In this document: one piece after another, positions 1-64,000 of the stretch
Position numbering within the stretch: the first letter of the stretch is position 1
Layout of the letters: each line of letters opens with the position of its first letter
Assembly: GCF_007004725.1 (NCBI RefSeq)
Contig: NZ_ML660161.1
Span: forward strand, 607,122-671,121
Direction of reading: 5' to 3'
From: Aliikangiella coralliicola
Lineage (GTDB): Bacteria > Pseudomonadota > Gammaproteobacteria > Enterobacterales > Kangiellaceae
DNA length: 64,000 bases
Translations under genes and position numbers: made by a program
The notes under the pieces: model-generated
Seen by the model: only the letters and a program-made list of their open reading frames with translations
Told to the model about the DNA's origin: nothing
The model's database searches: none

Positions 1-647
1 CTAACAAGGCGGACATCGGGCTTGCTTTTGACGGTGATGCCGACAGAATCATGATGGTTGACCACACTGGTGAAATAGTGGATGGCGATGAAATATTGTA
101 CATCATTGCGCAAGATGCTAATAAGCGAGACGTTTTAGGTGGCGGTGTTGTTGGAACCTTGATGTCGAATTTTGGTTTACAAAAAGCATTCGAAGCCGAC
201 GGAATTCCTTTCGCCAGAGCAAAGGTTGGCGACCGTTATGTGATGGAGTTGCTGCACAAGAACAGTTGGCGATTTGGTGGAGAGTCGTCTGGACATATTG
301 TTTGTTTAGATAAAAATACAACTGGCGATGGAATTATTTCCGCGTTACAGGTTTTAGCTGCCATGGCTTGCGAGAATAAATCACTCGCAGAGTTAAAACA
401 GGGCATGTTTAAAATGCCTCAGACTATGGTGAATGTGAAAATCTCCGAAAAGTGCGATCCAATGCAAAATGATGCTATTGTAAAAGCAGTGAATGAAGTT
501 GAAGATGATCTGGGAGATACAGGCAGGGTTCTGCTAAGAGCTTCTGGTACCGAGCCTCTGATTCGAGTGATGATTGAAGGAGAGGACGCACCGAAGGTCG
601 ATAAACTTGCTAATCAACTAGCAGATGTTGTACGTGAAAAGCTCTAA
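1..647 (+). CDS. glmM: Phosphoglucosamine mutase GlmM, 3' part (5' end outside window)
   Basis: GlmM interconverts glucosamine-6-phosphate and glucosamine-1-phosphate on the way to UDP-GlcNAc for peptidoglycan and LPS. The reading frame is open from base 3, before the first ATG at 51, so the gene starts upstream of the window; about 214 C-terminal residues of a usual ~445 are present. The metal-binding loop D-G-D-A-D-R is encoded just before base 51. Further on are the sugar-binding G-E-S-S-G-H motif (around 271-294) and the phosphate-binding R-A-S-G-T-E-P-L-I-R motif near the C terminus (around 535-567). In many gammaproteobacteria glmM directly precedes tpiA-secG; here about 13 kb separates them. 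Identification is firm. Confidence 0.95.
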   Translation, partial: NKADIGLAFDGDADRIMMVDHTGEIVDGDEILYIIAQDANKRDVLGGGVVGTLMSNFGLQKAFEADGIPFARAKVGDRYVMELLHKNSWRFGGESSGHIVCLDKNTTGDGIISALQVLAAMACENKSLAELKQGMFKMPQTMVNVKISEKCDPMQNDAIVKAVNEVEDDLGDTGRVLLRASGTEPLIRVMIEGEDAPKVDKLANQLADVVREKL

Positions 648-748
648 CAGCAGCTATCAAGTTTTATGATACGTAAAGAGCAGATAAAATTAATGAGTTG
701 ATAAAACTTATTAGTCGTCATTTAAACATAAACGGTTAAGGAGAGTGC

Positions 749-1159
749 ATGCTTAATTCGGTAACGGTAAAAGATTACATGACATCAGCAATGATTACCT
801 TGAAACCTGAGGTAGACATTGTCGAAGCGGCTCAGACATTGCTCGAATATCGTTTGTCTGGTGCTCCTGTACTTGATGATCATAATCGTTTGATTGGTTA
901 TCTATCGGAAAAAGATTGTTTACATACTGTTTTGAGTGCAGTTTACAATCAAGACTATGGTGATCTTGTGTCAGATAGGATGGCGACTCAACTGAAAACA
1001 GTTCATCCTTCAGAAAACATTACCGATGTTGCTGAAAGGTTTCTGAAAGATGGCGTGCGTATGTATCCAGTACTTGAAAAGGATGTATTGGTTGGCATGA
1101 TTTCTAGACAAAGTGTATTAAATGCGTTTTGTCGTATCAGCCAGACAAGCCCGAGCTAA
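749..1159 (+). CDS. Tandem CBS-domain protein
   Basis: A 136-residue cytosolic protein made almost wholly of two CBS domains (about residues 8-60 and 74-130), each with the D-Y-M-T or D-R-M-A start and the V-G-M-I-S or I-G-Y-L-S end typical of the fold. CBS pairs bind adenosine nucleotides and usually act as regulatory modules; here there is no attached enzyme, so it is a stand-alone CBS protein of unknown target. The ATG has a good Shine-Dalgarno sequence (AAGGAGAG). It lies 101 bp behind glmM and is probably transcribed separately or at the end of that operon. It converges with the minus-strand PQQ-like gene. Function not assigned. Confidence 0.85.
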   Translation: MLNSVTVKDYMTSAMITLKPEVDIVEAAQTLLEYRLSGAPVLDDHNRLIGYLSEKDCLHTVLSAVYNQDYGDLVSDRMATQLKTVHPSENITDVAERFLKDGVRMYPVLEKDVLVGMISRQSVLNAFCRISQTSPS

Positions 1160-1176
1160 TCCGTTTCCCGGATTAG
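1156..1176 (+). terminator. Hairpin at the end of the CBS gene
   Basis: CTAATCCG (1156-1163) and CGGATTAG (1169-1176) form an 8-bp stem with a 5-base loop, overlapping the CBS stop codon. The tail is only moderately T-rich, so termination efficiency is uncertain. Confidence 0.35.
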
Positions 1177-1217
1177 TTCAGTTTACCCTCAATTGAATGT
1201 GTTTTAAGAGCGGTGAG

Positions 1218-1556
1218 TTAGCTTGAAGTAGCGGCGGTTGTTGCTCCAGCACCAGCTGCGATACTTGCAGATTGTTGTGCCTGGATGTTTGCTGCAATAA
1301 CGCTCGCTGACTGGTTGGAGGTTGCAATAATACAAGCGCCATAACCAAGACCGGACAAACCGTTTTCCCAAATTATTTTTCCATTTTTAGCATTAACACA
1401 AAATAAATGTCCACCGGCAGATGCGTAAATTTTATCGTCATCCAGGGTAATGTTGGTTATTTGGCTGGACTTTAGTTTAGTTCGCCAAATTTCCTCTCCA
1501 TTTTTTTGTTTAAGACAAACGACATAACCATTCATACCTAAATAAATCTTTTCCAT
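1218..1556 (-). CDS. Short PQQ-like beta-propeller-repeat protein
   Basis: A 112-residue protein when started at the ATG at 1556, which has a GAGGG Shine-Dalgarno; an in-frame ATG 33 bp further upstream lacks one. It holds two clear PQQ-type/BamB-like propeller repeats: a strand ending in G-Y-V-V-C-L, then N-G-E-E-I-W-R, and a second with G-G-H-L-F-C-V-N-A-K-N-G-K-I-I-W, then the start of a third (G-L-G-Y-G-A). Full propellers of this family need 6-8 blades, so this protein would have to oligomerise or act differently. The C terminus is Ala/Ser/Thr-rich. There is no signal peptide. Lies downstream of nqrM on the same strand (36 bp gap). Function unknown. Confidence 0.6.
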   Translation of the reverse strand: MEKIYLGMNGYVVCLKQKNGEEIWRTKLKSSQITNITLDDDKIYASAGGHLFCVNAKNGKIIWENGLSGLGYGACIIATSNQSASVIAANIQAQQSASIAAGAGATTAATSS

Positions 1557-1592
1557 TTTACCCTCTTTATGTTCACTAGCGATAAACACGCC

Positions 1593-1832
1593 CTAGTTAT
1601 GATCCAGTATTTTTATATCGATTTGCTGTTCAGCTTTTCTCTGTGCTTCCATACGCTTGTTGAGTTCTTTGCGTTTGTCACAAGGTTCTTCGCAATCACA
1701 AACTTTTTCTAGTCCAAGATCGGAAATTCCACCGCAACTTCCTTTAATTTTTTTGCGTTGAAAAATATAGCCGACAGCCATTATCAAGATGACAACTAGC
1801 ATTAGAACGAACGTAATAATAAATAATTCCAT
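1593..1832 (-). CDS. nqrM: NqrM, Na+-NQR maturation factor
   Basis: A 79-residue protein with one N-terminal membrane helix (about residues 3-24), followed by a cytoplasmic segment with four conserved cysteines (C33, C45, C47 and C51, in G-S-C-G-G and V-C-D-C-E-E-P-C). This matches the NqrM (DUF539) family, which is required to build the iron centre between NqrD and NqrE in Na+-translocating NADH:quinone reductase. Length and layout are typical. In Vibrio-type clusters nqrM follows apbE directly; here a nitrilase-family gene lies between the two. The charged Lys/Glu-rich C terminus is usual. Identification is strong from the cysteine pattern and the nearby nqr operon. Confidence 0.9.
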   Translation of the reverse strand: MELFIITFVLMLVVILIMAVGYIFQRKKIKGSCGGISDLGLEKVCDCEEPCDKRKELNKRMEAQRKAEQQIDIKILDHN

Positions 1833-1920
1833 AATCTTACTAACTCAAAAATATACTTTAATAAAACAATTTCAAAATTTAGAGGTTTCAACACAACATA
1901 CTAAATTATAATCACTAACT

Positions 1921-2868
1921 TTAATCTTTTATCGAAATGGTACTTTGACGAGTTCGATTGATTTCTAATCGAGTAACGTCAGGTCTGGAATAATGGCCTG
2001 CAGGGTCGAAGTTTTGCCTCTCTTTGCGGACAATCTGGTGATCGAGTTCTGCAATTAATAATTCTTCGGTCTCAACTTTCGGCTCAATTAGCCAGGTGCC
2101 ATCGGGGTTAGCGATACAAGAGCCACCATTAGCAAAAAAAGATTCATCTGAATCTGCAAGCTCAGCCAATTCCGGAATTGCATTGGTAATATCAGAAGGG
2201 CGCATCAAACTGCAAACAGAAAGTACAAAGGAACGCCCTTCTTTGGCAATGACTGGGGTCAGATCATGGGTATTATTGATGTTCCCAGGCCATACTGCTA
2301 CGTGAAGATCTTCGCCTTGCCCATAAAGTGATGCCCTTGCCAACGGCATCCAGTTTTCCCAACAGTTTAATCCGCCTACAGTAAAATCTTCAAGGGAGTG
2401 GGTCACCAGGCCGTGACCGTCCCCTATGGACCAACTAAGTCTTTCCTCATAGGTAGGCATGAGTTTTCTGTGAACTGACTGGATAATGCCGTTTTGGTCG
2501 ATGTAAACGAGACTGCAGTACAAACTATGGCCGCTTCTGTCTTTAGGGCGTTCTATAATTCCCAGGTAAATCGAAATTTCATTTTGCTTTGCCGTTTCGC
2601 AAAGTTGGCTGAGATCGCCTCGCTCGATTTGAACTGCCTGCTTGATATATTCAGCTTGAATATTTTTTTGTCTTTCATCATTAAATCGGGCGCCATCAGT
2701 TCTTTCTATCCAGAAGGGGTATCCTGGAACGAACGCCTCACCAAAAGCGATAAGTTTACAACCTTCGTTGGCGGCATCCTGAACAAACTGATTAACTTTG
2801 TCCAGAGTGGCTTCACGGTTAAACCAGACGGGCGCTATTTGTGCCAAAGCGACTTTAATTTTTTGCAT
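1921..2868 (-). CDS. Nitrilase-family carbon-nitrogen hydrolase
   Basis: A 315-residue cytosolic enzyme of the nitrilase superfamily. The catalytic triad is visible: Glu44 in F-G-E-A-F-V-P-G-Y-P, Lys135 in H-R-K-L-M-P-T and Cys169 in G-G-L-N-C-W-E-N-W-M-P. The W-E-N-W-M-P-L-A-R-A sequence after the cysteine is characteristic of true nitrilases (branch 1), which hydrolyse organic nitriles to carboxylic acid and ammonia, rather than of amidases or Nit1/Nit2 omega-amidases. The substrate cannot be told from sequence; cyanide dihydratase or aliphatic/aryl nitrilase are alternatives. It sits between apbE and nqrM with 80-90 bp gaps on each side, so it may share their transcript. Confidence 0.85.
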   Translation of the reverse strand: MQKIKVALAQIAPVWFNREATLDKVNQFVQDAANEGCKLIAFGEAFVPGYPFWIERTDGARFNDERQKNIQAEYIKQAVQIERGDLSQLCETAKQNEISIYLGIIERPKDRSGHSLYCSLVYIDQNGIIQSVHRKLMPTYEERLSWSIGDGHGLVTHSLEDFTVGGLNCWENWMPLARASLYGQGEDLHVAVWPGNINNTHDLTPVIAKEGRSFVLSVCSLMRPSDITNAIPELAELADSDESFFANGGSCIANPDGTWLIEPKVETEELLIAELDHQIVRKERQNFDPAGHYSRPDVTRLEINRTRQSTISIKD

Positions 2869-2949
2869 TCGTCTTATTCTCCGAAAAAATACACTAATTT
2901 ACAGGACTCAAATTTATCGAGTTTATTACAATCAAAATATTAAACTTGT

Positions 2950-3960
2950 TTACTTAACATATTGCTTAAATCCGTCACTGAAAACTTCCTCAAAGCCATT
3001 CTCATTTTTCACCAACATAAAAACTGGGAGTTTGTATTCATTGGCTAATTTTAGGGAATCATCAGGTCCCATGACCATCATCGCTGTGGCAATGGCGTCG
3101 GCCATCATCGCTTCTTTATGTAACACGGTAACTGATGCTAATTTGTGCGTGATAGGAAATCCAGTCGTTGGGTCAATTGTGTGAGAATACCGCTGACCAT
3201 TTTTCTCAAAATAATTTCGATAATCTCCCGAGGTCGCAACGCTGAGCCCTTTAGGTGCAATGATTTTCTGAATGCTGCGATCTTTACTTGAGGCCGACTC
3301 AATGGCAATTTGCCATGAAATGCCTTTTGCGTTGACGCCTTTCGACGCTATCTCTCCGCCTATTTCCACCAGATAGTTTTTGACGCCATGGGCTTTCACC
3401 GTATTCGCGATTTCATCGACTGCATATCCTTTAGCAATTGCAGACAGGTTTATTGAGAGCTTATCGGTTTGCTTGGCAACGCAATTATTTCCAATTGAAA
3501 TTTTTTCGTATCCAATTTGCGACAATAATTGTTTGATGGTTTCCTGAGTTGGGATCTGGTTGCCAGTGTCTTTTTTGTCGAATCCCCAGATTTCGATTAA
3601 CGGGGCAAGAGTGACATCAAACTTTCCTTTAGTTTGCTGAGAAATTTCAATCGCATTTTTTATGACATAAAGCGTATCTTCCGATAGTTTCTGACAATTT
3701 GTTGAAGATGATTTATTAAATAATGAAAGTTCAGAATCATCAATGTATGTCGACATCAGTTGATTGATTTGAGCCAACCGATTATCAATAGCTTGCTGTA
3801 GTTTTTGTTCGTCTACTGATTTTTTCTCAATAGTCACATGGTAAGTGGTTCCCATGGTGTAACCTTTTAGACGGGCGTACTGCGGGTCTTGCTGGCAAGC
3901 TGTTACTGCGACTAATAAGATGAAGGAAATGAAAAGCTTATGAAAATATTCTAAATTCAT
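2950..3960 (-). CDS. apbE: FAD:protein FMN transferase ApbE (lipoprotein)
   Basis: ApbE attaches FMN covalently through a phosphoester bond to a threonine in periplasm-facing targets, here most likely NqrB and NqrC. The 336-residue protein has a lipoprotein signal ending in V-T-A-C (Cys22), so it should be anchored on the outer face of the inner membrane. Family motifs are present: Y-T-M-G-T-T-Y near residue 35, L-S-A-I-A-K-G-Y-A-V-D in the middle, V-E-I-G-G-E, and H-T-I-D-P-T-T-G with the metal-binding D-A-I-A-T-A near the C terminus. It lies 119 bp behind nqrF, beyond a terminator, so it may have its own promoter or depend on read-through. Confidence 0.95.
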   Translation of the reverse strand: MNLEYFHKLFISFILLVAVTACQQDPQYARLKGYTMGTTYHVTIEKKSVDEQKLQQAIDNRLAQINQLMSTYIDDSELSLFNKSSSTNCQKLSEDTLYVIKNAIEISQQTKGKFDVTLAPLIEIWGFDKKDTGNQIPTQETIKQLLSQIGYEKISIGNNCVAKQTDKLSINLSAIAKGYAVDEIANTVKAHGVKNYLVEIGGEIASKGVNAKGISWQIAIESASSKDRSIQKIIAPKGLSVATSGDYRNYFEKNGQRYSHTIDPTTGFPITHKLASVTVLHKEAMMADAIATAMMVMGPDDSLKLANEYKLPVFMLVKNENGFEEVFSDGFKQYVK

Positions 3961-4044
3961 GAGAAACTCTAAGGTTGTATTCTGCAGAGTCGCATTAGAC
4001 TTCTTGGAAAATATTCACAGATAAAGACTAGAAATCAGAGCGAT

Positions 4045-4072
4045 AAAAAGGGCAGTAATAACTGCCCTTTTT
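4045..4072 (-). terminator. Rho-independent terminator after nqrF
   Basis: A 12-bp perfect stem (AAAAAGGGCAGT, 4045-4056, with ACTGCCCTTTTT, 4061-4072) with a four-base loop lies 7 bp behind the nqrF stop. Read on the minus strand it ends in a T run; A/T runs on both sides could let it work in both directions. Confidence 0.85.
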
Positions 4073-4079
4073 AGTCGGT

Positions 4080-5306
4080 TTACCCACCAAAATCATCGAG
4101 GAATATGTTGTCTCTTTCGACACCAAGATCTTCGAGCATTTTAATGACTGCCGCGTTCATCATCGGTGGTCCACACATGTAATATTCGCAATCTTCAGGT
4201 GCTTCATGATCTTTTAAATAGTTTTCATAAAGGACGTTGTGAATAAAACCAGTGTAGCCTTCCCAATTGTCTTCAGGCATTGGGTCTGAGAGCGCTACAT
4301 GCCATTCAAAATTTTCGTTGTCTTTTGCGATACCATCAAAATCTTCAACATAAAACATTTCTCGCTTGCTACGAGCACCATACCAGAAAGAAACTTTTCT
4401 ATCGGTGTCCAAACGTTTGAACTGATCGAAGATATGTGAACGCATCGGCGCCATACCAGCACCACCACCGATAAAGACCATTTCATTTTTGGTTTCTTTG
4501 GCAAAAAACTCTCCATAAGGACCTGAAATCGTTACTTTGTCGCCCGGCTTTAAGTTAAAAATGTACGAAGACATCTTACCGGCTGGTAGACTCATGTTAC
4601 GTGGTGGCGGCGAAGCGATACGCACGTTGAGCATGATAATGCCTTTTTCTTCTGGATAGTTTGCCATCGAATAAGCGCGAGTTACTGACTCTTTAACTTC
4701 TGATTCGACATCCCATAATTTAAAGTGATCCCAGTCTGGGTGGTATTCTGGGTCTACATCAAATTCGCTATACTTCAGTTTGTGTGGCGGGCATTCAATT
4801 TGAATATAACCACCGGCTCTGAATGGAACACTTTCGCCTTCAGGTAGTTTAAGTTTTAGTTCTTTGATGAAGGTTGCTTTGTTATCGTTAGAGATAACTT
4901 CACATTCCCACTTCTGCACACCAAAAACTTCTTCAGGCAATTCAATTTCCATGTCTTGTTTGACATTAACCTGACAGGAAAGACGATAACCTTCACGTGC
5001 TTCACGCTTATTGATATGGCCTTCTTCAGTAGGTAGCAATGAACCACCGCCAGAACTAACTTTACATAAACACTGACCACATGTACCACCACCGCCACAG
5101 GCTGACGGAACAAAAATACCGCTATTGGCGAGAGCGCCAAGGAGCTTTCCACCTGCACTTGTGGTCATCGATTTATCTTCGTCACCATTGATGCTGATTT
5201 TCACATCACCACTTGAGACCAAGCCTTTTTTAGCCGCCAAAATAATCAATACTAGCGCCAGGATCACCAGCGTGAACATGGAAACGCTAACAATAATTTC
5301 TTGCAT
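4080..5306 (-). CDS. nqrF: Na+-NQR subunit F (NADH dehydrogenase, 2Fe-2S/FAD)
   Basis: NqrF is the electron entry point of Na+-NQR: it oxidises NADH and passes electrons through FAD and a 2Fe-2S cluster. The 408-residue protein has an N-terminal membrane helix (about 4-25), a ferredoxin domain with ligands Cys70, Cys76, Cys79 and Cys111 (the same numbering as in Vibrio NqrF), an FAD-binding R-A-Y-S-M-A-N-Y motif and the NADH-binding [10 protein letters not shown] and C-G-P-P-M-M motifs. The ending D-D-F-G-G is typical. Last gene of the nqr operon, 18 bp after nqrE. Confidence 0.97.
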
Positions 5307-5324
5307 AGTCTTAATTTCCTTCTA

Positions 5325-5933
5325 TTAAAGCTGAACGCCGGAGAATGACATAAAGGCGAGTGCCATTAAGCCAACGGTGATAAAAGTAATTCCAAGGCCA
5401 CGTAGACCATCCGGAACATCGCTATACTTCATTTTTTCACGAATACCGGCAAGCGCTGCGATAGCTAACGCCCATCCAAATCCGCTGCCAACACCGTAAA
5501 CTACTGACTCCGCAAAATCGTATTCACGTTGAATCATAAACAAGCTGCCACCTAAGATTGCGCAATTAACGGTAATCAAAGGTAAGAATATTCCGAGTGC
5601 TTGATAAAGTGCTGGTAAAAATTTATCTAAGAACATCTCTAATATTTGTACCATTGCAGCAATAACGCCAATGTAAACAATCAAACCTAAGAAACTTAAA
5701 TCTGTTTCTGGCATACCAGCCCAACTTAGCGCGCCTTCCTGCAGTAAGTAGGTATAAAGCAAGTTATTAACTGGAACGGTAATTGTTTGAACAACTATGA
5801 CCGCAATACCCAAACCGATAGCGGTTTGAATTTTTTTCGAGACAGCCAAAAAGGTACACATACCCAAGAAGGCAGATAGAGCAATATTCTCAACGAATAC
5901 GGCACGGATAAATAAACTAATCAATTCTTCCAT
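5325..5933 (-). CDS. nqrE: Na+-NQR subunit E
   Basis: A 202-residue polytopic membrane subunit with six predicted helices. NqrE and NqrD are homologous, inverted-topology subunits that hold an Fe centre between them; the conserved short half-helix cysteines are seen here in L-G-M-C-T-F-L (near residue 26) and in V-N-C-A-I-L-G-G (near residue 120). The start overlaps the nqrD stop by one base (TAATG), pointing to translational coupling. Length is normal for the family. Confidence 0.96.
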
Positions 5934-6577
5934 TAGTTAGTTTCCTCTACTTGTGCTGGCTTCCAGGTACGAAGTGCCCAGATTATAAATCCGATGATAA
6001 AGAATGCGCTTGGTGGTAATAACAATAAACCATTGGTTGGATACCAGCCGCCATCGTTAATCGGCGAAAGAATGGTGAAACCAAGAATGCTACCCGAGCC
6101 AAATAGTTCACGCACGACAGCAACCGCAACCAAAATAGCGGAGTATCCTAAACCGTTTCCGACACCATCGAAAAAGCTCATTACCGGACCATTTTTCATC
6201 GCGTATGCTTCGGCTCGACCCATGACGATACAGTTGGTAATAATCAATCCGACATAAACAGCCATTTGTTTCGCTGTTTCATAAACGAAGGCTTTCAAGA
6301 TTTGATCGACCATAATTACTAGCGACGCGATAATCGTCATTTGCACTATGATTCGAATACTTGATGGAATCTGCGAACGAATAACACTGATAAGTAAGTT
6401 TGAAAATGCGCAAACCACTGTCAATGCCACACTCATAACTAACGCTGTTTCAACTTTACCGGTTACTGCCAGCGCAGAACACACACCCAATATTTGCAAT
6501 GCGATCGGATTGTTATCCGCAATTGGCGATGTGATTACACTTTTAATTTCTTTTGCATCTAGAGTTGCAGTGGTCAT
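5933..6577 (-). CDS. nqrD: Na+-NQR subunit D
   Basis: A 214-residue polytopic membrane subunit, paralogue of NqrE. Six helices are expected. The conserved cysteines of the half-helices are in I-L-G-V-C-S-A-L (near residue 33) and I-T-N-C-I-V-M-G-R (near residue 115), the counterpart of the NqrE pair that ligates the shared iron centre. The TAATG junction with nqrC and the one-base overlap with nqrE indicate tight translational coupling. The C terminus contains T-W-K-P-A-Q. Confidence 0.96.
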
Positions 6578-7338
6578 TATGCTTCTCCCTTATCAACATC
6601 TAAGCGAGCTAAGAATGGACCGAACCCATCTTCACCTAGCCAGTAAGACAACATATTATTAATGCCATCTGTTGTCATCGTTGCTCCAGAAAGAGCGTCT
6701 ATTTCGGTATCTTTGCTGGCGCCGCCTTTAACTAAAGAAAGAGCGAGTTTGCCATTAGCATCTAAGAGTTTTTTCCCCGGCCAACTAGCTAACCATTTTA
6801 AATTGTCTACTTCTCCGCCTAAACCCGGGGTTTCGCCGTGCTCATAAAACTTGAGGCCAACGACGGTTTGTTTATCCGCTTCTAAAGCGACAAAACCGTA
6901 AAGCGTCGAAAATAAACCGCTACCGTGGATTGGTAAAATGATTGTTTTCACTTTATCTGCATCTTTAACGAGATAAATAGAAGCAACTTTTGAACGACGA
7001 TTGATTTTGGCTTCGTCTTTTTCAATAGCAATACTATTGTCAGGATCTTTTGCCATCTGACGCTGATCGAAAGATTCTGGATTGGTTACTTCAACAAATT
7101 TTCCTGTTTCCAGATCAACAAATCGTCTTTCAAAGTTCTTAAAAGCTTCGCTAATATCTATATCTTTTTGATACATGTTTGCTGCGACAAGAATGTTTTT
7201 CTTTTTGTCGAGTGATGCGTTAGCTTTTTGTTGCTCTTTTAAAGAGATCGCAGTTCCGGAAACTAAAATCGAGCACACTAAGCAAAGTGCAACAGCGACG
7301 ATAATGGTTTTGAAAAAAGTATCGTTGTTAGCTGACAT
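6577..7338 (-). CDS. nqrC: Na+-NQR subunit C (covalent FMN)
   Basis: A 253-residue single-helix subunit with a large periplasmic FMN domain. The start at 7338 is preferred because it has a GGAGG Shine-Dalgarno at good spacing and gives the expected N terminus; an upstream in-frame codon at 7386 would add 16 residues inside nqrB. One N-terminal helix spans about residues 10-31. The flavinylation motif S-G-A-T is at 217-220, preceded by D-A-L, so Thr220 is the likely FMN acceptor modified by ApbE. It overlaps the end of nqrB by 11 bases. Confidence 0.95.
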
Positions 7339-8557
7339 ATCGTTTAGCCCTCCGCTTAATGTTTGCCTGAACAACGAAGTGATCAATCAGAGGAGCAAAC
7401 AAGTTAGCAAATAAAATCGCCAGCATCATACCTTCTGGGTAAGCTGGGTTAGCGACGCGAATCATGATACACATAATGCCGATTAAGGCACCAAAATAGA
7501 ATTTACCCTTATTGGTCAGGGAAGCTGAAACCGGGTCAGTTGCCATAAACATCATACCAAATGCAAAACCGCCGGTGACTAAGTGCCAGTGCCAGGGCAT
7601 TGCAAACATATGATTGGTATCGCTACCAATAGAATTGAAGAGTAACGTCGTAGCTACCATTCCAATCATTACACCGACAATAATTCTCCAAGATGCAATT
7701 TTGCAGTAAACCAGCGCAAGACCACCAATTAAAATCATCAGGGTTGAGACTTCTCCAATAGAACCGGGCAGGAAACCAAGGAATGCGTCTTGCCATTGAG
7801 TACTGCTAATGGCTTCGAAGAAAGGCATCTCGAATAATTCTTTCATAGAACCAGTTGTCGCTGCTGCCAGGGGCGTGGCGCCAGAGTAACCGTCAACAAT
7901 ATTCCATACCTGACCGGACATGTCGCCAGGGTAGGCGAAAAACAAGAAAGCTCGACCGGCTAATGCTGGATTTAAAAAGTTTTTCCCAGTGCCGCCAAAG
8001 ACTTCTTTAGCTACTACAACGCCAAAGCTAATACCCAGGGCTACCTGCCAAAGTGGGATATCGGGCGGGAGAATTAACGCAAATAAGATAGAAGTGACGA
8101 AAAAACCTTCGTTAATTTCGTGACCGCGTACAGAGGCAAATACAACTTCCCAAAAACCACCGACGATAAATGCCGTTGCATAAATAGGGATAAAGTAAAG
8201 TGCGCCGATGAACATTGAGCTTAAAACATCTTTGGAATATTCAGCACCGAATAAGCCCATTACCCAGCCACGCCATCCTTCAAGAGAAGTTGCGCCTGTC
8301 ACGCTCATTGCGTCAACAGCCTGGTAACCAACGTTATACATACCCCAGAACATAGCTGGGAATGTGCAAGCCCAAACGAAAATCATAATTCGTTTAAGAT
8401 CAATGTTATCGCGAACGTGTGACGCATTTTTGGTCACATGTCCGGGAGTGTAAAAAATGGTCGTTACCGCTTCATAAAGCGCATACCATTTTTCGTATTT
8501 ACCACCTTTCTCAAAATGAGGTTCAAGGTGTTCTATATATTCTCTTAAACCTTTCAT
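7328..8557 (-). CDS. nqrB: Na+-NQR subunit B (covalent FMN, Na+ channel)
   Basis: A 409-residue integral membrane subunit that carries FMN and riboflavin and forms part of the sodium path. The flavinylation site D-G-Y-S-G-A-T occupies residues 222-228, so Thr228 is the expected FMN-bearing residue. The N terminus (M-K-G-L-R-E-Y-I) and the [11 protein letters not shown] segment are family hallmarks; about ten membrane helices follow from the hydrophobicity pattern. The nqrA stop overlaps its start by one base. The flavinylation motif and the presence of apbE in the same cluster agree. Confidence 0.97.
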
Positions 8558-9900
8558 TAACCTTCCTTCTCAATCGTGGTGAGTACATCCCTAAGGATAG
8601 GACCGTACTCGTACTTGCCGGGACAGACAAAAGTACAAAGCGCCAGGTCTTCTTCGTCAAATTCCAGGCAACCTAACTGTTGGGCGGTATCTGTATCACC
8701 CGTTACCAAGGCTCTTAGTAGTTGGGTTGGCAGAATATCCCATGGCATGACTTGCTCGTAGGTGCCAATCGGCATAATCGCTCGTTCGCTACCACCGGTT
8801 GTTGTCGTAAAGTTAAATCTTTTGCTAGCGTTTAAGTGCGAAACAAACGCGTTGGTCACAGAAAACTTATCAACGCCGAGGTGTATCCAGCCAAAGAATT
8901 CTTTTTCGCGACCTTCAGCGATTACCGAAATCTGATTGTGAAATTTACCCAGGTAAGCCCGATGGTGAACTGCGATATGGCCATTGAAAACTGAGCCAGA
9001 AATAATTCGTTCATCAGTTTCTTCAATATTGCCCGCAACTAGCTGTTCAATATTAGCTCCAACTCGAGTTCTGATTAGGCCTGGTTGTTTGACCAGAGGA
9101 CCAGCTAAAGAAATGACGCGATCGGTGGAGAGTCTGCCCTTGGTGAATAATTTACCAATGGCAATAACATCTTGATAACCAATATGCCAGACGGTTCGAT
9201 TTTCATTCACTGGTTTCAAAAAGTGAATGTGGGTTCCGACATTACCAGCAGGATGAACACCGCTAAAACCATGATAGTTGGCGAGCGGATTTTGTGCCAG
9301 ATCGTGATCTTTGGTGGCGTCGAAGCCAACAAATAGTTCACCGTTAGTCAAATGTTTGATAATGGTCAGGCCATGGTTAAAGGCCTCGATTTGTGGCTCG
9401 ATAATGACCATTGGGTCTGCGGCTAGTGGGTTGGTGTCCATAACAGACACAAAAATAGCAGCAGGCTCGCTGTCAATTGTTGGTGCTTTGCTCTGTGGGC
9501 GAGTCCTGAAGCTTGGCCATAAACCAGACGCCACAATGTTACTGACGACTTCCTCTCGGCTGAGTTGAGGTAATTGAGCTGCGTCATATTTGGCGAATTC
9601 TTTATAGTCATCACCTTCAACACCAATTACTACGGAGAGAAGTTTACGCTTTGCACCGCGGTTAATAGCTTTAACTGTGCCGCTTGCAGGAGCCGTATAA
9701 ATTACACCAGCAGTCTTTTTATCGACAAAGATTTCATCACCGCATTTGACTTTGTCGCCAACACGGACCTTCATCGAAGGTTTCATCCCCAGGTAGTCTT
9801 CACCTAGTACTGCAACCTCTGAAACTGCGGGTCCATCAAGAATTTCTTGTTTAGGGCTTCCGCTAATCGGAAGATCCAGACCTTCGCGTATTTTGATCAT
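8557..9900 (-). CDS. nqrA: Na+-NQR subunit A
   Basis: NqrA is the cytoplasmic subunit that closes the ubiquinone-binding side of the complex. I place the start at the ATG at 9900, giving 447 residues beginning [14 protein letters not shown], the conserved family N terminus. The frame is open for 20 codons further upstream to 9960, but that extension has no family match. The Shine-Dalgarno is weak. First gene of the operon; the promoter candidate lies at 10092-10121, giving a leader of roughly 180 bases. Confidence 0.96.
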
Positions 9901-10091
9901 AGAATTTTCAGTGGTAAAAAAAGTTGAATTTAAACGTCTAATATAGTTTAAAACCACCATTCCTGCCTCAAAACAAGTGCTATATCAGCAGATTAAGGGG
10001 TGGTGATAAAAAGACGTATTGCTGCCAAAATATACTTCAGTATTTCTATTGACCTGAGTTGTTATCTCCCAAGCCAATTTTTGGCGCGCGT

Positions 10092-10121
10092 ATTATACGG
10101 GGTCAGACTGATAATTGACCA
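10092..10121 (-). promoter_or_regulatory. Candidate sigma70 promoter of the nqr operon
   Basis: On the minus strand a perfect TATAAT (10092-10097) is preceded at 18 bases by TGGTCA (10116-10121, four of six matches to TTGACA). Transcription would start near 10085. The spacer contains one copy of the ATTATCAGT motif that recurs in this intergenic region. Confidence 0.5.
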
Positions 10122-10204
10122 GAAAAAACATCATTTTTATATGAGAAATAATGATAATATAAGTGCAGTACCGCATTATCAGTCAATTTAATCTATACTG
10201 ATAA
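10106..10204. promoter_or_regulatory. Threefold ACTGATAA motif between nqrA and the YfiR-type gene
   Basis: The 395-bp gap between nqrA and the divergent YfiR-type gene holds three copies of ACTGATAA: 10107-10114 and 10197-10204 in direct orientation and 10176-10183 inverted. The first and inverted copies extend to a 10-bp inverted repeat (GACTGATAAT 10106-10115; ATTATCAGTC 10175-10184). The first copy lies inside the nqr promoter spacer. They may be operator sites for a regulator of one or both transcripts; no regulator can be named, and chance is not excluded. Confidence 0.3.
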
Positions 10205-10295
10205 CATAATAATTCGAGTCGAATAGTCATTCTAAGTTAACGGGGCGTATGTCTAACATATTGTTATCCATCATGGATTTTGGGGTGTTTTTGCT

Positions 10296-11732
10296 TTGAA
10301 AAAAGCTACGCTAGTTTTTATTTGCTTGGTAGGGATTTGCAAGCCGGCAGTTGGTGTCGATAAAGCTAACGAAAACATTGCACGCTCTTTAATTGTTGCC
10401 AGGCTTGTGAGTCAAATAGATTGGCGTCAGGAGATATTTGCACAAAAGTCGTCTCGTGAATTTCGATTGTGTGTTTTTGATCATTATCCCTCCTATGGAC
10501 ATTTCAGTAAAAATCTCAATGGGTTATCAATCCGCAATGTTCCTATTGTTGTAAAAAATATGACAGATAGAAGCAATGCAGTTTCGTGTCATGTTGTTTA
10601 CATGAACAAGCCTTCAAATAGTGAGTTCTCATGGTTTATTAAAAATAACGCCGCCAATGGCGCGCTTTTGGTCGCAGAGGGGCGAGGTTATGCCGATAGA
10701 GGAGCACACTTGGGCCTTTATATCGGAAAAAGTAATGATTTCGACTTTGAGCTGAACCCGGATGCTTTTGTCCAGACTCAGCACAAACCTCCGCTGGAGA
10801 TTTTTTCACTTGGTAAAATTGTCAACAATTCTACAGAGCGCAAAACCCAGCTGATGCGTTCTTTGATCAATTATACCGAATGGCCTGGTGAAATTGACGG
10901 ACCGTTTGTTCTATGCTCATTCCAGAGCGATGTTTTCAGCGTTTATTCAGAGTTTCTTTTGAATGATAAGTCGATAAAAGGGAGGTCCGTTCAGACCAGT
11001 AAGATATCAAAGGTCGAAGACGCCAAAAAATGCCATGCACTTATTCTAGGAGAAGCTGATGAAGGGAAACTGCGCGAGCTGGTCTATCATCGGGACAAGT
11101 TAGGGGGATTGTTAATAGGTAACGCCCAATCGTTTGGTGAGAAGGGAACCCACTATAATTTAGTGCCATTGCAAAATGAGCAAAATCACCGCTTTGAAAT
11201 CAACTTATTTGCCTTTGAACAGACCGGGCATTCACCGCATTTTCAGTTATTTAATTCTGCAGTTGTTATTGAAAAAGATTTTCCTATTTTTACTCAGCTG
11301 CTTATCAATTTGATTCAGCAGACAAACTGGCCTGGCGAGGAACCTAAATTATCGACAGTTAATTTATGTATTTATCGTGGTGAAAAAGAATATGATGCCA
11401 TTCGGTACTTTTTACCTGTTTTCAAAACAAGAACTCAGAAGATTAAACTGACTTCGATTATCTCAGAAGATGGCATGAAGGCTTGCAACGCGGTACTTTT
11501 TGTCGATATTGATTCAGATGAAATTGCCAAATTATTTTCAAAATCTGAAGAAAAGTCTACTTTATTAATAACTAGTCGGCGAGATGCCGCAGAGTTTGGT
11601 ATTCACTACAATTTACTGGTTGCTGCCAAACGGTTTACTTTTGAATTATTTTCGGCCAATTTACGAGGAGCCGGTTTTGTCCCTCAAAAAACACTCATTG
11701 AGTCTGGTGTTGTGATTGGAGGAAATCTTTAA
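10296..11732 (+). CDS. Exported protein with three tandem YfiR-type (DUF4154) domains
   Basis: A 478-residue protein with a signal peptide (about residues 1-20) and three copies of the YfiR/DUF4154 fold, at roughly 28-175, 184-326 and 332-476. Each copy has a D-W or W-P-G start (W43, W196, W345), an L-C strand, a second cysteine in a C-x-V/A-x strand, and an F-E-hydrophobic segment near its end. The cysteine pairs C59/C98, C207/C246 and C358/C397 are each 39 apart; YfiR itself has a structural C71-C110 disulfide at the same spacing. YfiR is a periplasmic repressor of the diguanylate cyclase YfiN. The next gene starts inside the stop codon of this one (TAATG) and encodes a YfiN-like membrane enzyme, so a sensing or repressing role is inferred. 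No YfiB-like OmpA lipoprotein gene is next to it. Confidence 0.8.
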   Translation: MKKATLVFICLVGICKPAVGVDKANENIARSLIVARLVSQIDWRQEIFAQKSSREFRLCVFDHYPSYGHFSKNLNGLSIRNVPIVVKNMTDRSNAVSCHVVYMNKPSNSEFSWFIKNNAANGALLVAEGRGYADRGAHLGLYIGKSNDFDFELNPDAFVQTQHKPPLEIFSLGKIVNNSTERKTQLMRSLINYTEWPGEIDGPFVLCSFQSDVFSVYSEFLLNDKSIKGRSVQTSKISKVEDAKKCHALILGEADEGKLRELVYHRDKLGGLLIGNAQSFGEKGTHYNLVPLQNEQNHRFEINLFAFEQTGHSPHFQLFNSAVVIEKDFPIFTQLLINLIQQTNWPGEEPKLSTVNLCIYRGEKEYDAIRYFLPVFKTRTQKIKLTSIISEDGMKACNAVLFVDIDSDEIAKLFSKSEEKSTLLITSRRDAAEFGIHYNLLVAAKRFTFELFSANLRGAGFVPQKTLIESGVVIGGNL

Positions 11733-13831
11733 TGATTAATCTGGGACAATCTATTCGTTCGAAATTAATCGCGATTATCCTATTGATGTCCGCGGGCTCA
11801 CTGGCCGTCGGTATGCTGGGAATAGGCGTTAATTATTATCAAACCAGTCAAGAAGCATTAATTGCTGATGCAGAAACGCAAGCTGGGTTGCTTGCGACTA
11901 ACGCGGCGGTTCCTGTGAGCCTTGGCTCGAAAGAAGTATTGAAAAAAGTTCTTAACTCCGCTGTGCTTAGTGGCCAGTTTGGTGCTGCCATTTTTGATAA
12001 CACTGGCCATATCATGGCTGTTAGAGATGAAGACAACACTGAGTTTTATATTAGCGAAGCTGAATATAAAAGCGAAAAACATGCAATCTGGGGTGGTGAT
12101 CGTCTTTATGTTTGGTCACCAATACTGCAGCAACAAGATGGCGAATATTCAGGAATTGTCTACTTAAAAATTTCTACCGAGAAGTTTTATTCGAAAATTC
12201 AAGCCTTTACCTTGATGAGTATTGTGATTGTGATTGCATTACTTTTTCTGGTGTATTTGATTTCCCTGAGAATGCAACGAATGATCTCTGGTCCGTTGGT
12301 TGAACTGGAAGATATTAGCCGCAAGGTCAGTGGAAGCGGCAATTACGCGATACGAGTGCCATACTACGGCGAAGATGAAATTGGCTCTCTGGCCCGCTCA
12401 TTTAACCAAATGTTGGAAACAATTGAGTTAAACCAAAAAGAGCGGGATTCTGCTAATGAGGCGCTGCAGCTAAATAAAAAGAGATTAGAGCGAGCAGTAA
12501 AGGATTTGCAGTACCTTGCGAATTACGACTCGCTCACTCAGCTTCCCAATCGCGCTTTGTGTATGGATCGAATCAAATATGCTTTAAAAAGAGCCTCGCG
12601 AACCAGCACCATGGTTTCGATACTCTTTCTTGATTTAGACCACTTTAAAGATGTTAACGACTCCCTTGGGCACGCGGTGGGTGATCAGTTGTTAAAAGCT
12701 ACCAGCCAGCGGTTATTAGAAAAGATTCGAAGTGAAGATACTCTCGCGAGATTGGGTGGGGACGAGTTTGTCATTATTTTGAATGAAATTCGTGATACAG
12801 AAGATGTGATTACAATTGTTGAAAAAATTGTCAGTAGTTTTGAAGCGCCGTTCAGATTGTCTAACTATGAAGTTAACACAACTGTCAGCGTCGGTGTGTG
12901 TATGTTTCCAAATGACGGTGCGGATGTTGATTCGTTAATGAAAGCTGCCGACGCGGCAATGTATAAAGCGAAAGAAGTGGGACGTAATACCTACGAATTT
13001 TATGAGGCAGAACTTAATCAGCTGGCTATTCGTCGACATCAATTGGCTAACGAGCTACGCCAGGCAATAAAAAATGAAGAGTTAAGCCTGGTGTTTCAGC
13101 CACAACTTAACATTAAAGCAAATAAAGTCATCGGTGCTGAAGTGTTACTGCGCTGGCATCACCCGATATTAGGTAATATTTCTCCCGCTGAATTTGTGCC
13201 AATAGCTGAAAATACTGGCTTAATTAAGGAAATTGGGGCCTGGGTACTTGATAATGCTTGCGCGAAAATCGCGGAGTGCCAAAAAGAAGGCATTGATATT
13301 CGGTTAGCGGTTAACCTTTCTGCACTGCAATTTCGTCAAGTTGATTTGCCTGAATCAATCGCTAGTGTCATGCAATCTCATCGTATTCCGCCCAGATTAC
13401 TAGAAGTTGAAATTACCGAAAGTATGTTGATGCGCGATGTCAGCCAGGCAATTGATATTCTGGAGCGGCTGAAAGAAATGCAAATCCGAATTGCCATTGA
13501 TGACTTTGGCACCGGTTATTCCTCGTTGTCTTATTTAAGACGATTTCCATTAGATGCGTTAAAAATTGATCGATCGTTTATTGATGAGTTGGTTGTCGAT
13601 GCTGATGATACTGCAATTACTCTGGCAATTATTTCGATGGCGAAAAGCCTGAGATTAGAAGTAATTGCTGAAGGGGTTGAGACAGCCCAGCAAAAAGAGT
13701 TTTTGGCGCAAAATAATTGCGATGATATTCAGGGTTATCACTTTTCCAGGCCACTGAATTATCAAGAGTTTACTGATTTTTTAAAAAAACGTGTCGATAC
13801 AGACTGTAATGTTAATGAGTCAGTGAGCTAG
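11732..13831 (+). CDS. Membrane GGDEF-EAL protein with CHASE8-like sensor and HAMP
   Basis: A 699-residue c-di-GMP enzyme. Layout: membrane helix (about 13-33), periplasmic domain of about 120 residues resembling the CHASE8 sensor of YfiN, second helix (about 156-178), HAMP, then GGDEF and EAL domains. The GGDEF signature is intact at 342-346, with an RxxD product-inhibition site at 333-336, so cyclase activity is possible. The EAL domain reads E-V-L-L-R (Glu470) but keeps the other catalytic residues, including E-I-T-E-S, D-D-F-G-T-G and the K-I-D-R lysine, so phosphodiesterase activity is also possible. YfiN normally lacks an EAL domain. Overlaps the triple-YfiR gene by one base, strongly suggesting a signalling pair. 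Confidence 0.9.
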   Translation: MINLGQSIRSKLIAIILLMSAGSLAVGMLGIGVNYYQTSQEALIADAETQAGLLATNAAVPVSLGSKEVLKKVLNSAVLSGQFGAAIFDNTGHIMAVRDEDNTEFYISEAEYKSEKHAIWGGDRLYVWSPILQQQDGEYSGIVYLKISTEKFYSKIQAFTLMSIVIVIALLFLVYLISLRMQRMISGPLVELEDISRKVSGSGNYAIRVPYYGEDEIGSLARSFNQMLETIELNQKERDSANEALQLNKKRLERAVKDLQYLANYDSLTQLPNRALCMDRIKYALKRASRTSTMVSILFLDLDHFKDVNDSLGHAVGDQLLKATSQRLLEKIRSEDTLARLGGDEFVIILNEIRDTEDVITIVEKIVSSFEAPFRLSNYEVNTTVSVGVCMFPNDGADVDSLMKAADAAMYKAKEVGRNTYEFYEAELNQLAIRRHQLANELRQAIKNEELSLVFQPQLNIKANKVIGAEVLLRWHHPILGNISPAEFVPIAENTGLIKEIGAWVLDNACAKIAECQKEGIDIRLAVNLSALQFRQVDLPESIASVMQSHRIPPRLLEVEITESMLMRDVSQAIDILERLKEMQIRIAIDDFGTGYSSLSYLRRFPLDALKIDRSFIDELVVDADDTAITLAIISMAKSLRLEVIAEGVETAQQKEFLAQNNCDDIQGYHFSRPLNYQEFTDFLKKRVDTDCNVNESVS

Positions 13832-13974
13832 GCTGCGCCATTGGGCAGGCCTGAGTAAACGAATCTAACTCCAAGTTATTTTTCTGTAAATGTTATCAAG
13901 ATCTTGTATATCCTCCTTTTGTCAGGTAAGATTTGCGCCCTTTTTAAGTTACGCCAAGCGAATTCAGATTGGTT

Positions 13975-14736
13975 ATGAGTGACACTCGAAGAAAGTTCAT
14001 CGCTGGAAATTGGAAAATGAATTGTTCTCGAAGCGAGGCAATTCAATTAGCAAGTGCAGTTGTTGCATCTTCAGAAGAAAAGGAATCAGCGCAAATTCTT
14101 ATTTGTGTGCCCAATATTCATTTAGCTGATATTGGAAAGCTGGCGGTAAATTCACATGTGTTACTCGGTGCTCAGGATGCTTACTGGCAAGATTCTGGGG
14201 CTTTCACCGGAGAAATCAGCATAAGCATGCTGGCCGATTATCAGGTGAAATACTTATTAGTTGGTCATTCTGAAAGGCGCGAAATGTTCGCGAATACAGA
14301 TGAAATTGTCGCAAAAAAGTTTGCTGGCGCTTTAAAACATGGAATCAAGCCCATACTATGTATCGGTGAGTCGTTGGCTCAAAGAGAACAAGGGGTTACT
14401 TTCGATGTATTGAAGGAGCAATGCCAGGCTGTTATCGATGAAGTGGGTATTGAAGCATTTGCTGATGCTTGTATCGCTTATGAGCCTATTTGGGCAATTG
14501 GTACTGGGCGTACAGCGACTCCGGAACAAGCGCAAGAAGTACATCATAGTTTGCGTGTATGGCTAGCTGAGAAAAATGCTCAGATTGCCAAAAATTTACA
14601 GATTTTGTATGGTGGTAGTATGAACGCCGCCAACGCTAGCGAATTACTAGCACAACCAGATATTGACGGTGGATTGATTGGTGGTGCTTCTTTGAAAGCT
14701 GAAGATTTTTTGAAAATTTATTCCGTCGCAGGATAA
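13975..14736 (+). CDS. tpiA: Triosephosphate isomerase
   Basis: TpiA interconverts dihydroxyacetone phosphate and glyceraldehyde-3-phosphate in glycolysis and gluconeogenesis. With the ATG at 13975 it is 253 residues (an in-frame TTG lies two codons upstream). Active-site residues are visible: Asn and Lys in A-G-N-W-K-M-N (Lys14), the electrophilic His in V-G-H-S-E-R-R, and the catalytic Glu in A-Y-E-P-I-W-A-I-G-T-G, with the phosphate-gripping loop following. The C-terminal Y-G-G-S and G-G-A-S-L motifs are intact. secG follows after 3 bases, the usual arrangement in this group. Confidence 0.97.
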   Translation: MSDTRRKFIAGNWKMNCSRSEAIQLASAVVASSEEKESAQILICVPNIHLADIGKLAVNSHVLLGAQDAYWQDSGAFTGEISISMLADYQVKYLLVGHSERREMFANTDEIVAKKFAGALKHGIKPILCIGESLAQREQGVTFDVLKEQCQAVIDEVGIEAFADACIAYEPIWAIGTGRTATPEQAQEVHHSLRVWLAEKNAQIAKNLQILYGGSMNAANASELLAQPDIDGGLIGGASLKAEDFLKIYSVAG

Positions 14737-14739
14737 ACA

Positions 14740-15243
14740 ATGGAAATTATATTAATTATTTACTTAGTTGTCTCAATTGCCTTAATCGGTATTATTCTCT
14801 TACAACAGGGAAAAGGGGCAGAGATGGGCGCTTCTTTTGGTGCCGGTGGTGCTAACACTGTTTTTGGGGCCGCAGGATCAGGTAATGTTTTGACAAAAAC
14901 AACAACCGTTTTGGCTATTCTGTTTTTCGCCATAGCGCTTGGAATAAGTTTTATGAAATCGAAGCCAACGGTTGAAACTGATTCTGTCATTGATGAAGTG
15001 ATTACTGAGCAAGAAGCAGCGCCTAAAAGTTTAGAAGCAGAATTACCCACAACAGAAGGTGGTCTAGAAGCTGAAGTTGCTCCAACTGAGCAAAAACAAG
15101 ACGCTACTACCGCAGAAGAAAAACTGAAAGACGCTCAATCTAAAGTTGAATCTGATATCGATAAGGCAAAAGCTAAGGTTGAAGAAAAAACTGAAGAAGT
15201 TGCTAAAAAAGAAGAAAAGAAAGAAGACGAAACTGATAAATAA
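14740..15243 (+). CDS. secG: Protein-export membrane protein SecG with a long charged tail
   Basis: SecG is the small accessory subunit of the SecYEG translocon. The first 75 residues contain the two membrane helices (about 2-21 and 53-71) separated by the conserved G-K-G-A-E-M-G-A-S-F-G-A-G loop. The remaining ~90 residues form a Lys/Glu/Ala-rich, probably helical or disordered cytoplasm-proximal tail, which makes the protein 167 residues against about 110 in E. coli. The gene is translationally close to tpiA and is followed by the tRNA-Leu gene, as in Pseudomonas and relatives. Confidence 0.93.
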   Translation: MEIILIIYLVVSIALIGIILLQQGKGAEMGASFGAGGANTVFGAAGSGNVLTKTTTVLAILFFAIALGISFMKSKPTVETDSVIDEVITEQEAAPKSLEAELPTTEGGLEAEVAPTEQKQDATTAEEKLKDAQSKVESDIDKAKAKVEEKTEEVAKKEEKKEDETDK

Positions 15244-15261
15244 GTCTTGAGATGTGTTTAT

Positions 15262-15347
15262 GCCGAAGTGGTGGAATTGGTAGACACGCTATCTTGAGGG
15301 GGTAGTGACCTACGGTCGTGCCGGTTCAAGTCCGGCCTTCGGCACCA
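15262..15347 (+). tRNA. tRNA-Leu (anticodon GAG)
   Basis: The acceptor stem GCCGAAG (15262-15268) pairs with CTTCGGC (15337-15343), followed by discriminator A and an encoded CCA. The anticodon loop TTGAGGG in a CTATC/GGTAG stem gives GAG. The long variable arm and GGTTCAAGTCC T-loop region are those of a class II leucine tRNA. Lies between secG and carA. Confidence 0.96.
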
Positions 15348-15350
15348 ATT

Positions 15351-15379
15351 AAAAAACCGCCTTTTAAGGCGGTTTTTTT
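15351..15379 (+). terminator. Terminator after tRNA-Leu
   Basis: AACCGCCTT and AAGGCGGTT form a 9-bp stem with a two-base TT gap, followed by a run of T, directly behind the CCA end. It closes the tpiA-secG-tRNA transcript. Confidence 0.85.
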
Positions 15380-15479
15380 ATAGCTGATTTCTCATTATCG
15401 ATTGGACAATCAGCGAGTTAATCGCGTAAAATACGTCGATTTTGCTGCAATCAAGCGAAATCCCCATATTTAAGTATAG

Positions 15480-15514
15480 AAAGCGGAAGAGATTATTAGA
15501 CTTTTCCGCTTTTT
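15480..15514 (+). promoter_or_regulatory. Terminator-like hairpin in the carA leader
   Basis: AAAGCGGAA (15480-15488) and TTCCGCTTT (15504-15512) form a 9-bp stem with a 15-base loop followed by T's, ending 28 bp before the carA start. No gene ends here: the previous terminator is 100 bp upstream. The position suits transcription attenuation of carAB, though a processing site or chance is possible. No convincing antiterminator or leader peptide was identified. Confidence 0.4.
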
Positions 15515-15542
15515 AGTATCTGTTTTATAGCCGGAGGGTGTC

Positions 15543-16709
15543 TTGTCTCAACCAGCAATGTCTCAATCCGCAGCGTTAAAAGCTGCTGTTCTTGTTCTTG
15601 AAGATGGTAGTATTTTTCATGGTAAATCTATTGGTGCAGATGGCATGTCTGTTGGAGAAGTGGTTTTTAACACTGCTATGACGGGTTACCAGGAAATTTT
15701 GACTGATCCATCCTACGCCAAACAAATGGTTACCTTAACCTACCCACATATTGGTAATACCGGGATTAATTCAGAAGACGAAGAATCAGGTAATATCTGG
15801 GCTGCCGCATTAATTATTCGAGATTTGCCTCTGCAACAGAGCAACTGGCGCAGCGAAAAAACACTTTCTCAGTACCTGCAGGATAATAATATTGTTGGTA
15901 TTTCAGATATTGATACACGCCGTCTCACCCGAATTTTACGCGATAAAGGTGCCCAGTCAGGTTGTTTAATTGCTGGAGAAAGCATTGACGAGGCTGAAGC
16001 ACTGGAGCAAGCGAAAAAGTTTGCAGGATTAAAAGGAATGGATTTGGCCAAAGAAGTCAGTTCCAAGGAAACATACAATTGGTTTGAAGGAACTTGGCAG
16101 TTGGGCCAGGGTCATCGACAATTGGACGATTCTGACGAAAAATTCCATGTGGTTGCTTATGATTTCGGTGTTAAAAAGAATATCTTAAGAATGCTTTCTG
16201 ACAGGGGATGCCGGCTAACTGTTGTGCCTGCTCAAACGAGCGCAGATGAAGTTTTAGCTATGTCGCCCGATGGAATTTTCTTATCTAACGGTCCAGGCGA
16301 TCCCGAACCATGTGATTATGCAATTGATGCTATCAAAACGTTCCTTGAAACTGATATTCCTATATTTGGTATTTGTTTGGGACACCAATTGCTTGCTTTG
16401 GCTAGCGGAGCGCAAACAGTGAAAATGAAATTTGGCCACCATGGCGCAAATCATCCTGTTGAAAATGTTGCTGACAAAACCGTTATGATTACTAGTCAAA
16501 ATCACGGATTCGCAGTTGATGAAAAATCACTACCTGCTCATATTAAAGTGACTCATAAGTCTCTGTTTGATGGAAGTTTGCAAGGTATTGAGTTGACCAA
16601 TAAACCAGCGTTTAGTTTTCAGGGACATCCAGAAGCGAGCCCTGGGCCGCATGATGTTGCGCCTTTGTTTGAGCGTTTTATCGAACTGATGAGTGCGCGG
16701 AAAAACTAA
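15543..16709 (+). CDS. carA: Carbamoyl-phosphate synthase small subunit
   Basis: CarA hydrolyses glutamine and passes ammonia to CarB for carbamoyl phosphate, the precursor of arginine and pyrimidines. I use the TTG at 15543 because a GGAGG Shine-Dalgarno lies 5 bases upstream; an ATG five codons later is possible. The 388-residue protein has the N-terminal CPSase domain ([17 protein letters not shown]) and a class I glutaminase domain with the nucleophile Cys in F-G-I-C-L-G-H-Q and the His/Glu of G-H-P-E-A-S-P-G-P. carB follows after 70 bp. Confidence 0.97.
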
Positions 16710-16779
16710 TCCTAAAGTAGTGTGTAAACGAAAAGTAGTAAGTTTCAGATTAAAACTTTTGTTAAAACGGTAAGAGTGA

Positions 16780-19700
16780 ATGCCAAAACGCGACGATATT
16801 AAAAGTATCTTAATTTTAGGGGCTGGGCCAATAATTATTGGTCAGGCGTGTGAGTTTGATTATTCTGGCGCTCAAGCATGTAAGGCATTAAAAGAAGAGG
16901 GGTATCGGGTTATTCTGGTGAACTCAAACCCTGCGACCATCATGACTGATCCAGAGATGGCCGATGCGACTTATATTGAACCCTTGCATTGGGAAGTGGT
17001 TGCCAAAATAATCGAAAAAGAGAAACCTGATGCAATTTTGCCGACAATGGGCGGGCAGACTGCGCTTAACTGTGCACTGGATTTGGCCTCTCGTGGCGTA
17101 TTAGAAATTCATGAAGTAGAAATGGTTGGCGCAACTCGTGAAGCAATCGATAAAGCTGAAGATCGCGAACAATTTGCTCGAGCGATGCGTAAAATTGGAT
17201 TAGACATGCCCAAAGCCGGCATTGCACATTCAATGGATGATGCTTATAAAGTACTCGACGAAGTTGGCTTTCCGTGCATTATTCGTCCTTCATTTACCAT
17301 GGGTGGTACTGGCGGTGGTATTGCATACAATCGAGAAGAATTTGAAGAGATTTGTATGCGAGGGCTGGACCTTTCTCCAACAAGTGAACTTCTAATCGAT
17401 GAGTCATTGATTGGCTGGAAAGAGTACGAAATGGAAGTTGTTCGAGATAAAAATGATAACTGTATTATCGTTTGTTCCATTGAAAATCTTGACCCAATGG
17501 GTGTGCACACTGGAGATTCAATTACCGTTGCTCCTGCGCAGACTTTAACGGATAAAGAATACCAGATCATGCGAAACGCCTCGTTGCTGGTTTTACGCGA
17601 AATCGGTGTTGAAACAGGTGGTTCTAATGTGCAGTTTTCGGTCAATCCCGAAAATGGTCGAATGATCGTTATTGAAATGAACCCGAGAGTTTCGCGTTCA
17701 TCAGCACTTGCTTCAAAAGCGACCGGCTTCCCTATCGCAAAAATAGCGGCAAAGCTGGCTGTAGGCTACACCCTGGATGAACTACAAAATGACATTACCG
17801 GCGGGAAAACACCGGCCTCATTTGAGCCGACTATCGATTATGTCGTGACTAAAATTCCTCGATTTAACTTTGAAAAATTTCCAAATGCCGATGCGACCTT
17901 AACGACCCAGATGAAATCGGTCGGAGAGGTAATGGCTATCGGCCGAACTTTCCAGGAATCGATGCAGAAAGCCTTGCGCGGTCTCGAAACCGGTGCTGAT
18001 GGTTTTGATCCCTTCCTCGACACAGAGCGAGATGATTGGAAAGAAAGATTGCGCCATAATTTACAGGTGCCCGGTGCGGAAAGAATCTACTATGTTGCTG
18101 ATGCATTTCGCCAGGAATACAGTGTTGAAGATGTGTTCCGGTTGACCGCTATCGACCCTTGGTTTTTAGTGCAAATTGAAGAGATCGTGAAATTAGAGCA
18201 GCAGTTCAAGGCGCTTGGGATAGGCCATGTCGATAAAGATACTTTGCGTTTGATGAAACGAAAAGGGTTCTCTGACAGACGCTTAGCTAAGTTGTTGGAT
18301 GTTTCCGAAAAAGAAATGCGTCGCGTGCGCCACGGTTTTGATTTGTTTCCGGTATACAAACGAGTAGATACTTGCGCCGCAGAATTTTCTACTGACACGG
18401 CTTATATGTATTCTACTTATGAAGAGGAATGCGAAGCTGAGCCAAGTGATCGCGATAAAATTATGATTTTAGGTGGCGGGCCAAATCGTATCGGTCAAGG
18501 AATTGAGTTTGACTATTGTTGTGTTCATGCCGCTTTTGCGATGCGTGATGACGGCTATGAAACGATTATGGTTAACTGTAATCCCGAAACCGTTTCTACC
18601 GATTATGATACTTCTGATCGACTTTACTTTGAGCCGGTAACTTTAGAAGATGTGTTAGAGATTGTCGCGAAGGAAAAGCCGAAAGGTGTAATTGTTCAAT
18701 ACGGTGGTCAAACGCCATTAAAGTTAGCGAGAGATCTTGAAGCGGCTGGAGTTCCAATTATTGGAACTTCGCCAGATGCCATTGACCGTTCAGAAGATAG
18801 AGAACGATTCCAGCGTGCAATTGAGAGACTTGGGTTAAAGCAACCACCAAATAGAACAGCTAAAAACCTCGAAGATGGGGTGCGTCTGGCGGATGAAATT
18901 GGTTATCCATTGGTTGTCAGGCCGTCATATGTGCTTGGCGGAAGAGCGATGGAAATTGTTTTCAATGAAGACGAGCTGCGGCGATATATGAGCGACGCTG
19001 TTTCAGTGTCAAACGAATCACCGGTATTGCTCGATCGATTCCTTGATGATGCCATCGAAGTTGATGTCGATGCTATTTACGACGGTGAAACCGTTTTAAT
19101 CGGCGGTATTATGGAACATATCGAACAAGCGGGCGTTCACTCTGGTGACTCTGCCTGTTGTATTCCACCACATACTCTCAGTCAGGAGCTTCAGCAACGA
19201 TTACACTCGCAGATTGAAGCAATGGCCAAGGAATTGGGCGTTCGTGGTTTAATGAATACTCAATTCGCGATTCAGGGTGAAGTGATTTATGTTTTAGAAG
19301 TTAACCCCCGGGCCTCGCGTACGGTACCTTTTGTTTCCAAGGCAACTGGAAGACCACTGGCAAAAATTGCGGCGAGCGTTATGGCGGGCCGCAGTTTAGC
19401 AGAGCAAGGTGAGACTGAGGCGTTGACTGCCAACTTCTTCACAGTTAAAGAGCCTGTTTTCCCGTTTAATAAGTTTCCAGGGTCAGACCCCATCTTAGGG
19501 CCTGAAATGAAGTCGACCGGTGAGGCTATGGGAGTCGGAGAATCTTTTGGAGAGGCTTATTATAAAGCGCAGCTAGGCGGTGGTTCGCAAGCTCCTCGTG
19601 GCGGAAAAGCAATTCTAAGTGTCAAAGATGGAGATAAAGCAAAATTATCGGAAACGGCCAAAGCGTTAATCGACTGTGGTTTTGAAATACTGGCAACTGG

Positions 19701-19998
19701 CGGCACCGCCACTAAATTGATTCAAGACGGCGTATTCTGTCAACGAGTTAACAAAGTTTATGAAGGCCGTCCTCATCTGGTTGATATGATCAAAAACGAT
19801 GAAATTGATTATATTGTTAACACGACAGAAGGAAAGCAGGCTGTCGCTGATTCATTCCAGATAAGACGTTCAGCGTTGCAATATAAGGTGGCTTACACGA
19901 CAACTTTAGCCGGAGGTTTAGCGACTGCAAAAGCAGTTCGTCATCAAACACGACAAAAAGTTGTATCAGTGCAAGAGTTGCACCAATTGGTAAAATAA
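16780..19998 (+). CDS. carB: Carbamoyl-phosphate synthase large subunit
   Basis: A 1072-residue synthetase with two homologous ATP-grasp halves: the first phosphorylates bicarbonate, the second phosphorylates carbamate. The halves start with [13 protein letters not shown] and [13 protein letters not shown]. Glycine-rich T-M-G-G-T-G-G-G and V-L-G-G-R-A-M nucleotide-binding loops are visible. The C-terminal ~140 residues form the MGS-like allosteric domain (starts near G-K-A-I-L-S-V), where UMP and ornithine bind in E. coli. Length is standard. carA-carB-greA looks like one operon. Confidence 0.98.
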
Positions 19999-20011
19999 TA
20001 AGGTATCAGAA

Positions 20012-20488
20012 ATGAATTTCACTCCAATGACTAAAGAAGGCGCTGATGCGCTGCAGACTGAATTAACTGATTTAAAGCAAGTTCAACGTCCGCGTGTTGT
20101 TGCTGCGATTGCTGAGGCTCGTGAGCATGGTGATTTAAAAGAAAATGCTGAGTACCATGCTGCTAGAGAACAACAGGGATTTATCGAAGGAAGAATTCAG
20201 GAAATAGAAGCTAAGTTAAGTACAGCACAAATTATTGATGTCACTTCTATTAAAAATAATGGAAAAGTTATTTTTGGTTCTACTCTGGATTTAGTAAATT
20301 TGGATACAGACGAGGAAGTTACTTATCAGATTGTCGGTGATGATGAAGCTGATTTAAAGCTGAATAAAATTTCAGTTAACTCACCAATAGCTCGCGCACT
20401 TATTGCCAAAGACGAAGGTGATATTACTGTCGTAAAAACGCCTAGTGGTGATGTTGAGTACGAGATTGTCGAAGTCAAATATATCTGA
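20012..20488 (+). CDS. greA: Transcription elongation factor GreA
   Basis: GreA rescues backtracked RNA polymerase by stimulating transcript cleavage. The 158-residue protein has the N-terminal coiled coil (about 10-75) with the tip acidic residues in [13 protein letters not shown] and a C-terminal FKBP-like domain ending in Y-E-I-V-E-V. It starts 13 bp after carB, the same linkage as in Pseudomonas. A strong terminator follows. Confidence 0.97.
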
Positions 20489-20509
20489 TTATTTTTACGT
20501 AAGTTATTT

Positions 20510-20539
20510 AAAAAGCCTGCAAATTCGCAGGCTTTTTTT
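20510..20539 (+). terminator. Terminator after greA
   Basis: AAAAAGCCTGC (20510-20520) pairs with GCAGGCTTTTT (20527-20537) around a six-base loop and runs into T's, 22 bp behind the greA stop. Confidence 0.88.
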
Positions 20540-20582
20540 ATGCCCTTCAACTTTCATCAAGCAACCGCTTGTAGTTGTTCTA

Positions 20583-20596
20583 TTGAGTTAGATCAA
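20583..20596 (+). promoter_or_regulatory. FNR/ANR-like site upstream of the hemerythrin-like gene
   Basis: TTGAG-TTAG-ATCAA matches the FNR-type consensus TTGAT-N4-ATCAA at nine of ten defined positions. It lies 222 bp before the hemerythrin-like start, inside a 330-bp gap that otherwise shows only the greA terminator. Oxygen- or NO-responsive control of that gene would make sense, but a single site match is weak evidence. Confidence 0.35.
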
Positions 20597-20818
20597 ATTA
20601 TTTTTTTGCGTCTTGATTACAATAGAATTCTGAATGTGAAATAGGACTTGTATGCTCTAAAAGCGGGATTAAGGTAAGTCTCTTTTTGAACAGTTCCCCA
20701 GAAACAACATAAAGCGAGTCACCGATTAAATTGTCGTTTCACCAGGCTAGCCAATTCCTATCTAATTTGAATATTAATAAGTTGTATCTTTTTTCAGCTG
20801 TTTCTACCGAGGAGCGCC

Positions 20819-21382
20819 ATGAATATTAGTGAAGAATTAATTAAAGAACATCAGTTGATTATGAAAGTCATTGGTTCGATGGTGAAGTTGAGCGATTGTC
20901 ATGAAAATCTAGTTGATACTATTTTCCTGGAGTTGGCTCACAGATTTGTTCTATTTGTTGAAGAGTTTGCAGACGACTATCATCACGCAAAAGAAGAAGA
21001 TATCTTATTTTACCACTTAGCTCAGCCTGGTGTTTTGGAACACTGTAATCCTATTGGACAAATGCTTCATGAGCACGATATTGCCAGAGATTCCCTTAAT
21101 GTAGTCAGGCAAGGAGTGAGCACTAAAGATTGTCAGCTTATAAGGAGCGGAATTCATAAATATAGTGAAGTATTAACTCAACATATTTTCAAAGAGAATA
21201 ATATTCTTTACCCTATGGCTGAAAATCAATTAAGCGAGCAAGTCAAAAAGGTCATTAATCAGAGCTACGAAGCGATTGAGTTGAATAGAAACAAACAGAA
21301 ACTTTGGAAGCGCCAACTTGATTTTGTTGAGGAACTTGACCGTTTAGTTGTTGAAAGCTTAAATCAAATTCCAGTTAATTAA
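20819..21382 (+). CDS. Hemerythrin-like HHE-domain protein
   Basis: A 187-residue cytosolic protein with a four-helix hemerythrin HHE domain (about residues 5-145) that should bind a non-haem di-iron centre. Candidate ligands are the His in K-E-H-Q-L near residue 11, the H-H-x3-E cluster in Y-H-H-A-K-E-E-D, the His residues of M-L-H-E-H-D, and H-x3-E in Q-H-I-F-K-E-N-N. The C-terminal 40 residues form a charged helix. Such proteins sense or carry O2, NO or iron. It has a GAGG Shine-Dalgarno and stands alone; an FNR-like site is upstream. Confidence 0.85.
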   Translation: MNISEELIKEHQLIMKVIGSMVKLSDCHENLVDTIFLELAHRFVLFVEEFADDYHHAKEEDILFYHLAQPGVLEHCNPIGQMLHEHDIARDSLNVVRQGVSTKDCQLIRSGIHKYSEVLTQHIFKENNILYPMAENQLSEQVKKVINQSYEAIELNRNKQKLWKRQLDFVEELDRLVVESLNQIPVN

Positions 21383-21572
21383 ATTCCTGAGGACGCTAAT
21401 TGGTTGAGCGGTTTGAGTCAACTTTTTACGTTGATGAAATTCCATTATTCATGATAGATTGCTTCATGCAGTAAGTTTGTGGTGCGATCTGAATTAATTT
21501 ATCTTGGTGTTTGGCTGTATTAATCGCTAGTTTCGTTAATCAGTTCGTTTAAGTACTAAGGTCGGTTAGCTA

Positions 21573-22550
21573 ATGGTAACGAAACATATGCATAATAATA
21601 AAAATACCTCTTTGTTGAATATAAGCTCTTGTTTTCTTTTACTTACCTTGTGTTTTTTCCAATCGTCGTTAAATGCAAAAACTCATGAAGGTGTTTCACT
21701 GTTAGTGTTAGGTATTGCTCAGGACGCCGGATATCCTCAAATAAATTGTTATAAACCTCACTGTATGCCTGGTTGGAAAAATCCTCAAAAGCGCCGTTTG
21801 GCAACTTCTTTAGGGATTATCGATCATTCAAATAAGCAAAAGTTTTTATTTGAGGCAACACCAGACATAAAAGAGCAAATGTATCAACTTCATCGGTACG
21901 CGCCTGATGATAAGTATCAGTTAGGTGGAATTATGCTTACTCATGGCCATATGGGGCACTATACTGGATTGATGCATTTGGGGAGAGAAGCCACGGCTTC
22001 GCAAGGAGTTCCTGTATTTGCAATGCCTAGAATGATGCAATATCTATCATCCAATGGGCCTTGGAGTCAGTTAGTTAAATTGAAAAATATTTCATTGAAA
22101 CCTCTAAAAGATGGAAAAGTTATGTTGCTTAACGAGCGGTTAAAGTTGACGCCTCTAAAAGTACCCCATAGAGATGAATATACTGAAACGGTCGGTTATA
22201 AATTGGAAGGGCCTAACAAGTCGCTACTATTTATTCCTGATATCGATAAATGGCAAAAGTGGCGTCTTGATATTAGCGAATTGGTAAAGGAGGTCGATTA
22301 TGCCTTTTTAGATGCCACATTCTTTTCTGATGATGAACTACCTAACCGTGATATGAGTGAAGTTCCACACCCATTTGTCGTTGAGAGTATGCAGTTATTT
22401 GACAAATTACCGCAAAAGCATAAGAAAAAAATCATTTTCATTCATTTTAACCATAGCAACCCGTTGCTCATTGACGGAAGTGCAGCGCAGCAACAAGTAA
22501 AAAAAGCTGGTTTTCAGTATGCTGTTGAAGGAATGCAATTAAGATTGTAA
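21573..22550 (+). CDS. Exported PqqB-like metallo-beta-lactamase-fold hydrolase
   Basis: A 325-residue protein with an N-terminal signal (hydrophobic stretch about residues 16-35) and an MBL fold. The start L-V-L-G-I-A-Q-D-A-G-Y-P-Q-I-N-C resembles the N terminus of PqqB. The metal-binding loop reads T-H-G-H-M-G-H (an H-x-H-x-G-H form); further candidate ligands are in P-H-R-D-E, F-I-P-D-I-D and the C-terminal F-I-H-F-N-H. True PqqB is cytosolic and encoded with pqqA, C, D and E, none of which are in this window, so PQQ synthesis is unlikely; a periplasmic hydrolase of unknown substrate is the better description. Confidence 0.75.
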   Translation: MVTKHMHNNKNTSLLNISSCFLLLTLCFFQSSLNAKTHEGVSLLVLGIAQDAGYPQINCYKPHCMPGWKNPQKRRLATSLGIIDHSNKQKFLFEATPDIKEQMYQLHRYAPDDKYQLGGIMLTHGHMGHYTGLMHLGREATASQGVPVFAMPRMMQYLSSNGPWSQLVKLKNISLKPLKDGKVMLLNERLKLTPLKVPHRDEYTETVGYKLEGPNKSLLFIPDIDKWQKWRLDISELVKEVDYAFLDATFFSDDELPNRDMSEVPHPFVVESMQLFDKLPQKHKKKIIFIHFNHSNPLLIDGSAAQQQVKKAGFQYAVEGMQLRL

Positions 22551-22633
22551 AAGTTGAGCGTTAGTCTAGAATAAAGGGTGAGGCTAGGATCAACTGATAC
22601 TGGTAAAACTCATTTAAATATTTCAGGTAAATT

Positions 22634-23068
22634 GTGATTGGTCAGCAAAAAGGGGTCGTAAAATATTTATTAATTCTAGCGGGTATTTTCTTTGTCGCGC
22701 TTGGAGTTATTGGAATAGTCGTGCCTGGACTACCTACAACGATATTTTTAATTATTGCCGCTGGATGCTTTGCAAAATCGTCTCCATGTTTACACGGTTG
22801 GTTGATGTCTCATCGATGGTTTGGACCAATCATTCATCATTGGAATGAAACTCGTAGTATTCCTAAGAAAGCAAAGTTTATTGCTTTATCTGCGATGCTG
22901 GTTGCCTGCATTTACACTACAGTTGTTTTAGATTCTCTAGTACTCAAATTGATAATTTTTACAGTTATGTTGTTTCCTGCCATCTTTGTATATCGCCTAC
23001 CTATCAGTGAAGATATAGAACAGTCAAACCCAACACCGAATGCCATTGAAACGAAAAAAACTAACTAG
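22634..23068 (+). CDS. YbaN-type inner membrane protein (DUF454)
   Basis: A 144-residue membrane protein with a GTG start preceded by CAGG. Hydrophobic helices span about 9-47, 78-98 and 102-120. The motif G-V-I-G-I-V-V-P-G-L-P-T-T-I-F and the following A-A-G-C-F-A-K-S-S are the signature of the DUF454/YbaN family, whose role is not established (E. coli YbaN is encoded near priC-apt). It follows the PqqB-like gene by 83 bp on the same strand and could share its transcript. Confidence 0.85.
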   Translation: MIGQQKGVVKYLLILAGIFFVALGVIGIVVPGLPTTIFLIIAAGCFAKSSPCLHGWLMSHRWFGPIIHHWNETRSIPKKAKFIALSAMLVACIYTTVVLDSLVLKLIIFTVMLFPAIFVYRLPISEDIEQSNPTPNAIETKKTN

Positions 23069-23228
23069 TTCCAAGGTTTTTATTTCTCTTTATTGATTAC
23101 TAATACTTAAGCTTTTTTTACGATGGTTCTGCTTCGATGATCATATTACGTGAATAAAATAATGAGTTTCGCCTCGATGTTAAGAATCAGTTTCTCTCTG
23201 TGACTTATTAAATCAATTTGGGAGCATT

Positions 23229-24230
23229 TTAAAAATTAAAAGAAGTTTGTGGTCCACTCTGTTTTATCAGTAGAGTATGCACTTGCATTGCTTGAGTGGC
23301 AGGGGTTACTTGTGATTGACTTTGTTTGGGGATTTTTATGTTTGAACTCAAATAGTTATCATTTGGTAAGAATCTTCGATAAGTTCTAATTGCCAATCGA
23401 ATATCACTTTTTAATATTGCCAGAGGCATTTGATCTAATAGCGAAGAAGTCTGGTCATTCTTTCTTTGAAAGTTATGGGGAAACAGATATTGCTGTTTTG
23501 GCTCTAAGTGCTTGTCAAAAATAGAAAAGTTAGTGAGAGCTTGGTCAACTTGTCGCTCTTTTTCTTTTCGTATTAAATGATGTACTTTCATTATTTGAAT
23601 GCGTAAATCCAAAATCAGTTGTACTGGAATATTCACAGTAAACTTCTTATTTAAGAGACTATCTTTAATAGGTGTTTTACTAATCTCCGTTTTTCTAATT
23701 CTCAAAGAATCGCCATGGGTACCAATATAGTCTCGTACGATTAACTGGTTTTTCTTTAAATCAATATCAGACAATTTTAGATTAATAACTTCTCTTAACG
23801 TCAAATTAGTAAGCAGTGCAAGCTTTGTCATTAATTGCGTAGCGCCATTCATTTTGTTGATAACTGCGTGGCAATGGTGCTCATCAAATCTGGAAAAAAA
23901 GCCGCGGCGTTTTTTCAGCCGCGAATAGTGGAGATTCCCAAATTTAACTTTGAGGAATTTAGAATAAAGAAACTCAAGCGCTTTTAATGCTGTTTCTTGT
24001 GCTAGCTGATCATGATTAAGTTCGTCAGCAAGAAAAGATAGAAAAGTTTCGATTTCAGTTTTGCCCATATCCGCAAGACGACACTGATTGTGGAAACGTA
24101 CAAAGCGTAAAATCCAGTTCGTATAGTTCTTTGTCATCAATTCTGAAAAGCCTGCAGAGCTTGCAAGCGCTTCAATTTGCTTAAGAAATTGAGAGAAGCT
24201 GATCTGGTTTAGCGCCTTAAATTCTTCCAT
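23229..24230 (-). CDS. Degenerate integron-integrase-like tyrosine recombinase homologue
   Basis: A 333-residue protein. The first ~190 residues align well with IntI-type integrases: an N-terminal SAM-like core-binding domain (Y-T-N-W-I-L-R-F-V-R-F-H-N, then A-L-K-A-L-E-F-L-Y) and the start of the catalytic domain (V-I-N-L-K-L-S-D-I-D, I-V-R-D, Y-L-F-P-H). The box I arginine position (G-L-R in active enzymes) reads L-T-L. The box II H-x-x-R and the tyrosine segment are absent; the C terminus is instead Gln/Thr/Pro-rich. It is therefore most likely not an active recombinase and may be a DNA-binding protein. No attC-like sites or cassettes were seen nearby. Confidence 0.7.
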   Translation of the reverse strand: MEEFKALNQISFSQFLKQIEALASSAGFSELMTKNYTNWILRFVRFHNQCRLADMGKTEIETFLSFLADELNHDQLAQETALKALEFLYSKFLKVKFGNLHYSRLKKRRGFFSRFDEHHCHAVINKMNGATQLMTKLALLTNLTLREVINLKLSDIDLKKNQLIVRDYIGTHGDSLRIRKTEISKTPIKDSLLNKKFTVNIPVQLILDLRIQIMKVHHLIRKEKERQVDQALTNFSIFDKHLEPKQQYLFPHNFQRKNDQTSSLLDQMPLAILKSDIRLAIRTYRRFLPNDNYLSSNIKIPKQSQSQVTPATQAMQVHTLLIKQSGPQTSFNF

Positions 24231-24242
24231 GCGAACTATCTC

Positions 24243-24291
24243 TTTAAATACTATTTGAAATAATGGTATTTGTATAAGTAGTATTTGTCAA
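24243..24291 (-). promoter_or_regulatory. Three 15-bp direct repeats overlapping a promoter
   Basis: Units at 24243-24257, 24258-24272 and 24273-24287 each end in TATTTG on the plus strand and are exactly 15 bp apart. On the minus strand they overlap a promoter candidate: a perfect TTGACA (24286-24291), a 17-base spacer and TACCAT. The array ends 12 bp before the start codon of the recombinase-like gene. Autoregulation by that protein is a reasonable inference. Confidence 0.5.
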
Positions 24292-24467
24292 GAGGTTATT
24301 GAAGATCTTGAAATATTGGCTAGTCTGAGATTGAGGAAAGGATATGGAATAGAATATAGGGGGAATTTTTCTTTAATTGGTGATATTTTCTGACAATTGA
24401 AGGCTTGGCCACGCTGATTACCTATAGAGCATGAAATCAAGCCTTCATTGAGTGCTTTTATTGTCGG

Positions 24468-25070
24468 TTAAAACGAGTAAGATGTGCCGACGTTAAAAGA
24501 AGTGACTTCTAAATCTCCCATGTCTGAATACTGATAAGCTGCATTTAGGCCCCAACCTGAGCTCCAGCGGATTTCCCAGCCGCCTTCAATTAGTGCGCCA
24601 AAGCCCGATTTATCCGCTACTCTTGCGTTATTGCGGCTAAATTCATAGTCATAAAATTGCCCGCCAACTTTCGCATATAAAGAATTACGTTTACTTAATT
24701 GGTATTTAGCTTTGAGAGCCATAACGATAGTTGAGTACTCTAATTTATCTGCTTGTAGGTCGAAAATAGGCCGATTGTCTGAGCGACAGACCCATTCATT
24801 CCCGTTAACTTCTGTGCATTTCCAGTCGTCAGCATCGGTACCTGCGGTGATCCCTGTTTCCACGGAGTAGTCAGATGAGAAGGCGTAGTTATAATAAGTA
24901 TAAACATGTGCAACGCCGTCCCCGTCTTCGCTAGAACCTTTGTACTCAGCGCTACCTCCGGCGGCCTGTATTCCGAACGTATGTGGTGAAAATTTTCCCT
25001 CTTCAGCAATTGCCGTGAAAGAAGAACTCGCTAAGAGCATAATTGAAATTAAGTGAGCTGGTTTCTTCAT
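24468..25070 (-). CDS. Outer-membrane beta-barrel protein
   Basis: A 200-residue protein from the ATG at 25070, which begins M-K-K-P and gives a clean signal peptide (cleavage near A-I-A-E, about residue 22); the frame is open upstream for 19 codons without a signal-like N terminus. The mature part has alternating aromatic/polar strands typical of an eight-stranded OmpA/OmpX/Opacity-type barrel and ends in V-G-T-S-Y-S-F, with the C-terminal Phe used as the BAM signal. Two Cys (in W-K-C and W-V-C) in one extracellular loop could form a disulfide. No specific substrate or role can be named. Confidence 0.75.
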   Translation of the reverse strand: MKKPAHLISIMLLASSSFTAIAEEGKFSPHTFGIQAAGGSAEYKGSSEDGDGVAHVYTYYNYAFSSDYSVETGITAGTDADDWKCTEVNGNEWVCRSDNRPIFDLQADKLEYSTIVMALKAKYQLSKRNSLYAKVGGQFYDYEFSRNNARVADKSGFGALIEGGWEIRWSSGWGLNAAYQYSDMGDLEVTSFNVGTSYSF

Positions 25071-25216
25071 TGTTGGTTTCCCTAATGTTACGTAAAATGA
25101 CGGGCGTAGTTTAATCGGGGAGTTCAATGAAATCTGTCTGACTTTTGTTTTTAAATTGTATGAAACTGTAGATTAAGAGTAGTTCGGTTATCAATGAGAC
25201 GTATGGAAAAAGGAAA

Positions 25217-25936
25217 CTAACATTTTTTTTCAACTGTCGTGACTACATTGGTATTGCCGATGACTTTCCATCTAATATTTAGATCATATAAATAAACGGC
25301 GTACTCTCTTTCTTCTTCACTTTTCTTTTTATAACCAGGCCTGGGATCTTGTTTGAGTACAGCAGAAATAAATGTTATTAAATCGGGGTATTGTCCTAGA
25401 AAGCTTTCGCATTGTTTCAGTGCTGTACTTTCGAAAATAACTTCCATATCAGCTTCTGGTTTTGCAGGGGCAAAACCACCTGAGGCGCCAGTAATGCTAT
25501 CAGCATAAGGTAAATAAGGTTTAATATCGATGATTGGTGTCTGATCGAGTAAGTCTAGTCCGCTGAGTTCCAAAAACAGCTTTTTATTTTCTTTTCGAAT
25601 CCCCTTAAATTCAACGACAGACATACCGATAGGGTTAGGCCTAAATGTCGTTCGAGTCGAAAAAATTCCCTTTTTAATATTTCCACCTAACCGTGGCGGT
25701 CTTACCTGATTTGACCAGCCTTTCTCCATCGTTTCGTGGAAAATAAATAACAACCACAAATGTGAGAACTCTTCGATACCTTCAAATGCTTCGATTTTAT
25801 CGCAGGGCGGTAACATTTCTATTAAACCATTTGCTTCACTAACGAGACCTGGTTGTCGTGGAATTGCAAATTTTTGCTTATAAGGGGAATGAACAACACC
25901 TATTGGGGAGAAAGAAAAGTTCATATAATTTGACAC
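25217..25936 (-). CDS. trmO: tRNA (t6A37) N6-methyltransferase TrmO
   Basis: TrmO (TsaA/YaeB) methylates N6-threonylcarbamoyladenosine-37 in tRNA-Thr using SAM. The 239-residue protein shows the family start (P-I-G-V-V-H-S-P-Y), the R-Q-P-G-L-V segment, H-L-W-L-L-F, R-P-P-R-L-G-G, the T-R-x-x-x-R-P-N-P-I-G-M-S motif and the L-D-L-L-D-Q-T-P-I-I-D-I-K-P-Y-L-P-Y-A-D stretch, then the shorter C-terminal domain with Q-D-P-R-P-G-Y. Length is close to E. coli YaeB. It stands alone between the barrel gene and the REC-EAL gene. Confidence 0.93.
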   Translation of the reverse strand: MSNYMNFSFSPIGVVHSPYKQKFAIPRQPGLVSEANGLIEMLPPCDKIEAFEGIEEFSHLWLLFIFHETMEKGWSNQVRPPRLGGNIKKGIFSTRTTFRPNPIGMSVVEFKGIRKENKKLFLELSGLDLLDQTPIIDIKPYLPYADSITGASGGFAPAKPEADMEVIFESTALKQCESFLGQYPDLITFISAVLKQDPRPGYKKKSEEEREYAVYLYDLNIRWKVIGNTNVVTTVEKKC

Positions 25937-26111
25937 AGGACAAAAAAAGCATTTTCCGACGTTATGTAAGAAATGTCCAGAGATTAAATAGCTGATGCTA
26001 ATTGTTAAGTGTTTTTAATATCGCGTGGTTTTTGTGGATGGCATTATTTGAGTAAAAGTTTCAGACCAGAGAACGTTTTAGTAGAAAAGTTTATTAAAGA
26101 AAAGTAATTCT

Positions 26112-28328
26112 TTATTGATGTGTAGGTGTTAATAATATCTCCTTAAAAGCTTGCAGCGGCATCGGTTTGTAGTATAAAAAACCTTGCCCGATTTCACACT
26201 GAAGACTTCTGAGGTATTCTGCTTGATCAATCGTTTCTATTCCTTCACATATTATTCTTTTCTTAAGCTGCTTTCCGAGTAGGACGATAGAGTCTAAAAT
26301 TGTTTTTCCAATTTCTTCCTGGTAATTGATCACAAAAGCCCGATCAATTTTTAGCGTGTCAAACGGGATGTTGGCTAAATAACTTAGCGACGAAAAGCCT
26401 GTCCCAAAATCATCAAGCGCCAGTTCGATGCCCAGCTCTTTTAGTTGATTCAATACCAATATGATTTCATTATGATTATCCATCACAACATTTTCTGTAA
26501 TTTCTAACTCTAACAAATTCTTGAGATCTACATTTTCCGACTCTAGTCTTTTTATTTGTGAAATAAAACTTGAAGATTTAAACTGAGTAACCGACACATT
26601 GACAGAAACCTTCATTTTCTGAGCAGACGACTGGTTAATTTCTTGAATATCTTCAAGCGCTTGCTTAAGCACCCAAGCGCCTATATCAACAATAAGTCCT
26701 GAATTTTCCGCAACAGGAATGAACTCATTGGGTGGAATGAAATTGTTGTCTTCATCTTGCCAGCGAATTAATGCTTCGACTCCTACGATCGCTTTTGTAT
26801 TCAAATCAATTTGAGGTTGATACCAAACCTGAAGTTTTTCGTCAGTCAATGCTTGCTTAAGTCGATGCATTAATTGCAATCGATTCTGAGTTGTTTTAGT
26901 GAGTTTTGATTGATAGTAGCAATGATTATTTTCGGATTGTCTCTTTGCATATTCAAGCGCCACGCTTGTTTTCCTAAGTACGTCTATTCCGTTATCTTTC
27001 CAATATTTGTTTTCGCAAATTCCAATTTTGAGTGATACCGGTATAGCGTTGTTGGAAAACTTTAATGTTTTTGAGAAAAGCTCATATATTCTTTCTGGTT
27101 TTACAATTTCATCAGAGCCTAGTATTCCAAACGAATGACTCCCAATCCTCGAAATGTAGCAATCTCGGCCAAAACCATCGGTTAGTCTTTGAGCAAATGT
27201 CACTAGTAGTTGCTCGCCTGTCTGCTGACCTAACGAAACATTAATGTCATGAAAGTGTTCTATATCAATGAGAGCGATGCATTCACCTTTTTTCTTTTCT
27301 CCAATAGTGTATTGGTCAAGAACTTCCACGCAATGTAGTCGGTTTGGTAAATTTGTTAGATTGTCGTAGTAGGCTGCAAAGTTGAGTTTTTCGAAGAGTT
27401 TCACATTTTCGAAACAAACTGCTGAATAAGAGCAAAATACACCTAAAAGATTCCGGTAAATCTCATTCATATGTCCATTTGACTTAAGATAAATGAGTGC
27501 TTCGTTATAGTGGCTTTTCATGTACAAAATAATAGTGTCTTCATTAAAAATATGTTCTCTTCTAATAAGGCATTGATTAAATAGGTCGATGATTTTTCTA
27601 TCTTCTAACTGAGTTATGTCTTTTTCCGAAAGCTCTGAGTATCGTCCTAGACCTGCAAGTGCTTTTATGGTTGGTCTTCGAGTTTTCTGCGAAGGATCGA
27701 TCATTGCCACGCAAAACAGGCTTTCTTTGGGCAAAGATAGAAGTAATGTAATATACTCTAGCACGCTAACTGCAAACGAATTGGCGTTTCGTCTTGCCAT
27801 CAGTTCGGTGCCCCAATCGATAATTTTTTTCAGTCCATCTCGATTAACTGAAATCATTGATAGTTGATAATATGAACGAATGGCTGTGGTAATTGAGGTA
27901 ACTAGACGTGTGCGAGTAAGCTCCGACTTCATTTCGTAATCGTCAATTTCGTAATGTTGTATCACTTCAAGTTCAGGCGCTGAGCCTGGTTGACCTGTTC
28001 TCAAAATTATTCTGATATTTCTATAGTTTTGTTCCGAGCGAATAAAGTTAACTAGTTTTAATCCTGCATCATCTGTTTCCATAACAACGTCAAGTAGTAT
28101 GACAGCAATGCCACTTTGATTAGCTAAAATTTCTTTGGCTTCCAAGGCACTATAAGCATGAAGAAAATGAATTTTCTTATCGAGAACTTTTAGTTTTCTA
28201 AGGGCGAGTGTGGTTACGGTATGAACTTCTACATCGTCGTCTACAACGAGGATTTTCCACTTCTCCTCGACTGAAGTTACTTCGACTTCCTCTTCTGCGA
28301 AACTCATTAATTCGTCCTTCTGTGCCAC
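26112..28328 (-). CDS. Response regulator with DUF3369, degenerate GGDEF and EAL
   Basis: A 738-residue cytosolic protein: receiver domain (about 23-150) with acidic pocket D30-D32 and phospho-acceptor Asp80 in V-I-L-L-D-V-V-M, a DUF3369 domain (about 165-315), a GGDEF domain whose signature is changed to G-S-H-S-F, and an intact EAL domain (E-A-L-I-R, E-I-T-E-N, D-D-F-G-T-G, K-I-D-R). Cyclase activity is therefore unlikely, and it should act as a phosphorylation-controlled c-di-GMP phosphodiesterase. It starts 3 bp after the stop of the histidine kinase gene, which is almost certainly its partner. Confidence 0.92.
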   Translation of the reverse strand: MAQKDELMSFAEEEVEVTSVEEKWKILVVDDDVEVHTVTTLALRKLKVLDKKIHFLHAYSALEAKEILANQSGIAVILLDVVMETDDAGLKLVNFIRSEQNYRNIRIILRTGQPGSAPELEVIQHYEIDDYEMKSELTRTRLVTSITTAIRSYYQLSMISVNRDGLKKIIDWGTELMARRNANSFAVSVLEYITLLLSLPKESLFCVAMIDPSQKTRRPTIKALAGLGRYSELSEKDITQLEDRKIIDLFNQCLIRREHIFNEDTIILYMKSHYNEALIYLKSNGHMNEIYRNLLGVFCSYSAVCFENVKLFEKLNFAAYYDNLTNLPNRLHCVEVLDQYTIGEKKKGECIALIDIEHFHDINVSLGQQTGEQLLVTFAQRLTDGFGRDCYISRIGSHSFGILGSDEIVKPERIYELFSKTLKFSNNAIPVSLKIGICENKYWKDNGIDVLRKTSVALEYAKRQSENNHCYYQSKLTKTTQNRLQLMHRLKQALTDEKLQVWYQPQIDLNTKAIVGVEALIRWQDEDNNFIPPNEFIPVAENSGLIVDIGAWVLKQALEDIQEINQSSAQKMKVSVNVSVTQFKSSSFISQIKRLESENVDLKNLLELEITENVVMDNHNEIILVLNQLKELGIELALDDFGTGFSSLSYLANIPFDTLKIDRAFVINYQEEIGKTILDSIVLLGKQLKKRIICEGIETIDQAEYLRSLQCEIGQGFLYYKPMPLQAFKEILLTPTHQ

Positions 28329-28331
28329 TGA

Positions 28332-29381
28332 TTATCTCCCGCTTTCTTCTGGTGCTTTTTTTGGAATTTGGATAATAAAAGTTGTGCCCTTTTGGAGTTC
28401 GCTCTCAACTTCGATTTTACCGCCTAGTAAGTCTGTAATCAGACTTTTAACAATGTTTAAACCTAATCCACTTCCACCTTTACTTAGTTTGGTTGTATAA
28501 AAAGGATCGAATATCTTTTGAAGTTTGTCTTCGGGAATTCCATCTCCGTCGTCCTCATAAACAATACGTATATCGCCATCAACTTCTTCCGCTTTTACTG
28601 TTATAGTTCCTTGACTTCTCTTTTCGAAGCCATGAATAATGGAGTTATTTATCAGGTTTGTAATGATCTGGCCTAAAGCACCTGGATAACTATCTAGTAT
28701 TAAACCTTCAATCACAAGGTTTTTAATTATGTATGGCGTTCGCTTTATCTGAGGAGTCAAGACCCAGATAAGCTCTTCAAATACAGATTTTAAGTCAAAG
28801 GTTCGTCGTCGCTCGCTAGTTTGGTCGACAGCAACTTGTTTAAAATTTTTGATCAACTCGTTTGTGCTATTTGTATTGTTCTGGATAAGAGCTATTGTTT
28901 TGAGCGCCAATTCGATAAATTCCTCTAAACTAGATTTTTTAAGAGAGCCAGAATCAAAAGTGTTTTTTAACGTAGAAATGTCGTCGCTGAGTGTTGAGGC
29001 GGCTAACATTGTATTTCCTATTGGCGTATTCAATTCATGAACAATACTGGCGACTAAACCACCTAAAGAGGCGAGCTTTTCGGAACGGGCTAATTGCTCC
29101 TGAGTTTTTGTTAGCGATTCGAGAGTATTACTTAGTTTTTCCTTATTTTCTTGTAAAGTTCGTTGGGCACTCTTGTGTTTTTGCAGCACAAAACCTAGAG
29201 AAATACAAACCAGGAAGGTAATTAGAGGGCTGGCAATAATTATATAATAAACTAGTTTAGACTCAGGGTTTTGGTAAGCAAAAAAGGTCATACTGATACT
29301 TACAACAAGTAACGTAATTGAAAATAGAAATACCTGGTTAGGTTTATAAGTGAGGTCATGACTATTCATAATAAGCGACAT
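28332..29381 (-). CDS. Membrane sensor histidine kinase
   Basis: A 349-residue kinase: two membrane helices (about 17-36 and 44-66) with almost no periplasmic loop, a coiled coil (about 70-105), a HisKA domain with phospho-acceptor His115 in S-I-V-H-E-L-N-T-P-I-G-N, and an HATPase domain with N, G1 and G2 boxes (N-L-I-N-N-S, D-D-G-D-G-I-P, G-S-G-L-G-L-N-I-V). Lack of a sensor domain suggests it detects a membrane or cytosolic cue. It is the upstream gene of a two-gene operon with the REC-EAL regulator. Confidence 0.92.
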   Translation of the reverse strand: MSLIMNSHDLTYKPNQVFLFSITLLVVSISMTFFAYQNPESKLVYYIIIASPLITFLVCISLGFVLQKHKSAQRTLQENKEKLSNTLESLTKTQEQLARSEKLASLGGLVASIVHELNTPIGNTMLAASTLSDDISTLKNTFDSGSLKKSSLEEFIELALKTIALIQNNTNSTNELIKNFKQVAVDQTSERRRTFDLKSVFEELIWVLTPQIKRTPYIIKNLVIEGLILDSYPGALGQIITNLINNSIIHGFEKRSQGTITVKAEEVDGDIRIVYEDDGDGIPEDKLQKIFDPFYTTKLSKGGSGLGLNIVKSLITDLLGGKIEVESELQKGTTFIIQIPKKAPEESGR

Positions 29382-30338
29382 TCACAGCTAGCTAACATTG
29401 GTGGAAAAGTGAAACGTGGCTTTTCAATTTCATTGACCACGTAATTTTTTCGGGAAATACCATTAGGCTTAAAATATTCTGCTTTTTCACAATGTCCATT
29501 TTTCCGTTATAAATGTTCATATCTAATTTAAAATTACCATCAAGTTTTTGTTGTCGCTCGTTTGACTGTAAAACTTCTCCATTTTTACTTCCCTATAATT
29601 TGCTATTTCCTGATCTTATATTGACTCAATTCTATTGTTCCCATAAAACATATTTTATATTTAGATTGGACAACGCTGTCACCATCCTGACGGTGAAGCA
29701 GCTTTTGCCTACGAGTGGGTTTCTCAAAGACTAATGATGTGTCTTCATGGGGAGAGGTTTTTTTTCGCTTGTCCATAGCCATTTTTCGATAAGTTTAAAC
29801 CTGCCTTTTATGTCAAATTTATATATGTTAGTAGATGACAATAAAAATTAAACTGACAATGTGTAAAGCTTCCCTTCGATGAGATATTTGGTCATTTATA
29901 TTCCAATAATATGATAATATCTTTTAGGTTTATAACTTTACCTGATATAGCCAAGCAGTTTTACCGACTGAGTCCTATTTTGTTATTTGGAAAGATACTT
30001 ACTAATATAGAACATTAATAGATTAAAAACCAAAGCAGAGCTTGAAAAACATCTTCTTTGCCCTTGTTTGATATTATTCATGATTGGTTTTTTAGCTACC
30101 AAAACTGAGCTGCATGGATGATAAATCCATTAAGTTAATTTAAGAGTGTCTAGATAACATTTAGAAATAGTGGTGGCACTTGTCGGCGTGAGGAACGAAA
30201 TAGCCTTGTCTGAATTAGCGCTGAGCTAAGGAGGCTGGTGAGTCGCTTAACCTCAAGAGAGTGATTTTCCTGTCGTTAGTTTGCTCATAGCACAGGTTTG
30301 AGTGAGCAGGGACCTGGCGCCATTTTTTAGGAGTATTT
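29382..30338. other. 957-bp region without a supported gene
   Basis: This gap separates the divergent histidine kinase and Fpg/Nei-type genes. Most of it is very AT-rich with stop codons in all frames; a 73-codon plus-strand frame at 29513-29734 shows no domain, poor composition and no ribosome site. The last ~160 bp (from about 30180) are less AT-rich and run to the glycosylase start. I see no tRNA, clear terminator, repeat array or mobile-element end. A small RNA or decayed gene cannot be excluded. Confidence 0.5.
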
Positions 30339-31232
30339 ATGCCTGAACTTCCCGACATTACCGTCTATATTGAAGCGCTTGAATCGCGTATCCAGCAGCA
30401 CTCAATTGTCGATATTAAGTTACAAAGTCCTTTTTTACTGAGAACCGCTGAAATTCCACTGACTGATCTCATCGATAGAAAAGTGACTCGATTGCAACGG
30501 ATTGGTAAGCGCATTGCTATAGGATTTGACGATTACTGGTTGATATTTCATTTGATGATTGCCGGTCGTTTACATTGGAAGGATTCGGTTAAAAAAATGC
30601 CAGGAAAAAGTGCGTTGATCATTCTAAAATTTGATAACGGAATCCTCTATCTTACAGAAGCGGGTAAAAAGAAAAGAGCGTCGTTGCACGTTGTACGCGG
30701 TGAGGAAGCGGTAGCAGAGCAAGATCCTGGCGGTAAAGAAATTGCGGAGCTCGATCTTGAAGCTTTTTCGAATTTACTTACTCATACTAATCATACTTTG
30801 AAGAGAGTATTAACTGACCCGCGCATTTATAGTGGCATCGGCAATGCGTATTCTGATGAAATACTTCATCGAGCAGGCTTATCTCCAATCAAACAATCAC
30901 AAAAGCTCTCTTCAGACGAGATTGAGACTTTGTACTCCGCGACTAAAGATGTTCTGGTTGAATGGACCGATAGGTTGAGAAATGAAAGTGGTGATAACTT
31001 CCCTGAAAAAGTGACTGCATTCCGTTCTGAAATGATGGTACATGGTAGGTTTGGAAAGAATTGCCCGGTTTGCCAAACTATTGTGCAAAGAATTCGCTAT
31101 GCCAGTAATGAAACTAATTATTGCCCGAGATGCCAAACTGACGGTAAATTATTAGCTGATCGCTCACTTTCAAGGTTATTAAAAAAAGATTGGCCGAAAA
31201 CTATTGAAGAGTTAGAGCGTAAAAAAAGTTAA
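30339..31232 (+). CDS. Formamidopyrimidine/endonuclease VIII-family DNA glycosylase
   Basis: A 297-residue base-excision repair enzyme of the Fpg/Nei family. The N terminus is M-P-E-L-P-D, providing the catalytic Pro2 and Glu3; the conserved lysine of the G-K loop is in R-I-G-K-R-I. The H2TH region has R-I-Y-S-G-I-G-N-A-Y-S-D-E-I-L-H-R-A-G, and the C-terminal zinc finger has C-P-V-C and C-P-R-C pairs near residues 243-265. The sequence departs from both MutM and Nei of E. coli, so the preferred lesion (8-oxoG versus oxidised pyrimidines) is not decided. Good GGAG ribosome site. Stand-alone gene. Confidence 0.87.
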   Translation: MPELPDITVYIEALESRIQQHSIVDIKLQSPFLLRTAEIPLTDLIDRKVTRLQRIGKRIAIGFDDYWLIFHLMIAGRLHWKDSVKKMPGKSALIILKFDNGILYLTEAGKKKRASLHVVRGEEAVAEQDPGGKEIAELDLEAFSNLLTHTNHTLKRVLTDPRIYSGIGNAYSDEILHRAGLSPIKQSQKLSSDEIETLYSATKDVLVEWTDRLRNESGDNFPEKVTAFRSEMMVHGRFGKNCPVCQTIVQRIRYASNETNYCPRCQTDGKLLADRSLSRLLKKDWPKTIEELERKKS

Positions 31233-31295
31233 ATATATTTTTGGTTGGCTGATTATAATTAAATGATAAAAATTTAATTTACATTTTTTCTAAAT

Positions 31296-31760
31296 ATGCC
31301 TAAAACTTCATCTTTATCGCAAACAATACCTGCTGTTGTCACCCAAGGATACATGATTGCTTCTGGAAAAAATAAGCAATCACCGTATCCTATGGGCTCT
31401 ATTCAAATGCAGATCCCACATTTTAATCAGAGAGGGTTAAATTTGGAGCGTTATTATCCCGCGACGCTCAACCTTTTGATTTCCCCTAAAACATTTAAAA
31501 TATTGAAAGCTGACTATCTATTTCAAAACGTCAATTGGGCTCAGGGATTTCCAGCGGAAGATTTTTCGTTTATTACCTGTGAAATTGAGTTTCAAAAGAG
31601 ATGGTTTAATAGTTTCATTTATTATCCACATCCAGAAACAAAGATTGATCATTTTCAAAATGAATCTACTCTTGAAGTAATAACTGACTATTTATCAGGC
31701 ATAGAATATGGTGATATGGTTAATTTGAAAGTTAGTTCTGAAAAGTTGGTTTTGAAGTAG
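31296..31760 (+). CDS. Hypothetical protein resembling CTP-dependent riboflavin kinase (DUF120)
   Basis: A 154-residue protein with no clear bacterial name. The order of motifs resembles archaeal RibK: an N-terminal G-x-x-x-x-S-G stretch (near residues 18-23), then Y-Y-P-A-T-L-N-L (RibK: P-G-T-L-N-L, where T and N bind nucleotide and Mg), a central F-x-F-x-x-C strand, Y-P-H-P-E-T-K-x-x-H where RibK has P-x-K-T-x-H, and a C-terminal L-E-V-I followed by Y-G-D-M-V-N-L (RibK: I-E-I-I and D-G-D-x-I). Residue identity overall is low. Function as a kinase is inference only. It follows the glycosylase by 63 bp. Confidence 0.5.
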   Translation: MPKTSSLSQTIPAVVTQGYMIASGKNKQSPYPMGSIQMQIPHFNQRGLNLERYYPATLNLLISPKTFKILKADYLFQNVNWAQGFPAEDFSFITCEIEFQKRWFNSFIYYPHPETKIDHFQNESTLEVITDYLSGIEYGDMVNLKVSSEKLVLK

Positions 31761-31904
31761 TTCAGGAGGGCTTTTAGTTTCGGTTGCCGCTAAAAACATT
31801 TGTACAAAGTTTGATGCTCTCTGGTTACAAAAAATGCAACCAGAGATTTATCTAGAAAAGCATAAAGTGGTTGTTAAATAAATTAAAAAGACCAAAGGTG
31901 GTTA

Positions 31905-33293
31905 TTAAGCTGCATTACAAAATCTTGCGGTAAAATGGCGTAACATCTGCGGCTCGTAGTTGAACTTAACCCCCCTGATTTTTTCAGCCCTTTGTTTTAC
32001 TGCACTTAAACAATCAGCGACATAATCCATATGATCATTCGTATAAACTCTTCGTGGAATTGTTAACCGCAGTAACTCCAGTGGAGATGATTTTTGCAAT
32101 CCTGTTTTAGGATCCCGCCCTAGAAGTAACGAACCTATTTCTACACCGCGGATCCCTCCTTCAAGATAGAGTTCATTCGCCAAAGCATGCGCTGGAAATT
32201 GATCGGGTGCAATGTGCGGTAGCATTTTGGCTGCGTCAACGAAAACTGCATGCCCGCCGGTTGGATATTGAATGGGGATTCCTGATTGATTCAGCCGGTA
32301 TCCTAGATACTCTACCTGTTTGATTCTGTAGTGTAAAAACTCTTCATCAGAAGCTTCCATTAATCCAATTGATAAAGCTTCCATATCACGACCGGCCATT
32401 CCACCATAAGTCACAAAGCCCTCCATTGGAACGCATCGCGTTTGTACTTCTCTAAATAAATCTTCGTCTTCTCGTATGCACAGAAGACCACCGATATTGA
32501 CCATTGGATCTTTTTTAGCTGACATGGTTAGCATATCGCCGTATTGGTACATTTCTCGAATAATTTCTCGAATAGTTGCGTTTTTATATTCCAACTCTCT
32601 TTGTTTAATAAACCAGGCGTTCTCACAAAATCGCGCTGAATCAATGATGACAGGAATATTATTTTTTTTAGCAATACTATAAACTTCTCGCATATTTTTC
32701 ATTGAAACAGGCTGTCCACCGCTACTGTTGCAGGTAATTGTTGTAACGATACCCGCGATATTTTCTGCACCATACTGCCAAATAGCCTGACGTAATTTTT
32801 CAAGATCAAAATTTCCTTTCCAGTCATGATAGGTTTGTGTGTCGAAGGCTTCCTCACAAACAATGTTTATGGGAGTTGCTCCACTCATCTCGACGTGTGC
32901 GGCTGTTGTGTCGAAGTGATAGTTAGAAAGAAAAATTGGGTTTTGGCTATTGCAACGCTGAACCAAACTCGGAAATAAGATTTGTTCGGCACCTCGACCT
33001 TGATGAACAGGTAAGGTGTGTTGATAATTAAAAAGCTCCTTAACAACGGAATCTAAATGATAATAATTACGACTACCTGCATAAGATTCGTCTCCGACCA
33101 TCAAACCCGCCCATTGCTCTTGGCTCATTGCACCGGTACCGCTATCGGTAAGTAGATCGATATACACATCTTCACTTTTCAATAAAAAAGGGTTCAATCC
33201 CGCTTCGTTAAGCGATCTTTTTCTATCGTCATAGCTTGTCATTTTAATGGTTTCAACCATTTTTATTCGGAAAGGTTCTGGGATTTTACGCAT
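31905..33293 (-). CDS. tnaA: Tryptophanase
   Basis: TnaA is a PLP-dependent lyase that splits L-tryptophan into indole, pyruvate and ammonia. Start at the second ATG (33293), which has AGGAG 8 bases upstream; the first ATG at 33299 is too close to it. The 462-residue protein has [14 protein letters not shown], the PLP lysine in M-S-A-K-K-D (Lys261) and [10 protein letters not shown]. Tyrosine phenol-lyase carries an M-E-R-G sequence with a substrate-binding Arg where this protein has V-E-I-G, so tryptophanase is the better call. No tnaB permease is adjacent. A TnaC-like leader lies 78 bp upstream. Confidence 0.92.
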
Positions 33294-33371
33294 GAGCATT
33301 TCTCCTGAAATAACAGAAAATAATTTTAAAAAGTTAATGACTAGTAAAAAATATTACTGAAGGAAAAATGG

Positions 33372-33461
33372 CTACTTTTGTGGAAAATCAAACACGAGCT
33401 TGTCGTCCAGAACATACCAGACACTTGGTAACAGACGATGAAGGATTGAATATAAACTCAT
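33372..33461 (-). CDS. tnaC: TnaC-like tryptophanase leader peptide
   Basis: A 29-codon frame directly upstream of tnaA on the same strand. It contains Trp15, Asp19, Lys21 and Pro27. The Trp-x3-Asp and Asp-x7-Pro spacings equal those of E. coli TnaC W12, D16 and P24, the residues needed for tryptophan-induced ribosome stalling; the stretch between (W-Y-V-L-D-D-K-L-V) matches W-F-N-I-D-N-K-I-V position by position in character. Two residues (Gln, Lys) follow the Pro before TAG. A sigma70-like promoter lies 39 bp upstream of its ATG. No strong Shine-Dalgarno is visible. Too short for routine gene calling. Confidence 0.8.
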   Translation of the reverse strand: MSLYSILHRLLPSVWYVLDDKLVFDFPQK

Positions 33462-33499
33462 TGAATAAGTATTATTTAGTTTCGCGATATTGATGATGT

Positions 33500-33528
33500 A
33501 AGGTAATAACTTTTTCACCACTTGTCAA
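33500..33528 (-). promoter_or_regulatory. Candidate promoter of tnaC-tnaA
   Basis: On the minus strand a perfect TTGACA (33523-33528), a 17-base spacer and TACCTT (33500-33505) would start transcription near 33493, about 32 bases before the tnaC ATG. The remaining gap to 33854 is AT-rich; I see no clear CRP site or other gene in it. Confidence 0.5.
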
Positions 33529-33854
33529 TTATTTGAGTATTCGAAAAAAAGTAATCTGTAATAATAATTGAAATCAATCTAATTGAGTCTTATTCGTGAT
33601 CGGAGATTAAAATTAGAAATGATTATATTTATGAAAGTACCGTACTTTTAGAACCTAAAGTTTTAAGATATCAGTATTCTTAATAATATGACTAAGTACT
33701 ACTATTTTTTTTGTTTTGTCTGAGATTATTAAGATGTAATAAGGTGTTTCGCTTGCAGTTAAAGTGAAATCATATTAGCCTTATGCGAAGAAAAAATAGG
33801 ACTCATTGAATATAACAATAAGTAATACATAACAATAAAAAAATTGGGTAAGTT

Positions 33855-34256
33855 ATGGGAAGTATGTTAGGACTCGAGAGAGATGCCGAGAACATGGGAA
33901 AAGTTTGTTCGTCCTACTGTCATCAGTGTAAGCAGAGGACTATTTGGGAGTTTGGCCGCCTCACACAATGGATAAAGTTACTTTCTTTGAAAGCCATTTC
34001 ATTTAAGAAAGAGTATTTTATTTTTTGTGAAAAATGTGGTGACGATTTTGAACTTCGCAAGAGTGAGTTCAAACAGCTGGAGAAATTGATTAATAGTAAT
34101 CAGTCTGTGAGTCATTCACAGGTTAAGAACGGATTGTTTAAGAGAATATACAGTAAGCAGCTCTCCCATAATGGCACCATTCCTTTTTATTATAACTCTC
34201 GTGAAAATAGCCAGTTTAGAAATAATGAAGTGAAAAACCACACCGGTAAAAATTAA
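33855..34256 (+). CDS. Zinc-ribbon protein of unknown function
   Basis: A 133-residue protein whose first ~65 residues form a treble-type zinc ribbon: C-H-Q-C (about residues 22-25) and C-E-K-C (about 58-61), separated by a hydrophobic, aromatic-rich stretch and a K-K-E-Y-F-I-F-C strand. Small zinc-ribbon proteins with this R-x-x-x-W-x-x-L-F...E-Y-x-x-x-C pattern are widespread and uncharacterised. The C-terminal ~60 residues are polar, Asn/Ser/Lys-rich and probably disordered. A hairpin terminator follows. No neighbours share its strand closely enough to suggest an operon. Confidence 0.65.
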   Translation: MGSMLGLERDAENMGKVCSSYCHQCKQRTIWEFGRLTQWIKLLSLKAISFKKEYFIFCEKCGDDFELRKSEFKQLEKLINSNQSVSHSQVKNGLFKRIYSKQLSHNGTIPFYYNSRENSQFRNNEVKNHTGKN

Positions 34257-34271
34257 TACGTCAAAAGTACT

Positions 34272-34304
34272 TCACACACAATGTTATCACTGTGTGTGAT
34301 TTTT
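34272..34304 (+). terminator. Terminator after the zinc-ribbon gene
   Basis: TCACACACA (34272-34280) and TGTGTGTGA (34291-34299) form a 9-bp stem with a ten-base loop, followed by five T's. Confidence 0.6.
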
Positions 34305-34353
34305 ATACTTAGTAACGTAAGATTTTTAGCCATGCTGGCTAGTTAAGCGTTGA

Positions 34354-34740
34354 TTAAGTGTTTTTCATGTATGCCTGTTGTGTTGGACACTTATAAACAT
34401 TTCCACTTAGCGTAACATTTGTTTGGGATGAGCCGCCGCCATATTCATGGTCATAGCTTCCCGTTTGGCCTGCTCGTTGAGTCAGGATATAAATGGTATT
34501 GCCACCCATGGCATATGCCTTGTTTTTGAGATCATTCCGAGCGCCGGTTTCCAGATCTTTATTAGAGGTAAATCCACCTGTAAAAAAGTCACCCTGATTG
34601 CCAGTAATGTCACCTAAAAACTGACACTCTTTTCCGGGTTCATTATGAGTCAACTTTACTAGTCGAGCGCCTGGGGAGAGCTTGATCGCCTGACAGGCAG
34701 TTAAACTAAGAGCGACGGTTATCATAACAAGCTTCTTCAT
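34354..34740 (-). CDS. DUF4156-type lipoprotein
   Basis: A 128-residue lipoprotein: signal peptide with lipobox S-L-T-A-C (Cys16). The mature part has L-S-P-G-A-R-L-V, C-Q-F-L-G-D-I-T-G-N-Q-G and A-R-N-D-L-K-N-K-A-Y-A-M-G-G-N-T-I-Y, the layout of the DUF4156 family (conserved Cys pair likely a disulfide: C39 and C118). These are small outer-membrane-associated lipoproteins of unknown function. A Gly/Ser-rich segment precedes the last strand. Stand-alone gene. Confidence 0.8.
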   Translation of the reverse strand: MKKLVMITVALSLTACQAIKLSPGARLVKLTHNEPGKECQFLGDITGNQGDFFTGGFTSNKDLETGARNDLKNKAYAMGGNTIYILTQRAGQTGSYDHEYGGGSSQTNVTLSGNVYKCPTQQAYMKNT

Positions 34741-34964
34741 CGTTATTTCCTTTCAAATATCATTAATTATTGACGGGTAAGTTTGAGGTTATAATACGGT
34801 TTTCATCTGAATTTAAGCTGAATACTATAATCTAGAGTTGAGCTGCTGCGCGTTAGAAAGTACTAATTATAAAAATTGCACAGAGTTGTGCTGGTAATAA
34901 GGTCGGCTAGACGATAAAGTAGCTTGTCTGTTAAATACAAAAAAGCTTATTTAGGAAGCGAGTC

Positions 34965-35318
34965 ATGGAAAAACACCATAAAATTAATTACATCGAATTT
35001 CCTGTAAAAAATATTCCAGAAACTAAGGCATTCTTCGCTCAAGTTTTTGAGTGGCAGTTTGTTGATTATGGCGATGATTATTGTGCTGTTTCTAATGCAG
35101 CGCTGGACGCCGGCTTTTTTCAGTCTGATCAGATTATGACTACATCAAATGGTAGTGCGCTAATTGTTATTTACAGCGAACAGTTGGAGCAAACTCACCA
35201 AAAAATATTAGAAGCGAATGGACAGATTACCAAGCCAATTTTCTCATTTCCCGGTGGAAGGCGTTTTCATTTCTCCGATTTAAACGGCAATGAATATGCG
35301 GTGTGGTCTGATAAGTAG
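34965..35318 (+). CDS. VOC-family (glyoxalase-like) protein
   Basis: A 117-residue protein with the paired beta-alpha-beta-beta-beta units of the vicinal oxygen chelate fold: I-N-Y-I-E-F-P-V-K-N-I-P-E-T-K-A-F-F at the start and F-S-F-P-G-G-R-R-F-H-F-S-D-L-N-G-N-E-Y-A-V-W at the end. Many such single-domain proteins are dimeric enzymes or resistance proteins; metal ligands cannot be assigned surely. GGAAG ribosome site. It precedes the PatB/MalY-type gene by 57 bp and may be co-transcribed. Confidence 0.82.
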   Translation: MEKHHKINYIEFPVKNIPETKAFFAQVFEWQFVDYGDDYCAVSNAALDAGFFQSDQIMTTSNGSALIVIYSEQLEQTHQKILEANGQITKPIFSFPGGRRFHFSDLNGNEYAVWSDK

Positions 35319-35375
35319 GGGCTAAAAGCCGATAGGTTCCATTACTGATGTTAGCCAGGTATACAGTCAAAAATA

Positions 35376-36545
35376 ATGAAAACTGATTTCGATAATTCTC
35401 TATCTCGAATAGGTACTCTTAGTATCAAGTGGGAAAAGAACTTAAATAAATTTGGGAAAAAAGATGTTATTCCCTTATGGATTGCGGATATGGATTTTGC
35501 GACACCGCAAGTCATCACGAATGCTCTTTCACAAAGACTTGAACACCCTGTGTTTGGTTATAGTTTTCGTGCCTCTGAATATGTCGACTCAATCATCAAT
35601 TGGTTGCTGTCACGTCACGGCTGGCAAGTCAAAGCTTCCGATCTGTTGTTTTATCCTCCAGGCACCGTTCCTGCGCTTGATATGTTAGTCAGGCTATTGA
35701 CCGAACCCGGCGATGAGGTGATTGTACAGGTGCCTTCTTATCCGCCTTTAATGAAAGTAGTAGCTAAGAACAATCGCGTTCTAGTCGAAAACCCATTAAT
35801 TGCAGCGGAAGAAGGTTATCAGATGGACTTTGAACACTTGGAAAGATGTTTTACTCGAAAAACAAAATTACTGATATTGTGTAGCCCACACAACCCAACC
35901 GGAAGAGTTTGGGAAAAAAATGAGCTGTTGAAGCTAGCCGAGCTTTGTAAGGAAAATAATGTCACTGTAATTAGTGATGAAGTCCATGCCGATTTAATCT
36001 TTTCAAATACAAAACATTGGCATTTTAATCGTCTTGACAGAAATCAAAGACCGTCGAGTATTTCAATTATATCGTCATGCAAAACTTTTAATATTGCTGG
36101 TTTGCCTCAGTCAACATTAATTTGTGATGATGAAAGTTTAAAACGGAAAATTCAGTTTATTATAGACACTTCTCAGCTTAATCTCGATGGAATATTTTCT
36201 GCAGTTGCAACAACAGCTGGCTACCAAAGCGGCGGTGAATGGCTTGATGGACTATTAGAGTATCTTAAGGCAAACCGAGATTACTTATGTCATCGAGTCA
36301 GTGAAGATTTCGTTGATGTTAGCGTGGTGCCTGCACAAGGAACCTATCTAGCCTGGCTAGATTTTAGAAAGCTGGAATTGGAAAATAAAGTTATCGAGCA
36401 AATGTTGATCCAAAAAGCTGGCGTGGGGTTGTACAACGGTCTTGAGTTTGGCAAGAATGGTCGAGGTTTTTTTCGATTAAATTTTGCTTGTCCACGCTCG
36501 ATTCTTGATGAGGCACTCAATAAACTCGTCAGCGTATTTGGTTAA
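35376..36545 (+). CDS. MalY/PatB-type PLP C-S lyase
   Basis: A 389-residue fold-type I PLP enzyme. The N-terminal P-L-W-I-A-D-M-D-F-A-T-P, F-G-Y, S-P-H-N-P-T-G-R-V-W, S-D-E-V-H-A-D-L and the PLP lysine region S-S-C-K-T-F-N-I-A-G-L are those of the MalY/PatB group, which cleave cystathionine or cysteine conjugates to thiol, pyruvate and ammonia. The C-terminal R-L-N-F-A-C-P-R carries the substrate-carboxylate Arg. The usual S-P-S-K is S-S-C-K here. Cystathionine beta-lyase, cysteine-S-conjugate lyase or an aminotransferase activity cannot be separated from sequence. Confidence 0.88.
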   Translation: MKTDFDNSLSRIGTLSIKWEKNLNKFGKKDVIPLWIADMDFATPQVITNALSQRLEHPVFGYSFRASEYVDSIINWLLSRHGWQVKASDLLFYPPGTVPALDMLVRLLTEPGDEVIVQVPSYPPLMKVVAKNNRVLVENPLIAAEEGYQMDFEHLERCFTRKTKLLILCSPHNPTGRVWEKNELLKLAELCKENNVTVISDEVHADLIFSNTKHWHFNRLDRNQRPSSISIISSCKTFNIAGLPQSTLICDDESLKRKIQFIIDTSQLNLDGIFSAVATTAGYQSGGEWLDGLLEYLKANRDYLCHRVSEDFVDVSVVPAQGTYLAWLDFRKLELENKVIEQMLIQKAGVGLYNGLEFGKNGRGFFRLNFACPRSILDEALNKLVSVFG

Positions 36546-36614
36546 AATAAATGTGTGTACCAATCCACAAATTTACTATTCTTTGTCGATTTTATTAATC
36601 AGGTAAATACAATG

Positions 36615-36664
36615 GCGCCCGAAGGCTGAAATTAATAGGGTTTTCAGTTTGGGCGCAGTTTTTA
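36615..36664 (+). terminator. Terminator after the MalY/PatB-type gene
   Basis: An interrupted stem, GCGCCC (36615-36620) with GGGCGC (36651-36656) and an inner CTGAAA/TTTCAG pair, is followed by AGTTTTT. It lies 70 bp behind the stop codon. Confidence 0.55.
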
Positions 36665-36710
36665 TCAGCTTTTCCACTTGATTTTACGATCAAGAAAAAG
36701 GAAAAAATTA

Positions 36711-37301
36711 ATGAAATCAATTATCAAATTAATGAGTAAGAGTATCTTTTTTCTTATCTTATTTTGCTTACCTTATCTATCCAATGCAGACGAAGTAACC
36801 AACGCAATTAATGAAGGGTTACGCCAATATCAAAAAGGAGAATTTTCTGCGGCTACCTCGCAATTGGATTACGCTGCCGCTTTAATCAGGCAACAAAAAA
36901 TTGGACGAGTGATTACCGTTTTTCCTGAACCATTAACTGGGTGGAAAGCGGAGGTTGCTGGTAGCGACTCTAGTAGTGAATTAACGCTCGGCGGTGGTAT
37001 TACCGCCAACAGAATATATTCTCTTGGTGAAAGGCAGGAAGTCGAAATTGAACTAATGATGGATTCCCCGATGCTACAGTCAATGTTATCGATGTTTAGT
37101 AATCCTTCAATGATTACCATGAGTGGGGCAAAATTAATCTCCGTGCAGGGGATTAAAGCGATGTTACGCGTTGAAGACGGAGATATCGAAGTTATTCTGA
37201 TTGTTAACAATAATGCAATGTTCACACTTAAAGGATACGGCGCCAGTGAGGAAGATGTTATCGCTTATGCTGAGGCGCTAAGATTAGATAAACTGAGTTG
37301 A
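36711..37301 (+). CDS. Exported protein of unknown function
   Basis: A 196-residue protein starting at the ATG at 36711, which has AAGGA upstream (a TTG 33 bp earlier is in frame but unlikely). A signal peptide covers about residues 1-26 (cleavage after S-N-A). The next 35 residues form a TPR-like helical pair (A-I-N-E-G-L-R-Q-Y-Q-K-G-E-F-S-A-A), then a beta-rich domain with P-L-T-G-W, a G-G-G-I-T motif, Met-rich M-D-S-P-M-L-Q-S-M-L and a C-terminal helix. I do not recognise the family. Probably periplasmic. Flanked by terminators on both sides, so it is likely a single-gene transcript. Confidence 0.6.
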   Translation: MKSIIKLMSKSIFFLILFCLPYLSNADEVTNAINEGLRQYQKGEFSAATSQLDYAAALIRQQKIGRVITVFPEPLTGWKAEVAGSDSSSELTLGGGITANRIYSLGERQEVEIELMMDSPMLQSMLSMFSNPSMITMSGAKLISVQGIKAMLRVEDGDIEVILIVNNNAMFTLKGYGASEEDVIAYAEALRLDKLS

Positions 37302-37303
37302 GT

Positions 37304-37346
37304 TGTCAGCTTTCAGTGATTTAAGTCGCTGACAGCCTTTCTTTCC
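37304..37346 (+). terminator. Terminator after the exported unknown protein
   Basis: TGTCAGC (37304-37310) pairs with GCTGACA (37328-37334) around a 17-base loop, followed by GCCTTTCTTTCC. Stem is short, so moderate confidence. Confidence 0.5.
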
Positions 37347-37530
37347 AATGAATACTTTCGATCTGATTAGTTCCGTCAATTTATTTCCTGACTAACAAAA
37401 GCTAAGCTGAGTCGCGGGCATACCACAGCGATAAGATGTGCTCTGTTTACCTAATAAAGTGCTTTTGTGTGCAAAGTTAAAGTGTTAATCTTAGCCTTTA
37501 TACATTTGCTTTTTAATTTATATTTAACTG

Positions 37531-38481
37531 ATGATTACATTTATTGATAAACAAACAATAGAGAGCCACTTTGATTTTCCTGAGTTAATTGAGCGTTTAA
37601 GAAGCGCGTTTGCTCAATCAAATGTCGAGGTGCCAATGCGGCACCATCATGACTATGCCAACCCTCCTGAGGACAGAGAATCAACACTTTTATTGATGCC
37701 TGCATGGGATCCCGGTAAAGATTTAGGGGTAAAAATGGTAACTGTTTCGCCCAATAACGGTGACTATAATTTACCTTCAATTCAGGGTATTTACTTATTA
37801 TTTGATGCCCATAAAGGTAGCTGCAAGACATTATTAGATGCTAAGTCGCTGACCGCATACCGAACCGCTGCAACATCGGCATTGGCATCCAGTTATCTTT
37901 CTAGAGAGAATAGTCGTTGCCTGATGATGATTGGCACAGGAGCCTTATCATCAGTGCTAATCAAAGCGCACGCGGCGGTCCGTCCGATAGATAAAGTTAT
38001 CATTTGGGGCAGAGATCCATTAAAAGCTGAAGCATTGAAAAAGACACTTGTTGACGAACCATTTGAAATTGAGGTTGTGGAAACTATTGAAAGTGGTATC
38101 AAAAATGCGGATATCATTAGTTGCGCAACTTTAAGCGAAACGCCTTTGATTAACGGTGAATTACTCAAACCAGGTCAACATCTAGACATGGTTGGAGCCT
38201 ATCGACCAGATATGAGAGAGGCCGATGACCAATGTTTGCTCAGGAGTTCCATTTTTGTGGATCACTACGCTGGCGCACTCAAAGAAACCGGTGATATCGT
38301 GATACCTATGCAGCAGGGGATTATCCAGAGAGCCGACATCAAAGCCGAGCTTTTCGAGTTGTGCAAAGAAGCTGCGACCGGGCGAGAACATAGCGAAGAG
38401 ATTACTTTTTTTAAATCAGTTGGTCATGCGTTAGAAGACCTTGTTGCCGCGACTCTAATCGCAGAAAAAGTTAATCTTTGA
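37531..38481 (+). CDS. Ornithine cyclodeaminase/mu-crystallin family reductase, likely pyrroline-2-carboxylate reductase
   Basis: A 316-residue NAD(P)H-binding protein of the OCD/mu-crystallin superfamily. It has L-G-V-K-M-V-T-V-S-P-N-N, D-A-K-S-L-T-A-Y-R-T-A-A-T-S-A-L-A-S and the dinucleotide fold M-I-G-T-G-A-L-S, then W-G-R-D, and V-G-A-Y-R-P-D-M-R-E. Members convert ornithine to proline, or reduce delta1-pyrroline-2-carboxylate to L-proline. The next gene on the same strand (92 bp) is a trans-3-hydroxyproline dehydratase type, whose product is exactly that imine, so pyrroline-2-carboxylate reductase is the preferred call. Confidence 0.82.
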   Translation: MITFIDKQTIESHFDFPELIERLRSAFAQSNVEVPMRHHHDYANPPEDRESTLLLMPAWDPGKDLGVKMVTVSPNNGDYNLPSIQGIYLLFDAHKGSCKTLLDAKSLTAYRTAATSALASSYLSRENSRCLMMIGTGALSSVLIKAHAAVRPIDKVIIWGRDPLKAEALKKTLVDEPFEIEVVETIESGIKNADIISCATLSETPLINGELLKPGQHLDMVGAYRPDMREADDQCLLRSSIFVDHYAGALKETGDIVIPMQQGIIQRADIKAELFELCKEAATGREHSEEITFFKSVGHALEDLVAATLIAEKVNL

Positions 38482-38573
38482 GTTTATTTAAAGTGAATTA
38501 GCTGCCTGCTAGTACTCACCAGGATTAAGGTTTATTACTGTGAAATACCAATATGTTGAGGTGCTTTTGATTT

Positions 38574-39644
38574 ATGTCGAGTGATTTTATTAACCGGTTT
38601 AAGACCCAAACTGCATTTCGACCTTTATCTGACAGCCATATCATTGATGTGATCGATATGCATACGGGCGGAGAACCATTAAGGGTGGTTATTAATGGTT
38701 ATCCGCAAGTTCAGGCTGATTCGTTGCTTGAGTATCGAAAACAGCTAAAACAGAATTTTGATCATTTTAGAACGGCCATTATGTTTGAGCCGCGAGGCCA
38801 TGCGGATATGTATGGTTGTTTGTTATTACCACCGTTTAATAGTCAAGCAGATTGCAGTGCCATTTTTATGCACAATGAGGGTTACAGCAGCATGTGTGGC
38901 CATGCCGTTATCGGTATTATGACTTTAGCTATTCAAATGAATTGGGTGGAAGTTCACAACGATATCGCGGAGCTAACCATTGAAGCGCCATGTGGGCTAA
39001 TTAAAGCACGGGGTTGTGTGAATAATGGAGACCTAAGCGATATAACGGCTTCGTTTGAATGTGTTCCTTCCTTTGTCACTGGGTTAAATGAAAGCGTTCA
39101 TATCGAAAGTCTTTCTCAAAATATTCGATATGATCTGGCTTACGGTGGAGCGTTTTATGCTTATGTTGATGCAGAACAACTTGGCTTAGATTTAGTACCA
39201 GAAAATAATCGACAGTTAATTGAGTTGGGAACTGAAATCAAAAATGCGGTACTTGGTAGCAGTGAAAAAATCCTCCATCCTTACGAACCGGAACTTAGCT
39301 TTCTTTATGGGACTATTTTCATTGGCGGGCCTATTTCGGCTGGCGTTGATAGCAGAAATGTTTGCATATTCGCAGATGGGGAAGTAGACCGTTCACCAAC
39401 TGGTTCAGGGGTTTCTGGTCGCATGGCATTACATTATGCTAAAGGAGAAATCAAAATAGGCGAATCCATGAAAATTGAGAGTATTCTCGGCTCACAATTT
39501 ATCACTTCGGTACAGCGGGTAGAAGAGTTTGGCTCTTATCAGGCGGTGATTCCCAAAGTTTCAGGTAACGCTTTTGTTTGTGGTGTAAACCAATTAATTA
39601 TCAATCCAAATGATAAACTTCGAAACGGTTTTTTTCTGCGCTAA
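38574..39644 (+). CDS. Proline racemase-family trans-3-hydroxy-L-proline dehydratase
   Basis: A 356-residue protein of the proline racemase superfamily, with D-M-H-T-G-G-E-P near residue 28. Proline racemase and 4-hydroxyproline epimerase use two catalytic cysteines. Here the first is present (Cys108 in S-M-C-G-H) but the second is Thr276 in D-R-S-P-T-G-S-G. A Cys/Thr pair is the known signature of trans-3-hydroxy-L-proline dehydratases, which form delta1-pyrroline-2-carboxylate. The preceding gene can reduce that product to L-proline, which supports the call. Start at ATG 38574; the ribosome site is poor. Confidence 0.85.
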   Translation: MSSDFINRFKTQTAFRPLSDSHIIDVIDMHTGGEPLRVVINGYPQVQADSLLEYRKQLKQNFDHFRTAIMFEPRGHADMYGCLLLPPFNSQADCSAIFMHNEGYSSMCGHAVIGIMTLAIQMNWVEVHNDIAELTIEAPCGLIKARGCVNNGDLSDITASFECVPSFVTGLNESVHIESLSQNIRYDLAYGGAFYAYVDAEQLGLDLVPENNRQLIELGTEIKNAVLGSSEKILHPYEPELSFLYGTIFIGGPISAGVDSRNVCIFADGEVDRSPTGSGVSGRMALHYAKGEIKIGESMKIESILGSQFITSVQRVEEFGSYQAVIPKVSGNAFVCGVNQLIINPNDKLRNGFFLR

Positions 39645-39647
39645 AAG

Positions 39648-39672
39648 CGCGAGTAATAAACTCGCGTTGAGT
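39648..39672 (+). terminator. Hairpin after the dehydratase gene
   Basis: CGCGAGT (39648-39654) and ACTCGCG (39660-39666) form a perfect 7-bp stem with a five-base loop a few bases behind the stop; the tail TTGAGTTT is only partly T-rich. Confidence 0.45.
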
Positions 39673-39785
39673 TTCACAGTGTATTTTTTGTTTACCAAAA
39701 TCAATTAATTCTATCGCCAATAAACTTTGGCGCTAATAAGCTTAGTGTTACTATGACTGTGAGTGCTTAGCCAGGATTTTGTGAA

Positions 39786-40721
39786 ATGTCATTACCGTCG
39801 CAAGACGCCATTTCGTCTGAAGATAAAGACCAAAAAGTTCAACAGATTATTTTTGTCGAAGGCAGTGCTAATTTGCTGGTTTTGATAGCCAAAGCTTTTG
39901 TTGGTTTTTCGACCGGCTCACTGGCTATTATTGGCGACGCTATTCATTCGTTAACCGATGTTACCAACAATGTGGTGGCCTGGAGTGTGGTAAAACACGC
40001 CAGTAAACCAGCTGATAAAGAACACCCATATGGGCACCGTAAATTTGAAACCCTGGCGGTATTAGGGCTCGCTGTATTATTGTTGGTGCTTGCCTTTGAA
40101 TTGGTTATTCACGCATTTCGTCGAGAAACCCCAGAGATTTTCAGTTCTGGTTGGGAGTTGGCGATTATGCTTTTTGTACTAATCATCAATATCGTGTTGG
40201 CGTCTTGGCAGAGAATGTGGGCAAAACGACTTGATTCGGATATTTTGCATGCCGACGCGAGCCATACTTTTTCTGATGTATTAACGACTGTTGTTGTCAT
40301 CGGAGGCTGGCAATTGTCAGCGATGGGTTATGTGTGGTTGGATAAATTATGTGCACTGGCAATTGCTGGATTTATTTTATATCTGGCAATTCAATTATTT
40401 AAAAAAGCTGCGCCAGTGTTAGTTGATGAGTTTGCCATCGATCCAGAACTTTTGACAAAGTCAGTTGCTAAGGTCGAAGGTGTTTACGCGGTTTCTAGAG
40501 TGAGATCTCGTTGGATCGGAAACCTTGCTTCCGTCGATATGATCATCCATGTGGCTTCCCACCTGACAACTGAAGAGTCTCATAAGATTTGTGACGAGGT
40601 GGAAATAGTTGTCGAACAAGAATTTAATGTTACGGATATATCAATTCATGTTGAACCAGTTAAAACTCGTCCGATTGGTATTGATGAAGCTAACAATCAT
40701 TCGATTGGTGTTGAAGAGTAA
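39786..40721 (+). CDS. Cation diffusion facilitator family transporter
   Basis: A 311-residue inner-membrane exporter of divalent metal ions (Zn, Fe, Co, Ni or Mn), driven by proton exchange. Six helices lie between about residues 22 and 210. The metal site pairs are in helix 2 (G-D-A-I-H-S-L-T-D) and helix 5 (H-A-D-A-S-H-T-F-S-D). An H-P-Y-G-H-R-K-F-E loop follows helix 2, and a C-terminal cytoplasmic ferredoxin-like domain (about 215-300) ends in H-V-E-P. The HxxxD/HxxxD arrangement does not by itself fix the metal. Stand-alone gene. Confidence 0.92.
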   Translation: MSLPSQDAISSEDKDQKVQQIIFVEGSANLLVLIAKAFVGFSTGSLAIIGDAIHSLTDVTNNVVAWSVVKHASKPADKEHPYGHRKFETLAVLGLAVLLLVLAFELVIHAFRRETPEIFSSGWELAIMLFVLIINIVLASWQRMWAKRLDSDILHADASHTFSDVLTTVVVIGGWQLSAMGYVWLDKLCALAIAGFILYLAIQLFKKAAPVLVDEFAIDPELLTKSVAKVEGVYAVSRVRSRWIGNLASVDMIIHVASHLTTEESHKICDEVEIVVEQEFNVTDISIHVEPVKTRPIGIDEANNHSIGVEE

Positions 40722-40791
40722 CTTTAGTCTAATTAAACTTAGGGGCCAGCAGGGCGATTCCCTTCAGTTTTAATCACATGAGAATATTATT

Positions 40792-41412
40792 TTGAAATCA
40801 ACTCTTCGTACTATTATTTTGTGTCTGATGATTGGCACTTTTGTTAGCCAGGCGCAAGAAGCTCCAGCAAACAAAAAGCAAAACGGGGCTGACGTTCAAC
40901 CGGATAATTTGTTTCCCAGAGTGTTATTAGAAACTGCCGTAGGGAAAGTTTTAATTGAGCTGGATCGTGATCGTGCGCCGATTACCGTGAATAATTTTTT
41001 AGCTTACGTCGTTGCCGGTAGCTACGATGGGACTGTGTTTCATCGTGTCGTAAGGGATTTTGTCGTTCAAGGTGGTGGTTACGATATCTTGTACAATCCT
41101 CGGGATCAGCGAGAGCCGATTTTTAACGAGTCTGGCAATGGGTTAAAAAATGAAATGTATTCTATTGCCATGGCAAGAGAAAGTGATCCTCACTCTGCGA
41201 CCAACCAATTCTATTTTAATATGGCTGATAATGAGAGCCTTAACCCTGGAAAAGATTGGGGATACACCGTATTTGGAATGGTGATGGAAGGTGGCGAGGT
41301 GCTCGACTTAATTGCAAGGGCGCAAACACATACCAACCCTGAACTTGGCTGGGATGAAGTGCCGATAAAACAGATTGTTTTAAAAAAGGCGACTCTGCTC
41401 AAAGAGGAGTAA
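40792..41412 (+). CDS. Exported cyclophilin-type peptidyl-prolyl isomerase
   Basis: A 206-residue periplasmic prolyl isomerase. Translation appears to start at a TTG (40792), since this gives a signal peptide M-K-S-T-L-R-T-I-I-L with cleavage after S-Q-A near residue 21. The cyclophilin core has the active-site F-H-R-V-V-R-D-F-V-V-Q-G-G-G, then A-M-A-R and N-Q-F-Y-F-N, and Y-T-V-F-G-M-V. The Trp that binds cyclosporin in eukaryotic enzymes is not obvious, as in other bacterial PpiA/B. It converges with ruvX, 32 bp away. Confidence 0.9.
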   Translation: MKSTLRTIILCLMIGTFVSQAQEAPANKKQNGADVQPDNLFPRVLLETAVGKVLIELDRDRAPITVNNFLAYVVAGSYDGTVFHRVVRDFVVQGGGYDILYNPRDQREPIFNESGNGLKNEMYSIAMARESDPHSATNQFYFNMADNESLNPGKDWGYTVFGMVMEGGEVLDLIARAQTHTNPELGWDEVPIKQIVLKKATLLKEE

Positions 41413-41444
41413 ACACCAGCCAATTAAGTGAAAGTGGCCAGGCA

Positions 41445-41861
41445 CTACGAATTTTGATTGCTAAACCAGGACTCCAGAATCAGTGCTGCTGCAATACTAT
41501 CAACTTGGGATTTCTTAATTTTTTGATAACCGCCAAACTCAAATAATTCATCTCTGGCGGCGGCGCTTGATAGTCTTTCATCGACCATTTCTACCTGGAC
41601 GCCAAAACGGCCGTGAACTCGATTAGCAAACTTTCTGGCGCGAAGTGTTATCTCTTGATCGGTTCCGTCCATGTTAAAGGGCTCGCCCACTAAAACTTTC
41701 TTCGGCTGCCAGTGCTTTAATAATATTTCTACCTGCGTCCAATTAGGTACACCATCATTGGCTTTCAGGGTATCCAGTGGAGAGGCGGTTTGAGTGATGG
41801 CTTGTCCTACTGCCACGCCGATTCTGGCCAATCCAAAATCGAATGCTATAACTTGACTCAT
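41445..41861 (-). CDS. ruvX: Putative Holliday junction resolvase RuvX (YqgF)
   Basis: A 138-residue RNase H-fold protein. The catalytic-type acidic residue is in the first strand [14 protein letters not shown], with further acids in V-D-E-R-L-S-S and a C-terminal D-S-I-A-A-A-L-I-L. RuvX/YqgF has been linked both to Holliday-junction resolution and to 16S rRNA 5' processing. The start overlaps the yqgE stop in an ATGA junction, the conserved gene pair in gammaproteobacteria. Confidence 0.94.
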
Positions 41862-42418
41862 GCGTGTCCGGACATATTACTCAGGTTTTCGATATCAACA
41901 CCCAGAAGCTGAACTGATTTCTCCCAGCGTTTATCAATTTCGGTAGAGAAGACAATTTCTGGATCAACAGGGACTGTCAGCCATGAGTTCTCCATTATTT
42001 CTGTTTCTAACTGACCAGCTTCCCAGCCTGCGTATCCGAGCGCAATAAAAGCCTCGTTACTGACTTCATGGCGACCGATGGCGTGAAGAATATCGGCTGA
42101 CGTAGTTATCGATATGTTGTTTTTTAGTTGAATACTTGAATTCCAGAGTTTTTCGGCACGATGAAGGACAAAACCTCTATCGACCTGAACCGGGCCACCA
42201 GCAAATACGGGGTTAATGTTGTGGCTTTGCACGCAGGGAATTTCCATATGTTCAAGTAATTCTGAAGTGGAAAAGTCTAGCGGGTGATTGATGACTATCC
42301 CCATCGCGCCGTCTTCATTGTGCTCACAGAGTAAAGTGACGCTGCGGCTAAAGTGAAGGTCTTTTAGGGACGGCATCGCAATTAACAGATGATTTTTCAG
42401 ACTTGGAAACTTGCTCAT
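41858..42418 (-). CDS. yqgE: UPF0301/YqgE (AlgH) family protein
   Basis: A 186-residue protein of the YqgE/AlgH family, started at the ATG at 42418 to give [16 protein letters not shown], the family N terminus; the frame extends 14 codons further to a TTG. Signature stretches: [26 protein letters not shown] and [13 protein letters not shown]-x-E. Its biochemical role is unknown. It is coupled to ruvX and lies behind the TonB-like gene, as in Pseudomonas. Confidence 0.94.
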
Positions 42419-42477
42419 AATATTATTGTTGGTGCAATTGGGGTAAATTACAAGTCTCAATCTTGGATAAACCTAGA

Positions 42478-43374
42478 TTAATTTGTTCTCAGCTTGTAAT
42501 CAGGTTGAAATTGCCAGACACGGATAATTTCGAGAATGTCGGTATCTTTAGTCATTTCTTTGGTTAATGGCCTGAAAGGCGCTGCCAATCGGACTATTCT
42601 CAGTGCTGCATTATCGAGAATTTTCTCACCCGAACTCTTCATAATTGACAATTGATTGATGGTACCGTCACGGTTTATGGCCACTTTGAGGGTCAAATTT
42701 CCATAAACTTTATTAATTTTGGCTTTTTGGGGGTAATTTTGGTTGCCAACCTGCTCAATTTTTCGGCGCCAGCTATCCAGATAAAGGGCATCTGACGACC
42801 TGTGAACCGAAGCTGATATCGCCCTGCGGCGTCCTTTACGAGCTTGATTGATATCACGATTATCTAAGTTAGCGATAAGGCCCGACAACTGGTAGCTTTT
42901 GTCGATTAAAGCTGCCGCGTCGGGTACTTGTTGCTGACTTTTCTCGCTATTTTCTTGCGGGTTGTGCGCAGCTGATAGTTCGCCCAGACTATTGATAATT
43001 TCAGGTGTAGGCTGGGAGTTCGCTGACGATGCTCTCATTTGCTGAGGTTCGTTGGCGATTTTATCAGGATCATTAAACTGCGCCATTTCCGTGGTGCTGG
43101 GCATCAGTTTTTCTTCGCTTTCACCACCACCTTCTTGATTAGCCTGGCCGATGAAATCCGCTGTTTCTGGTTTTTTCTCAGCTTCAAATTGAGCGAGAAT
43201 CACGTTGAACGTCTTTTCATACTTGCTATCAGATAGTTCTGGCAACTTAAAGCCAACGCCAAAAAAGACCAATGCGTGAAAAGCCAGCGCAAGAAATGCG
43301 CAAAATAACAATTTATCTGACTGACTGATTTTGGGGTGATCCTGACTATCGATCGTCCCCTCATAATTTTGCAT
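42478..43374 (-). CDS. TonB-like energy-transducing protein
   Basis: A 298-residue protein from the ATG at 43374; a TTG at 43419 overlapping the gshB end is less likely because the purine run is too close. One N-terminal helix (about 23-43) is followed by a long polar periplasmic stretch and a C-terminal TonB domain with N-Y-P, V-Y-G-N-L-T-L-K-V-A-I-N-R-D-G-T-I and a conserved-type ending I-I-R-V-W-Q-F. The position between gshB and yqgE matches Pseudomonas aeruginosa tonB3, which is reported to be needed for twitching motility; the adjacent Pil-Chp cluster fits that role, by inference. No exbB/exbD in the window. Confidence 0.85.
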   Translation of the reverse strand: MQNYEGTIDSQDHPKISQSDKLLFCAFLALAFHALVFFGVGFKLPELSDSKYEKTFNVILAQFEAEKKPETADFIGQANQEGGGESEEKLMPSTTEMAQFNDPDKIANEPQQMRASSANSQPTPEIINSLGELSAAHNPQENSEKSQQQVPDAAALIDKSYQLSGLIANLDNRDINQARKGRRRAISASVHRSSDALYLDSWRRKIEQVGNQNYPQKAKINKVYGNLTLKVAINRDGTINQLSIMKSSGEKILDNAALRIVRLAAPFRPLTKEMTKDTDILEIIRVWQFQPDYKLRTN

Positions 43375-43411
43375 TAAGATAGCACCGTGTTTGTTCTGCA
43401 GTAAGGTTCTA

Positions 43412-44359
43412 TTACTCAAACCTTTTTTCTATTGCGTCAAATAGTGTACCAGCAATATTAGTATCAAAGGCAGCGTCTATTTCACAAATACAAGTCGGGC
43501 TGGTGACATTTATTTCAGTTAGGTAATCCCCAATAACGTCTAAACCAACGAACATGAGCCCCTTTTCCTTAAGTGTCGGACCAACCTGGGATGCTATCCA
43601 GCGATCGCGCTCAGACAGAGGTTGCGCCTCACCTCGACCACCGGCAGCCAAATTTCCGCGGGTTTCGCCTTTTGCCGGAATACGTGCCAGACAGTAAGGA
43701 ATAGGTTCACCATCAACCATCAATATGCGCTTATCACCACGAACAATATCGGGAATAAATTCTTGCGCCATTGCTGATTGAGTGCCTAATTGAGTGAGAG
43801 TTTCGATGATAACGCCGATGTTCGGATCGTCATTTCTCACTCGAAATATTGAACTACCGCCCATCCCATCTAACGGTTTTAAGATAATATCCCCATACTT
43901 CGATAAAAACTCTCTAAAGTCTGTTTCGTTTCGGCTCACAAGTACGCCGGGAGAGCATTGGGGAAACCACGCCGTGTAAAGTTTTTCATTAGCATCTCGA
44001 ATACTTTGCGGGTCGTTTACAACCAGTACACCTTGCTCTCGAGCAAGTTGAAGTAAGTAAGTGCTGTAAACAAATTCCATGTCAAATGGTGGATCTTTGC
44101 GCATTAGAATGACGTCGAAGTTTGTAACTGGTACGCTAGATTGTTCACCCAACTCAAACCATTGGTCGGGGTCAGGCATCACCTTAAGTGATCGTGAATG
44201 AGAAATGACTTGATTTTCTGACAAAATCAAATCATGTTGTTCGAGATAAAATAATTGATGGCCGCGACTTTGTGCTTCAAGAAGCATCGCGAAACTACTG
44301 TCTTTTTTAATATTGATCTGAGAGATAGGATCCATCAGAATTGCGATTTTCAGCGACAT
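43412..44359 (-). CDS. gshB: Glutathione synthetase
   Basis: GshB ligates gamma-glutamylcysteine and glycine with ATP. The 315-residue protein has the N-terminal D-P-I-S-Q-I-N segment, D-P-P-F-D-M-E-F-V-Y, and the ATP-grasp domain with K-P-L-D-G-M-G-G-S-S-I-F, Q-E-F-I-P and the Mg-binding E-I-N-V-T-S-P-T. Length equals E. coli GshB. A promoter with an operator-like palindrome lies just upstream. It diverges from pilG, the arrangement found in Pseudomonas. Confidence 0.97.
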   Translation of the reverse strand: MSLKIAILMDPISQINIKKDSSFAMLLEAQSRGHQLFYLEQHDLILSENQVISHSRSLKVMPDPDQWFELGEQSSVPVTNFDVILMRKDPPFDMEFVYSTYLLQLAREQGVLVVNDPQSIRDANEKLYTAWFPQCSPGVLVSRNETDFREFLSKYGDIILKPLDGMGGSSIFRVRNDDPNIGVIIETLTQLGTQSAMAQEFIPDIVRGDKRILMVDGEPIPYCLARIPAKGETRGNLAAGGRGEAQPLSERDRWIASQVGPTLKEKGLMFVGLDVIGDYLTEINVTSPTCICEIDAAFDTNIAGTLFDAIEKRFE

Positions 44360-44392
44360 TTCAATTCTCGACTATAATTGAGGACTGGGGAA

Positions 44393-44438
44393 GGGTACTA
44401 TTAGTACCCCATTATAGAAAGTTATATTTAAAATTCAA
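44393..44438 (-). promoter_or_regulatory. gshB promoter with operator-like palindrome
   Basis: On the minus strand TTGAAT (44433-44438), a 16-base spacer and TATAAT (44411-44416) form a good promoter. Immediately downstream, over the expected start of transcription, is an 8-bp perfect inverted repeat with a one-base centre (GGGTACTA-T-TAGTACCC, 44393-44409). This looks like a repressor site for a dimeric protein. The rest of the gap to pilG (to 44708) shows no further gene. Confidence 0.5.
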
Positions 44439-44708
44439 TAGATTGCCTATACTTATCAGTGGGTTACAAAGCGTTTTTAAAGTTGTATGACTCTCATGTC
44501 TTTTAAAAGCTTGATTCTAATAGTTTTCTTTTTTAAGCTAACATATTGAAAAGTCTTTACGACCAACTCGCAAATCCCGTAAAACTGTGTGGAATAGCGC
44601 GGTTTTTTGTGTTAAAAGTTACGCAGGCTTATATGTATAAGTTCAACATGCGTGGTTTGGACTTGAATTACGAGTGACAATAGCGGTCACTTGATGAGGA
44701 AATGTTCG

Positions 44709-45095
44709 ATGGAAAATAATTTTCAGGGTCTAAAAGCAATGGTTATTGATGACAGTAAGACGATTCGTCGGACTGCTGAAACCTTGCTTAAAAAAGTTGG
44801 CTGTGAAGTGGTGACTGCAGTTGACGGCTTTGATGCACTGGCAAAAATAGCTGATCATAAACCGAACATAATATTTGTCGATATTATGATGCCTCGGTTA
44901 GATGGTTACCAAACTTGTGCATTAATCAAGAATAATAAGGACTTTCAAGATACGCCGGTCATTATGCTCTCTAGCAAAGATGGCTTGTTTGACCGGGCAA
45001 AAGGACGTATTGTGGGGTCCGATCAGTATCTGACCAAACCTTTTAGTAGAGATGAATTGCTCGGCGCGATAACGGAGCACGTTAGTCACGTGTAA
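44709..45095 (+). CDS. pilG: Twitching motility response regulator PilG
   Basis: A 128-residue single receiver domain. Start at ATG 44709 with GAGGAAAT as ribosome site; the frame opens 18 bp earlier. The acidic pair in V-I-D-D-S-K, the phospho-acceptor Asp in I-F-V-D-I-M-M-P and the conserved K in L-T-K-P-F are present. PilG is a CheY-like output of the Pil-Chp system, acting on type IV pilus extension and, in Pseudomonas, on cAMP signalling. First gene of the cluster. Confidence 0.93.
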   Translation: MENNFQGLKAMVIDDSKTIRRTAETLLKKVGCEVVTAVDGFDALAKIADHKPNIIFVDIMMPRLDGYQTCALIKNNKDFQDTPVIMLSSKDGLFDRAKGRIVGSDQYLTKPFSRDELLGAITEHVSHV

Positions 45096-45165
45096 AGCTG
45101 TTCATGTATTTCAGATTTGTAAGCTTTTTAATCAACACAAAAAGCTACGCGGGGGAAAAAAGTAA

Positions 45166-45531
45166 ATGTCTAAGATTTTAATTGTGGATGACTCACCGAC
45201 AGAAATTCACGTTCTATCAACCATTCTAGAATCAAACGGATATGAAGTCGTTACTGCAGAGAGTGGCGAAGCTGGTGTTGAAGTTGCAAAACAGGAATTG
45301 CCCGATCTTGTACTGATGGATGTTGTTATGCCCGGACTCAACGGGTTTCAGGCAACCAGACAGCTCAAAAAAGATCCAGCTACAGCGCATATTCCAGTTG
45401 TTATAGTAACTACCAAAGATCAGGAAACCGACAAAATCTGGGGAATGCGACAAGGTGCTAAAGATTACCTAACCAAGCCAGTCGAAGAAGGTAATTTAAT
45501 TAACACTATTCAAGCGATTTTAGGACGCTAG
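45166..45531 (+). CDS. pilH: Twitching motility response regulator PilH
   Basis: A 121-residue receiver domain with a GGGGG-A run upstream of the ATG. The acidic pair V-D-D-S, phospho-acceptor Asp in L-V-L-M-D-V-V-M-P-G-L-N-G-F and K in L-T-K-P-V are intact. PilH is the second CheY-like protein of the system, in Pseudomonas linked to pilus retraction or to acting as a phosphate sink. It has V-V-I-V-T-T-K-D-Q-E-T-D in the usual place. pilI follows after 8 bp. Confidence 0.93.
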   Translation: MSKILIVDDSPTEIHVLSTILESNGYEVVTAESGEAGVEVAKQELPDLVLMDVVMPGLNGFQATRQLKKDPATAHIPVVIVTTKDQETDKIWGMRQGAKDYLTKPVEEGNLINTIQAILGR

Positions 45532-45539
45532 AATTTCAC

Positions 45540-46088
45540 ATGAGCGAAATCACTGATATACAAGCGTTCGAGTTTCTTCAAAGCATTGAGCAGCGAAGTT
45601 TTGAAAGTGCATCTGTGTCAACACGCGAAGAAGATTTAAGTCGATTTTGGACAGGCGTTGGGTTTCGCATTTCTGGCAATGATTATGTTGTCAGGCTGAA
45701 TGAAGTTGCTGAGATCATCTCGATTCCACGTCATACCAAAGTACCTGGCGCAAAAAATTGGGTTAAAGGTTTGGCCAATATTCGCGGTACCTTGTTACCT
45801 ATCATGGATCTACACAGTTTTTTAGGGCGTAAAGCACCGCATGCTTTGCGCCGTCAGCGATTATTAGTTGTGAATCATGATGGGGTTCACTGCGGAGTGA
45901 TTGTCGATGAAGTATTGGGGTTGAATCACTTCGAGGATGAGGATTGGGTGCAGGAAATTCCCGTGCATGATGATGCCATGCAACCTTTTTTAAATGGAGG
46001 TTTTTATTCGGGCGAAAAACTGTGGACAGTTTTTAGTCTGAACACCTTGGCCGAGACACCGTCGTTTCGCCAGGTTGCACTAATATAA
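45540..46088 (+). CDS. pilI: CheW-like adaptor PilI
   Basis: A 182-residue CheW-domain protein that couples the receptor PilJ to the kinase ChpA. After a ~35-residue leader the CheW fold begins with G-V-G-F-R-I-S-G and has I-I-S-I-P-R-H-T-K-V-P-G-A-K-N-W-V-K-G-L-A-N-I-R-G-T-L-L-P-I-M-D-L, the family hallmark. Starts 8 bp behind pilH and is followed by pilJ after 65 bp. Confidence 0.93.
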   Translation: MSEITDIQAFEFLQSIEQRSFESASVSTREEDLSRFWTGVGFRISGNDYVVRLNEVAEIISIPRHTKVPGAKNWVKGLANIRGTLLPIMDLHSFLGRKAPHALRRQRLLVVNHDGVHCGVIVDEVLGLNHFEDEDWVQEIPVHDDAMQPFLNGGFYSGEKLWTVFSLNTLAETPSFRQVALI

Positions 46089-46153
46089 AAGACGGGCCTG
46101 TTTATTTAAACAATTATTGCTTTTGAAACATTTTTGCATTCAGGAATTTTATT

Positions 46154-48217
46154 ATGAGCGCAGCAGACGATAAGAAAGGCCAATTAGAATCGGGGTCGAA
46201 CACTGGCATATACATTTGGTTGTTATTGCTATTTATTGTGATTGGGGGCTTCAATCTTTTCATGGGGCAAAGGGAAAGCCAATTCAACCAATCCAGATTG
46301 ACCAAAGCAGGTAACCTGAGGGTACTGTCACAGCAGGTTGCGAAAAACGCGTCTGAGGCATCGCGAGGAAATGCTGAGGCTTTTAGGCAGCTAACATCTT
46401 CCACCAAGGAATTTCAGGCCCAGTTTAATCATCTCGATAAAGGGGATGATTCGAAAGGACTCCCGCCTTCTAACGAAGTCATTCGTAACAAAGAAGTAAA
46501 AGATGTTGGTGATTTATGGACCAACATGAATCGAGAAGCGGATGTCGTATCGCAAGGACAAGATACGGTAATTGGTCTTTATGATATTGCCGGAGAGTTA
46601 TCCGCAACGATTCCGCAAATGCAGTTTCTTTACCAGAATGTACAAGATATTTTGCTCGACTCAAGGGCAACTGCTGAGCAGGTGATGTTTGCAACTCGTC
46701 AAACAACTTATGCGGAAAGAATTCTCAGAAGTTTCCAGAAGGTACTTGCCGGTGGAGACGACGCTGAAATTGCTGCGCAGAATTTCGGACATGACGTGGA
46801 TGTTTTTGGTGAAGTACTGACCGGCATGCTTGAAGGCGATGCCATGATGGGAATTGCCAGAGTCAACAACGCGGAAGCAAGGCAAGCCCTTGAAGAAATT
46901 GCTAATCAGTACGTTGGTGTTAAACAAAATGTGGACTTTGTAATTCGCTCTACAGAAGAGCTATTTAAAGTACACGAAGCATCAGATACGATATTTACCC
47001 AGGCAAGTGACATGCTGTCACTCACCGAAAAGTTACAGAGCGCTTATGAATTCCATTCTGAAGATTTAAAACAGATAGGGCATCCATATTACTCCGCTGC
47101 AGCCGGTGCATTTATTTTACTCTTCATCATCTTGCTTTATGCGCGTCAAAGAACCGATGACCGAAGTCGTACCGAACGTGCAAGACTAACCGCCGACCAG
47201 GAAAAATTACAGAACGAGAGAAACCAGCAAGCTATCATCCGACTTCTGGATGAAATGGAAGGACTGGCAGATGGTGACCTGACAACCAACGCGACGGTAA
47301 CAGAGGACTTCACTGGAGCGATAGCCGATGCGATGAACTTTACCATTGACCAATTGAGAAGTCTGGTATCGACGATTAAAGACTCGGTTGTCAAACTGGC
47401 TAATGCGACAGACGCAACGCAAAATATCTCGATGGAACTGGCACAAGCATCTCGCAATCAAGCGCAAGAAATTACCGGGGCCTCTGCTGCGATTAACGAA
47501 ATGGCGGTTTCCATCGAGCAAGTATCTGCAAACGCATCGGAGTCAGCGACGGTTGCGGAAAAGTCGGTGGACATAGCGAAAAAAGGTGGTGAGGTTGTAC
47601 GAAATACCATCCAGGGGATGGATACAATCCGTGAGCAAATTCAGGAAACATCAAAACGAATTAAACGTCTGGGTGAATCGTCCCAGGAAATCGGTGATAT
47701 CGTATCTTTGATTAATGATATATCTGACCAAACAAACATACTGGCACTTAACGCGGCAATCCAGGCATCGATGGCAGGGGAAGCTGGTCGTGGTTTCGCG
47801 GTTGTTGCGGATGAGGTACAACGACTGGCGGAGCGTTCCGGTAATGCAACCAAGCAGATAGAAGCGCTGGTAAAAACAATCCAAACCGATACAAACGAAG
47901 CGGTTATATCAATGGAAGCCAGTACCGCAGAGGTGGTCCATGGAGCACGACTTGCACAAGACGCGGGTGTTGCACTGGAAGAAATCGAAAGGGTATCTAA
48001 AAGTTTGGCAGACTTGATCCAGAACATATCTAACGCGGCCCGCCAACAAGCAGCGTCTGCGGGACATGTTTCCAATACGATGAATGTTATCCAGGAAATC
48101 ACCAATCAGACATCTGAAGGTACACAAAATACTGCGAGTTCCATTGGTAAGTTGGCTGAACTGGCGGATGAGCTGAACAACTCAATTGCCGGTTTCAAAC
48201 TGCCAGACGAAGCTTAA
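46154..48217 (+). CDS. pilJ: Methyl-accepting chemotaxis protein PilJ
   Basis: A 687-residue receptor for surface or pilus signals. Membrane helices at about 18-36 and 315-333 enclose a ~280-residue periplasmic region with two PilJ-type helical modules. A HAMP-like linker and the cytoplasmic signalling coiled coil follow, with the tip [16 protein letters not shown] and [13 protein letters not shown]. The Q-A-S-M-A-G-E variant of the tip is that of PilJ. Gln/Glu pairs suited to PilK/ChpB methylation are present in the flanking helices. Confidence 0.95.
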
Positions 48218-48232
48218 TAAAGCGGAATTTTA

Positions 48233-49108
48233 ATGGCTGCTTTTAATCTTCCAGAAATGGAATCAAAAGAGTTTGCATTGTGGCAAACTCTTTTGGAAAA
48301 GCGAACCGGAATGTGGCTGCCTGAAAGCCGCAAAGCATTTTTGATTGCAGCGCTTACTCGTTTTATGAAAGACAAAGGTGTTAACGAGTATAAAGAGCTT
48401 TACTCAAAATTAGATGCAGGAGCGATATCGGTACTTGATTGGGCCAGTTTAGTTGACTCTTTGACAGTTCATGAAACTTGTTTTTATCGAGATATACCAT
48501 CGCTAAAAGTAGTAACTAGTTATTGTCGAAATAAAGCGTTGGAAGGGTTTCAAAAAGACTCTTCTAAACCACAACATGTCCAGATTTGGAGCGTTGGATG
48601 CTCCACTGGAGAAGAGGCATATAGTCTCGCTATTGAAATGGACAAGCTGAACATCGGGCTTAAAGAAGCTTGTGATAAAACGGTTTATTTTGGTGTAACT
48701 GCGGTTGATATTAGTTATCCATCATTGGCTGTTGCTCGTGAAGGAATCTACGTAGGCAGGCAGTTAGATTTTGTTCCTCAAACGACTAAAAACTTTTATT
48801 TTAATCGGCTGGCCGATGATTACTACCAAATAAAAGATCAAATAAGACAGAGAACATGTTTTATTCAAAGCAATGTACTCGACCTTGGGAGCAAAAACAA
48901 ACAGGAATATGACGTTATTTATTGCCAAAATGTACTGATTTATTTTCGAGATGAACGAAAAAAGAAAGTCATTAACCAATTAATAACCAGGCTTAAACCT
49001 GGTGGAATTCTGGTTTTAGGGCACGGAGAAATTACTAACGTCAGTGGCGATGAGTTAACCAGAGTTGATAATAAGCATTGTCTTGCGTATTTGCGTAAAG
49101 ATAACTAA
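48233..49108 (+). CDS. pilK: CheR-type methyltransferase PilK
   Basis: A 291-residue SAM-dependent protein-glutamate methyltransferase for PilJ. The N-terminal helical domain (about 1-75) is followed by the SAM-binding domain: V-H-E-T-C-F-Y-R-D, I-W-S-V-G-C-S-T-G-E-E-A-Y-S-L-A and Y-C-Q-N-V-L-I-Y-F. Starts 15 bp behind pilJ and ends 23 bp before the chpA ATG. The order matches Pseudomonas pilJ-pilK-chpA. Confidence 0.94.
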   Translation: MAAFNLPEMESKEFALWQTLLEKRTGMWLPESRKAFLIAALTRFMKDKGVNEYKELYSKLDAGAISVLDWASLVDSLTVHETCFYRDIPSLKVVTSYCRNKALEGFQKDSSKPQHVQIWSVGCSTGEEAYSLAIEMDKLNIGLKEACDKTVYFGVTAVDISYPSLAVAREGIYVGRQLDFVPQTTKNFYFNRLADDYYQIKDQIRQRTCFIQSNVLDLGSKNKQEYDVIYCQNVLIYFRDERKKKVINQLITRLKPGGILVLGHGEITNVSGDELTRVDNKHCLAYLRKDN

Positions 49109-49131
49109 ATAAAGTAAATATCGGAGTGGTC

Positions 49132-52100
49132 ATGACCGACAACTACGACCAATTAGCACTAAGCTGGGTCAGAAAAGAAATTAATAATACCCTTGATCAA
49201 GCTAGACAAGGGTTGGAAAATTTTGCTGAAGATAACCAGGACCAGACTCAGATACAGTTTTGTATCAATTGTCTGCATCAAGTCCAGGGTACTTTGCAAA
49301 TGTTGGAGTTTTCTGGTGCCGCAAAATTGGCGTCCGAAATGGAAATTCTGGCTGAAAAAATGGCATCAGACAACACCTTTGCTGTAGAAGCGGCATTCGA
49401 GGTTTTGATGCGAGCATTGTTACAAATGCCCGGTTACCTTGAGCGTGTTGAAGAAGGCCAGAAAGATATTCCTGTCATTTTATTACCGCTTATTAACGAA
49501 CTTCGTGCAGCCGGCAATCAGACACCGATTTCAGAAAGAGAGTTGTTTAGCGCTGACACTCAGGGCGTGCTACCGCCCAAAGCCGTTGAAAAAGTTACTG
49601 AGAAAGATAAAACAACAGCGTTTCAAGATAATGCCAAAAAACTTCGCGCGCATTTTCAAAAAGGTTTGACGGGGGTTATCCGTCTCGAAAAGATCAAAGA
49701 ATCTTTGGCAAGAATTCACAAGGTGTTGTTGCGTCTAGAGGCTTTAACTGAAGGTCATCCTGTTTCTCGATTATGGTGGGTTGCTGATGGTTTTATTTTT
49801 TCGATAACAGAAGGTGGCTTGTACAAAAGAAAAGAAGTGCATTTGCTTCTTTCTCAGGTTGATAAGCAAATTAAGCGTTTATCTGATCAGGGCAAATCGG
49901 CATTAGATGACGTTATTCCTGAAAAATTATTGTCACAATTACTTTATTTTGTGGCTCGCTCGAAATCGAAAAACGCGCGAATCAATGCGCTAAAAGAAGA
50001 GTTTAACCTGGAAAGCGTTTTAGCTGATAGTGAGCAAATTAAAAAGCGCCAGGCGCGTCTGGCGAAACCAGATTCAACAGCAGTTTCAAATGTTGCCGGT
50101 GCCATTAATGAAGAACTTGCCACTGTAAAAGATCAGCTCGATCTGTTTGTGCGGGCTCAGGCTAAAGATCCTTCGCAACTGCAAAATCTTGTTGATTCGT
50201 TAGTAAGAATTAGCGATACCTTAACTTTACTTGAACTCGCGATTCCTCGCGATGTTATTCGTCAGCAAGTTAAACAGATCCAGAAACTTATTGATTTAGG
50301 CAAGATGCCTGATGACTCCACGGTAATGGACATCGCTGGTGCATTGTTATTTGTTGAAGCGAATCTGAAAAATATTAACTTGGAAGCTAGTAGCCAGACT
50401 AGTGATGAAGTTGAGTCCAGCGAATTAAGTCAAACTCAAGCGAAAGAATCGCAAGTTGATGATGCGACTGAGGCACTTATCAAAGTGGCGCGTAAGAGTA
50501 TGCAGGCTGCGAAAGATAAGATGATCAATTACATTGCCTCAGGATTTGAGCGAGAGGCACTTGCCGATGTGCCGAACTTGCTCGAGGAAGTATTAGGCGG
50601 GGTGCGAATTGTTCAATTTGATAATGCAGCGCGAATATTAAAAATAGCGAAAGATTTTGTTGAACAGCGGATTATTGCAGTAGAAGTTCAGCCAAAAGAA
50701 GAGCGCCTGGATGCGTTGGCCGATGTGATCACTAGTGTTGAATATTTCCTAGAAGCATCTGAAGAAGGAAAACATCGCGGTGTTAATTCAATCCTGAAAG
50801 GTGCACAAAAAAGTGTGGAGTCACTCGAAAGTGCACTGAGTGAAGCTGCCCCACAAGCTGAAATTGTTAGCGTACCTGTGCCTGAAAAGGCTCAGGTTGA
50901 AGAACATCAAATGGAAGAAGTGCCAGAACCTGTGAAAACAGAAAAGGCCGATGTGATTCCACTTGTTTCATCTGCGGAAAAGCAAGTTGATGAAACGCTG
51001 ATTGATGAAGAAGTGCTCGAGATTTTTCTTGAGGAAGCTGAAGAAGAAATTCAAACAATCAATGACATGCTTCCAAGATGGACTAATAGCTTACAAGATG
51101 ATGAAGCGCTCACAACATTACGCCGCTCTTTTCACACGTTAAAAGGCAGCGGCCGATTAGTTGGCGCTAAGGTCATTGGTGAAGTCAGTTGGGCTGTTGA
51201 AGACATGCTCAACAAAGTCATTGAAGAGTCGATTCCTGCTGAGACTCAAGTGATCACTGTGCTTAACGAATCACAGGCTATGATGCCTCAGTTAGTGGAT
51301 GCTTTTGCCCACCAAAAACCAATTGAGTGTAACTATCAGCAATTAGTTGCTAAAGCTGAGCATATTGCAAAAGGCAAGCAGCTAGCTGACTTTGACTTTG
51401 CTGAGCCAGAGGGTGAAGTTGAAGAAAAAGCTGCCGACGTTGCGGCGAGTCAACCGGAAGCCATTGATCCCGTATTGCTGGAAATTTTCTCAACAGAAGC
51501 CCAAAGCCATTTAGAAACAATCGCAGATTACTTAAGCGGTGCACCTAGAGAAGGTAGCGTTGCTGTCACTGACGATATGATACGCGCGCTGCATACCCTT
51601 AAGGGAAGCGCGAATATGGCCGGTGTAGGAACAATTGCCAAATTAACCGGCCCATGGGAAAAGTATTCTCGGTTAATCAAGGGAAGCGGACATCGCTTCG
51701 AACAAAATGTCATCGCGTTACTTCAGGATACTCATGACTATTTGAAACAGTCGCTCGATAATCTGACTAATTCATTGCCATTAGATAACGACCAGCTGAC
51801 GGAAATACTCGACAATATTTCCCAGCTCAAAACTGACTATGCGACAGCAACGGGATCAAGTGTAAAACAACGTGATCAGCAATTTGTTTCAATCTTCTTG
51901 ACCGAAGGTTTAGATATTTTACATGAAGTGTCTAAATTAAATGATTCGCTTGAAAAAGACTTTTCGAATGCTGAGCTTAAAGAGTCGATTCGATTTGAAT
52001 TACACACTTTTCATCGTGGTGCAGAGTTGGTTGCAATTGATGAGCTTGAGCAACTTGCCTCAGCTTCGGAAAAGTTAGCGACTTTTGCAGCAAATCGAGA

Positions 52101-55100
52101 TTCTATCTCCGAAAGCTACAACTTACTGCTGGTAGAGACCATCGAAAAACTCACCGCAATGTTAAACAAAATTGCTTCGGAAGAAGATATCGAATCACCG
52201 CAAAATATTGTTGCCAAGATCGATGAATGGATTGAAGGTTCCGGGACTGAATCGGTACCTGAAGATATGGATGTCGAGCTAGTTGAATTATTCGTCGAGG
52301 AAGGTGAAGAGCTAATTGAAGCAGCCAGAGATCTATTATCTCGCTGGAAAGATAACTTAAACAACAAAGATATCATTGTTGAATTACGAAGAATCTTCCA
52401 CACGCTTAAAGGCAGCTCTCGTATGGCCGGCGCAATGAATGTCGGCGAACTAGGCTATGCTGCAGAAGACTTATTTAATACTGTTGTTGATTTTGGTCGA
52501 GAGTTATCGCCAGTCGATTACGATATCACCATTGCAACTACAGATAAATTAGAAGCCATGATCGCAGAGTTGAAAACGCTACGTTGGCCTGGAGACGCTT
52601 CTCAAGATGTAAAAATTATTCGCGACCATCTGTCACCTGAAACTGAAGTTGCAGAAGTGGTTGTGGAACCTGAAGTTGAAACTGAGCCAGAAGTCGAGGC
52701 TGAGTTAGAAGTCGAACCGCAGGCTGAAGTTGAAACAGAAGCTGAGATTGATTTTGAGCTAGAAGTACCGACAATTGTTGATGAGGTTTCAGATGCCGAC
52801 GAATTTGTTCTGGATAGCGAAGTAGAACAAAACGAGATAGTCGCAAACGAAGTAGAAACTGAGCATGATGCAGAAATTCTTGTTGAAGAAGAATTACTTG
52901 AAACAGAACTTCCCGCTTCAGAGTCGGTTGAGGAATTGTCAGAAATATCGCTCGATTCAGAACCTGCAGCTGAGGAAGCTGAGATTACTGATGAGTCGCT
53001 TACCTTTGACTCAGAGTTAATTGAAGCCGACGAAGAAACTTTCGAAGTGGAGTCCAGTGGCGATGATGCTGAGTTGATTCCGACTTTAGAAGATGTCGCG
53101 GAACAAGAAATTTCTGAACAAGAAGTAACGGAAGAAGAACTAGAAGAGCCAGAAGTAGAAATTGAAGCAGTTGAAGCTGTAGAAGCGGAAGAAATAGAAA
53201 CACTTGAAGAAGCGACTTCGTTGGAAGCATCTGATTTTGATAGTAGCGAGTTTGATGATTCGGAATATTCAGAATTAGAAGAGATTGAAACCGTTCAGGA
53301 TGAACCATTAGAAGCGCCTGTCTCAGAGGAAGAGCTTGAAATAATTGAACCGGTTGCGACTGAAACAGAAGCGCTTCAGACAGAAGATGTTGAGCTTGAG
53401 TCGGAAACTGCCGAGCTAGAAGCGCTTGAAGCCGGTGAAGCTGAGCAAGAAGAAATTGCACAAGAAGAAGCTGAGCAAGAGAGTATCGTATCAGAAGATG
53501 CTGAATTAGAAGAGCTGATATCAGAAGACGAAACCGTCGAGCAGGTCGATACTTGGGAAGAGGAAGAAGAAGCCCATGCTTTCGCCGGCGAAAATGTTGT
53601 TGATATTAAACCTGATGAACCAACCACTAGCGAAACTTTTGTTGAAGATACAATCAGTCCAGCGGCTCCCATTGTTGTCACTGGAAATATACACAAGGTT
53701 GATCTGGATGAAGATGGTGAAGAAGTTCTAGAAATCTATCTTGAAGAAGCTGATGAGTTATTAGTTACGCTTGATGAAGCGTTGCATGAATGGTCTGAGT
53801 CACTAGACAATAAAAACGCAATTGATTTGCTACAGCGAACCCTTCACACAATGAAAGGGGGCGCGCGTTTATCTGATTTGATCATTCTGGGTGACCTTAC
53901 CCATGAGATGGAAACTTATTTCGAACGGGTCAATAGTGGTCAGTTGACTGCCAGAGATGAAGATGTTGATTTCATGTTGCAGGGATATGATGTTATCGCA
54001 GCGCTTGTTAAAGAAGTTGAGACTAAGCGCCAGATGACTGTTCCCGAAACCTACATGAAGTCGTTGGAAGCGCTGATTAAAGGTGAATCTCCGGTGCTTG
54101 AACCCGTGGCTGAGGTTCCGGTTGAAGAGGTCGAAGAACCGGAAGAAGCTGCCGAAGCCGATCAGGTCGTTGCTGAAGTTGTTTCATTTGAGAAGAAAAA
54201 ACAGCAACAGGCAGAGAGCAAAGCTAAAGTTCAACAAAGCACAGAAGTTATCAGGGTGCCATCCGAACAGTTGGAAGGATTGGTTAACCTGGCTGGTGAA
54301 ACCAGTATTTTCAGATCACGTCTGGAACAACAGATGTCGGTGCTTAAATATAACCTTGAGGAAATGAGCGCGACAATCGAACGTTTACGAGATCAACTAC
54401 GAAATCTTGATATCGAGACGGAAGCACAAATTTTATATCGTCGAGAAATTTCCGGCGGTGCAGAATATGAAGATTTTGATCCACTAGAAATGGACCGGTA
54501 TACACGACAGCAGGAGTTGACTCGTGGTCTTGGCGAAAGTGCGGTGGATTTGATGAGCTTAAAAGAAAGTTTGGACTCACTGACTTCTGACTCGGAAACT
54601 TTGTTGTTACAGCAAGGGCGAGTCAATACAGAAATGCAAGAAAGCTTGATGCGAACTCGCATGATTCCGTTTGAAAGTCTGGTGCCAAGATTGCGTCGAA
54701 TGATCCGCCAAATTAGTACCGAATTGGGTAAAACAATCGAATTATCGATTAGTGCTGAAGGCGAAATGGATCGCAACGTATTGGAGCGAATGATTGCGCC
54801 GATTGAGCACATGTTGCGTAATGCGATGGACCACGGAATTGAATCGCCAGACGAACGGCGCGCGAATCAAAAACCTGAGAAGGGCAGTATCAAGATTTCT
54901 TTATTCCGAGAGGGTAGTGAAGTCTTTATCAAAATTCAGGATGATGGCCGCGGCTTGAATCTGAAAGCTATTCGACAGAAAGCGCAAGAAAAAGGTTTGA
55001 TTAGCGAGTCATCGGATTTGTCCGACCACGAATTGCAACAGCTCATTCTTGAAGCTGGTTTTAGTACCGCTGAAAAAGTCACGCAAATATCTGGGCGTGG

Positions 55101-56055
55101 TGTTGGAATGGACGTTGTGAGTAGTGAAATTAAGCAGATGGGCGGTGTGATTGAAATTGATTCTACCCAGGGAGTCGGCTCAATATTTACCGTTAAGCTT
55201 CCATTTACTGTATCGGTTAATCATGCGTTGATGGTGCAGTTAGGCGAAGAAGTGTTTGCCATTCCGCTAGCAAATATTGAAGGTATTGTACGAGTAAGTC
55301 CGTTTGAGCTTGAAGAATATTACTCTAACGAAGACGTCTCTTTTGAATACGCAGGAATTGATTATTCCATGTATTACCTTGGGCAGTTACTCGATCATAA
55401 TCGGTCGGCTAACTTGCAAGGGGTTACACAACCCTTACCGGTATTATTATTACATGGCGCAGATCACCCAACGGCGCTGCAAGTTGATGATTTGTTAGGA
55501 AGTCGAGAAATAGTTGTGAAGTCTTTGGGTAGCCAGCTGAGCTTAATTAGTGGCTTATCTGGTGCGACAATTCTTGGTGATGGCCGAGTTGTATTAATTT
55601 TGGATATGCCGGCACTTATTCGCCGAATTGACGCAACCGTTGCGCTTGATAGAGAAGAAGTCGTGCAGGTTGAGGATGATCGTGCACCAGTGGTGATGGT
55701 TGTCGATGACTCGATTACAGTTCGTAAAGTAACCACGCGATTACTTGAGCGACACGACTTTGAAGTGATTACCGCAAAAGACGGTGTTGACGCCTTGACG
55801 GTTCTTGGCGATCAAAAACCAGATGTTATGTTATTAGATATTGAGATGCCGCGAATGGATGGTTTTGAGCTTGCAACAATTATCCGTCATGATGACGCAT
55901 TGAAAGATTTACCTATCATAATGATTACATCGCGAACCGGGGAAAAACACCGTGAGCGAGCCGAACAAATTGGCGTTAATCAGTATATGGGTAAACCTTA
56001 TAATGAAGTCGATTTATTGGATTCAATTTCAGCACTGTTACCAACGAGAACTTGA
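49132..56055 (+). CDS. chpA: ChpA hybrid histidine kinase with multiple Hpt domains
   Basis: A 2307-residue CheA-type kinase. Start at ATG 49132 with GGAG upstream (a GTG two codons earlier is in frame). Histidine-phosphotransfer motifs occur at H49, H668, H821, H958, H1090 and H1572; further Hpt-like helical bundles between about 170 and 620 lack the His (for example L-E-E-V-L-G-G near 480). About residues 1174-1510 form a Glu-rich low-complexity spacer. The C terminus holds a P3-like dimerisation region, the HATPase (L-R-N-A-M-D-H-G, D-D-G-R-G-L, G-R-G-V-G-M-D-V-V), a CheW domain and a receiver with V-M-L-L-D-I-E-M-P. H958 is in an unusual H-T-F-H-R-G context. This matches Pseudomonas ChpA in overall plan. 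Confidence 0.95.
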   Translation: MTDNYDQLALSWVRKEINNTLDQARQGLENFAEDNQDQTQIQFCINCLHQVQGTLQMLEFSGAAKLASEMEILAEKMASDNTFAVEAAFEVLMRALLQMPGYLERVEEGQKDIPVILLPLINELRAAGNQTPISERELFSADTQGVLPPKAVEKVTEKDKTTAFQDNAKKLRAHFQKGLTGVIRLEKIKESLARIHKVLLRLEALTEGHPVSRLWWVADGFIFSITEGGLYKRKEVHLLLSQVDKQIKRLSDQGKSALDDVIPEKLLSQLLYFVARSKSKNARINALKEEFNLESVLADSEQIKKRQARLAKPDSTAVSNVAGAINEELATVKDQLDLFVRAQAKDPSQLQNLVDSLVRISDTLTLLELAIPRDVIRQQVKQIQKLIDLGKMPDDSTVMDIAGALLFVEANLKNINLEASSQTSDEVESSELSQTQAKESQVDDATEALIKVARKSMQAAKDKMINYIASGFEREALADVPNLLEEVLGGVRIVQFDNAARILKIAKDFVEQRIIAVEVQPKEERLDALADVITSVEYFLEASEEGKHRGVNSILKGAQKSVESLESALSEAAPQAEIVSVPVPEKAQVEEHQMEEVPEPVKTEKADVIPLVSSAEKQVDETLIDEEVLEIFLEEAEEEIQTINDMLPRWTNSLQDDEALTTLRRSFHTLKGSGRLVGAKVIGEVSWAVEDMLNKVIEESIPAETQVITVLNESQAMMPQLVDAFAHQKPIECNYQQLVAKAEHIAKGKQLADFDFAEPEGEVEEKAADVAASQPEAIDPVLLEIFSTEAQSHLETIADYLSGAPREGSVAVTDDMIRALHTLKGSANMAGVGTIAKLTGPWEKYSRLIKGSGHRFEQNVIALLQDTHDYLKQSLDNLTNSLPLDNDQLTEILDNISQLKTDYATATGSSVKQRDQQFVSIFLTEGLDILHEVSKLNDSLEKDFSNAELKESIRFELHTFHRGAELVAIDELEQLASASEKLATFAANRDSISESYNLLLVETIEKLTAMLNKIASEEDIESPQNIVAKIDEWIEGSGTESVPEDMDVELVELFVEEGEELIEAARDLLSRWKDNLNNKDIIVELRRIFHTLKGSSRMAGAMNVGELGYAAEDLFNTVVDFGRELSPVDYDITIATTDKLEAMIAELKTLRWPGDASQDVKIIRDHLSPETEVAEVVVEPEVETEPEVEAELEVEPQAEVETEAEIDFELEVPTIVDEVSDADEFVLDSEVEQNEIVANEVETEHDAEILVEEELLETELPASESVEELSEISLDSEPAAEEAEITDESLTFDSELIEADEETFEVESSGDDAELIPTLEDVAEQEISEQEVTEEELEEPEVEIEAVEAVEAEEIETLEEATSLEASDFDSSEFDDSEYSELEEIETVQDEPLEAPVSEEELEIIEPVATETEALQTEDVELESETAELEALEAGEAEQEEIAQEEAEQESIVSEDAELEELISEDETVEQVDTWEEEEEAHAFAGENVVDIKPDEPTTSETFVEDTISPAAPIVVTGNIHKVDLDEDGEEVLEIYLEEADELLVTLDEALHEWSESLDNKNAIDLLQRTLHTMKGGARLSDLIILGDLTHEMETYFERVNSGQLTARDEDVDFMLQGYDVIAALVKEVETKRQMTVPETYMKSLEALIKGESPVLEPVAEVPVEEVEEPEEAAEADQVVAEVVSFEKKKQQQAESKAKVQQSTEVIRVPSEQLEGLVNLAGETSIFRSRLEQQMSVLKYNLEEMSATIERLRDQLRNLDIETEAQILYRREISGGAEYEDFDPLEMDRYTRQQELTRGLGESAVDLMSLKESLDSLTSDSETLLLQQGRVNTEMQESLMRTRMIPFESLVPRLRRMIRQISTELGKTIELSISAEGEMDRNVLERMIAPIEHMLRNAMDHGIESPDERRANQKPEKGSIKISLFREGSEVFIKIQDDGRGLNLKAIRQKAQEKGLISESSDLSDHELQQLILEAGFSTAEKVTQISGRGVGMDVVSSEIKQMGGVIEIDSTQGVGSIFTVKLPFTVSVNHALMVQLGEEVFAIPLANIEGIVRVSPFELEEYYSNEDVSFEYAGIDYSMYYLGQLLDHNRSANLQGVTQPLPVLLLHGADHPTALQVDDLLGSREIVVKSLGSQLSLISGLSGATILGDGRVVLILDMPALIRRIDATVALDREEVVQVEDDRAPVVMVVDDSITVRKVTTRLLERHDFEVITAKDGVDALTVLGDQKPDVMLLDIEMPRMDGFELATIIRHDDALKDLPIIMITSRTGEKHRERAEQIGVNQYMGKPYNEVDLLDSISALLPTRT

Positions 56056-56063
56056 GGAAGAAA

Positions 56064-58964
56064 GTGAGCGGTTTAAAAATAGGATTGGTGACGTCCGCCA
56101 GTGACGAGGGTGAGCAGCTCGTCCAATTGTTGCACGCGCGGAACGCTGAAATAGTTTACAACATCACTCCAGAAGAAATTTCTAATCAGCATGTTGAAGA
56201 CACTGAATTGCATGTCTGGCTGCTGAATGTGGATGATGACTCTTGGCATGATGCAATTGATCATCTGTTAGATGAGTCGGAAACCCCTGTTTATTTCAGT
56301 GAACCAGGTACTATCGCGAAACAGACGCACCCTGAGTATTGGTGTGGTAATTTAATTGAGCGTCTGTATGAAATTACTGGATTAGAAAAAACCGTTGAAG
56401 AAACCGAACCTTCGGCGGAAGTCATATCAAAGGAAACGCTAGAAGCCGCGGTTAGCGAAGAAAAACCTTCAACTGAAACAGAGCTCCAAAGTGATTCTTC
56501 TTTGTCTTCATCGTTAGATGAGCTGGAGATGTCGACCATTGGAATTCCCAGTGACATAGCTGCTGAGCTAGTATCTGAGCTGGAAACAATTTCGCCGGTA
56601 CTAACCGAAGAACTTCCCAAGGTAGAGCCTGTTGCTGGCGTAACAGCTAGCGAAGACTCGATCGATGAAAATCAAATTGGTGAAGAGCTGATTGGTGAAG
56701 ATCCTACCACCGAAGAAAAAACGCCAGAGACTAGTGAAAGTTCGCCAAGTGCCGGCAGGATTGGCACGACTGTACATATAGAAATCCCTGAGTTTGAAGA
56801 ACAGAATTTACAAATTGATGAAGACACACAAACTGAAGAAGAGAGCATCAATCTTGACGATGATTCCAACATCGATGGAACAGAAACCGATTTTGAGCTG
56901 GAGCAGCTAGGCGACTTTGAGTTAGAAGACTTTGACAGTCAAGAAGATGAAACGACCGAGCAGGGCGAAGCCGAGCTGGCGATTGAAATTGATCTGCCTA
57001 CCTTAGAAGAGCCGCAAATACCTGAGGTCGAAAGTGCATCTGATGAATTGGATGAGCTGGAAATTGAGTCCACAGATGATGAATCACTTGATTTTGAAAT
57101 TGAATTAGCGGATTTTGATTCTGACCTTGAGTCGGAAGCAACTGAAACATCGGATGACTCTGGGGTTTTATCACTGGAAGAACCCGGCGAATCAAATGAG
57201 TTGTCGGATTTGGAAGATGTTGAAGTTTCATTAGAGTTGGGCCAAGAACCTTCGGTGCTAGACGCTCAAACCGAAATCAGCTTCGACGCTCACGAGTTGG
57301 AATCACCAGCGGAAACCCATGATGAAGCGCTAGAATCTAATACAGAAGAAGTAACATCTTCTGTTGGGGAACTGAGCCTGGAATTAGAAGATGTCGAAGA
57401 ACAACAAAAGATAACCGGCAAAGCTCAATATGTCATCGATGAAATAGGTGAGTTACCCGAGGATAAAGCAAATAATCAGGAACAGGAAAAAGAACCTGAA
57501 CCTAAAGAAGATTTTGGTGGGCTATCACTTGAACCCGTCGGGCAGGAAAGTACTACAGGGCGAGCGAACTTTCTGGGAGATTTGTCTGATTCAGAGCAAG
57601 ACGCTGAACCAGAACAATTGAGCGCTGGGAATGAGCCTGAAGACCAAATTATAGAGCAGCATGAGTCGACAGAGTTATCAGAGCCGAAAAATGAAACTGA
57701 GCTTCAGCTGACTGAGATTGAAGGTGATGAACCTGAGTGGTTAAGTCAAAAAGACGCTGAGCAGCTCGCTACTCAAGATGTCGTAACAAGTTTGGAATCG
57801 GAAAGCGATCCCGTTGATGAAGAGTTTGATATTTCTCTAGAGTCGTTTGAGCTAGAAACTGGTGAAGAGTCTGAAGAAGCGTTTTTAAGTGAAGTCGAAG
57901 ATAGCCAGGTTAAAGAAAGTCAGGTTCAAGAAAATCTGGTTCAGGACCTGGATAAAGAAGATTTAACATTAGAAGATTATGACTCAGATTCTGATAGCGC
58001 TGATCAAGACGTTTCCTTAGCAATTGAGCAGGCTCACGATACTGGTGAAATTGAAGTAGCTGCCGGTTTAGAATTGGATCCTGCCGCAATTTCAGAAATT
58101 GCCCAGAGTGCAATTGGTGATGCGCCTGTTGCTGAACAAGCCACTGAAGAAGCGGAGTACCAAGCGGAAGTTTCCGACTCAGAACAGATAGTTTCTGACC
58201 ATGCTGTTTCTGAAGAGACGAATCCCGAAGAGACAATTTCTGATGAGGCGGTATTAGAGAGCGCTTTAGAGGAACCTTCTTCGGATAAGCTTGAATTAGA
58301 AGACTCTGCTTCCGATGAATTTGAAATTCCGATGCTTGATGAAACCGCCTCAGGAATTGAATTTGAAGAAAATACGGTTGCGCAAGTTGCATCTAAAAAG
58401 GCACCTTGTTGGGTGATCGGTGCGTCGCTTGGCGGGCCAGCAGCGGTAAAACGATTTATGCAGTGCTTACCGAAAGATATTCCGGCGAGTTTTGTGATTG
58501 CGCAGCATATTGACGAGAACTTCTTACCGGTCCTGGCTGAAATTTTAACTAACAATAGCCAGTTTGAAGTAGTCGTTGCTAATGGCAGTAATGAAATGCT
58601 GTCAGGAAAAGTTTTTCTGGCACCACTTAAAGGTAAAACCGTTTTTCTTCAGGATGGCTCGATGTTAGTCGACCACTCACAAAAGTGGAGTAGCCCTTAT
58701 TCGCCTTGTATTGATGATGTGATTGATTCGGTCAGTCATGCGTATGGTGAACTTTCCGGTGCGATTATTTTTAGTGGGATGGGTGAAGATGGATTAATCG
58801 GCGCAAAAAAAATGCGTGAAAGAGGTGGGGTCGTCTGGGCTCAGTCTACAGACACTTGTGCTAACTCTTCGATGCCTGAAGCTGTTATTGACAATGGTGA
58901 AGTTGACTTTGTTGGATCGCCGGAACAACTGGCGGAAAAGCTGGTCGATTACTTGAATAGATAA
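56064..58964 (+). CDS. chpB: ChpB methylesterase with a very long acidic insertion
   Basis: A 966-residue CheB-type enzyme starting at GTG 56064, which has GAGGAAG upstream; a TTG inside the chpA stop is in frame but lacks a site. About residues 1-105 form an alpha/beta domain like a receiver without a clear phospho-Asp (the strand end reads L-L-N-V-D-D-D). About 110-775 are Glu/Asp/Ser-rich low complexity. The C-terminal ~185 residues are the methylesterase domain with catalytic Ser788 (G-A-S-L-G-G-P), His815 (A-Q-H-I-D) and Asp909 (G-E-D-G). It should demethylate PilJ. Typical ChpB proteins are about 340 residues, so the insertion is exceptional. Confidence 0.9.
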   Translation: MSGLKIGLVTSASDEGEQLVQLLHARNAEIVYNITPEEISNQHVEDTELHVWLLNVDDDSWHDAIDHLLDESETPVYFSEPGTIAKQTHPEYWCGNLIERLYEITGLEKTVEETEPSAEVISKETLEAAVSEEKPSTETELQSDSSLSSSLDELEMSTIGIPSDIAAELVSELETISPVLTEELPKVEPVAGVTASEDSIDENQIGEELIGEDPTTEEKTPETSESSPSAGRIGTTVHIEIPEFEEQNLQIDEDTQTEEESINLDDDSNIDGTETDFELEQLGDFELEDFDSQEDETTEQGEAELAIEIDLPTLEEPQIPEVESASDELDELEIESTDDESLDFEIELADFDSDLESEATETSDDSGVLSLEEPGESNELSDLEDVEVSLELGQEPSVLDAQTEISFDAHELESPAETHDEALESNTEEVTSSVGELSLELEDVEEQQKITGKAQYVIDEIGELPEDKANNQEQEKEPEPKEDFGGLSLEPVGQESTTGRANFLGDLSDSEQDAEPEQLSAGNEPEDQIIEQHESTELSEPKNETELQLTEIEGDEPEWLSQKDAEQLATQDVVTSLESESDPVDEEFDISLESFELETGEESEEAFLSEVEDSQVKESQVQENLVQDLDKEDLTLEDYDSDSDSADQDVSLAIEQAHDTGEIEVAAGLELDPAAISEIAQSAIGDAPVAEQATEEAEYQAEVSDSEQIVSDHAVSEETNPEETISDEAVLESALEEPSSDKLELEDSASDEFEIPMLDETASGIEFEENTVAQVASKKAPCWVIGASLGGPAAVKRFMQCLPKDIPASFVIAQHIDENFLPVLAEILTNNSQFEVVVANGSNEMLSGKVFLAPLKGKTVFLQDGSMLVDHSQKWSSPYSPCIDDVIDSVSHAYGELSGAIIFSGMGEDGLIGAKKMRERGGVVWAQSTDTCANSSMPEAVIDNGEVDFVGSPEQLAEKLVDYLNR

Positions 58965-59110
58965 CAAATTATTCAATGTCATCAACTGCTGATAGTATTG
59001 TGGTATTAAAAGTATTACATTGATTAGCATTGCATTGTTGAATGATAGATTCAATTTTCAATCAGTGTATTGGGAATGCAGTTTTAACAATTAGAGGTTG
59101 AGAAAATATT

Positions 59111-59593
59111 ATGGCGACAGAGAATAAAGAAGTTTATAGCTTGATGATCCCTACCGTAAAGGGAAATATATTGTTGCCAAACTCTAGCGTTGCTGAAATT
59201 GTTCCGTTCAGTAATGTTGAATTATTTGAAGAACAGGCTGATGCGCCTGAGATGCCGCAATGGTTTTTGGGGTATCTTTTGTGGCGTGGTCAGAATATTC
59301 CATTGATTTCAATTGATGTTATTCGTGGCGAGCCGGATCCTCAAGCAAATAAGCGTTCGCGTGTAGCTGTCGCGCACACATTAAATGCTAATCGAGAATT
59401 ACCCTATATCGCGATTGTGGTACAAGGAATTCCTCGTTTGTCACATGTCACCCCGCAAAACATTAAGTACTTGCAAGAAGAAGAGCTTTCAGACGCAGAG
59501 AAAATGCGCGTTACGGTTGACAATATTGGTGCTTCGATTCCTGATTTGGACAAGCTCGAAGAATTGATAGTGGCCGTGCAGAGTGCCGCCTGA
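59111..59593 (+). CDS. chpC: CheW-like adaptor ChpC
   Basis: A 160-residue CheW-fold protein: L-M-I-P-T-V-K-G-N-I-L-L-P-N-S-S-V-A-E-I-V-P at the start, then W-F-L-G-Y-L-L-W-R-G-Q-N-I-P-L-I-S-I-D and a C-terminal V-D-N-I-G-A-S-I-P-D-L. It matches ChpC of the Pil-Chp system, thought to link additional receptors to ChpA. It lies 146 bp behind chpB in a gap without other features, and overlaps the following membrane-protein gene by 11 bases. Confidence 0.88.
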   Translation: MATENKEVYSLMIPTVKGNILLPNSSVAEIVPFSNVELFEEQADAPEMPQWFLGYLLWRGQNIPLISIDVIRGEPDPQANKRSRVAVAHTLNANRELPYIAIVVQGIPRLSHVTPQNIKYLQEEELSDAEKMRVTVDNIGASIPDLDKLEELIVAVQSAA

Positions 59594-60713
59594 TAAAAAT
59601 AACCACAACACTTCTAACATCATTTCCTGGCCAATTGTTGCGATTGGCGCGGGGATTGGGTTTGTGCTCAGTTGGAGTGTCTTGTCCGGCGACTATCAAG
59701 GCCGAGTAAATCTTTTATACCTGCTGTTGGTTTACCTGGTTATTCCGATTTCCAGCTTAATTATCTCGCTCGTCTCATTAATCAAAGGTGACGGGATTAA
59801 CCTGGCTCGCCTATTGGTGGCATTGCCAATTTGGTCGCAGCAAAAAAAGTCGACGTTTAGAAAGTTTCATCAGCTTAGCGTTGATAAGCATTGGTTTTTT
59901 CTACAAAGTCAGGCTGCCGCTTTAGCTTTTTCGGTGGCGAGTCTATTCTCATTCTTTTTATTATTAGTAGCGACAGATGTTAATTTTGTATGGCGCAGCA
60001 CACTACTGCAGTCTTCGGACTTGTTGCCAGTATTAAAAGTGATTGCAACACCATGGTCGTTCTGGTCCGAAGCTCAACCGACAATTTCATTGTTACAAGC
60101 AACACAGGATTCCCGGTTGGTACAGGCTGACATGAACGCTGCGGCTTACGCTGGCTGGTGGCCATTCATTTTTGCGACGCAGCTCGTTTATAGTCTGTTG
60201 CCCAGAAGCATTTTGTTAATAGCGACAAGGGGTTGGTATTTAAAGTTAATTAAAACCGATTTTGAGCAACAATTGCAGTCTGAAATTAACCGACATTCGC
60301 CCAGAGCGCCCGAGACTTTTGAAATATCGCCTGTTGTTCATCAGTTACCCAACAATCAAATTGTCGTTAATAATTGGGGGGGACTCGATCTTAATATGTT
60401 ATCAATATTGGATGAGCTTAACCTGAGTTCTGATAATGTCATTTGTGCAGGGCCAAATGCTTCCTTTGCAGAGCAAACTGTTGCAGAAAGATGGCGAGGT
60501 GAGCAACTGGTGCTGGTGAAGTCCTGGGAACCTCCGCTAGGTGAGCTGGCAGATTTTTTACAAAATAGTAAAGGATATCTCTTACCGTTAGATTGGGAAG
60601 AGCAGCGACTGATTAGTCCAAGAGAGAGTCATGTGCAAGAGTGGCAGCGGTTTGCTAAAAAACTTAAGCATTGGCAAGTTTATGTTCCTGAAAAACTCTC
60701 AACCAAAAATTGA
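59583..60713 (+). CDS. DUF2868 membrane protein
   Basis: A 376-residue protein with a GTG start inside the end of chpC. Four membrane helices are visible (about 17-33, 42-65, 110-130 and 195-215); the C-terminal ~150 residues are soluble and end in a W-Q-R-F-A-K-K-L segment. The layout (L-Y-L-L-L-V-Y-L-V-I-P, W-R-S-T-L-L, W-W-P-F) is that of the DUF2868 family, which is regularly encoded just before a DUF3482 GTPase, as it is here. No biochemical function is established. Translational overlap ties it to the chemosensory operon. Confidence 0.78.
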   Translation: MPPDKNNHNTSNIISWPIVAIGAGIGFVLSWSVLSGDYQGRVNLLYLLLVYLVIPISSLIISLVSLIKGDGINLARLLVALPIWSQQKKSTFRKFHQLSVDKHWFFLQSQAAALAFSVASLFSFFLLLVATDVNFVWRSTLLQSSDLLPVLKVIATPWSFWSEAQPTISLLQATQDSRLVQADMNAAAYAGWWPFIFATQLVYSLLPRSILLIATRGWYLKLIKTDFEQQLQSEINRHSPRAPETFEISPVVHQLPNNQIVVNNWGGLDLNMLSILDELNLSSDNVICAGPNASFAEQTVAERWRGEQLVLVKSWEPPLGELADFLQNSKGYLLPLDWEEQRLISPRESHVQEWQRFAKKLKHWQVYVPEKLSTKN

Positions 60714-60773
60714 AATAATGCTTAAACCTGTAACATTGAATCATTTTAGATTTAAAGAAAAATGTAGCCAGAA

Positions 60774-62129
60774 ATGAAACGAGCAATTTTCGCAGTCGTC
60801 GGTCATCCCAACAAAGGCAAATCTTCGATTGTCTCGACCCTTTCACGCAACGATTCTATTGAAATATCCACACGTAGCGGCACCACCAGTCATTCTGGCC
60901 GGTATCGGGTTGAGACGGCGCATTCAGGCTATGAACTTGTCGACACGCCTGGTTTTCAGAGACCCAGAAAGGTCCTTGCCTGGCTGAATAAAAATTCTCC
61001 CGGCGCCGACCAACGTGCTAAAACGATTGCGGAATTTATTGAAGATCCGCAGTGTCGCCAAAACTTTCCTGATGAAGTTGAATTATTGAGCCCAATTGTT
61101 AAGGGAGCTGCTATTCTCTACGTTGTTGATGGTTCCAGGCCTTACGATGCGGAATATGATGCAGAAATGGAAATCTTGCGTTGGACCGGTCAACCCAGTA
61201 TGGCGCTAATTAATCCGATTGAAAATGAAAAACATGTTGATAGTTGGAGCCAGGCACTCGCTCAATACTTTAAGACCGTGCGCATTTTTAACCCAATGGA
61301 GGCCGACTTTAGCAAGCAAATAGAGTTGCTAAAAGTATTCTCTCATTTGAACCCGAATTGGGCGGCCACTCTCAATGCCCTTACCGATGATTTACAACAA
61401 CAAAGGTTGGCGCAAAAAAATAAGGCGGCATTATTGTTAGCCAGATTGGTAGAAGATTTATGCTTTTATCGTGAAAGTCAAAAAGTCCTTACTGAGCAGC
61501 AAGCTAAGGTGGCTCAGCCGCTTTTAGAACAAAAATATAAGGCCTGGATGGTTGCCAGAGAGGAGAAAGGAATACGCGAACTGATGGCAAACTACGCGCA
61601 TTTTCAAGTAGATTTCAGCATCGATGATCTGAGTTTACCGCCTGATCTTTTTGATTGTGACCAATGGTATATGTGGGGGCTAGACAAACAGCAACTTGCG
61701 ACTGCATCTGCTGTTGCCGGGGCCGCTGCCGGAGCGGCTGTAGATTTAGCTGTTGCAGGGCATAGTTTTATGTTGGGGGCTATTGGTGGCGGACTGGTTG
61801 GTTTTGGTAGCGCCTGGTTTGGTGCCGGAAAATTGGTTGATGTGAAGCTAAAAGGTCTCCCTTTGGGCGGCTTTGAGGCTTGTTATGGGCCGGTTAAAAA
61901 TAAGAATTTTCCTTATGTTGTGATTGGACGTTTTATTCATATTTACAACCAGGTTAGCGATCGAAACCATGCCAAACGAGGTCGACTTGAAGTTTTGGCC
62001 ACCGATTTTCAACAAAAGGTAATGACCCTGGAAAAATCCTCGCAGAAAGCACTACATCAGGCCTGCGATAAACTCGTTAAACAAAAAACCGTTGATGACC
62101 TGGCCAATATCCTGTTGGCGCTGTTTTGA
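60774..62129 (+). CDS. DUF3482 GTPase
   Basis: A 451-residue Era/TrmE-like GTPase: P-loop V-G-H-P-N-K-G-K-S-S near residues 9-18, a switch region with R-S-G-T-T, the G3 motif V-D-T-P-G-F and a possible G4 at N-P-I-E. A DUF3482 region follows, with a hydrophobic Gly/Ala-rich stretch (about 310-345) that could insert into or lie on the membrane, and a C-terminal helical tail. It works with the DUF2868 membrane protein in many proteobacteria, with unknown role. The start is 60 bp after that gene. Confidence 0.82.
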   Translation: MKRAIFAVVGHPNKGKSSIVSTLSRNDSIEISTRSGTTSHSGRYRVETAHSGYELVDTPGFQRPRKVLAWLNKNSPGADQRAKTIAEFIEDPQCRQNFPDEVELLSPIVKGAAILYVVDGSRPYDAEYDAEMEILRWTGQPSMALINPIENEKHVDSWSQALAQYFKTVRIFNPMEADFSKQIELLKVFSHLNPNWAATLNALTDDLQQQRLAQKNKAALLLARLVEDLCFYRESQKVLTEQQAKVAQPLLEQKYKAWMVAREEKGIRELMANYAHFQVDFSIDDLSLPPDLFDCDQWYMWGLDKQQLATASAVAGAAAGAAVDLAVAGHSFMLGAIGGGLVGFGSAWFGAGKLVDVKLKGLPLGGFEACYGPVKNKNFPYVVIGRFIHIYNQVSDRNHAKRGRLEVLATDFQQKVMTLEKSSQKALHQACDKLVKQKTVDDLANILLALF

Positions 62130-62407
62130 TCGGATTAGCAGGCCGGGAATCTTTGAGTTGGTGCCGGCTTAGCGTTTCTCAGAAGGATTCTTTTACAATT
62201 ATCATGTCGACTCTTTTCGTCGATTTTTCTAATCTATGGATAGATAAACTGAACTTGGGATACCGTTCATAAACTAGAAGCTTGTCGCAAATTCGTTCAA
62301 TATTACTGGTTAGTGGATATTGTTGAGCGGTGATAATGAGCGGTTGAGTGATATTGATGGGTTGGTGATACAAGGAGTGTTAAAAAGCAGACAGGTCATT
62401 AATCAAA

Positions 62408-64000
62408 ATGAGGTACAGATTGACAGGGTTCTTCCGGTTTGTATTAACAGTCGTGTTGTGGATAGCATCGAGTTCTATGCTGTCATGGAAGGTTGCGGCT
62501 AATCCTCTTGCTCACTTTGATGTGCGATATACCCAAACGGAGTCCTCAACCCAAACAGAGTCCTCAACTCAGCAGTTACAGTCTTCAACTCGCTATATAC
62601 AGCCCTCAACTCAACAAACTACTTCTTTCACTCAAGCGCAATCAGACGCCAAAACGCCCATCCGTAGTCATCACTATCAGGTGAATATCAACCCGCAATT
62701 GACTAAAGCAGAAGTTAAAGTATGTTTTGAAGGAAAGGCGCCAAAGTATCTTGCCGTTGATTATCGAAAGGCGACCAAAAAGCTAATCAAGTTTCCAAGT
62801 GCCGATAAAGGACATATTGAATTTCAAGGCCGCTACTGGAAAACTGAACGATTAGGCAAAAATGCCTGTATTGATTATGTTTCTGATATCTCCGGACATC
62901 TCAGAAAAGCGAACAAAGGGTTACCTAAAGCGACTAAACTCAGTTTCCAAAGCGACAATACCTGGCTTTGGCTGCCAGAAACCATCCGCGAAGACGAACG
63001 AACCGTTGTTCATTTTAACCTGCCACCAAAAATTAAAGTTTCAACACCTTGGCAATCACTTAATGATGATGGAACCAGCTTTGAAGTTGGTGGTACGCCG
63101 CATGATTGGGGATTTACCTTAATGATTGGAGAGTTTGACCTGGTGCAAACGCGCCTCAATCAGGGAGGGCAGCTTAATATTGCGATTCTTAAGCATCTTA
63201 AGAAAAAGCAGGCGCTGGTTTCATGGGTCAAAAATACAGCGGAGACTTTAGGCGGGTATTTGGGACGTTATCCCGTTGAACAAACGCAGATTATCTTGAT
63301 TGAAAACGAGCGATATAAAAAAGGCCCGGTTCCCTGGGGCGATGTTAATCGGGGAGGTGGCTTTGGGATCCGCTTTGTCGTCGACAGCAATAAGCCGATT
63401 GCTGCTTTTTATGAAGATTGGACGGCTACTCACGAATTTAGCCATATTCTTATCCCTAAAGTTAACTACAGAGATATCTGGATGTCGGAAGGGTTGGCAT
63501 CATATCTCCAATATTTATTAATGGCCCGAGCCGGACATCTAACTGAGCAACAAGCCTGGCAAAGACTGTATGAGGGGTTAGAAAGGGGGGTAAAAGGCGC
63601 AAAATCGAACTGGGATGAGTCACTGTCAGAAACTGTGGAAAATCGAGAGCGTGGCGGCTGGGGACGGTCAGGAAGAATAATGCGAATTTATTGGAGTGGC
63701 GCAGCTTATTTTCTTATTGCCGATTGGCAACTGAGAATGCGGTCCGATAATCAGCAAGGACTCTCCGACGTATTATTAAAATTTAATCAATGTTGTGCCG
63801 GAAGCTCTCAGGAGTGGGACGGAATTGATTTTGCTGACAAGCTTGATGAGTTATCGCAAACCAGAATTTTCAGCCGCTTATATCGAGAAGTCGCCAACGG
63901 TAAGAAATTCCCTGATTATTTGCGTGCATTTGATTCCCTTGGGATCCAGGTAGAAAACCAAAAAATTCGCCTGGAGTCAGGAGAAAAGGCAAAGTTACGT
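62408..64000 (+). CDS. Exported HExxH metallopeptidase, 3' end outside window
   Basis: An open frame of 531 codons from ATG 62408 to the end of the window without a stop. An upstream in-frame TAA at 62381 fixes the earliest start. A signal peptide (about 1-31) is followed by a Ser/Thr/Gln-rich linker with short repeats (about residues 42-75), a beta-rich N-terminal domain, and a gluzincin-type catalytic site: H-E-F-S-H at 342-346 with a candidate third ligand Glu361 in M-S-E-G-L-A-S-Y. M1 and M61 peptidases have this order but with 18 residues between; here there are 14. Probably a periplasmic or secreted zinc peptidase related to clan MA; family unassigned. The 278-bp gap before it shows no feature. 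Confidence 0.75.
   Translation, partial: MRYRLTGFFRFVLTVVLWIASSSMLSWKVAANPLAHFDVRYTQTESSTQTESSTQQLQSSTRYIQPSTQQTTSFTQAQSDAKTPIRSHHYQVNINPQLTKAEVKVCFEGKAPKYLAVDYRKATKKLIKFPSADKGHIEFQGRYWKTERLGKNACIDYVSDISGHLRKANKGLPKATKLSFQSDNTWLWLPETIREDERTVVHFNLPPKIKVSTPWQSLNDDGTSFEVGGTPHDWGFTLMIGEFDLVQTRLNQGGQLNIAILKHLKKKQALVSWVKNTAETLGGYLGRYPVEQTQIILIENERYKKGPVPWGDVNRGGGFGIRFVVDSNKPIAAFYEDWTATHEFSHILIPKVNYRDIWMSEGLASYLQYLLMARAGHLTEQQAWQRLYEGLERGVKGAKSNWDESLSETVENRERGGWGRSGRIMRIYWSGAAYFLIADWQLRMRSDNQQGLSDVLLKFNQCCAGSSQEWDGIDFADKLDELSQTRIFSRLYREVANGKKFPDYLRAFDSLGIQVENQKIRLESGEKAKLR

Follow-up and report, generated by a model that had tools for sequence, protein, structure and literature searches.

c-di-GMP is a biofilm signal, and YfiR normally consists of one domain per protein in other bacteria. 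When bound to YfiN, YfiR inhibits the cyclase (PMC3375315, PMC4655355, PMC5550408). The YfiR protein of Pseudomonas aeruginosa is a dimer, and its C71-C110 disulfide forms in oxidising conditions (PMC4655355). The pair equivalent to C71-C110 is critical for the function of HmsC (PMC5550408), and residue F162 of YfiR has been implicated in YfiN binding (PMC3375315). YfiR/YfiN pairs that lack YfiB and have a GGDEF-EAL output were described in 2012, and a Thauera sp. MZ1T system was reported to combine a hybrid kinase and two YfiR homologues (Malone 2012, PMC3375315). The canonical I-site is missing from most YfiN homologues (PMC10127611). We found no solved structure of a YfiR-YfiN complex.

In this study, we analyzed two overlapping genes in a stretch of 64,000 nucleotides from the marine bacterium Aliikangiella coralliicola (the window). 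A previous reading of the window, made from the sequence only, had given the coordinates of both genes and their one-base overlap correctly. The features, all on the plus strand, are as follows:

10296..11732, +, triple-YfiR gene yfiR3 (478 aa, TTG start, signal peptide at about residues 1-23)
10353..10811, +, YfiR domain 1 (aa 20-172, Cys 59/98; clusters with the single YfiR of Pleionea)
10812..11261, +, YfiR domain 2 (aa 173-322, Cys 207/246; with the YfiN-contact Phe)
11262..11729, +, YfiR domain 3 (aa 323-478, Cys 358/397; most diverged, contact Phe present in the window species)
11732..13831, +, membrane GGDEF-EAL enzyme (699 aa; start codon and yfiR3 stop codon share one base, TAATG)
11834..12202, +, periplasmic sensor domain (about aa 35-157; GAAIF at 84-88 replaces AAVVF of YfiN)
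12275..12427, +, HAMP domain (aa 182-232; Pfam)
12518..12988, +, GGDEF domain (aa 263-419; motif intact, I-site RSED at 333-336)
13049..13753, +, EAL domain (aa 440-674; motif EVLLR, catalytic residues present)

Similar to YfiR-YfiN of P. aeruginosa and HmsC-HmsD of Yersinia, the locus combines a putative periplasmic DUF4154 protein, with Cys pairs aligned to C71/C110, and a two-TM sensor-HAMP-GGDEF partner with an AAVVF-type motif. In contrast with YfiR-YfiN, it has three YfiR domains instead of one and no C145-C152 pair; the enzyme differs from YfiN by an additional EAL domain and by a canonical I-site, and unlike YfiBNR, the locus has no YfiB nearby. The GGDEF-EAL output and the lack of YfiB are shared with the YfiB-less YfiN/YfiR branch (PMC3375315). 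More than one YfiR has been described once before, in Thauera sp. MZ1T, as two homologues there and as three domains of one polypeptide here. In Pleionea, an orthologous enzyme occupies the same place between nqrA and tpiA, with one YfiR domain versus three in Aliikangiella. The sequence-only reading had regarded the locus as a rearranged YfiBNR switch, which is not supported because YfiB-less GGDEF-EAL pairs are known and Pleionea has the same enzyme with a single YfiR. Therefore, the only departure is the addition of two domains within Aliikangiella.

YfiR domains and their conserved residues

Pfam analysis of the yfiR3 protein revealed three PF13689 (DUF4154/YfiR) stretches (3.7e-48 overall). 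When each third was scored alone, domains 1, 2 and 3 obtained 61.2, 68.3 and 42.1 bits, respectively, all above the curated cut-off of 24.9 bits, which confirmed the three YfiR-type domains that had been proposed from the sequence. With the NCBI YfiR equivalog models, the protein reached 88.6 bits for NF053586 (cut-off 85, the score being summed over three domains) and 88.7 bits for NF053591 (cut-off 125). An AlphaFold2 model built on five orthologues had a pLDDT of 84 and a pTM of 0.81, and its top Foldseek matches were Pseudomonas YfiR crystal structures (E ~1e-6). Domain 1 could be superimposed on 4zhu_B by VIA-align (Z 18.1, rmsd 2.3 Å, 145 residues), and its order of strands and helices recurred in domains 2 and 3 of the predicted model. 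All three domains are predicted to have the YfiR fold. Virtually no linker separates consecutive domains, and their mutual identity within one protein is only 14-24%.

Lipoprotein anchoring of the yfiR3 protein was considered and dropped, as no lipobox was found by eye. The TTG start is preceded by GGGGTG, which is also the case in G005. In the longest-frame reading, TTG is the start of the yfiR3 orthologues in four species (the window species, G001, G005 and G006). Such a weak start may hold the regulator at a low level.

In the window protein, the two Cys of each pair (59/98, 207/246 and 358/397) are 39 residues apart. The sequence-only reading was right about this exact spacing for the window protein, but it is not a general rule: among the five species only domain 2 keeps a constant distance of 39, while that of domain 1 varies from 39 to 41 and that of domain 3 from 38 to 46. 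The comparison with C71-C110 that it had drawn was borne out, as the pair of every domain aligns with C71/C110 of P. aeruginosa YfiR. None of the six Cys varies among five Aliikangiella species, the orthologues of the other four sharing 31-43% identity with the window protein; thus, the triple-YfiR pattern goes beyond chance. The second pair of P. aeruginosa YfiR (C145-C152, a structural disulfide) is absent from all three domains in the alignment, and also from the other non-Pseudomonas YfiRs therein, so that redox behaviour is not directly transferable from the P. aeruginosa protein.

All five species have the Phe equivalent to F162 in domain 2, and four have it in domain 1, where the fifth has Tyr. 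In domain 3 it was found in the window species only and is lost in the other four, which, judged from the alignment, argues against three equivalent binding sites. Across the five species, domain 2 is the most conserved, with a mean pairwise identity of 37.5%, followed by domain 1 (33%) and domain 3 (25%).

The GGDEF-EAL partner and its locus

The enzyme has a TM-sensor-TM-HAMP-GGDEF-EAL architecture and is predicted to synthesise or degrade c-di-GMP. An NCBI model for a 'YfiR-like protein-associated' sensor matched the N-terminus of the enzyme in all 14 orthologues; the window enzyme scored 119 bits (1.8e-34), which is below the cut-off of 194. Its score for PRK09966 (YfiN/DgcN equivalog) was 221.7 bits, also below the cut-off (325). 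The GAAIF segment sits where YfiN carries the YfiR-binding AAVVF (residues 66-70), and F88 of the sensor is invariant in the Kangiellaceae orthologues that hold the region. With a YfiN-like sensor and HAMP domain, the enzyme agrees with the YfiN-type partner described by the sequence-only reading. The 'CHASE8-like' sensor of that reading was recovered only as a distant profile match: CHASE8 (PF17152) had no direct Pfam match in the window enzyme and gave weak matches in six of the 14 orthologues (best E 0.013), whereas a profile-profile comparison matched the sensor (96.5%, E 8e-10) to a set including a CHASE8 paralogue of the same genome.

The metal and catalytic residues of the EAL domain (EVLLR, N528, E560, D590/D591, K611, E647 and Q667) are all present and are kept in orthologues, as expected from the earlier description of this domain as intact. 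By motif, the domain is a catalytically intact, predicted phosphodiesterase. A LapD-like degenerate receptor was dropped as a candidate because both GGDEF and EAL residues are intact. The full-length model of the enzyme was poor (pLDDT 54.7), and only its EAL match was used. Mean pairwise identity of the enzyme is 57% in the periplasmic part versus ~90% in GGDEF and EAL, and the enzymes of the other four triple species are 79-84% identical to the window enzyme.

Five of the seven Aliikangiella genomes share the gene order nqrA (divergent)-yfiR3-enzyme-tpiA-secG, and the triple-YfiR species include the cultured Aliikangiella marina. In the window, the pair is flanked by nqrA-F and tpiA, and no yfiB was present among the adjacent genes, as previously noted. 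The YfiR gene and the enzyme overlap or abut at all 14 junctions checked, and the one-base overlap supports the translational coupling proposed earlier; the two genes are linked in every genome that has both at this locus. In Pleionea, the same locus contains, in the same orientation, a single YfiR (186-189 aa) and the orthologous enzyme, which is 59-61% identical to that of the window. The enzyme occurs without YfiR at the locus in Aliikangiella G002 and G003 and in at least five sister-genus genomes. A search for YfiR remnants 5' of the enzyme, made with a profile of the domains, gave none in G002 and G003 or in the sister genus. As these YfiR-less relatives retain the enzyme and the sensor Phe, the sensor can work without YfiR. 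The slot where other Aliikangiella have YfiR is occupied in G003 by a sulfotransferase gene (L118:4245-4973).

Origin and distribution of the triple protein

In a phylogeny of the individual domains, domain 1 of all five species groups with the single YfiRs of Pleionea (support 92/87), and the second and third domains each form a group of their own (87/94 and 99/97, respectively). Since domain 1 clusters with the Pleionea single YfiR, the tree indicates that domains 2 and 3 were added behind an ancestral single YfiR; since each domain forms its own group across species, the tandem addition predated the divergence of the five species. The triple species cluster together in the enzyme tree, where their support is modest (77/85); G012, in which the enzyme is truncated at the contig start (L124) and the YfiR state is not judgeable, was entered there as 'none'.

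PF13689 scans covered 296 genomes of the order, 369 of the class and 398 of the phylum, which are overlapping samples amounting to ~1,000 sampled Pseudomonadota genomes. No reading frame with repeated YfiR was found in them outside Aliikangiella, and the same scan picks up all three copies in each of the five triple proteins. The tandem triple YfiR in one polypeptide is new and, in this sample, genus-specific; the pairing of YfiR with GGDEF-EAL was already known.

YfiR also occurs in other arrangements. On other contigs of the same genome, it is fused to a histidine-kinase ATPase (L034:4994-6919), to a receiver- and Hpt-containing hybrid kinase (L035:3941-7234) and to a GGDEF domain (L033:6211-7848), and a second YfiR (196 aa) is flanked by a TonB-plug protein and a CHASE8-HAMP-GGDEF-EAL protein (L036:4537-9161). 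Elsewhere, a tandem pair of separate YfiR reading frames lies beside an MCP-type receptor (L042:4761-5745, G052:C118), and a YfiR gene is directly followed by another copy that is broken by two in-frame stops (G187:C10:15902-16605), which looks like a decayed tandem duplication.

Proposed function and alternative explanations

By analogy with the described systems, the yfiR3 protein is probably a soluble periplasmic, allosteric regulator of the YfiR type that contacts the enzyme sensor, with periplasmic redox as its likeliest input. The regulator and the membrane enzyme would be produced together. By homology, the regulator would touch the periplasmic sensor with the hydrophobic patch that surrounds the conserved Phe in domain 2, and probably also with that of domain 1. 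This contact would set a signal that is relayed via HAMP to the catalytic domains. Redox state, acting through the Cys pair in each domain, appears to be the most likely input because these pairs are placed like the YfiR/HmsC pair that forms only in oxidising conditions. From the known pairs we infer that the two proteins bind, that the regulator senses redox state and which way it acts on the enzyme, and either a net phosphodiesterase or a two-way enzyme output is possible.

A different role for the repeated domains, conceivable although rather doubtful, involves no added sensing: domains 1 and 2 of one chain would stand in for a YfiR homodimer and bind the two sensors of one enzyme dimer, with domain 3 as a structural cap. 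This would fit the dimeric state of P. aeruginosa YfiR (PMC4655355), the near-absent linkers in a model that is confident overall, and the contact Phe (or Tyr), which is kept throughout the five species in domains 1 and 2 but is mostly missing from domain 3. However, the dimer contacts of P. aeruginosa YfiR (T76/D80/R98) are not conserved here, single YfiRs included, and its interface was set aside as an uninformative guide.

It seems unlikely that the domains are non-equivalent readers of different ligands or redox potentials, merged into one output. Their low identity within one protein (14-24%) and separate grouping across species, the Cys pair kept in all three and the resemblance of the YfiR fold to lobes of substrate-binding proteins in structure comparisons are consistent with such a role, but the divergence of domain 3 could be drift. 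We give similarly little weight to the fuller proposal that three diverged YfiR domains, arising by tandem addition inside one genus, integrate several signals and thereby decide in which direction a bifunctional c-di-GMP enzyme runs. Finally, it is very improbable that the triple protein has another partner and is linked to the enzyme for historical reasons: the YfiR-less loci of two Aliikangiella and at least five sister-genus genomes and the far faster divergence of YfiR3 (31-43% versus 79-84% identity for the enzyme) would fit, but every one of the five triple species, like the single-YfiR relatives, keeps the two genes coupled and adjacent.

If the integration of several signals were true, a single periplasmic protein would be a multi-input allosteric regulator of a c-di-GMP enzyme. 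The triple YfiR also poses the question of YfiR:sensor stoichiometry. The series of YfiR-less, one-YfiR and three-YfiR arrangements on orthologous enzymes at one locus provides a natural comparison set, which makes the effect of extra regulator domains on c-di-GMP control directly measurable.

Follow-up and report, generated by a model that had tools for sequence, protein, structure and literature searches.

A predicted TnaC-type arrest leader upstream of tnaA in Aliikangiella coralliicola, and a conserved, predicted pairing of the tnaA Shine-Dalgarno sequence with the end of tnaC in its clade

The window analysed here is a 64,000-nucleotide stretch of the Aliikangiella coralliicola genome (contig NZ_ML660161.1, positions 607,122 to 671,121), whose minus strand carries a tryptophanase gene, tnaA. 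Directly upstream of tnaA and on the same strand, the position in which TnaC leaders are found, lies a short open reading frame (ORF) that we call tnaC. The features of the locus are the following.

31905..33293, minus strand: tnaA, tryptophanase; likely start ATG 33293, start in the ORF list 33299
33372..33461, minus strand: tnaC, 29-codon leader ORF MSLYSILHRLLPSVWYVLDDKLVFDFPQK; ATG 33461, stop TAG 33374-33372; top match genome-wide of both TIGR02616 and profile A1
33405..33419, minus strand: codons 15-19 (W-Y-V-L-D), with W15 and D19 as predicted tryptophan-sensor residues
33381..33386, minus strand: codons 26-27 (F-P), predicted stalling end; F26 at the position of E. coli R23, P27 at that of P24
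33361..33370, minus strand: anti-Shine-Dalgarno arm CATTTTTCCT, starting 1 nt past the tnaC stop codon
33297..33306, minus strand: Shine-Dalgarno (SD) arm AGGAGAAATG, with the SD AGGAG at 33306-33302; predicted to pair with 33370-33361
33294..33371, minus strand: T-rich spacer of 78 nt between tnaC and tnaA; the listing for the minus strand contains no intrinsic terminator
33500..33528, minus strand: weak promoter-like TTGACA-N17-TACCTT; absent from the promoter-scan listing

The codons of W15 (33419-33417), D19 (33407-33405) and P27 (33383-33381) are separated by gaps of 4 residues from W15 to D19 and 12 from W15 to P27, distances shared by the E. coli-type frame of locus L048. W15, D19, L22 and P27 of the leader thereby stand in the register of W12, D16, I19 and P24 of Escherichia coli TnaC, and K21 and L22 correspond to K18 and I19, so that the I19 position holds one of the two residues, Ile or Leu, expected of a TnaC peptide. 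The original prediction of a 29-codon frame on the tnaA strand, with Trp, Asp and Pro spaced as in E. coli and a matching hydrophobic/Lys pattern between them, was thus correct in coordinates and register, and so was its leader-tnaA distance of about 78 bp: 78 nt separate the tnaC stop from ATG 33293, which sits 8 nt after AGGAG, and 72 nt separate it from the ORF-list start at 33299. The tnaA product scored 758.6 bits with TIGR02617 (E 2.8e-228), below the curated cut-off of 825.8. The gene seems to be alone, the next downstream ORF of at least 80 aa lying on the opposite strand. In common with E. coli TnaC, the leader peptide of tnaCAB (TIGR02616, PF08053), the window leader has its place before tnaA, the W/D/(I or L)/P register and a Lys after the Asp; it differs in Gln-Lys after the Pro, a UAG stop and a 78-nt spacer, and the locus differs in SD-anti-SD pairing at the tnaC stop and in having no tnaB directly after tnaA. 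Inside tnaA, on the opposite strand, a terminator-like stem followed by a T-run (33201-33214, plus strand) is probably due to chance.

Signals for expression of the leader itself are faint. The TTGACA and TACCTT hexamers, 17 nt apart, do lie where they had been reported, but as a promoter they are unconvincing, since TACCTT shares just 3 of its 6 bases with TATAAT and the promoter scan, which expected 3.8 better matches by chance, did not list the pair. No obvious SD precedes the tnaC ATG (GCGAAACTAAATAATACTTATTCA-ATG), and an Rfam scan of the whole window returned nothing but one tRNA. Because the best match to the CRP consensus has 3 mismatches in 10 positions, no CRP site is claimed.

The resemblance of the peptide to TnaC exceeds what base composition would provide. 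When the 450 nt preceding tnaA were dinucleotide-shuffled 20,000 times, the pattern W-x3-D-x7-P with at most 4 trailing residues arose once, and with L or I required at the I19 position it did not arise at all. A profile built from 107 distinct other leaders, the window's own excluded, placed the leader at the top of the 3,024 window frames (E 5.8e-5). The NCBIfam tnaC model TIGR02616 gave the peptide alone 22.8 bits (E 6.6e-5), 0.75 bit below its cut-off of 23.55. Over the whole 7.04-Mb genome, its best match was this leader (21.1 bits, E 0.004), as was that of profile A1, made from 32 other leaders (E 0.006), and the leader precedes the only clear tnaA of the genome. Pfam PF08053 (Tna_leader) scored it at 12.4 bits, below the cut-off of 25, and matched none of three other non-E. 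coli leaders tried. Cut-offs of curated models are naming thresholds, not biological defining features. Three further genome-wide matches to the TnaC models (L178, L179 and L180) were judged to be chance and set aside, because no large ORF lies close behind them on their strand. The host ribosome also retains the parts that form the tryptophan site of E. coli TnaC (uL22 K90 and 23S rRNA near 752 and 2609): its uL22 keeps the lysine used by TnaC (RAKGRAD, within ...TRAKGRADR...), and its 23S rRNA contains ACAGTTCGGTCC and the helix 35 loop GTTGAAAAA, the two segments that we take to be those near 752 and 2609 in E. coli numbering.

Conservation of the frame upstream of tnaA in relatives, which had been proposed as a check, was surveyed at loci gathered from genome sets with a match in 12 of 61, 71 of 394 and 3 of 369 genomes (the own genome included in the last), and from the best 80 of 296 places. 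This gave 170 loci, 164 with a TnaA match, of which 156 were distinct and usable; L001 (the same place as L003), L008 and L169 (254 and 0 nt of upstream sequence) and five loci with identical upstream DNA were dropped. To count as a leader, a frame had to contain W-x3-D and to stop 10-22 residues past the Trp and no more than 400 nt from tnaA; the TnaA identity cuts of 51.5% and 65% were picked after the values had been seen. Such a frame occurs at 139 of the 148 loci with TnaA at least 51.5% identical, against a mean of 7.9 in shuffled sequences and 11 on the opposite strand, and at none of the 8 more distant loci (TnaA below 51.5%). Among three of the distant proteins that were scanned, one scored above the tyrosine phenol-lyase cut-off and two above that of the broad tryptophanase subfamily only. 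The nine related loci without a leader include Xenorhabdus (L094), Vibrio ouci (L105) and three of Microbulbifer (L100, L125 and L128); at these, as at L038 and L039, no TnaC-like frame was found upstream of a tnaA of 60-72% identity, and the leader may there be lost, moved or different.

Trp and Asp are present in all 139 leaders by construction, W-x3-D having been the search pattern. The positions +7 and +11 lay outside that pattern, and among 64 distinct Pro-type cores the first, corresponding to I19, holds L or I in all 64 and the second, corresponding to E. coli R23, holds Phe in 58. The related leaders evolve as coding sequence, with in-frame pN/pS of 0.35 (P-type), 0.14 (K-type) and 0.24 (S-type) compared with 1.06-1.28 one base out of frame. 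Two traits of the window leader that had been singled out as odd proved to be ordinary. Residues beyond the Pro occur in 76 of 84 Pro-type leaders; they follow the Pro in Proteus vulgaris TnaC too, where arrest is therefore said to occur during elongation, and a 2009 paper on that peptide states in its title that tryptophan inhibits leader peptide elongation. As to the short spacer, among 89 loci with a TnaA identity of 65% or more, 36 have 100 nt or less and 10 have 78 nt or less; these lengths run to the position matching window 33299 in the alignment, by which the window itself counts as 72 nt.

Taken together, register, profile scores, gene context, conservation and the tryptophan-site signature of the host ribosome confirm, as far as sequence can, the proposed TnaC-type identity: the leader should be regarded as a genuine relative of E. 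coli TnaC. It is very probably a functional arrest leader, for which tryptophan-dependent arrest is predicted. In E. coli TnaC, replacement of R23 by Phe gives a response at lower tryptophan, a hypersensitivity described in the accessible part of PMC8429421, and since the window leader has Phe at that position (F26), it is predicted to be sensitive.

The tnaA gene itself has likely been gained by transfer. Searches of six genomes of the same genus revealed no close copy of it, and where a relative exists there, it is 48-50% identical; the nearest TnaA proteins among the best 80 of 296 places, at 72-74% identity, belong to Parendozoicomonas, Photobacterium, Vibrio and enterobacteria. In the same genus, the tryptophanase/tyrosine phenol-lyase-like genes at L007, L009 and L016 are closely preceded by a stem whose arms vary but stay complementary (such as GTTACTCC...GGAGTAAC), a possible RNA control element.

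The P24 position is the variable part of the family: of the 139 leaders, 84 have Pro there, 30 Lys, 17 Ser, 5 Leu and 3 Phe, so that 55 leaders lack the Pro but retain the Trp and Asp. The Pro-less leaders come from L027, L086, L119 and other Vibrio loci and from L134, L141, L150 and others, and they end in sequences such as LLSK..., LSSE or LHF. On the TnaA tree, a quick tree with many weak forks and with the window on a long branch, the states at this position need at least 7 changes. Replacement of P24 by Cys abolishes induction in E. coli TnaC, according to the available text of PMC10941005; the Pro-less leaders would therefore either stall through another end sequence or give no response, and they fit the idea of separate sensor and stalling domains put forward in that text. 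Vibrio cholerae likewise has an annotated TnaC leader ahead of tnaA, VCA0161.1, and the accessible portion of PMC4332508 passes over the missing Pro without remark. The presumed Vibrio leaders of that tnaA type end in LSSE without Pro, and VCA0161.1 is presumably one of them.

The end of tnaC may also pair with the start of tnaA. In the window, RNA at the tnaC stop is complementary to the tnaA SD over 10 bp (the arms listed above), and the spacer is predicted to fold at -13.5 kcal/mol (z -2.41) into a structure that closes the tnaA SD, a fold equalled by 7 of 200 shuffles. The duplex itself came to -12.5, and its own SD was the best of 55 SDs for the left arm, being preferred over the 54 others. 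For the duplex alone the value was 0.01 of 200; for closure of the SD, 27 of 500 shuffles were equally tight. Taken by itself, the window hairpin is thus beyond chance only modestly. Its geometry was examined with the ribosome footprint taken to reach 15 nt beyond the first P-site base. The partners of the SD GG lie 9-12 nt past the first base of the tnaC stop codon, and a ribosome stalled at P27 therefore overlaps only the base of the helix and opens the SD little, while the core is covered only from the stop; predicted SD openness is 0.02 in the free RNA, 0.09 with a ribosome at P27 and 0.20 with one at the stop. The window's own leader turned up in no relative among the loci collected, and covariation within it therefore cannot be shown.

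Across relatives the pairing can be followed. All loci were tested because the Vibrio leaders showed complementary sequences, GTTAATTTCCT across the tnaC stop and AGGAAATTAAC at the tnaA SD; representatives were used, and loci with overlapping arms were left out. For 55 representatives, the duplex of each stop region with its own SD reached -7.55 kcal/mol, compared with -5.38 when partners were permuted, and none of 5000 permutations was as low; the outcome was again 0 of 5000 with 72 and with 87 representatives. For 43 representatives whose TnaA is 65% or more identical, sliding the left window between -60 and +77 gave a signal over the stop codon only (z -5.3, -9.2 and -8.2), whereas 29 representatives of the E. 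coli-like clade gave none at the stop, their strongest window (z -3.5) lying at +12 to +29. The arms are lineage-specific, such as TTGATCCT/AGGATCAA in Enterovibrio, TTTAATCC/GGATTAAA in Shewanella, ATTCTCC/GGAGAAT in Citrobacter and TTTTGATTTCC/GGAAATCAAAA in Parendozoicomonas. An RNAalifold run on a MAFFT alignment of the K-type leaders returned an empty consensus with energy 0, in our belief because the loops do not align, and the pairing was therefore tested through matched versus permuted arms and in an ungapped register anchored at stop and SD. In that register, 243 of 286 positions pair in 26 distinct K-type (Vibrio) leaders, as many as in none of 2000 permutations, and the paired fraction of 0.85 compares with 0.30-0.60 when the arms are slid. 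Pairing with the own SD was non-significant in S-type leaders (279 of 2000 permutations as good), and a duplex weaker than -8 kcal/mol is seen in 20 of the 43 representatives above the 65% TnaA cut. Overall, the predicted pairing of stop and SD is a clade-wide, position-specific and covarying feature of the window's tnaA clade and not of the E. coli-like clade.

Fold predictions for the clade with TnaA at least 65% identical agree with a closed SD that a ribosome can open. The free SD is less open than in shuffled spacers (0.23 vs 0.34, p 0.0005). When the stretch that a ribosome at the stop would cover is blocked, SD openness rises from 0.23 to 0.41 (p 1.6e-5), compared with 0.34 to 0.35 in shuffled spacers; the E. 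coli-like clade shows no closure (0.28 vs 0.29 in shuffled spacers, p 0.42). In 12 strong Pro-type representatives, the footprint of the Pro stall overlaps the arm in all 12 and contains the partners of the SD GG in 8. Of 10 K-type leaders, a ribosome stalled at the stop would cover the pairing core in 9, and one stalled at the +12 codon in none. Locus L078 behaves contrary to unmasking, its SD openness falling from 0.16 free to 0.00 when blocked.

TnaC is a textbook example of a peptide sensing a free amino acid inside the ribosome: in E. coli it stalls ribosomes when tryptophan is plentiful and thereby switches tryptophanase on, and its output, known mainly from that species, is described as Rho-dependent transcription attenuation. 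For the window we propose that a ribosome which finishes tnaC and leaves would let the anti-SD arm close on the tnaA SD, so that tnaA would stay untranslated and Rho may then terminate the untranslated transcript. A ribosome stalled on or against the anti-SD arm would instead weaken or open the hairpin and allow translation of tnaA. TnaC would thus remain the sensor, and its output would be at least partly translational, supplementing or replacing the blocking of Rho. Sequestration of a downstream SD near the end of a leader, seen here in the fold predictions, is the mark of control of the SecM and Erm kind; in SecM-secA, the SD of the following gene is hidden in a stem-loop, which opens upon arrest in the preceding ORF, as related in the accessible part of PMC10501990. 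The output logic proposed here is the same, although SecM responds to secretion rather than to tryptophan, and the two leaders are not suggested to be related in sequence. The original expectation that attenuation may differ in detail from E. coli gains support from the complementarity of stop region and SD.

We therefore read the locus, with a modest leaning, as the tnaC leader of a tnaC-tnaA operon in which arrest works, at least in part, through release of the tnaA SD; that such unmasking is a main output step has, in this model, an even or slightly better chance. For the window, the unmasking output is held near even, because of the geometry at P27, the result for the +12 stall in K-type leaders and the behaviour of L078, and it is somewhat more probable for the clade. 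A wider reading, tentative and a little short of even, is that throughout the gammaproteobacterial tna clade that includes the window, TnaC arrest unmasks the tnaA SD instead of or besides excluding Rho, and that a modular peptide has kept its sensor W-x3-D-x2-L while the stalling end (Pro, LLSK, LSSE, LHF and others) was exchanged several times.

The output may instead be limited to that of E. coli: a ribosome halted at the end of tnaC would hide a Rho loading site in the spacer or early tnaA, and the SD pairing would be incidental. This is the characterised E. coli mechanism in the available text of PMC10941005 and PMC9071393; Rho is encoded in the genome (718.7 bits), the window hairpin by itself stays near the margin of chance, and its core lies outside the P27 footprint. 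An incidental pairing would, however, hardly be clade-wide, position-specific and covarying, nor would the window SD be expected to be the best of 55 for its left arm, and the 72-nt spacer stretch is just 14% C and 8% G. Short and C-poor as the spacer is for a classical rut site, Rho could act inside tnaA, and we regard a Rho-only output as rather unlikely, though it deserves to be taken seriously. It is improbable that, with TnaC functional, the stop-SD pairing serves another purpose, such as translational coupling of tnaC and tnaA, mRNA stability or a spacer-binding protein. Such a role would suit the K-type leaders, in which the anti-SD follows the stop codon rather than the +12 codon, and, in the accessible part of PMC7186457, ribosomal protein L4 of E. 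coli binds the spacer and lowers tnaA translation; it sits poorly with GG partners inside the Pro-stall footprint in two thirds of the strong Pro-type leaders and with the gain in SD openness when footprints are blocked. That the frame is a chance ORF or a decayed leader without function is the least credible account. The missing SD before its ATG, the weak promoter and the scores below the TIGR02616 and PF08053 cut-offs speak for it, and against it stand the rarity of the pattern in shuffles, the top genome-wide rank in two profiles at 72-78 nt from the only clear tnaA, and the same peptide pattern at nearly all related loci.

What is new here is the conserved pairing of the tnaC stop with the tnaA SD in the window's clade; the peptide itself belongs to the known TnaC family. 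A description of tnaA SD sequestration by tnaC was not found in the open-access literature, a weak negative, as older key J. Bacteriol. papers lie outside it. If unmasking holds for the sister clade, one sensor would be wired to two outputs, and the pairing together with the Pro-less leaders would offer natural mutants that separate the tryptophan-sensing from the stalling parts of TnaC.

Two observations concern other genes. In the own genome (contig C8, L002/L018), a tryptophanase-like domain (E 1.6e-35) lies in an open frame of 3642 aa, probably as a PLP domain of a giant synthetase-type protein, and similar long frames of 2937-7013 aa occur in three other genomes. Elsewhere in the window (37531-39644, plus strand), two adjacent ORFs, recognised by eye, resemble an ornithine cyclodeaminase-type enzyme and a proline racemase/hydroxyproline epimerase.
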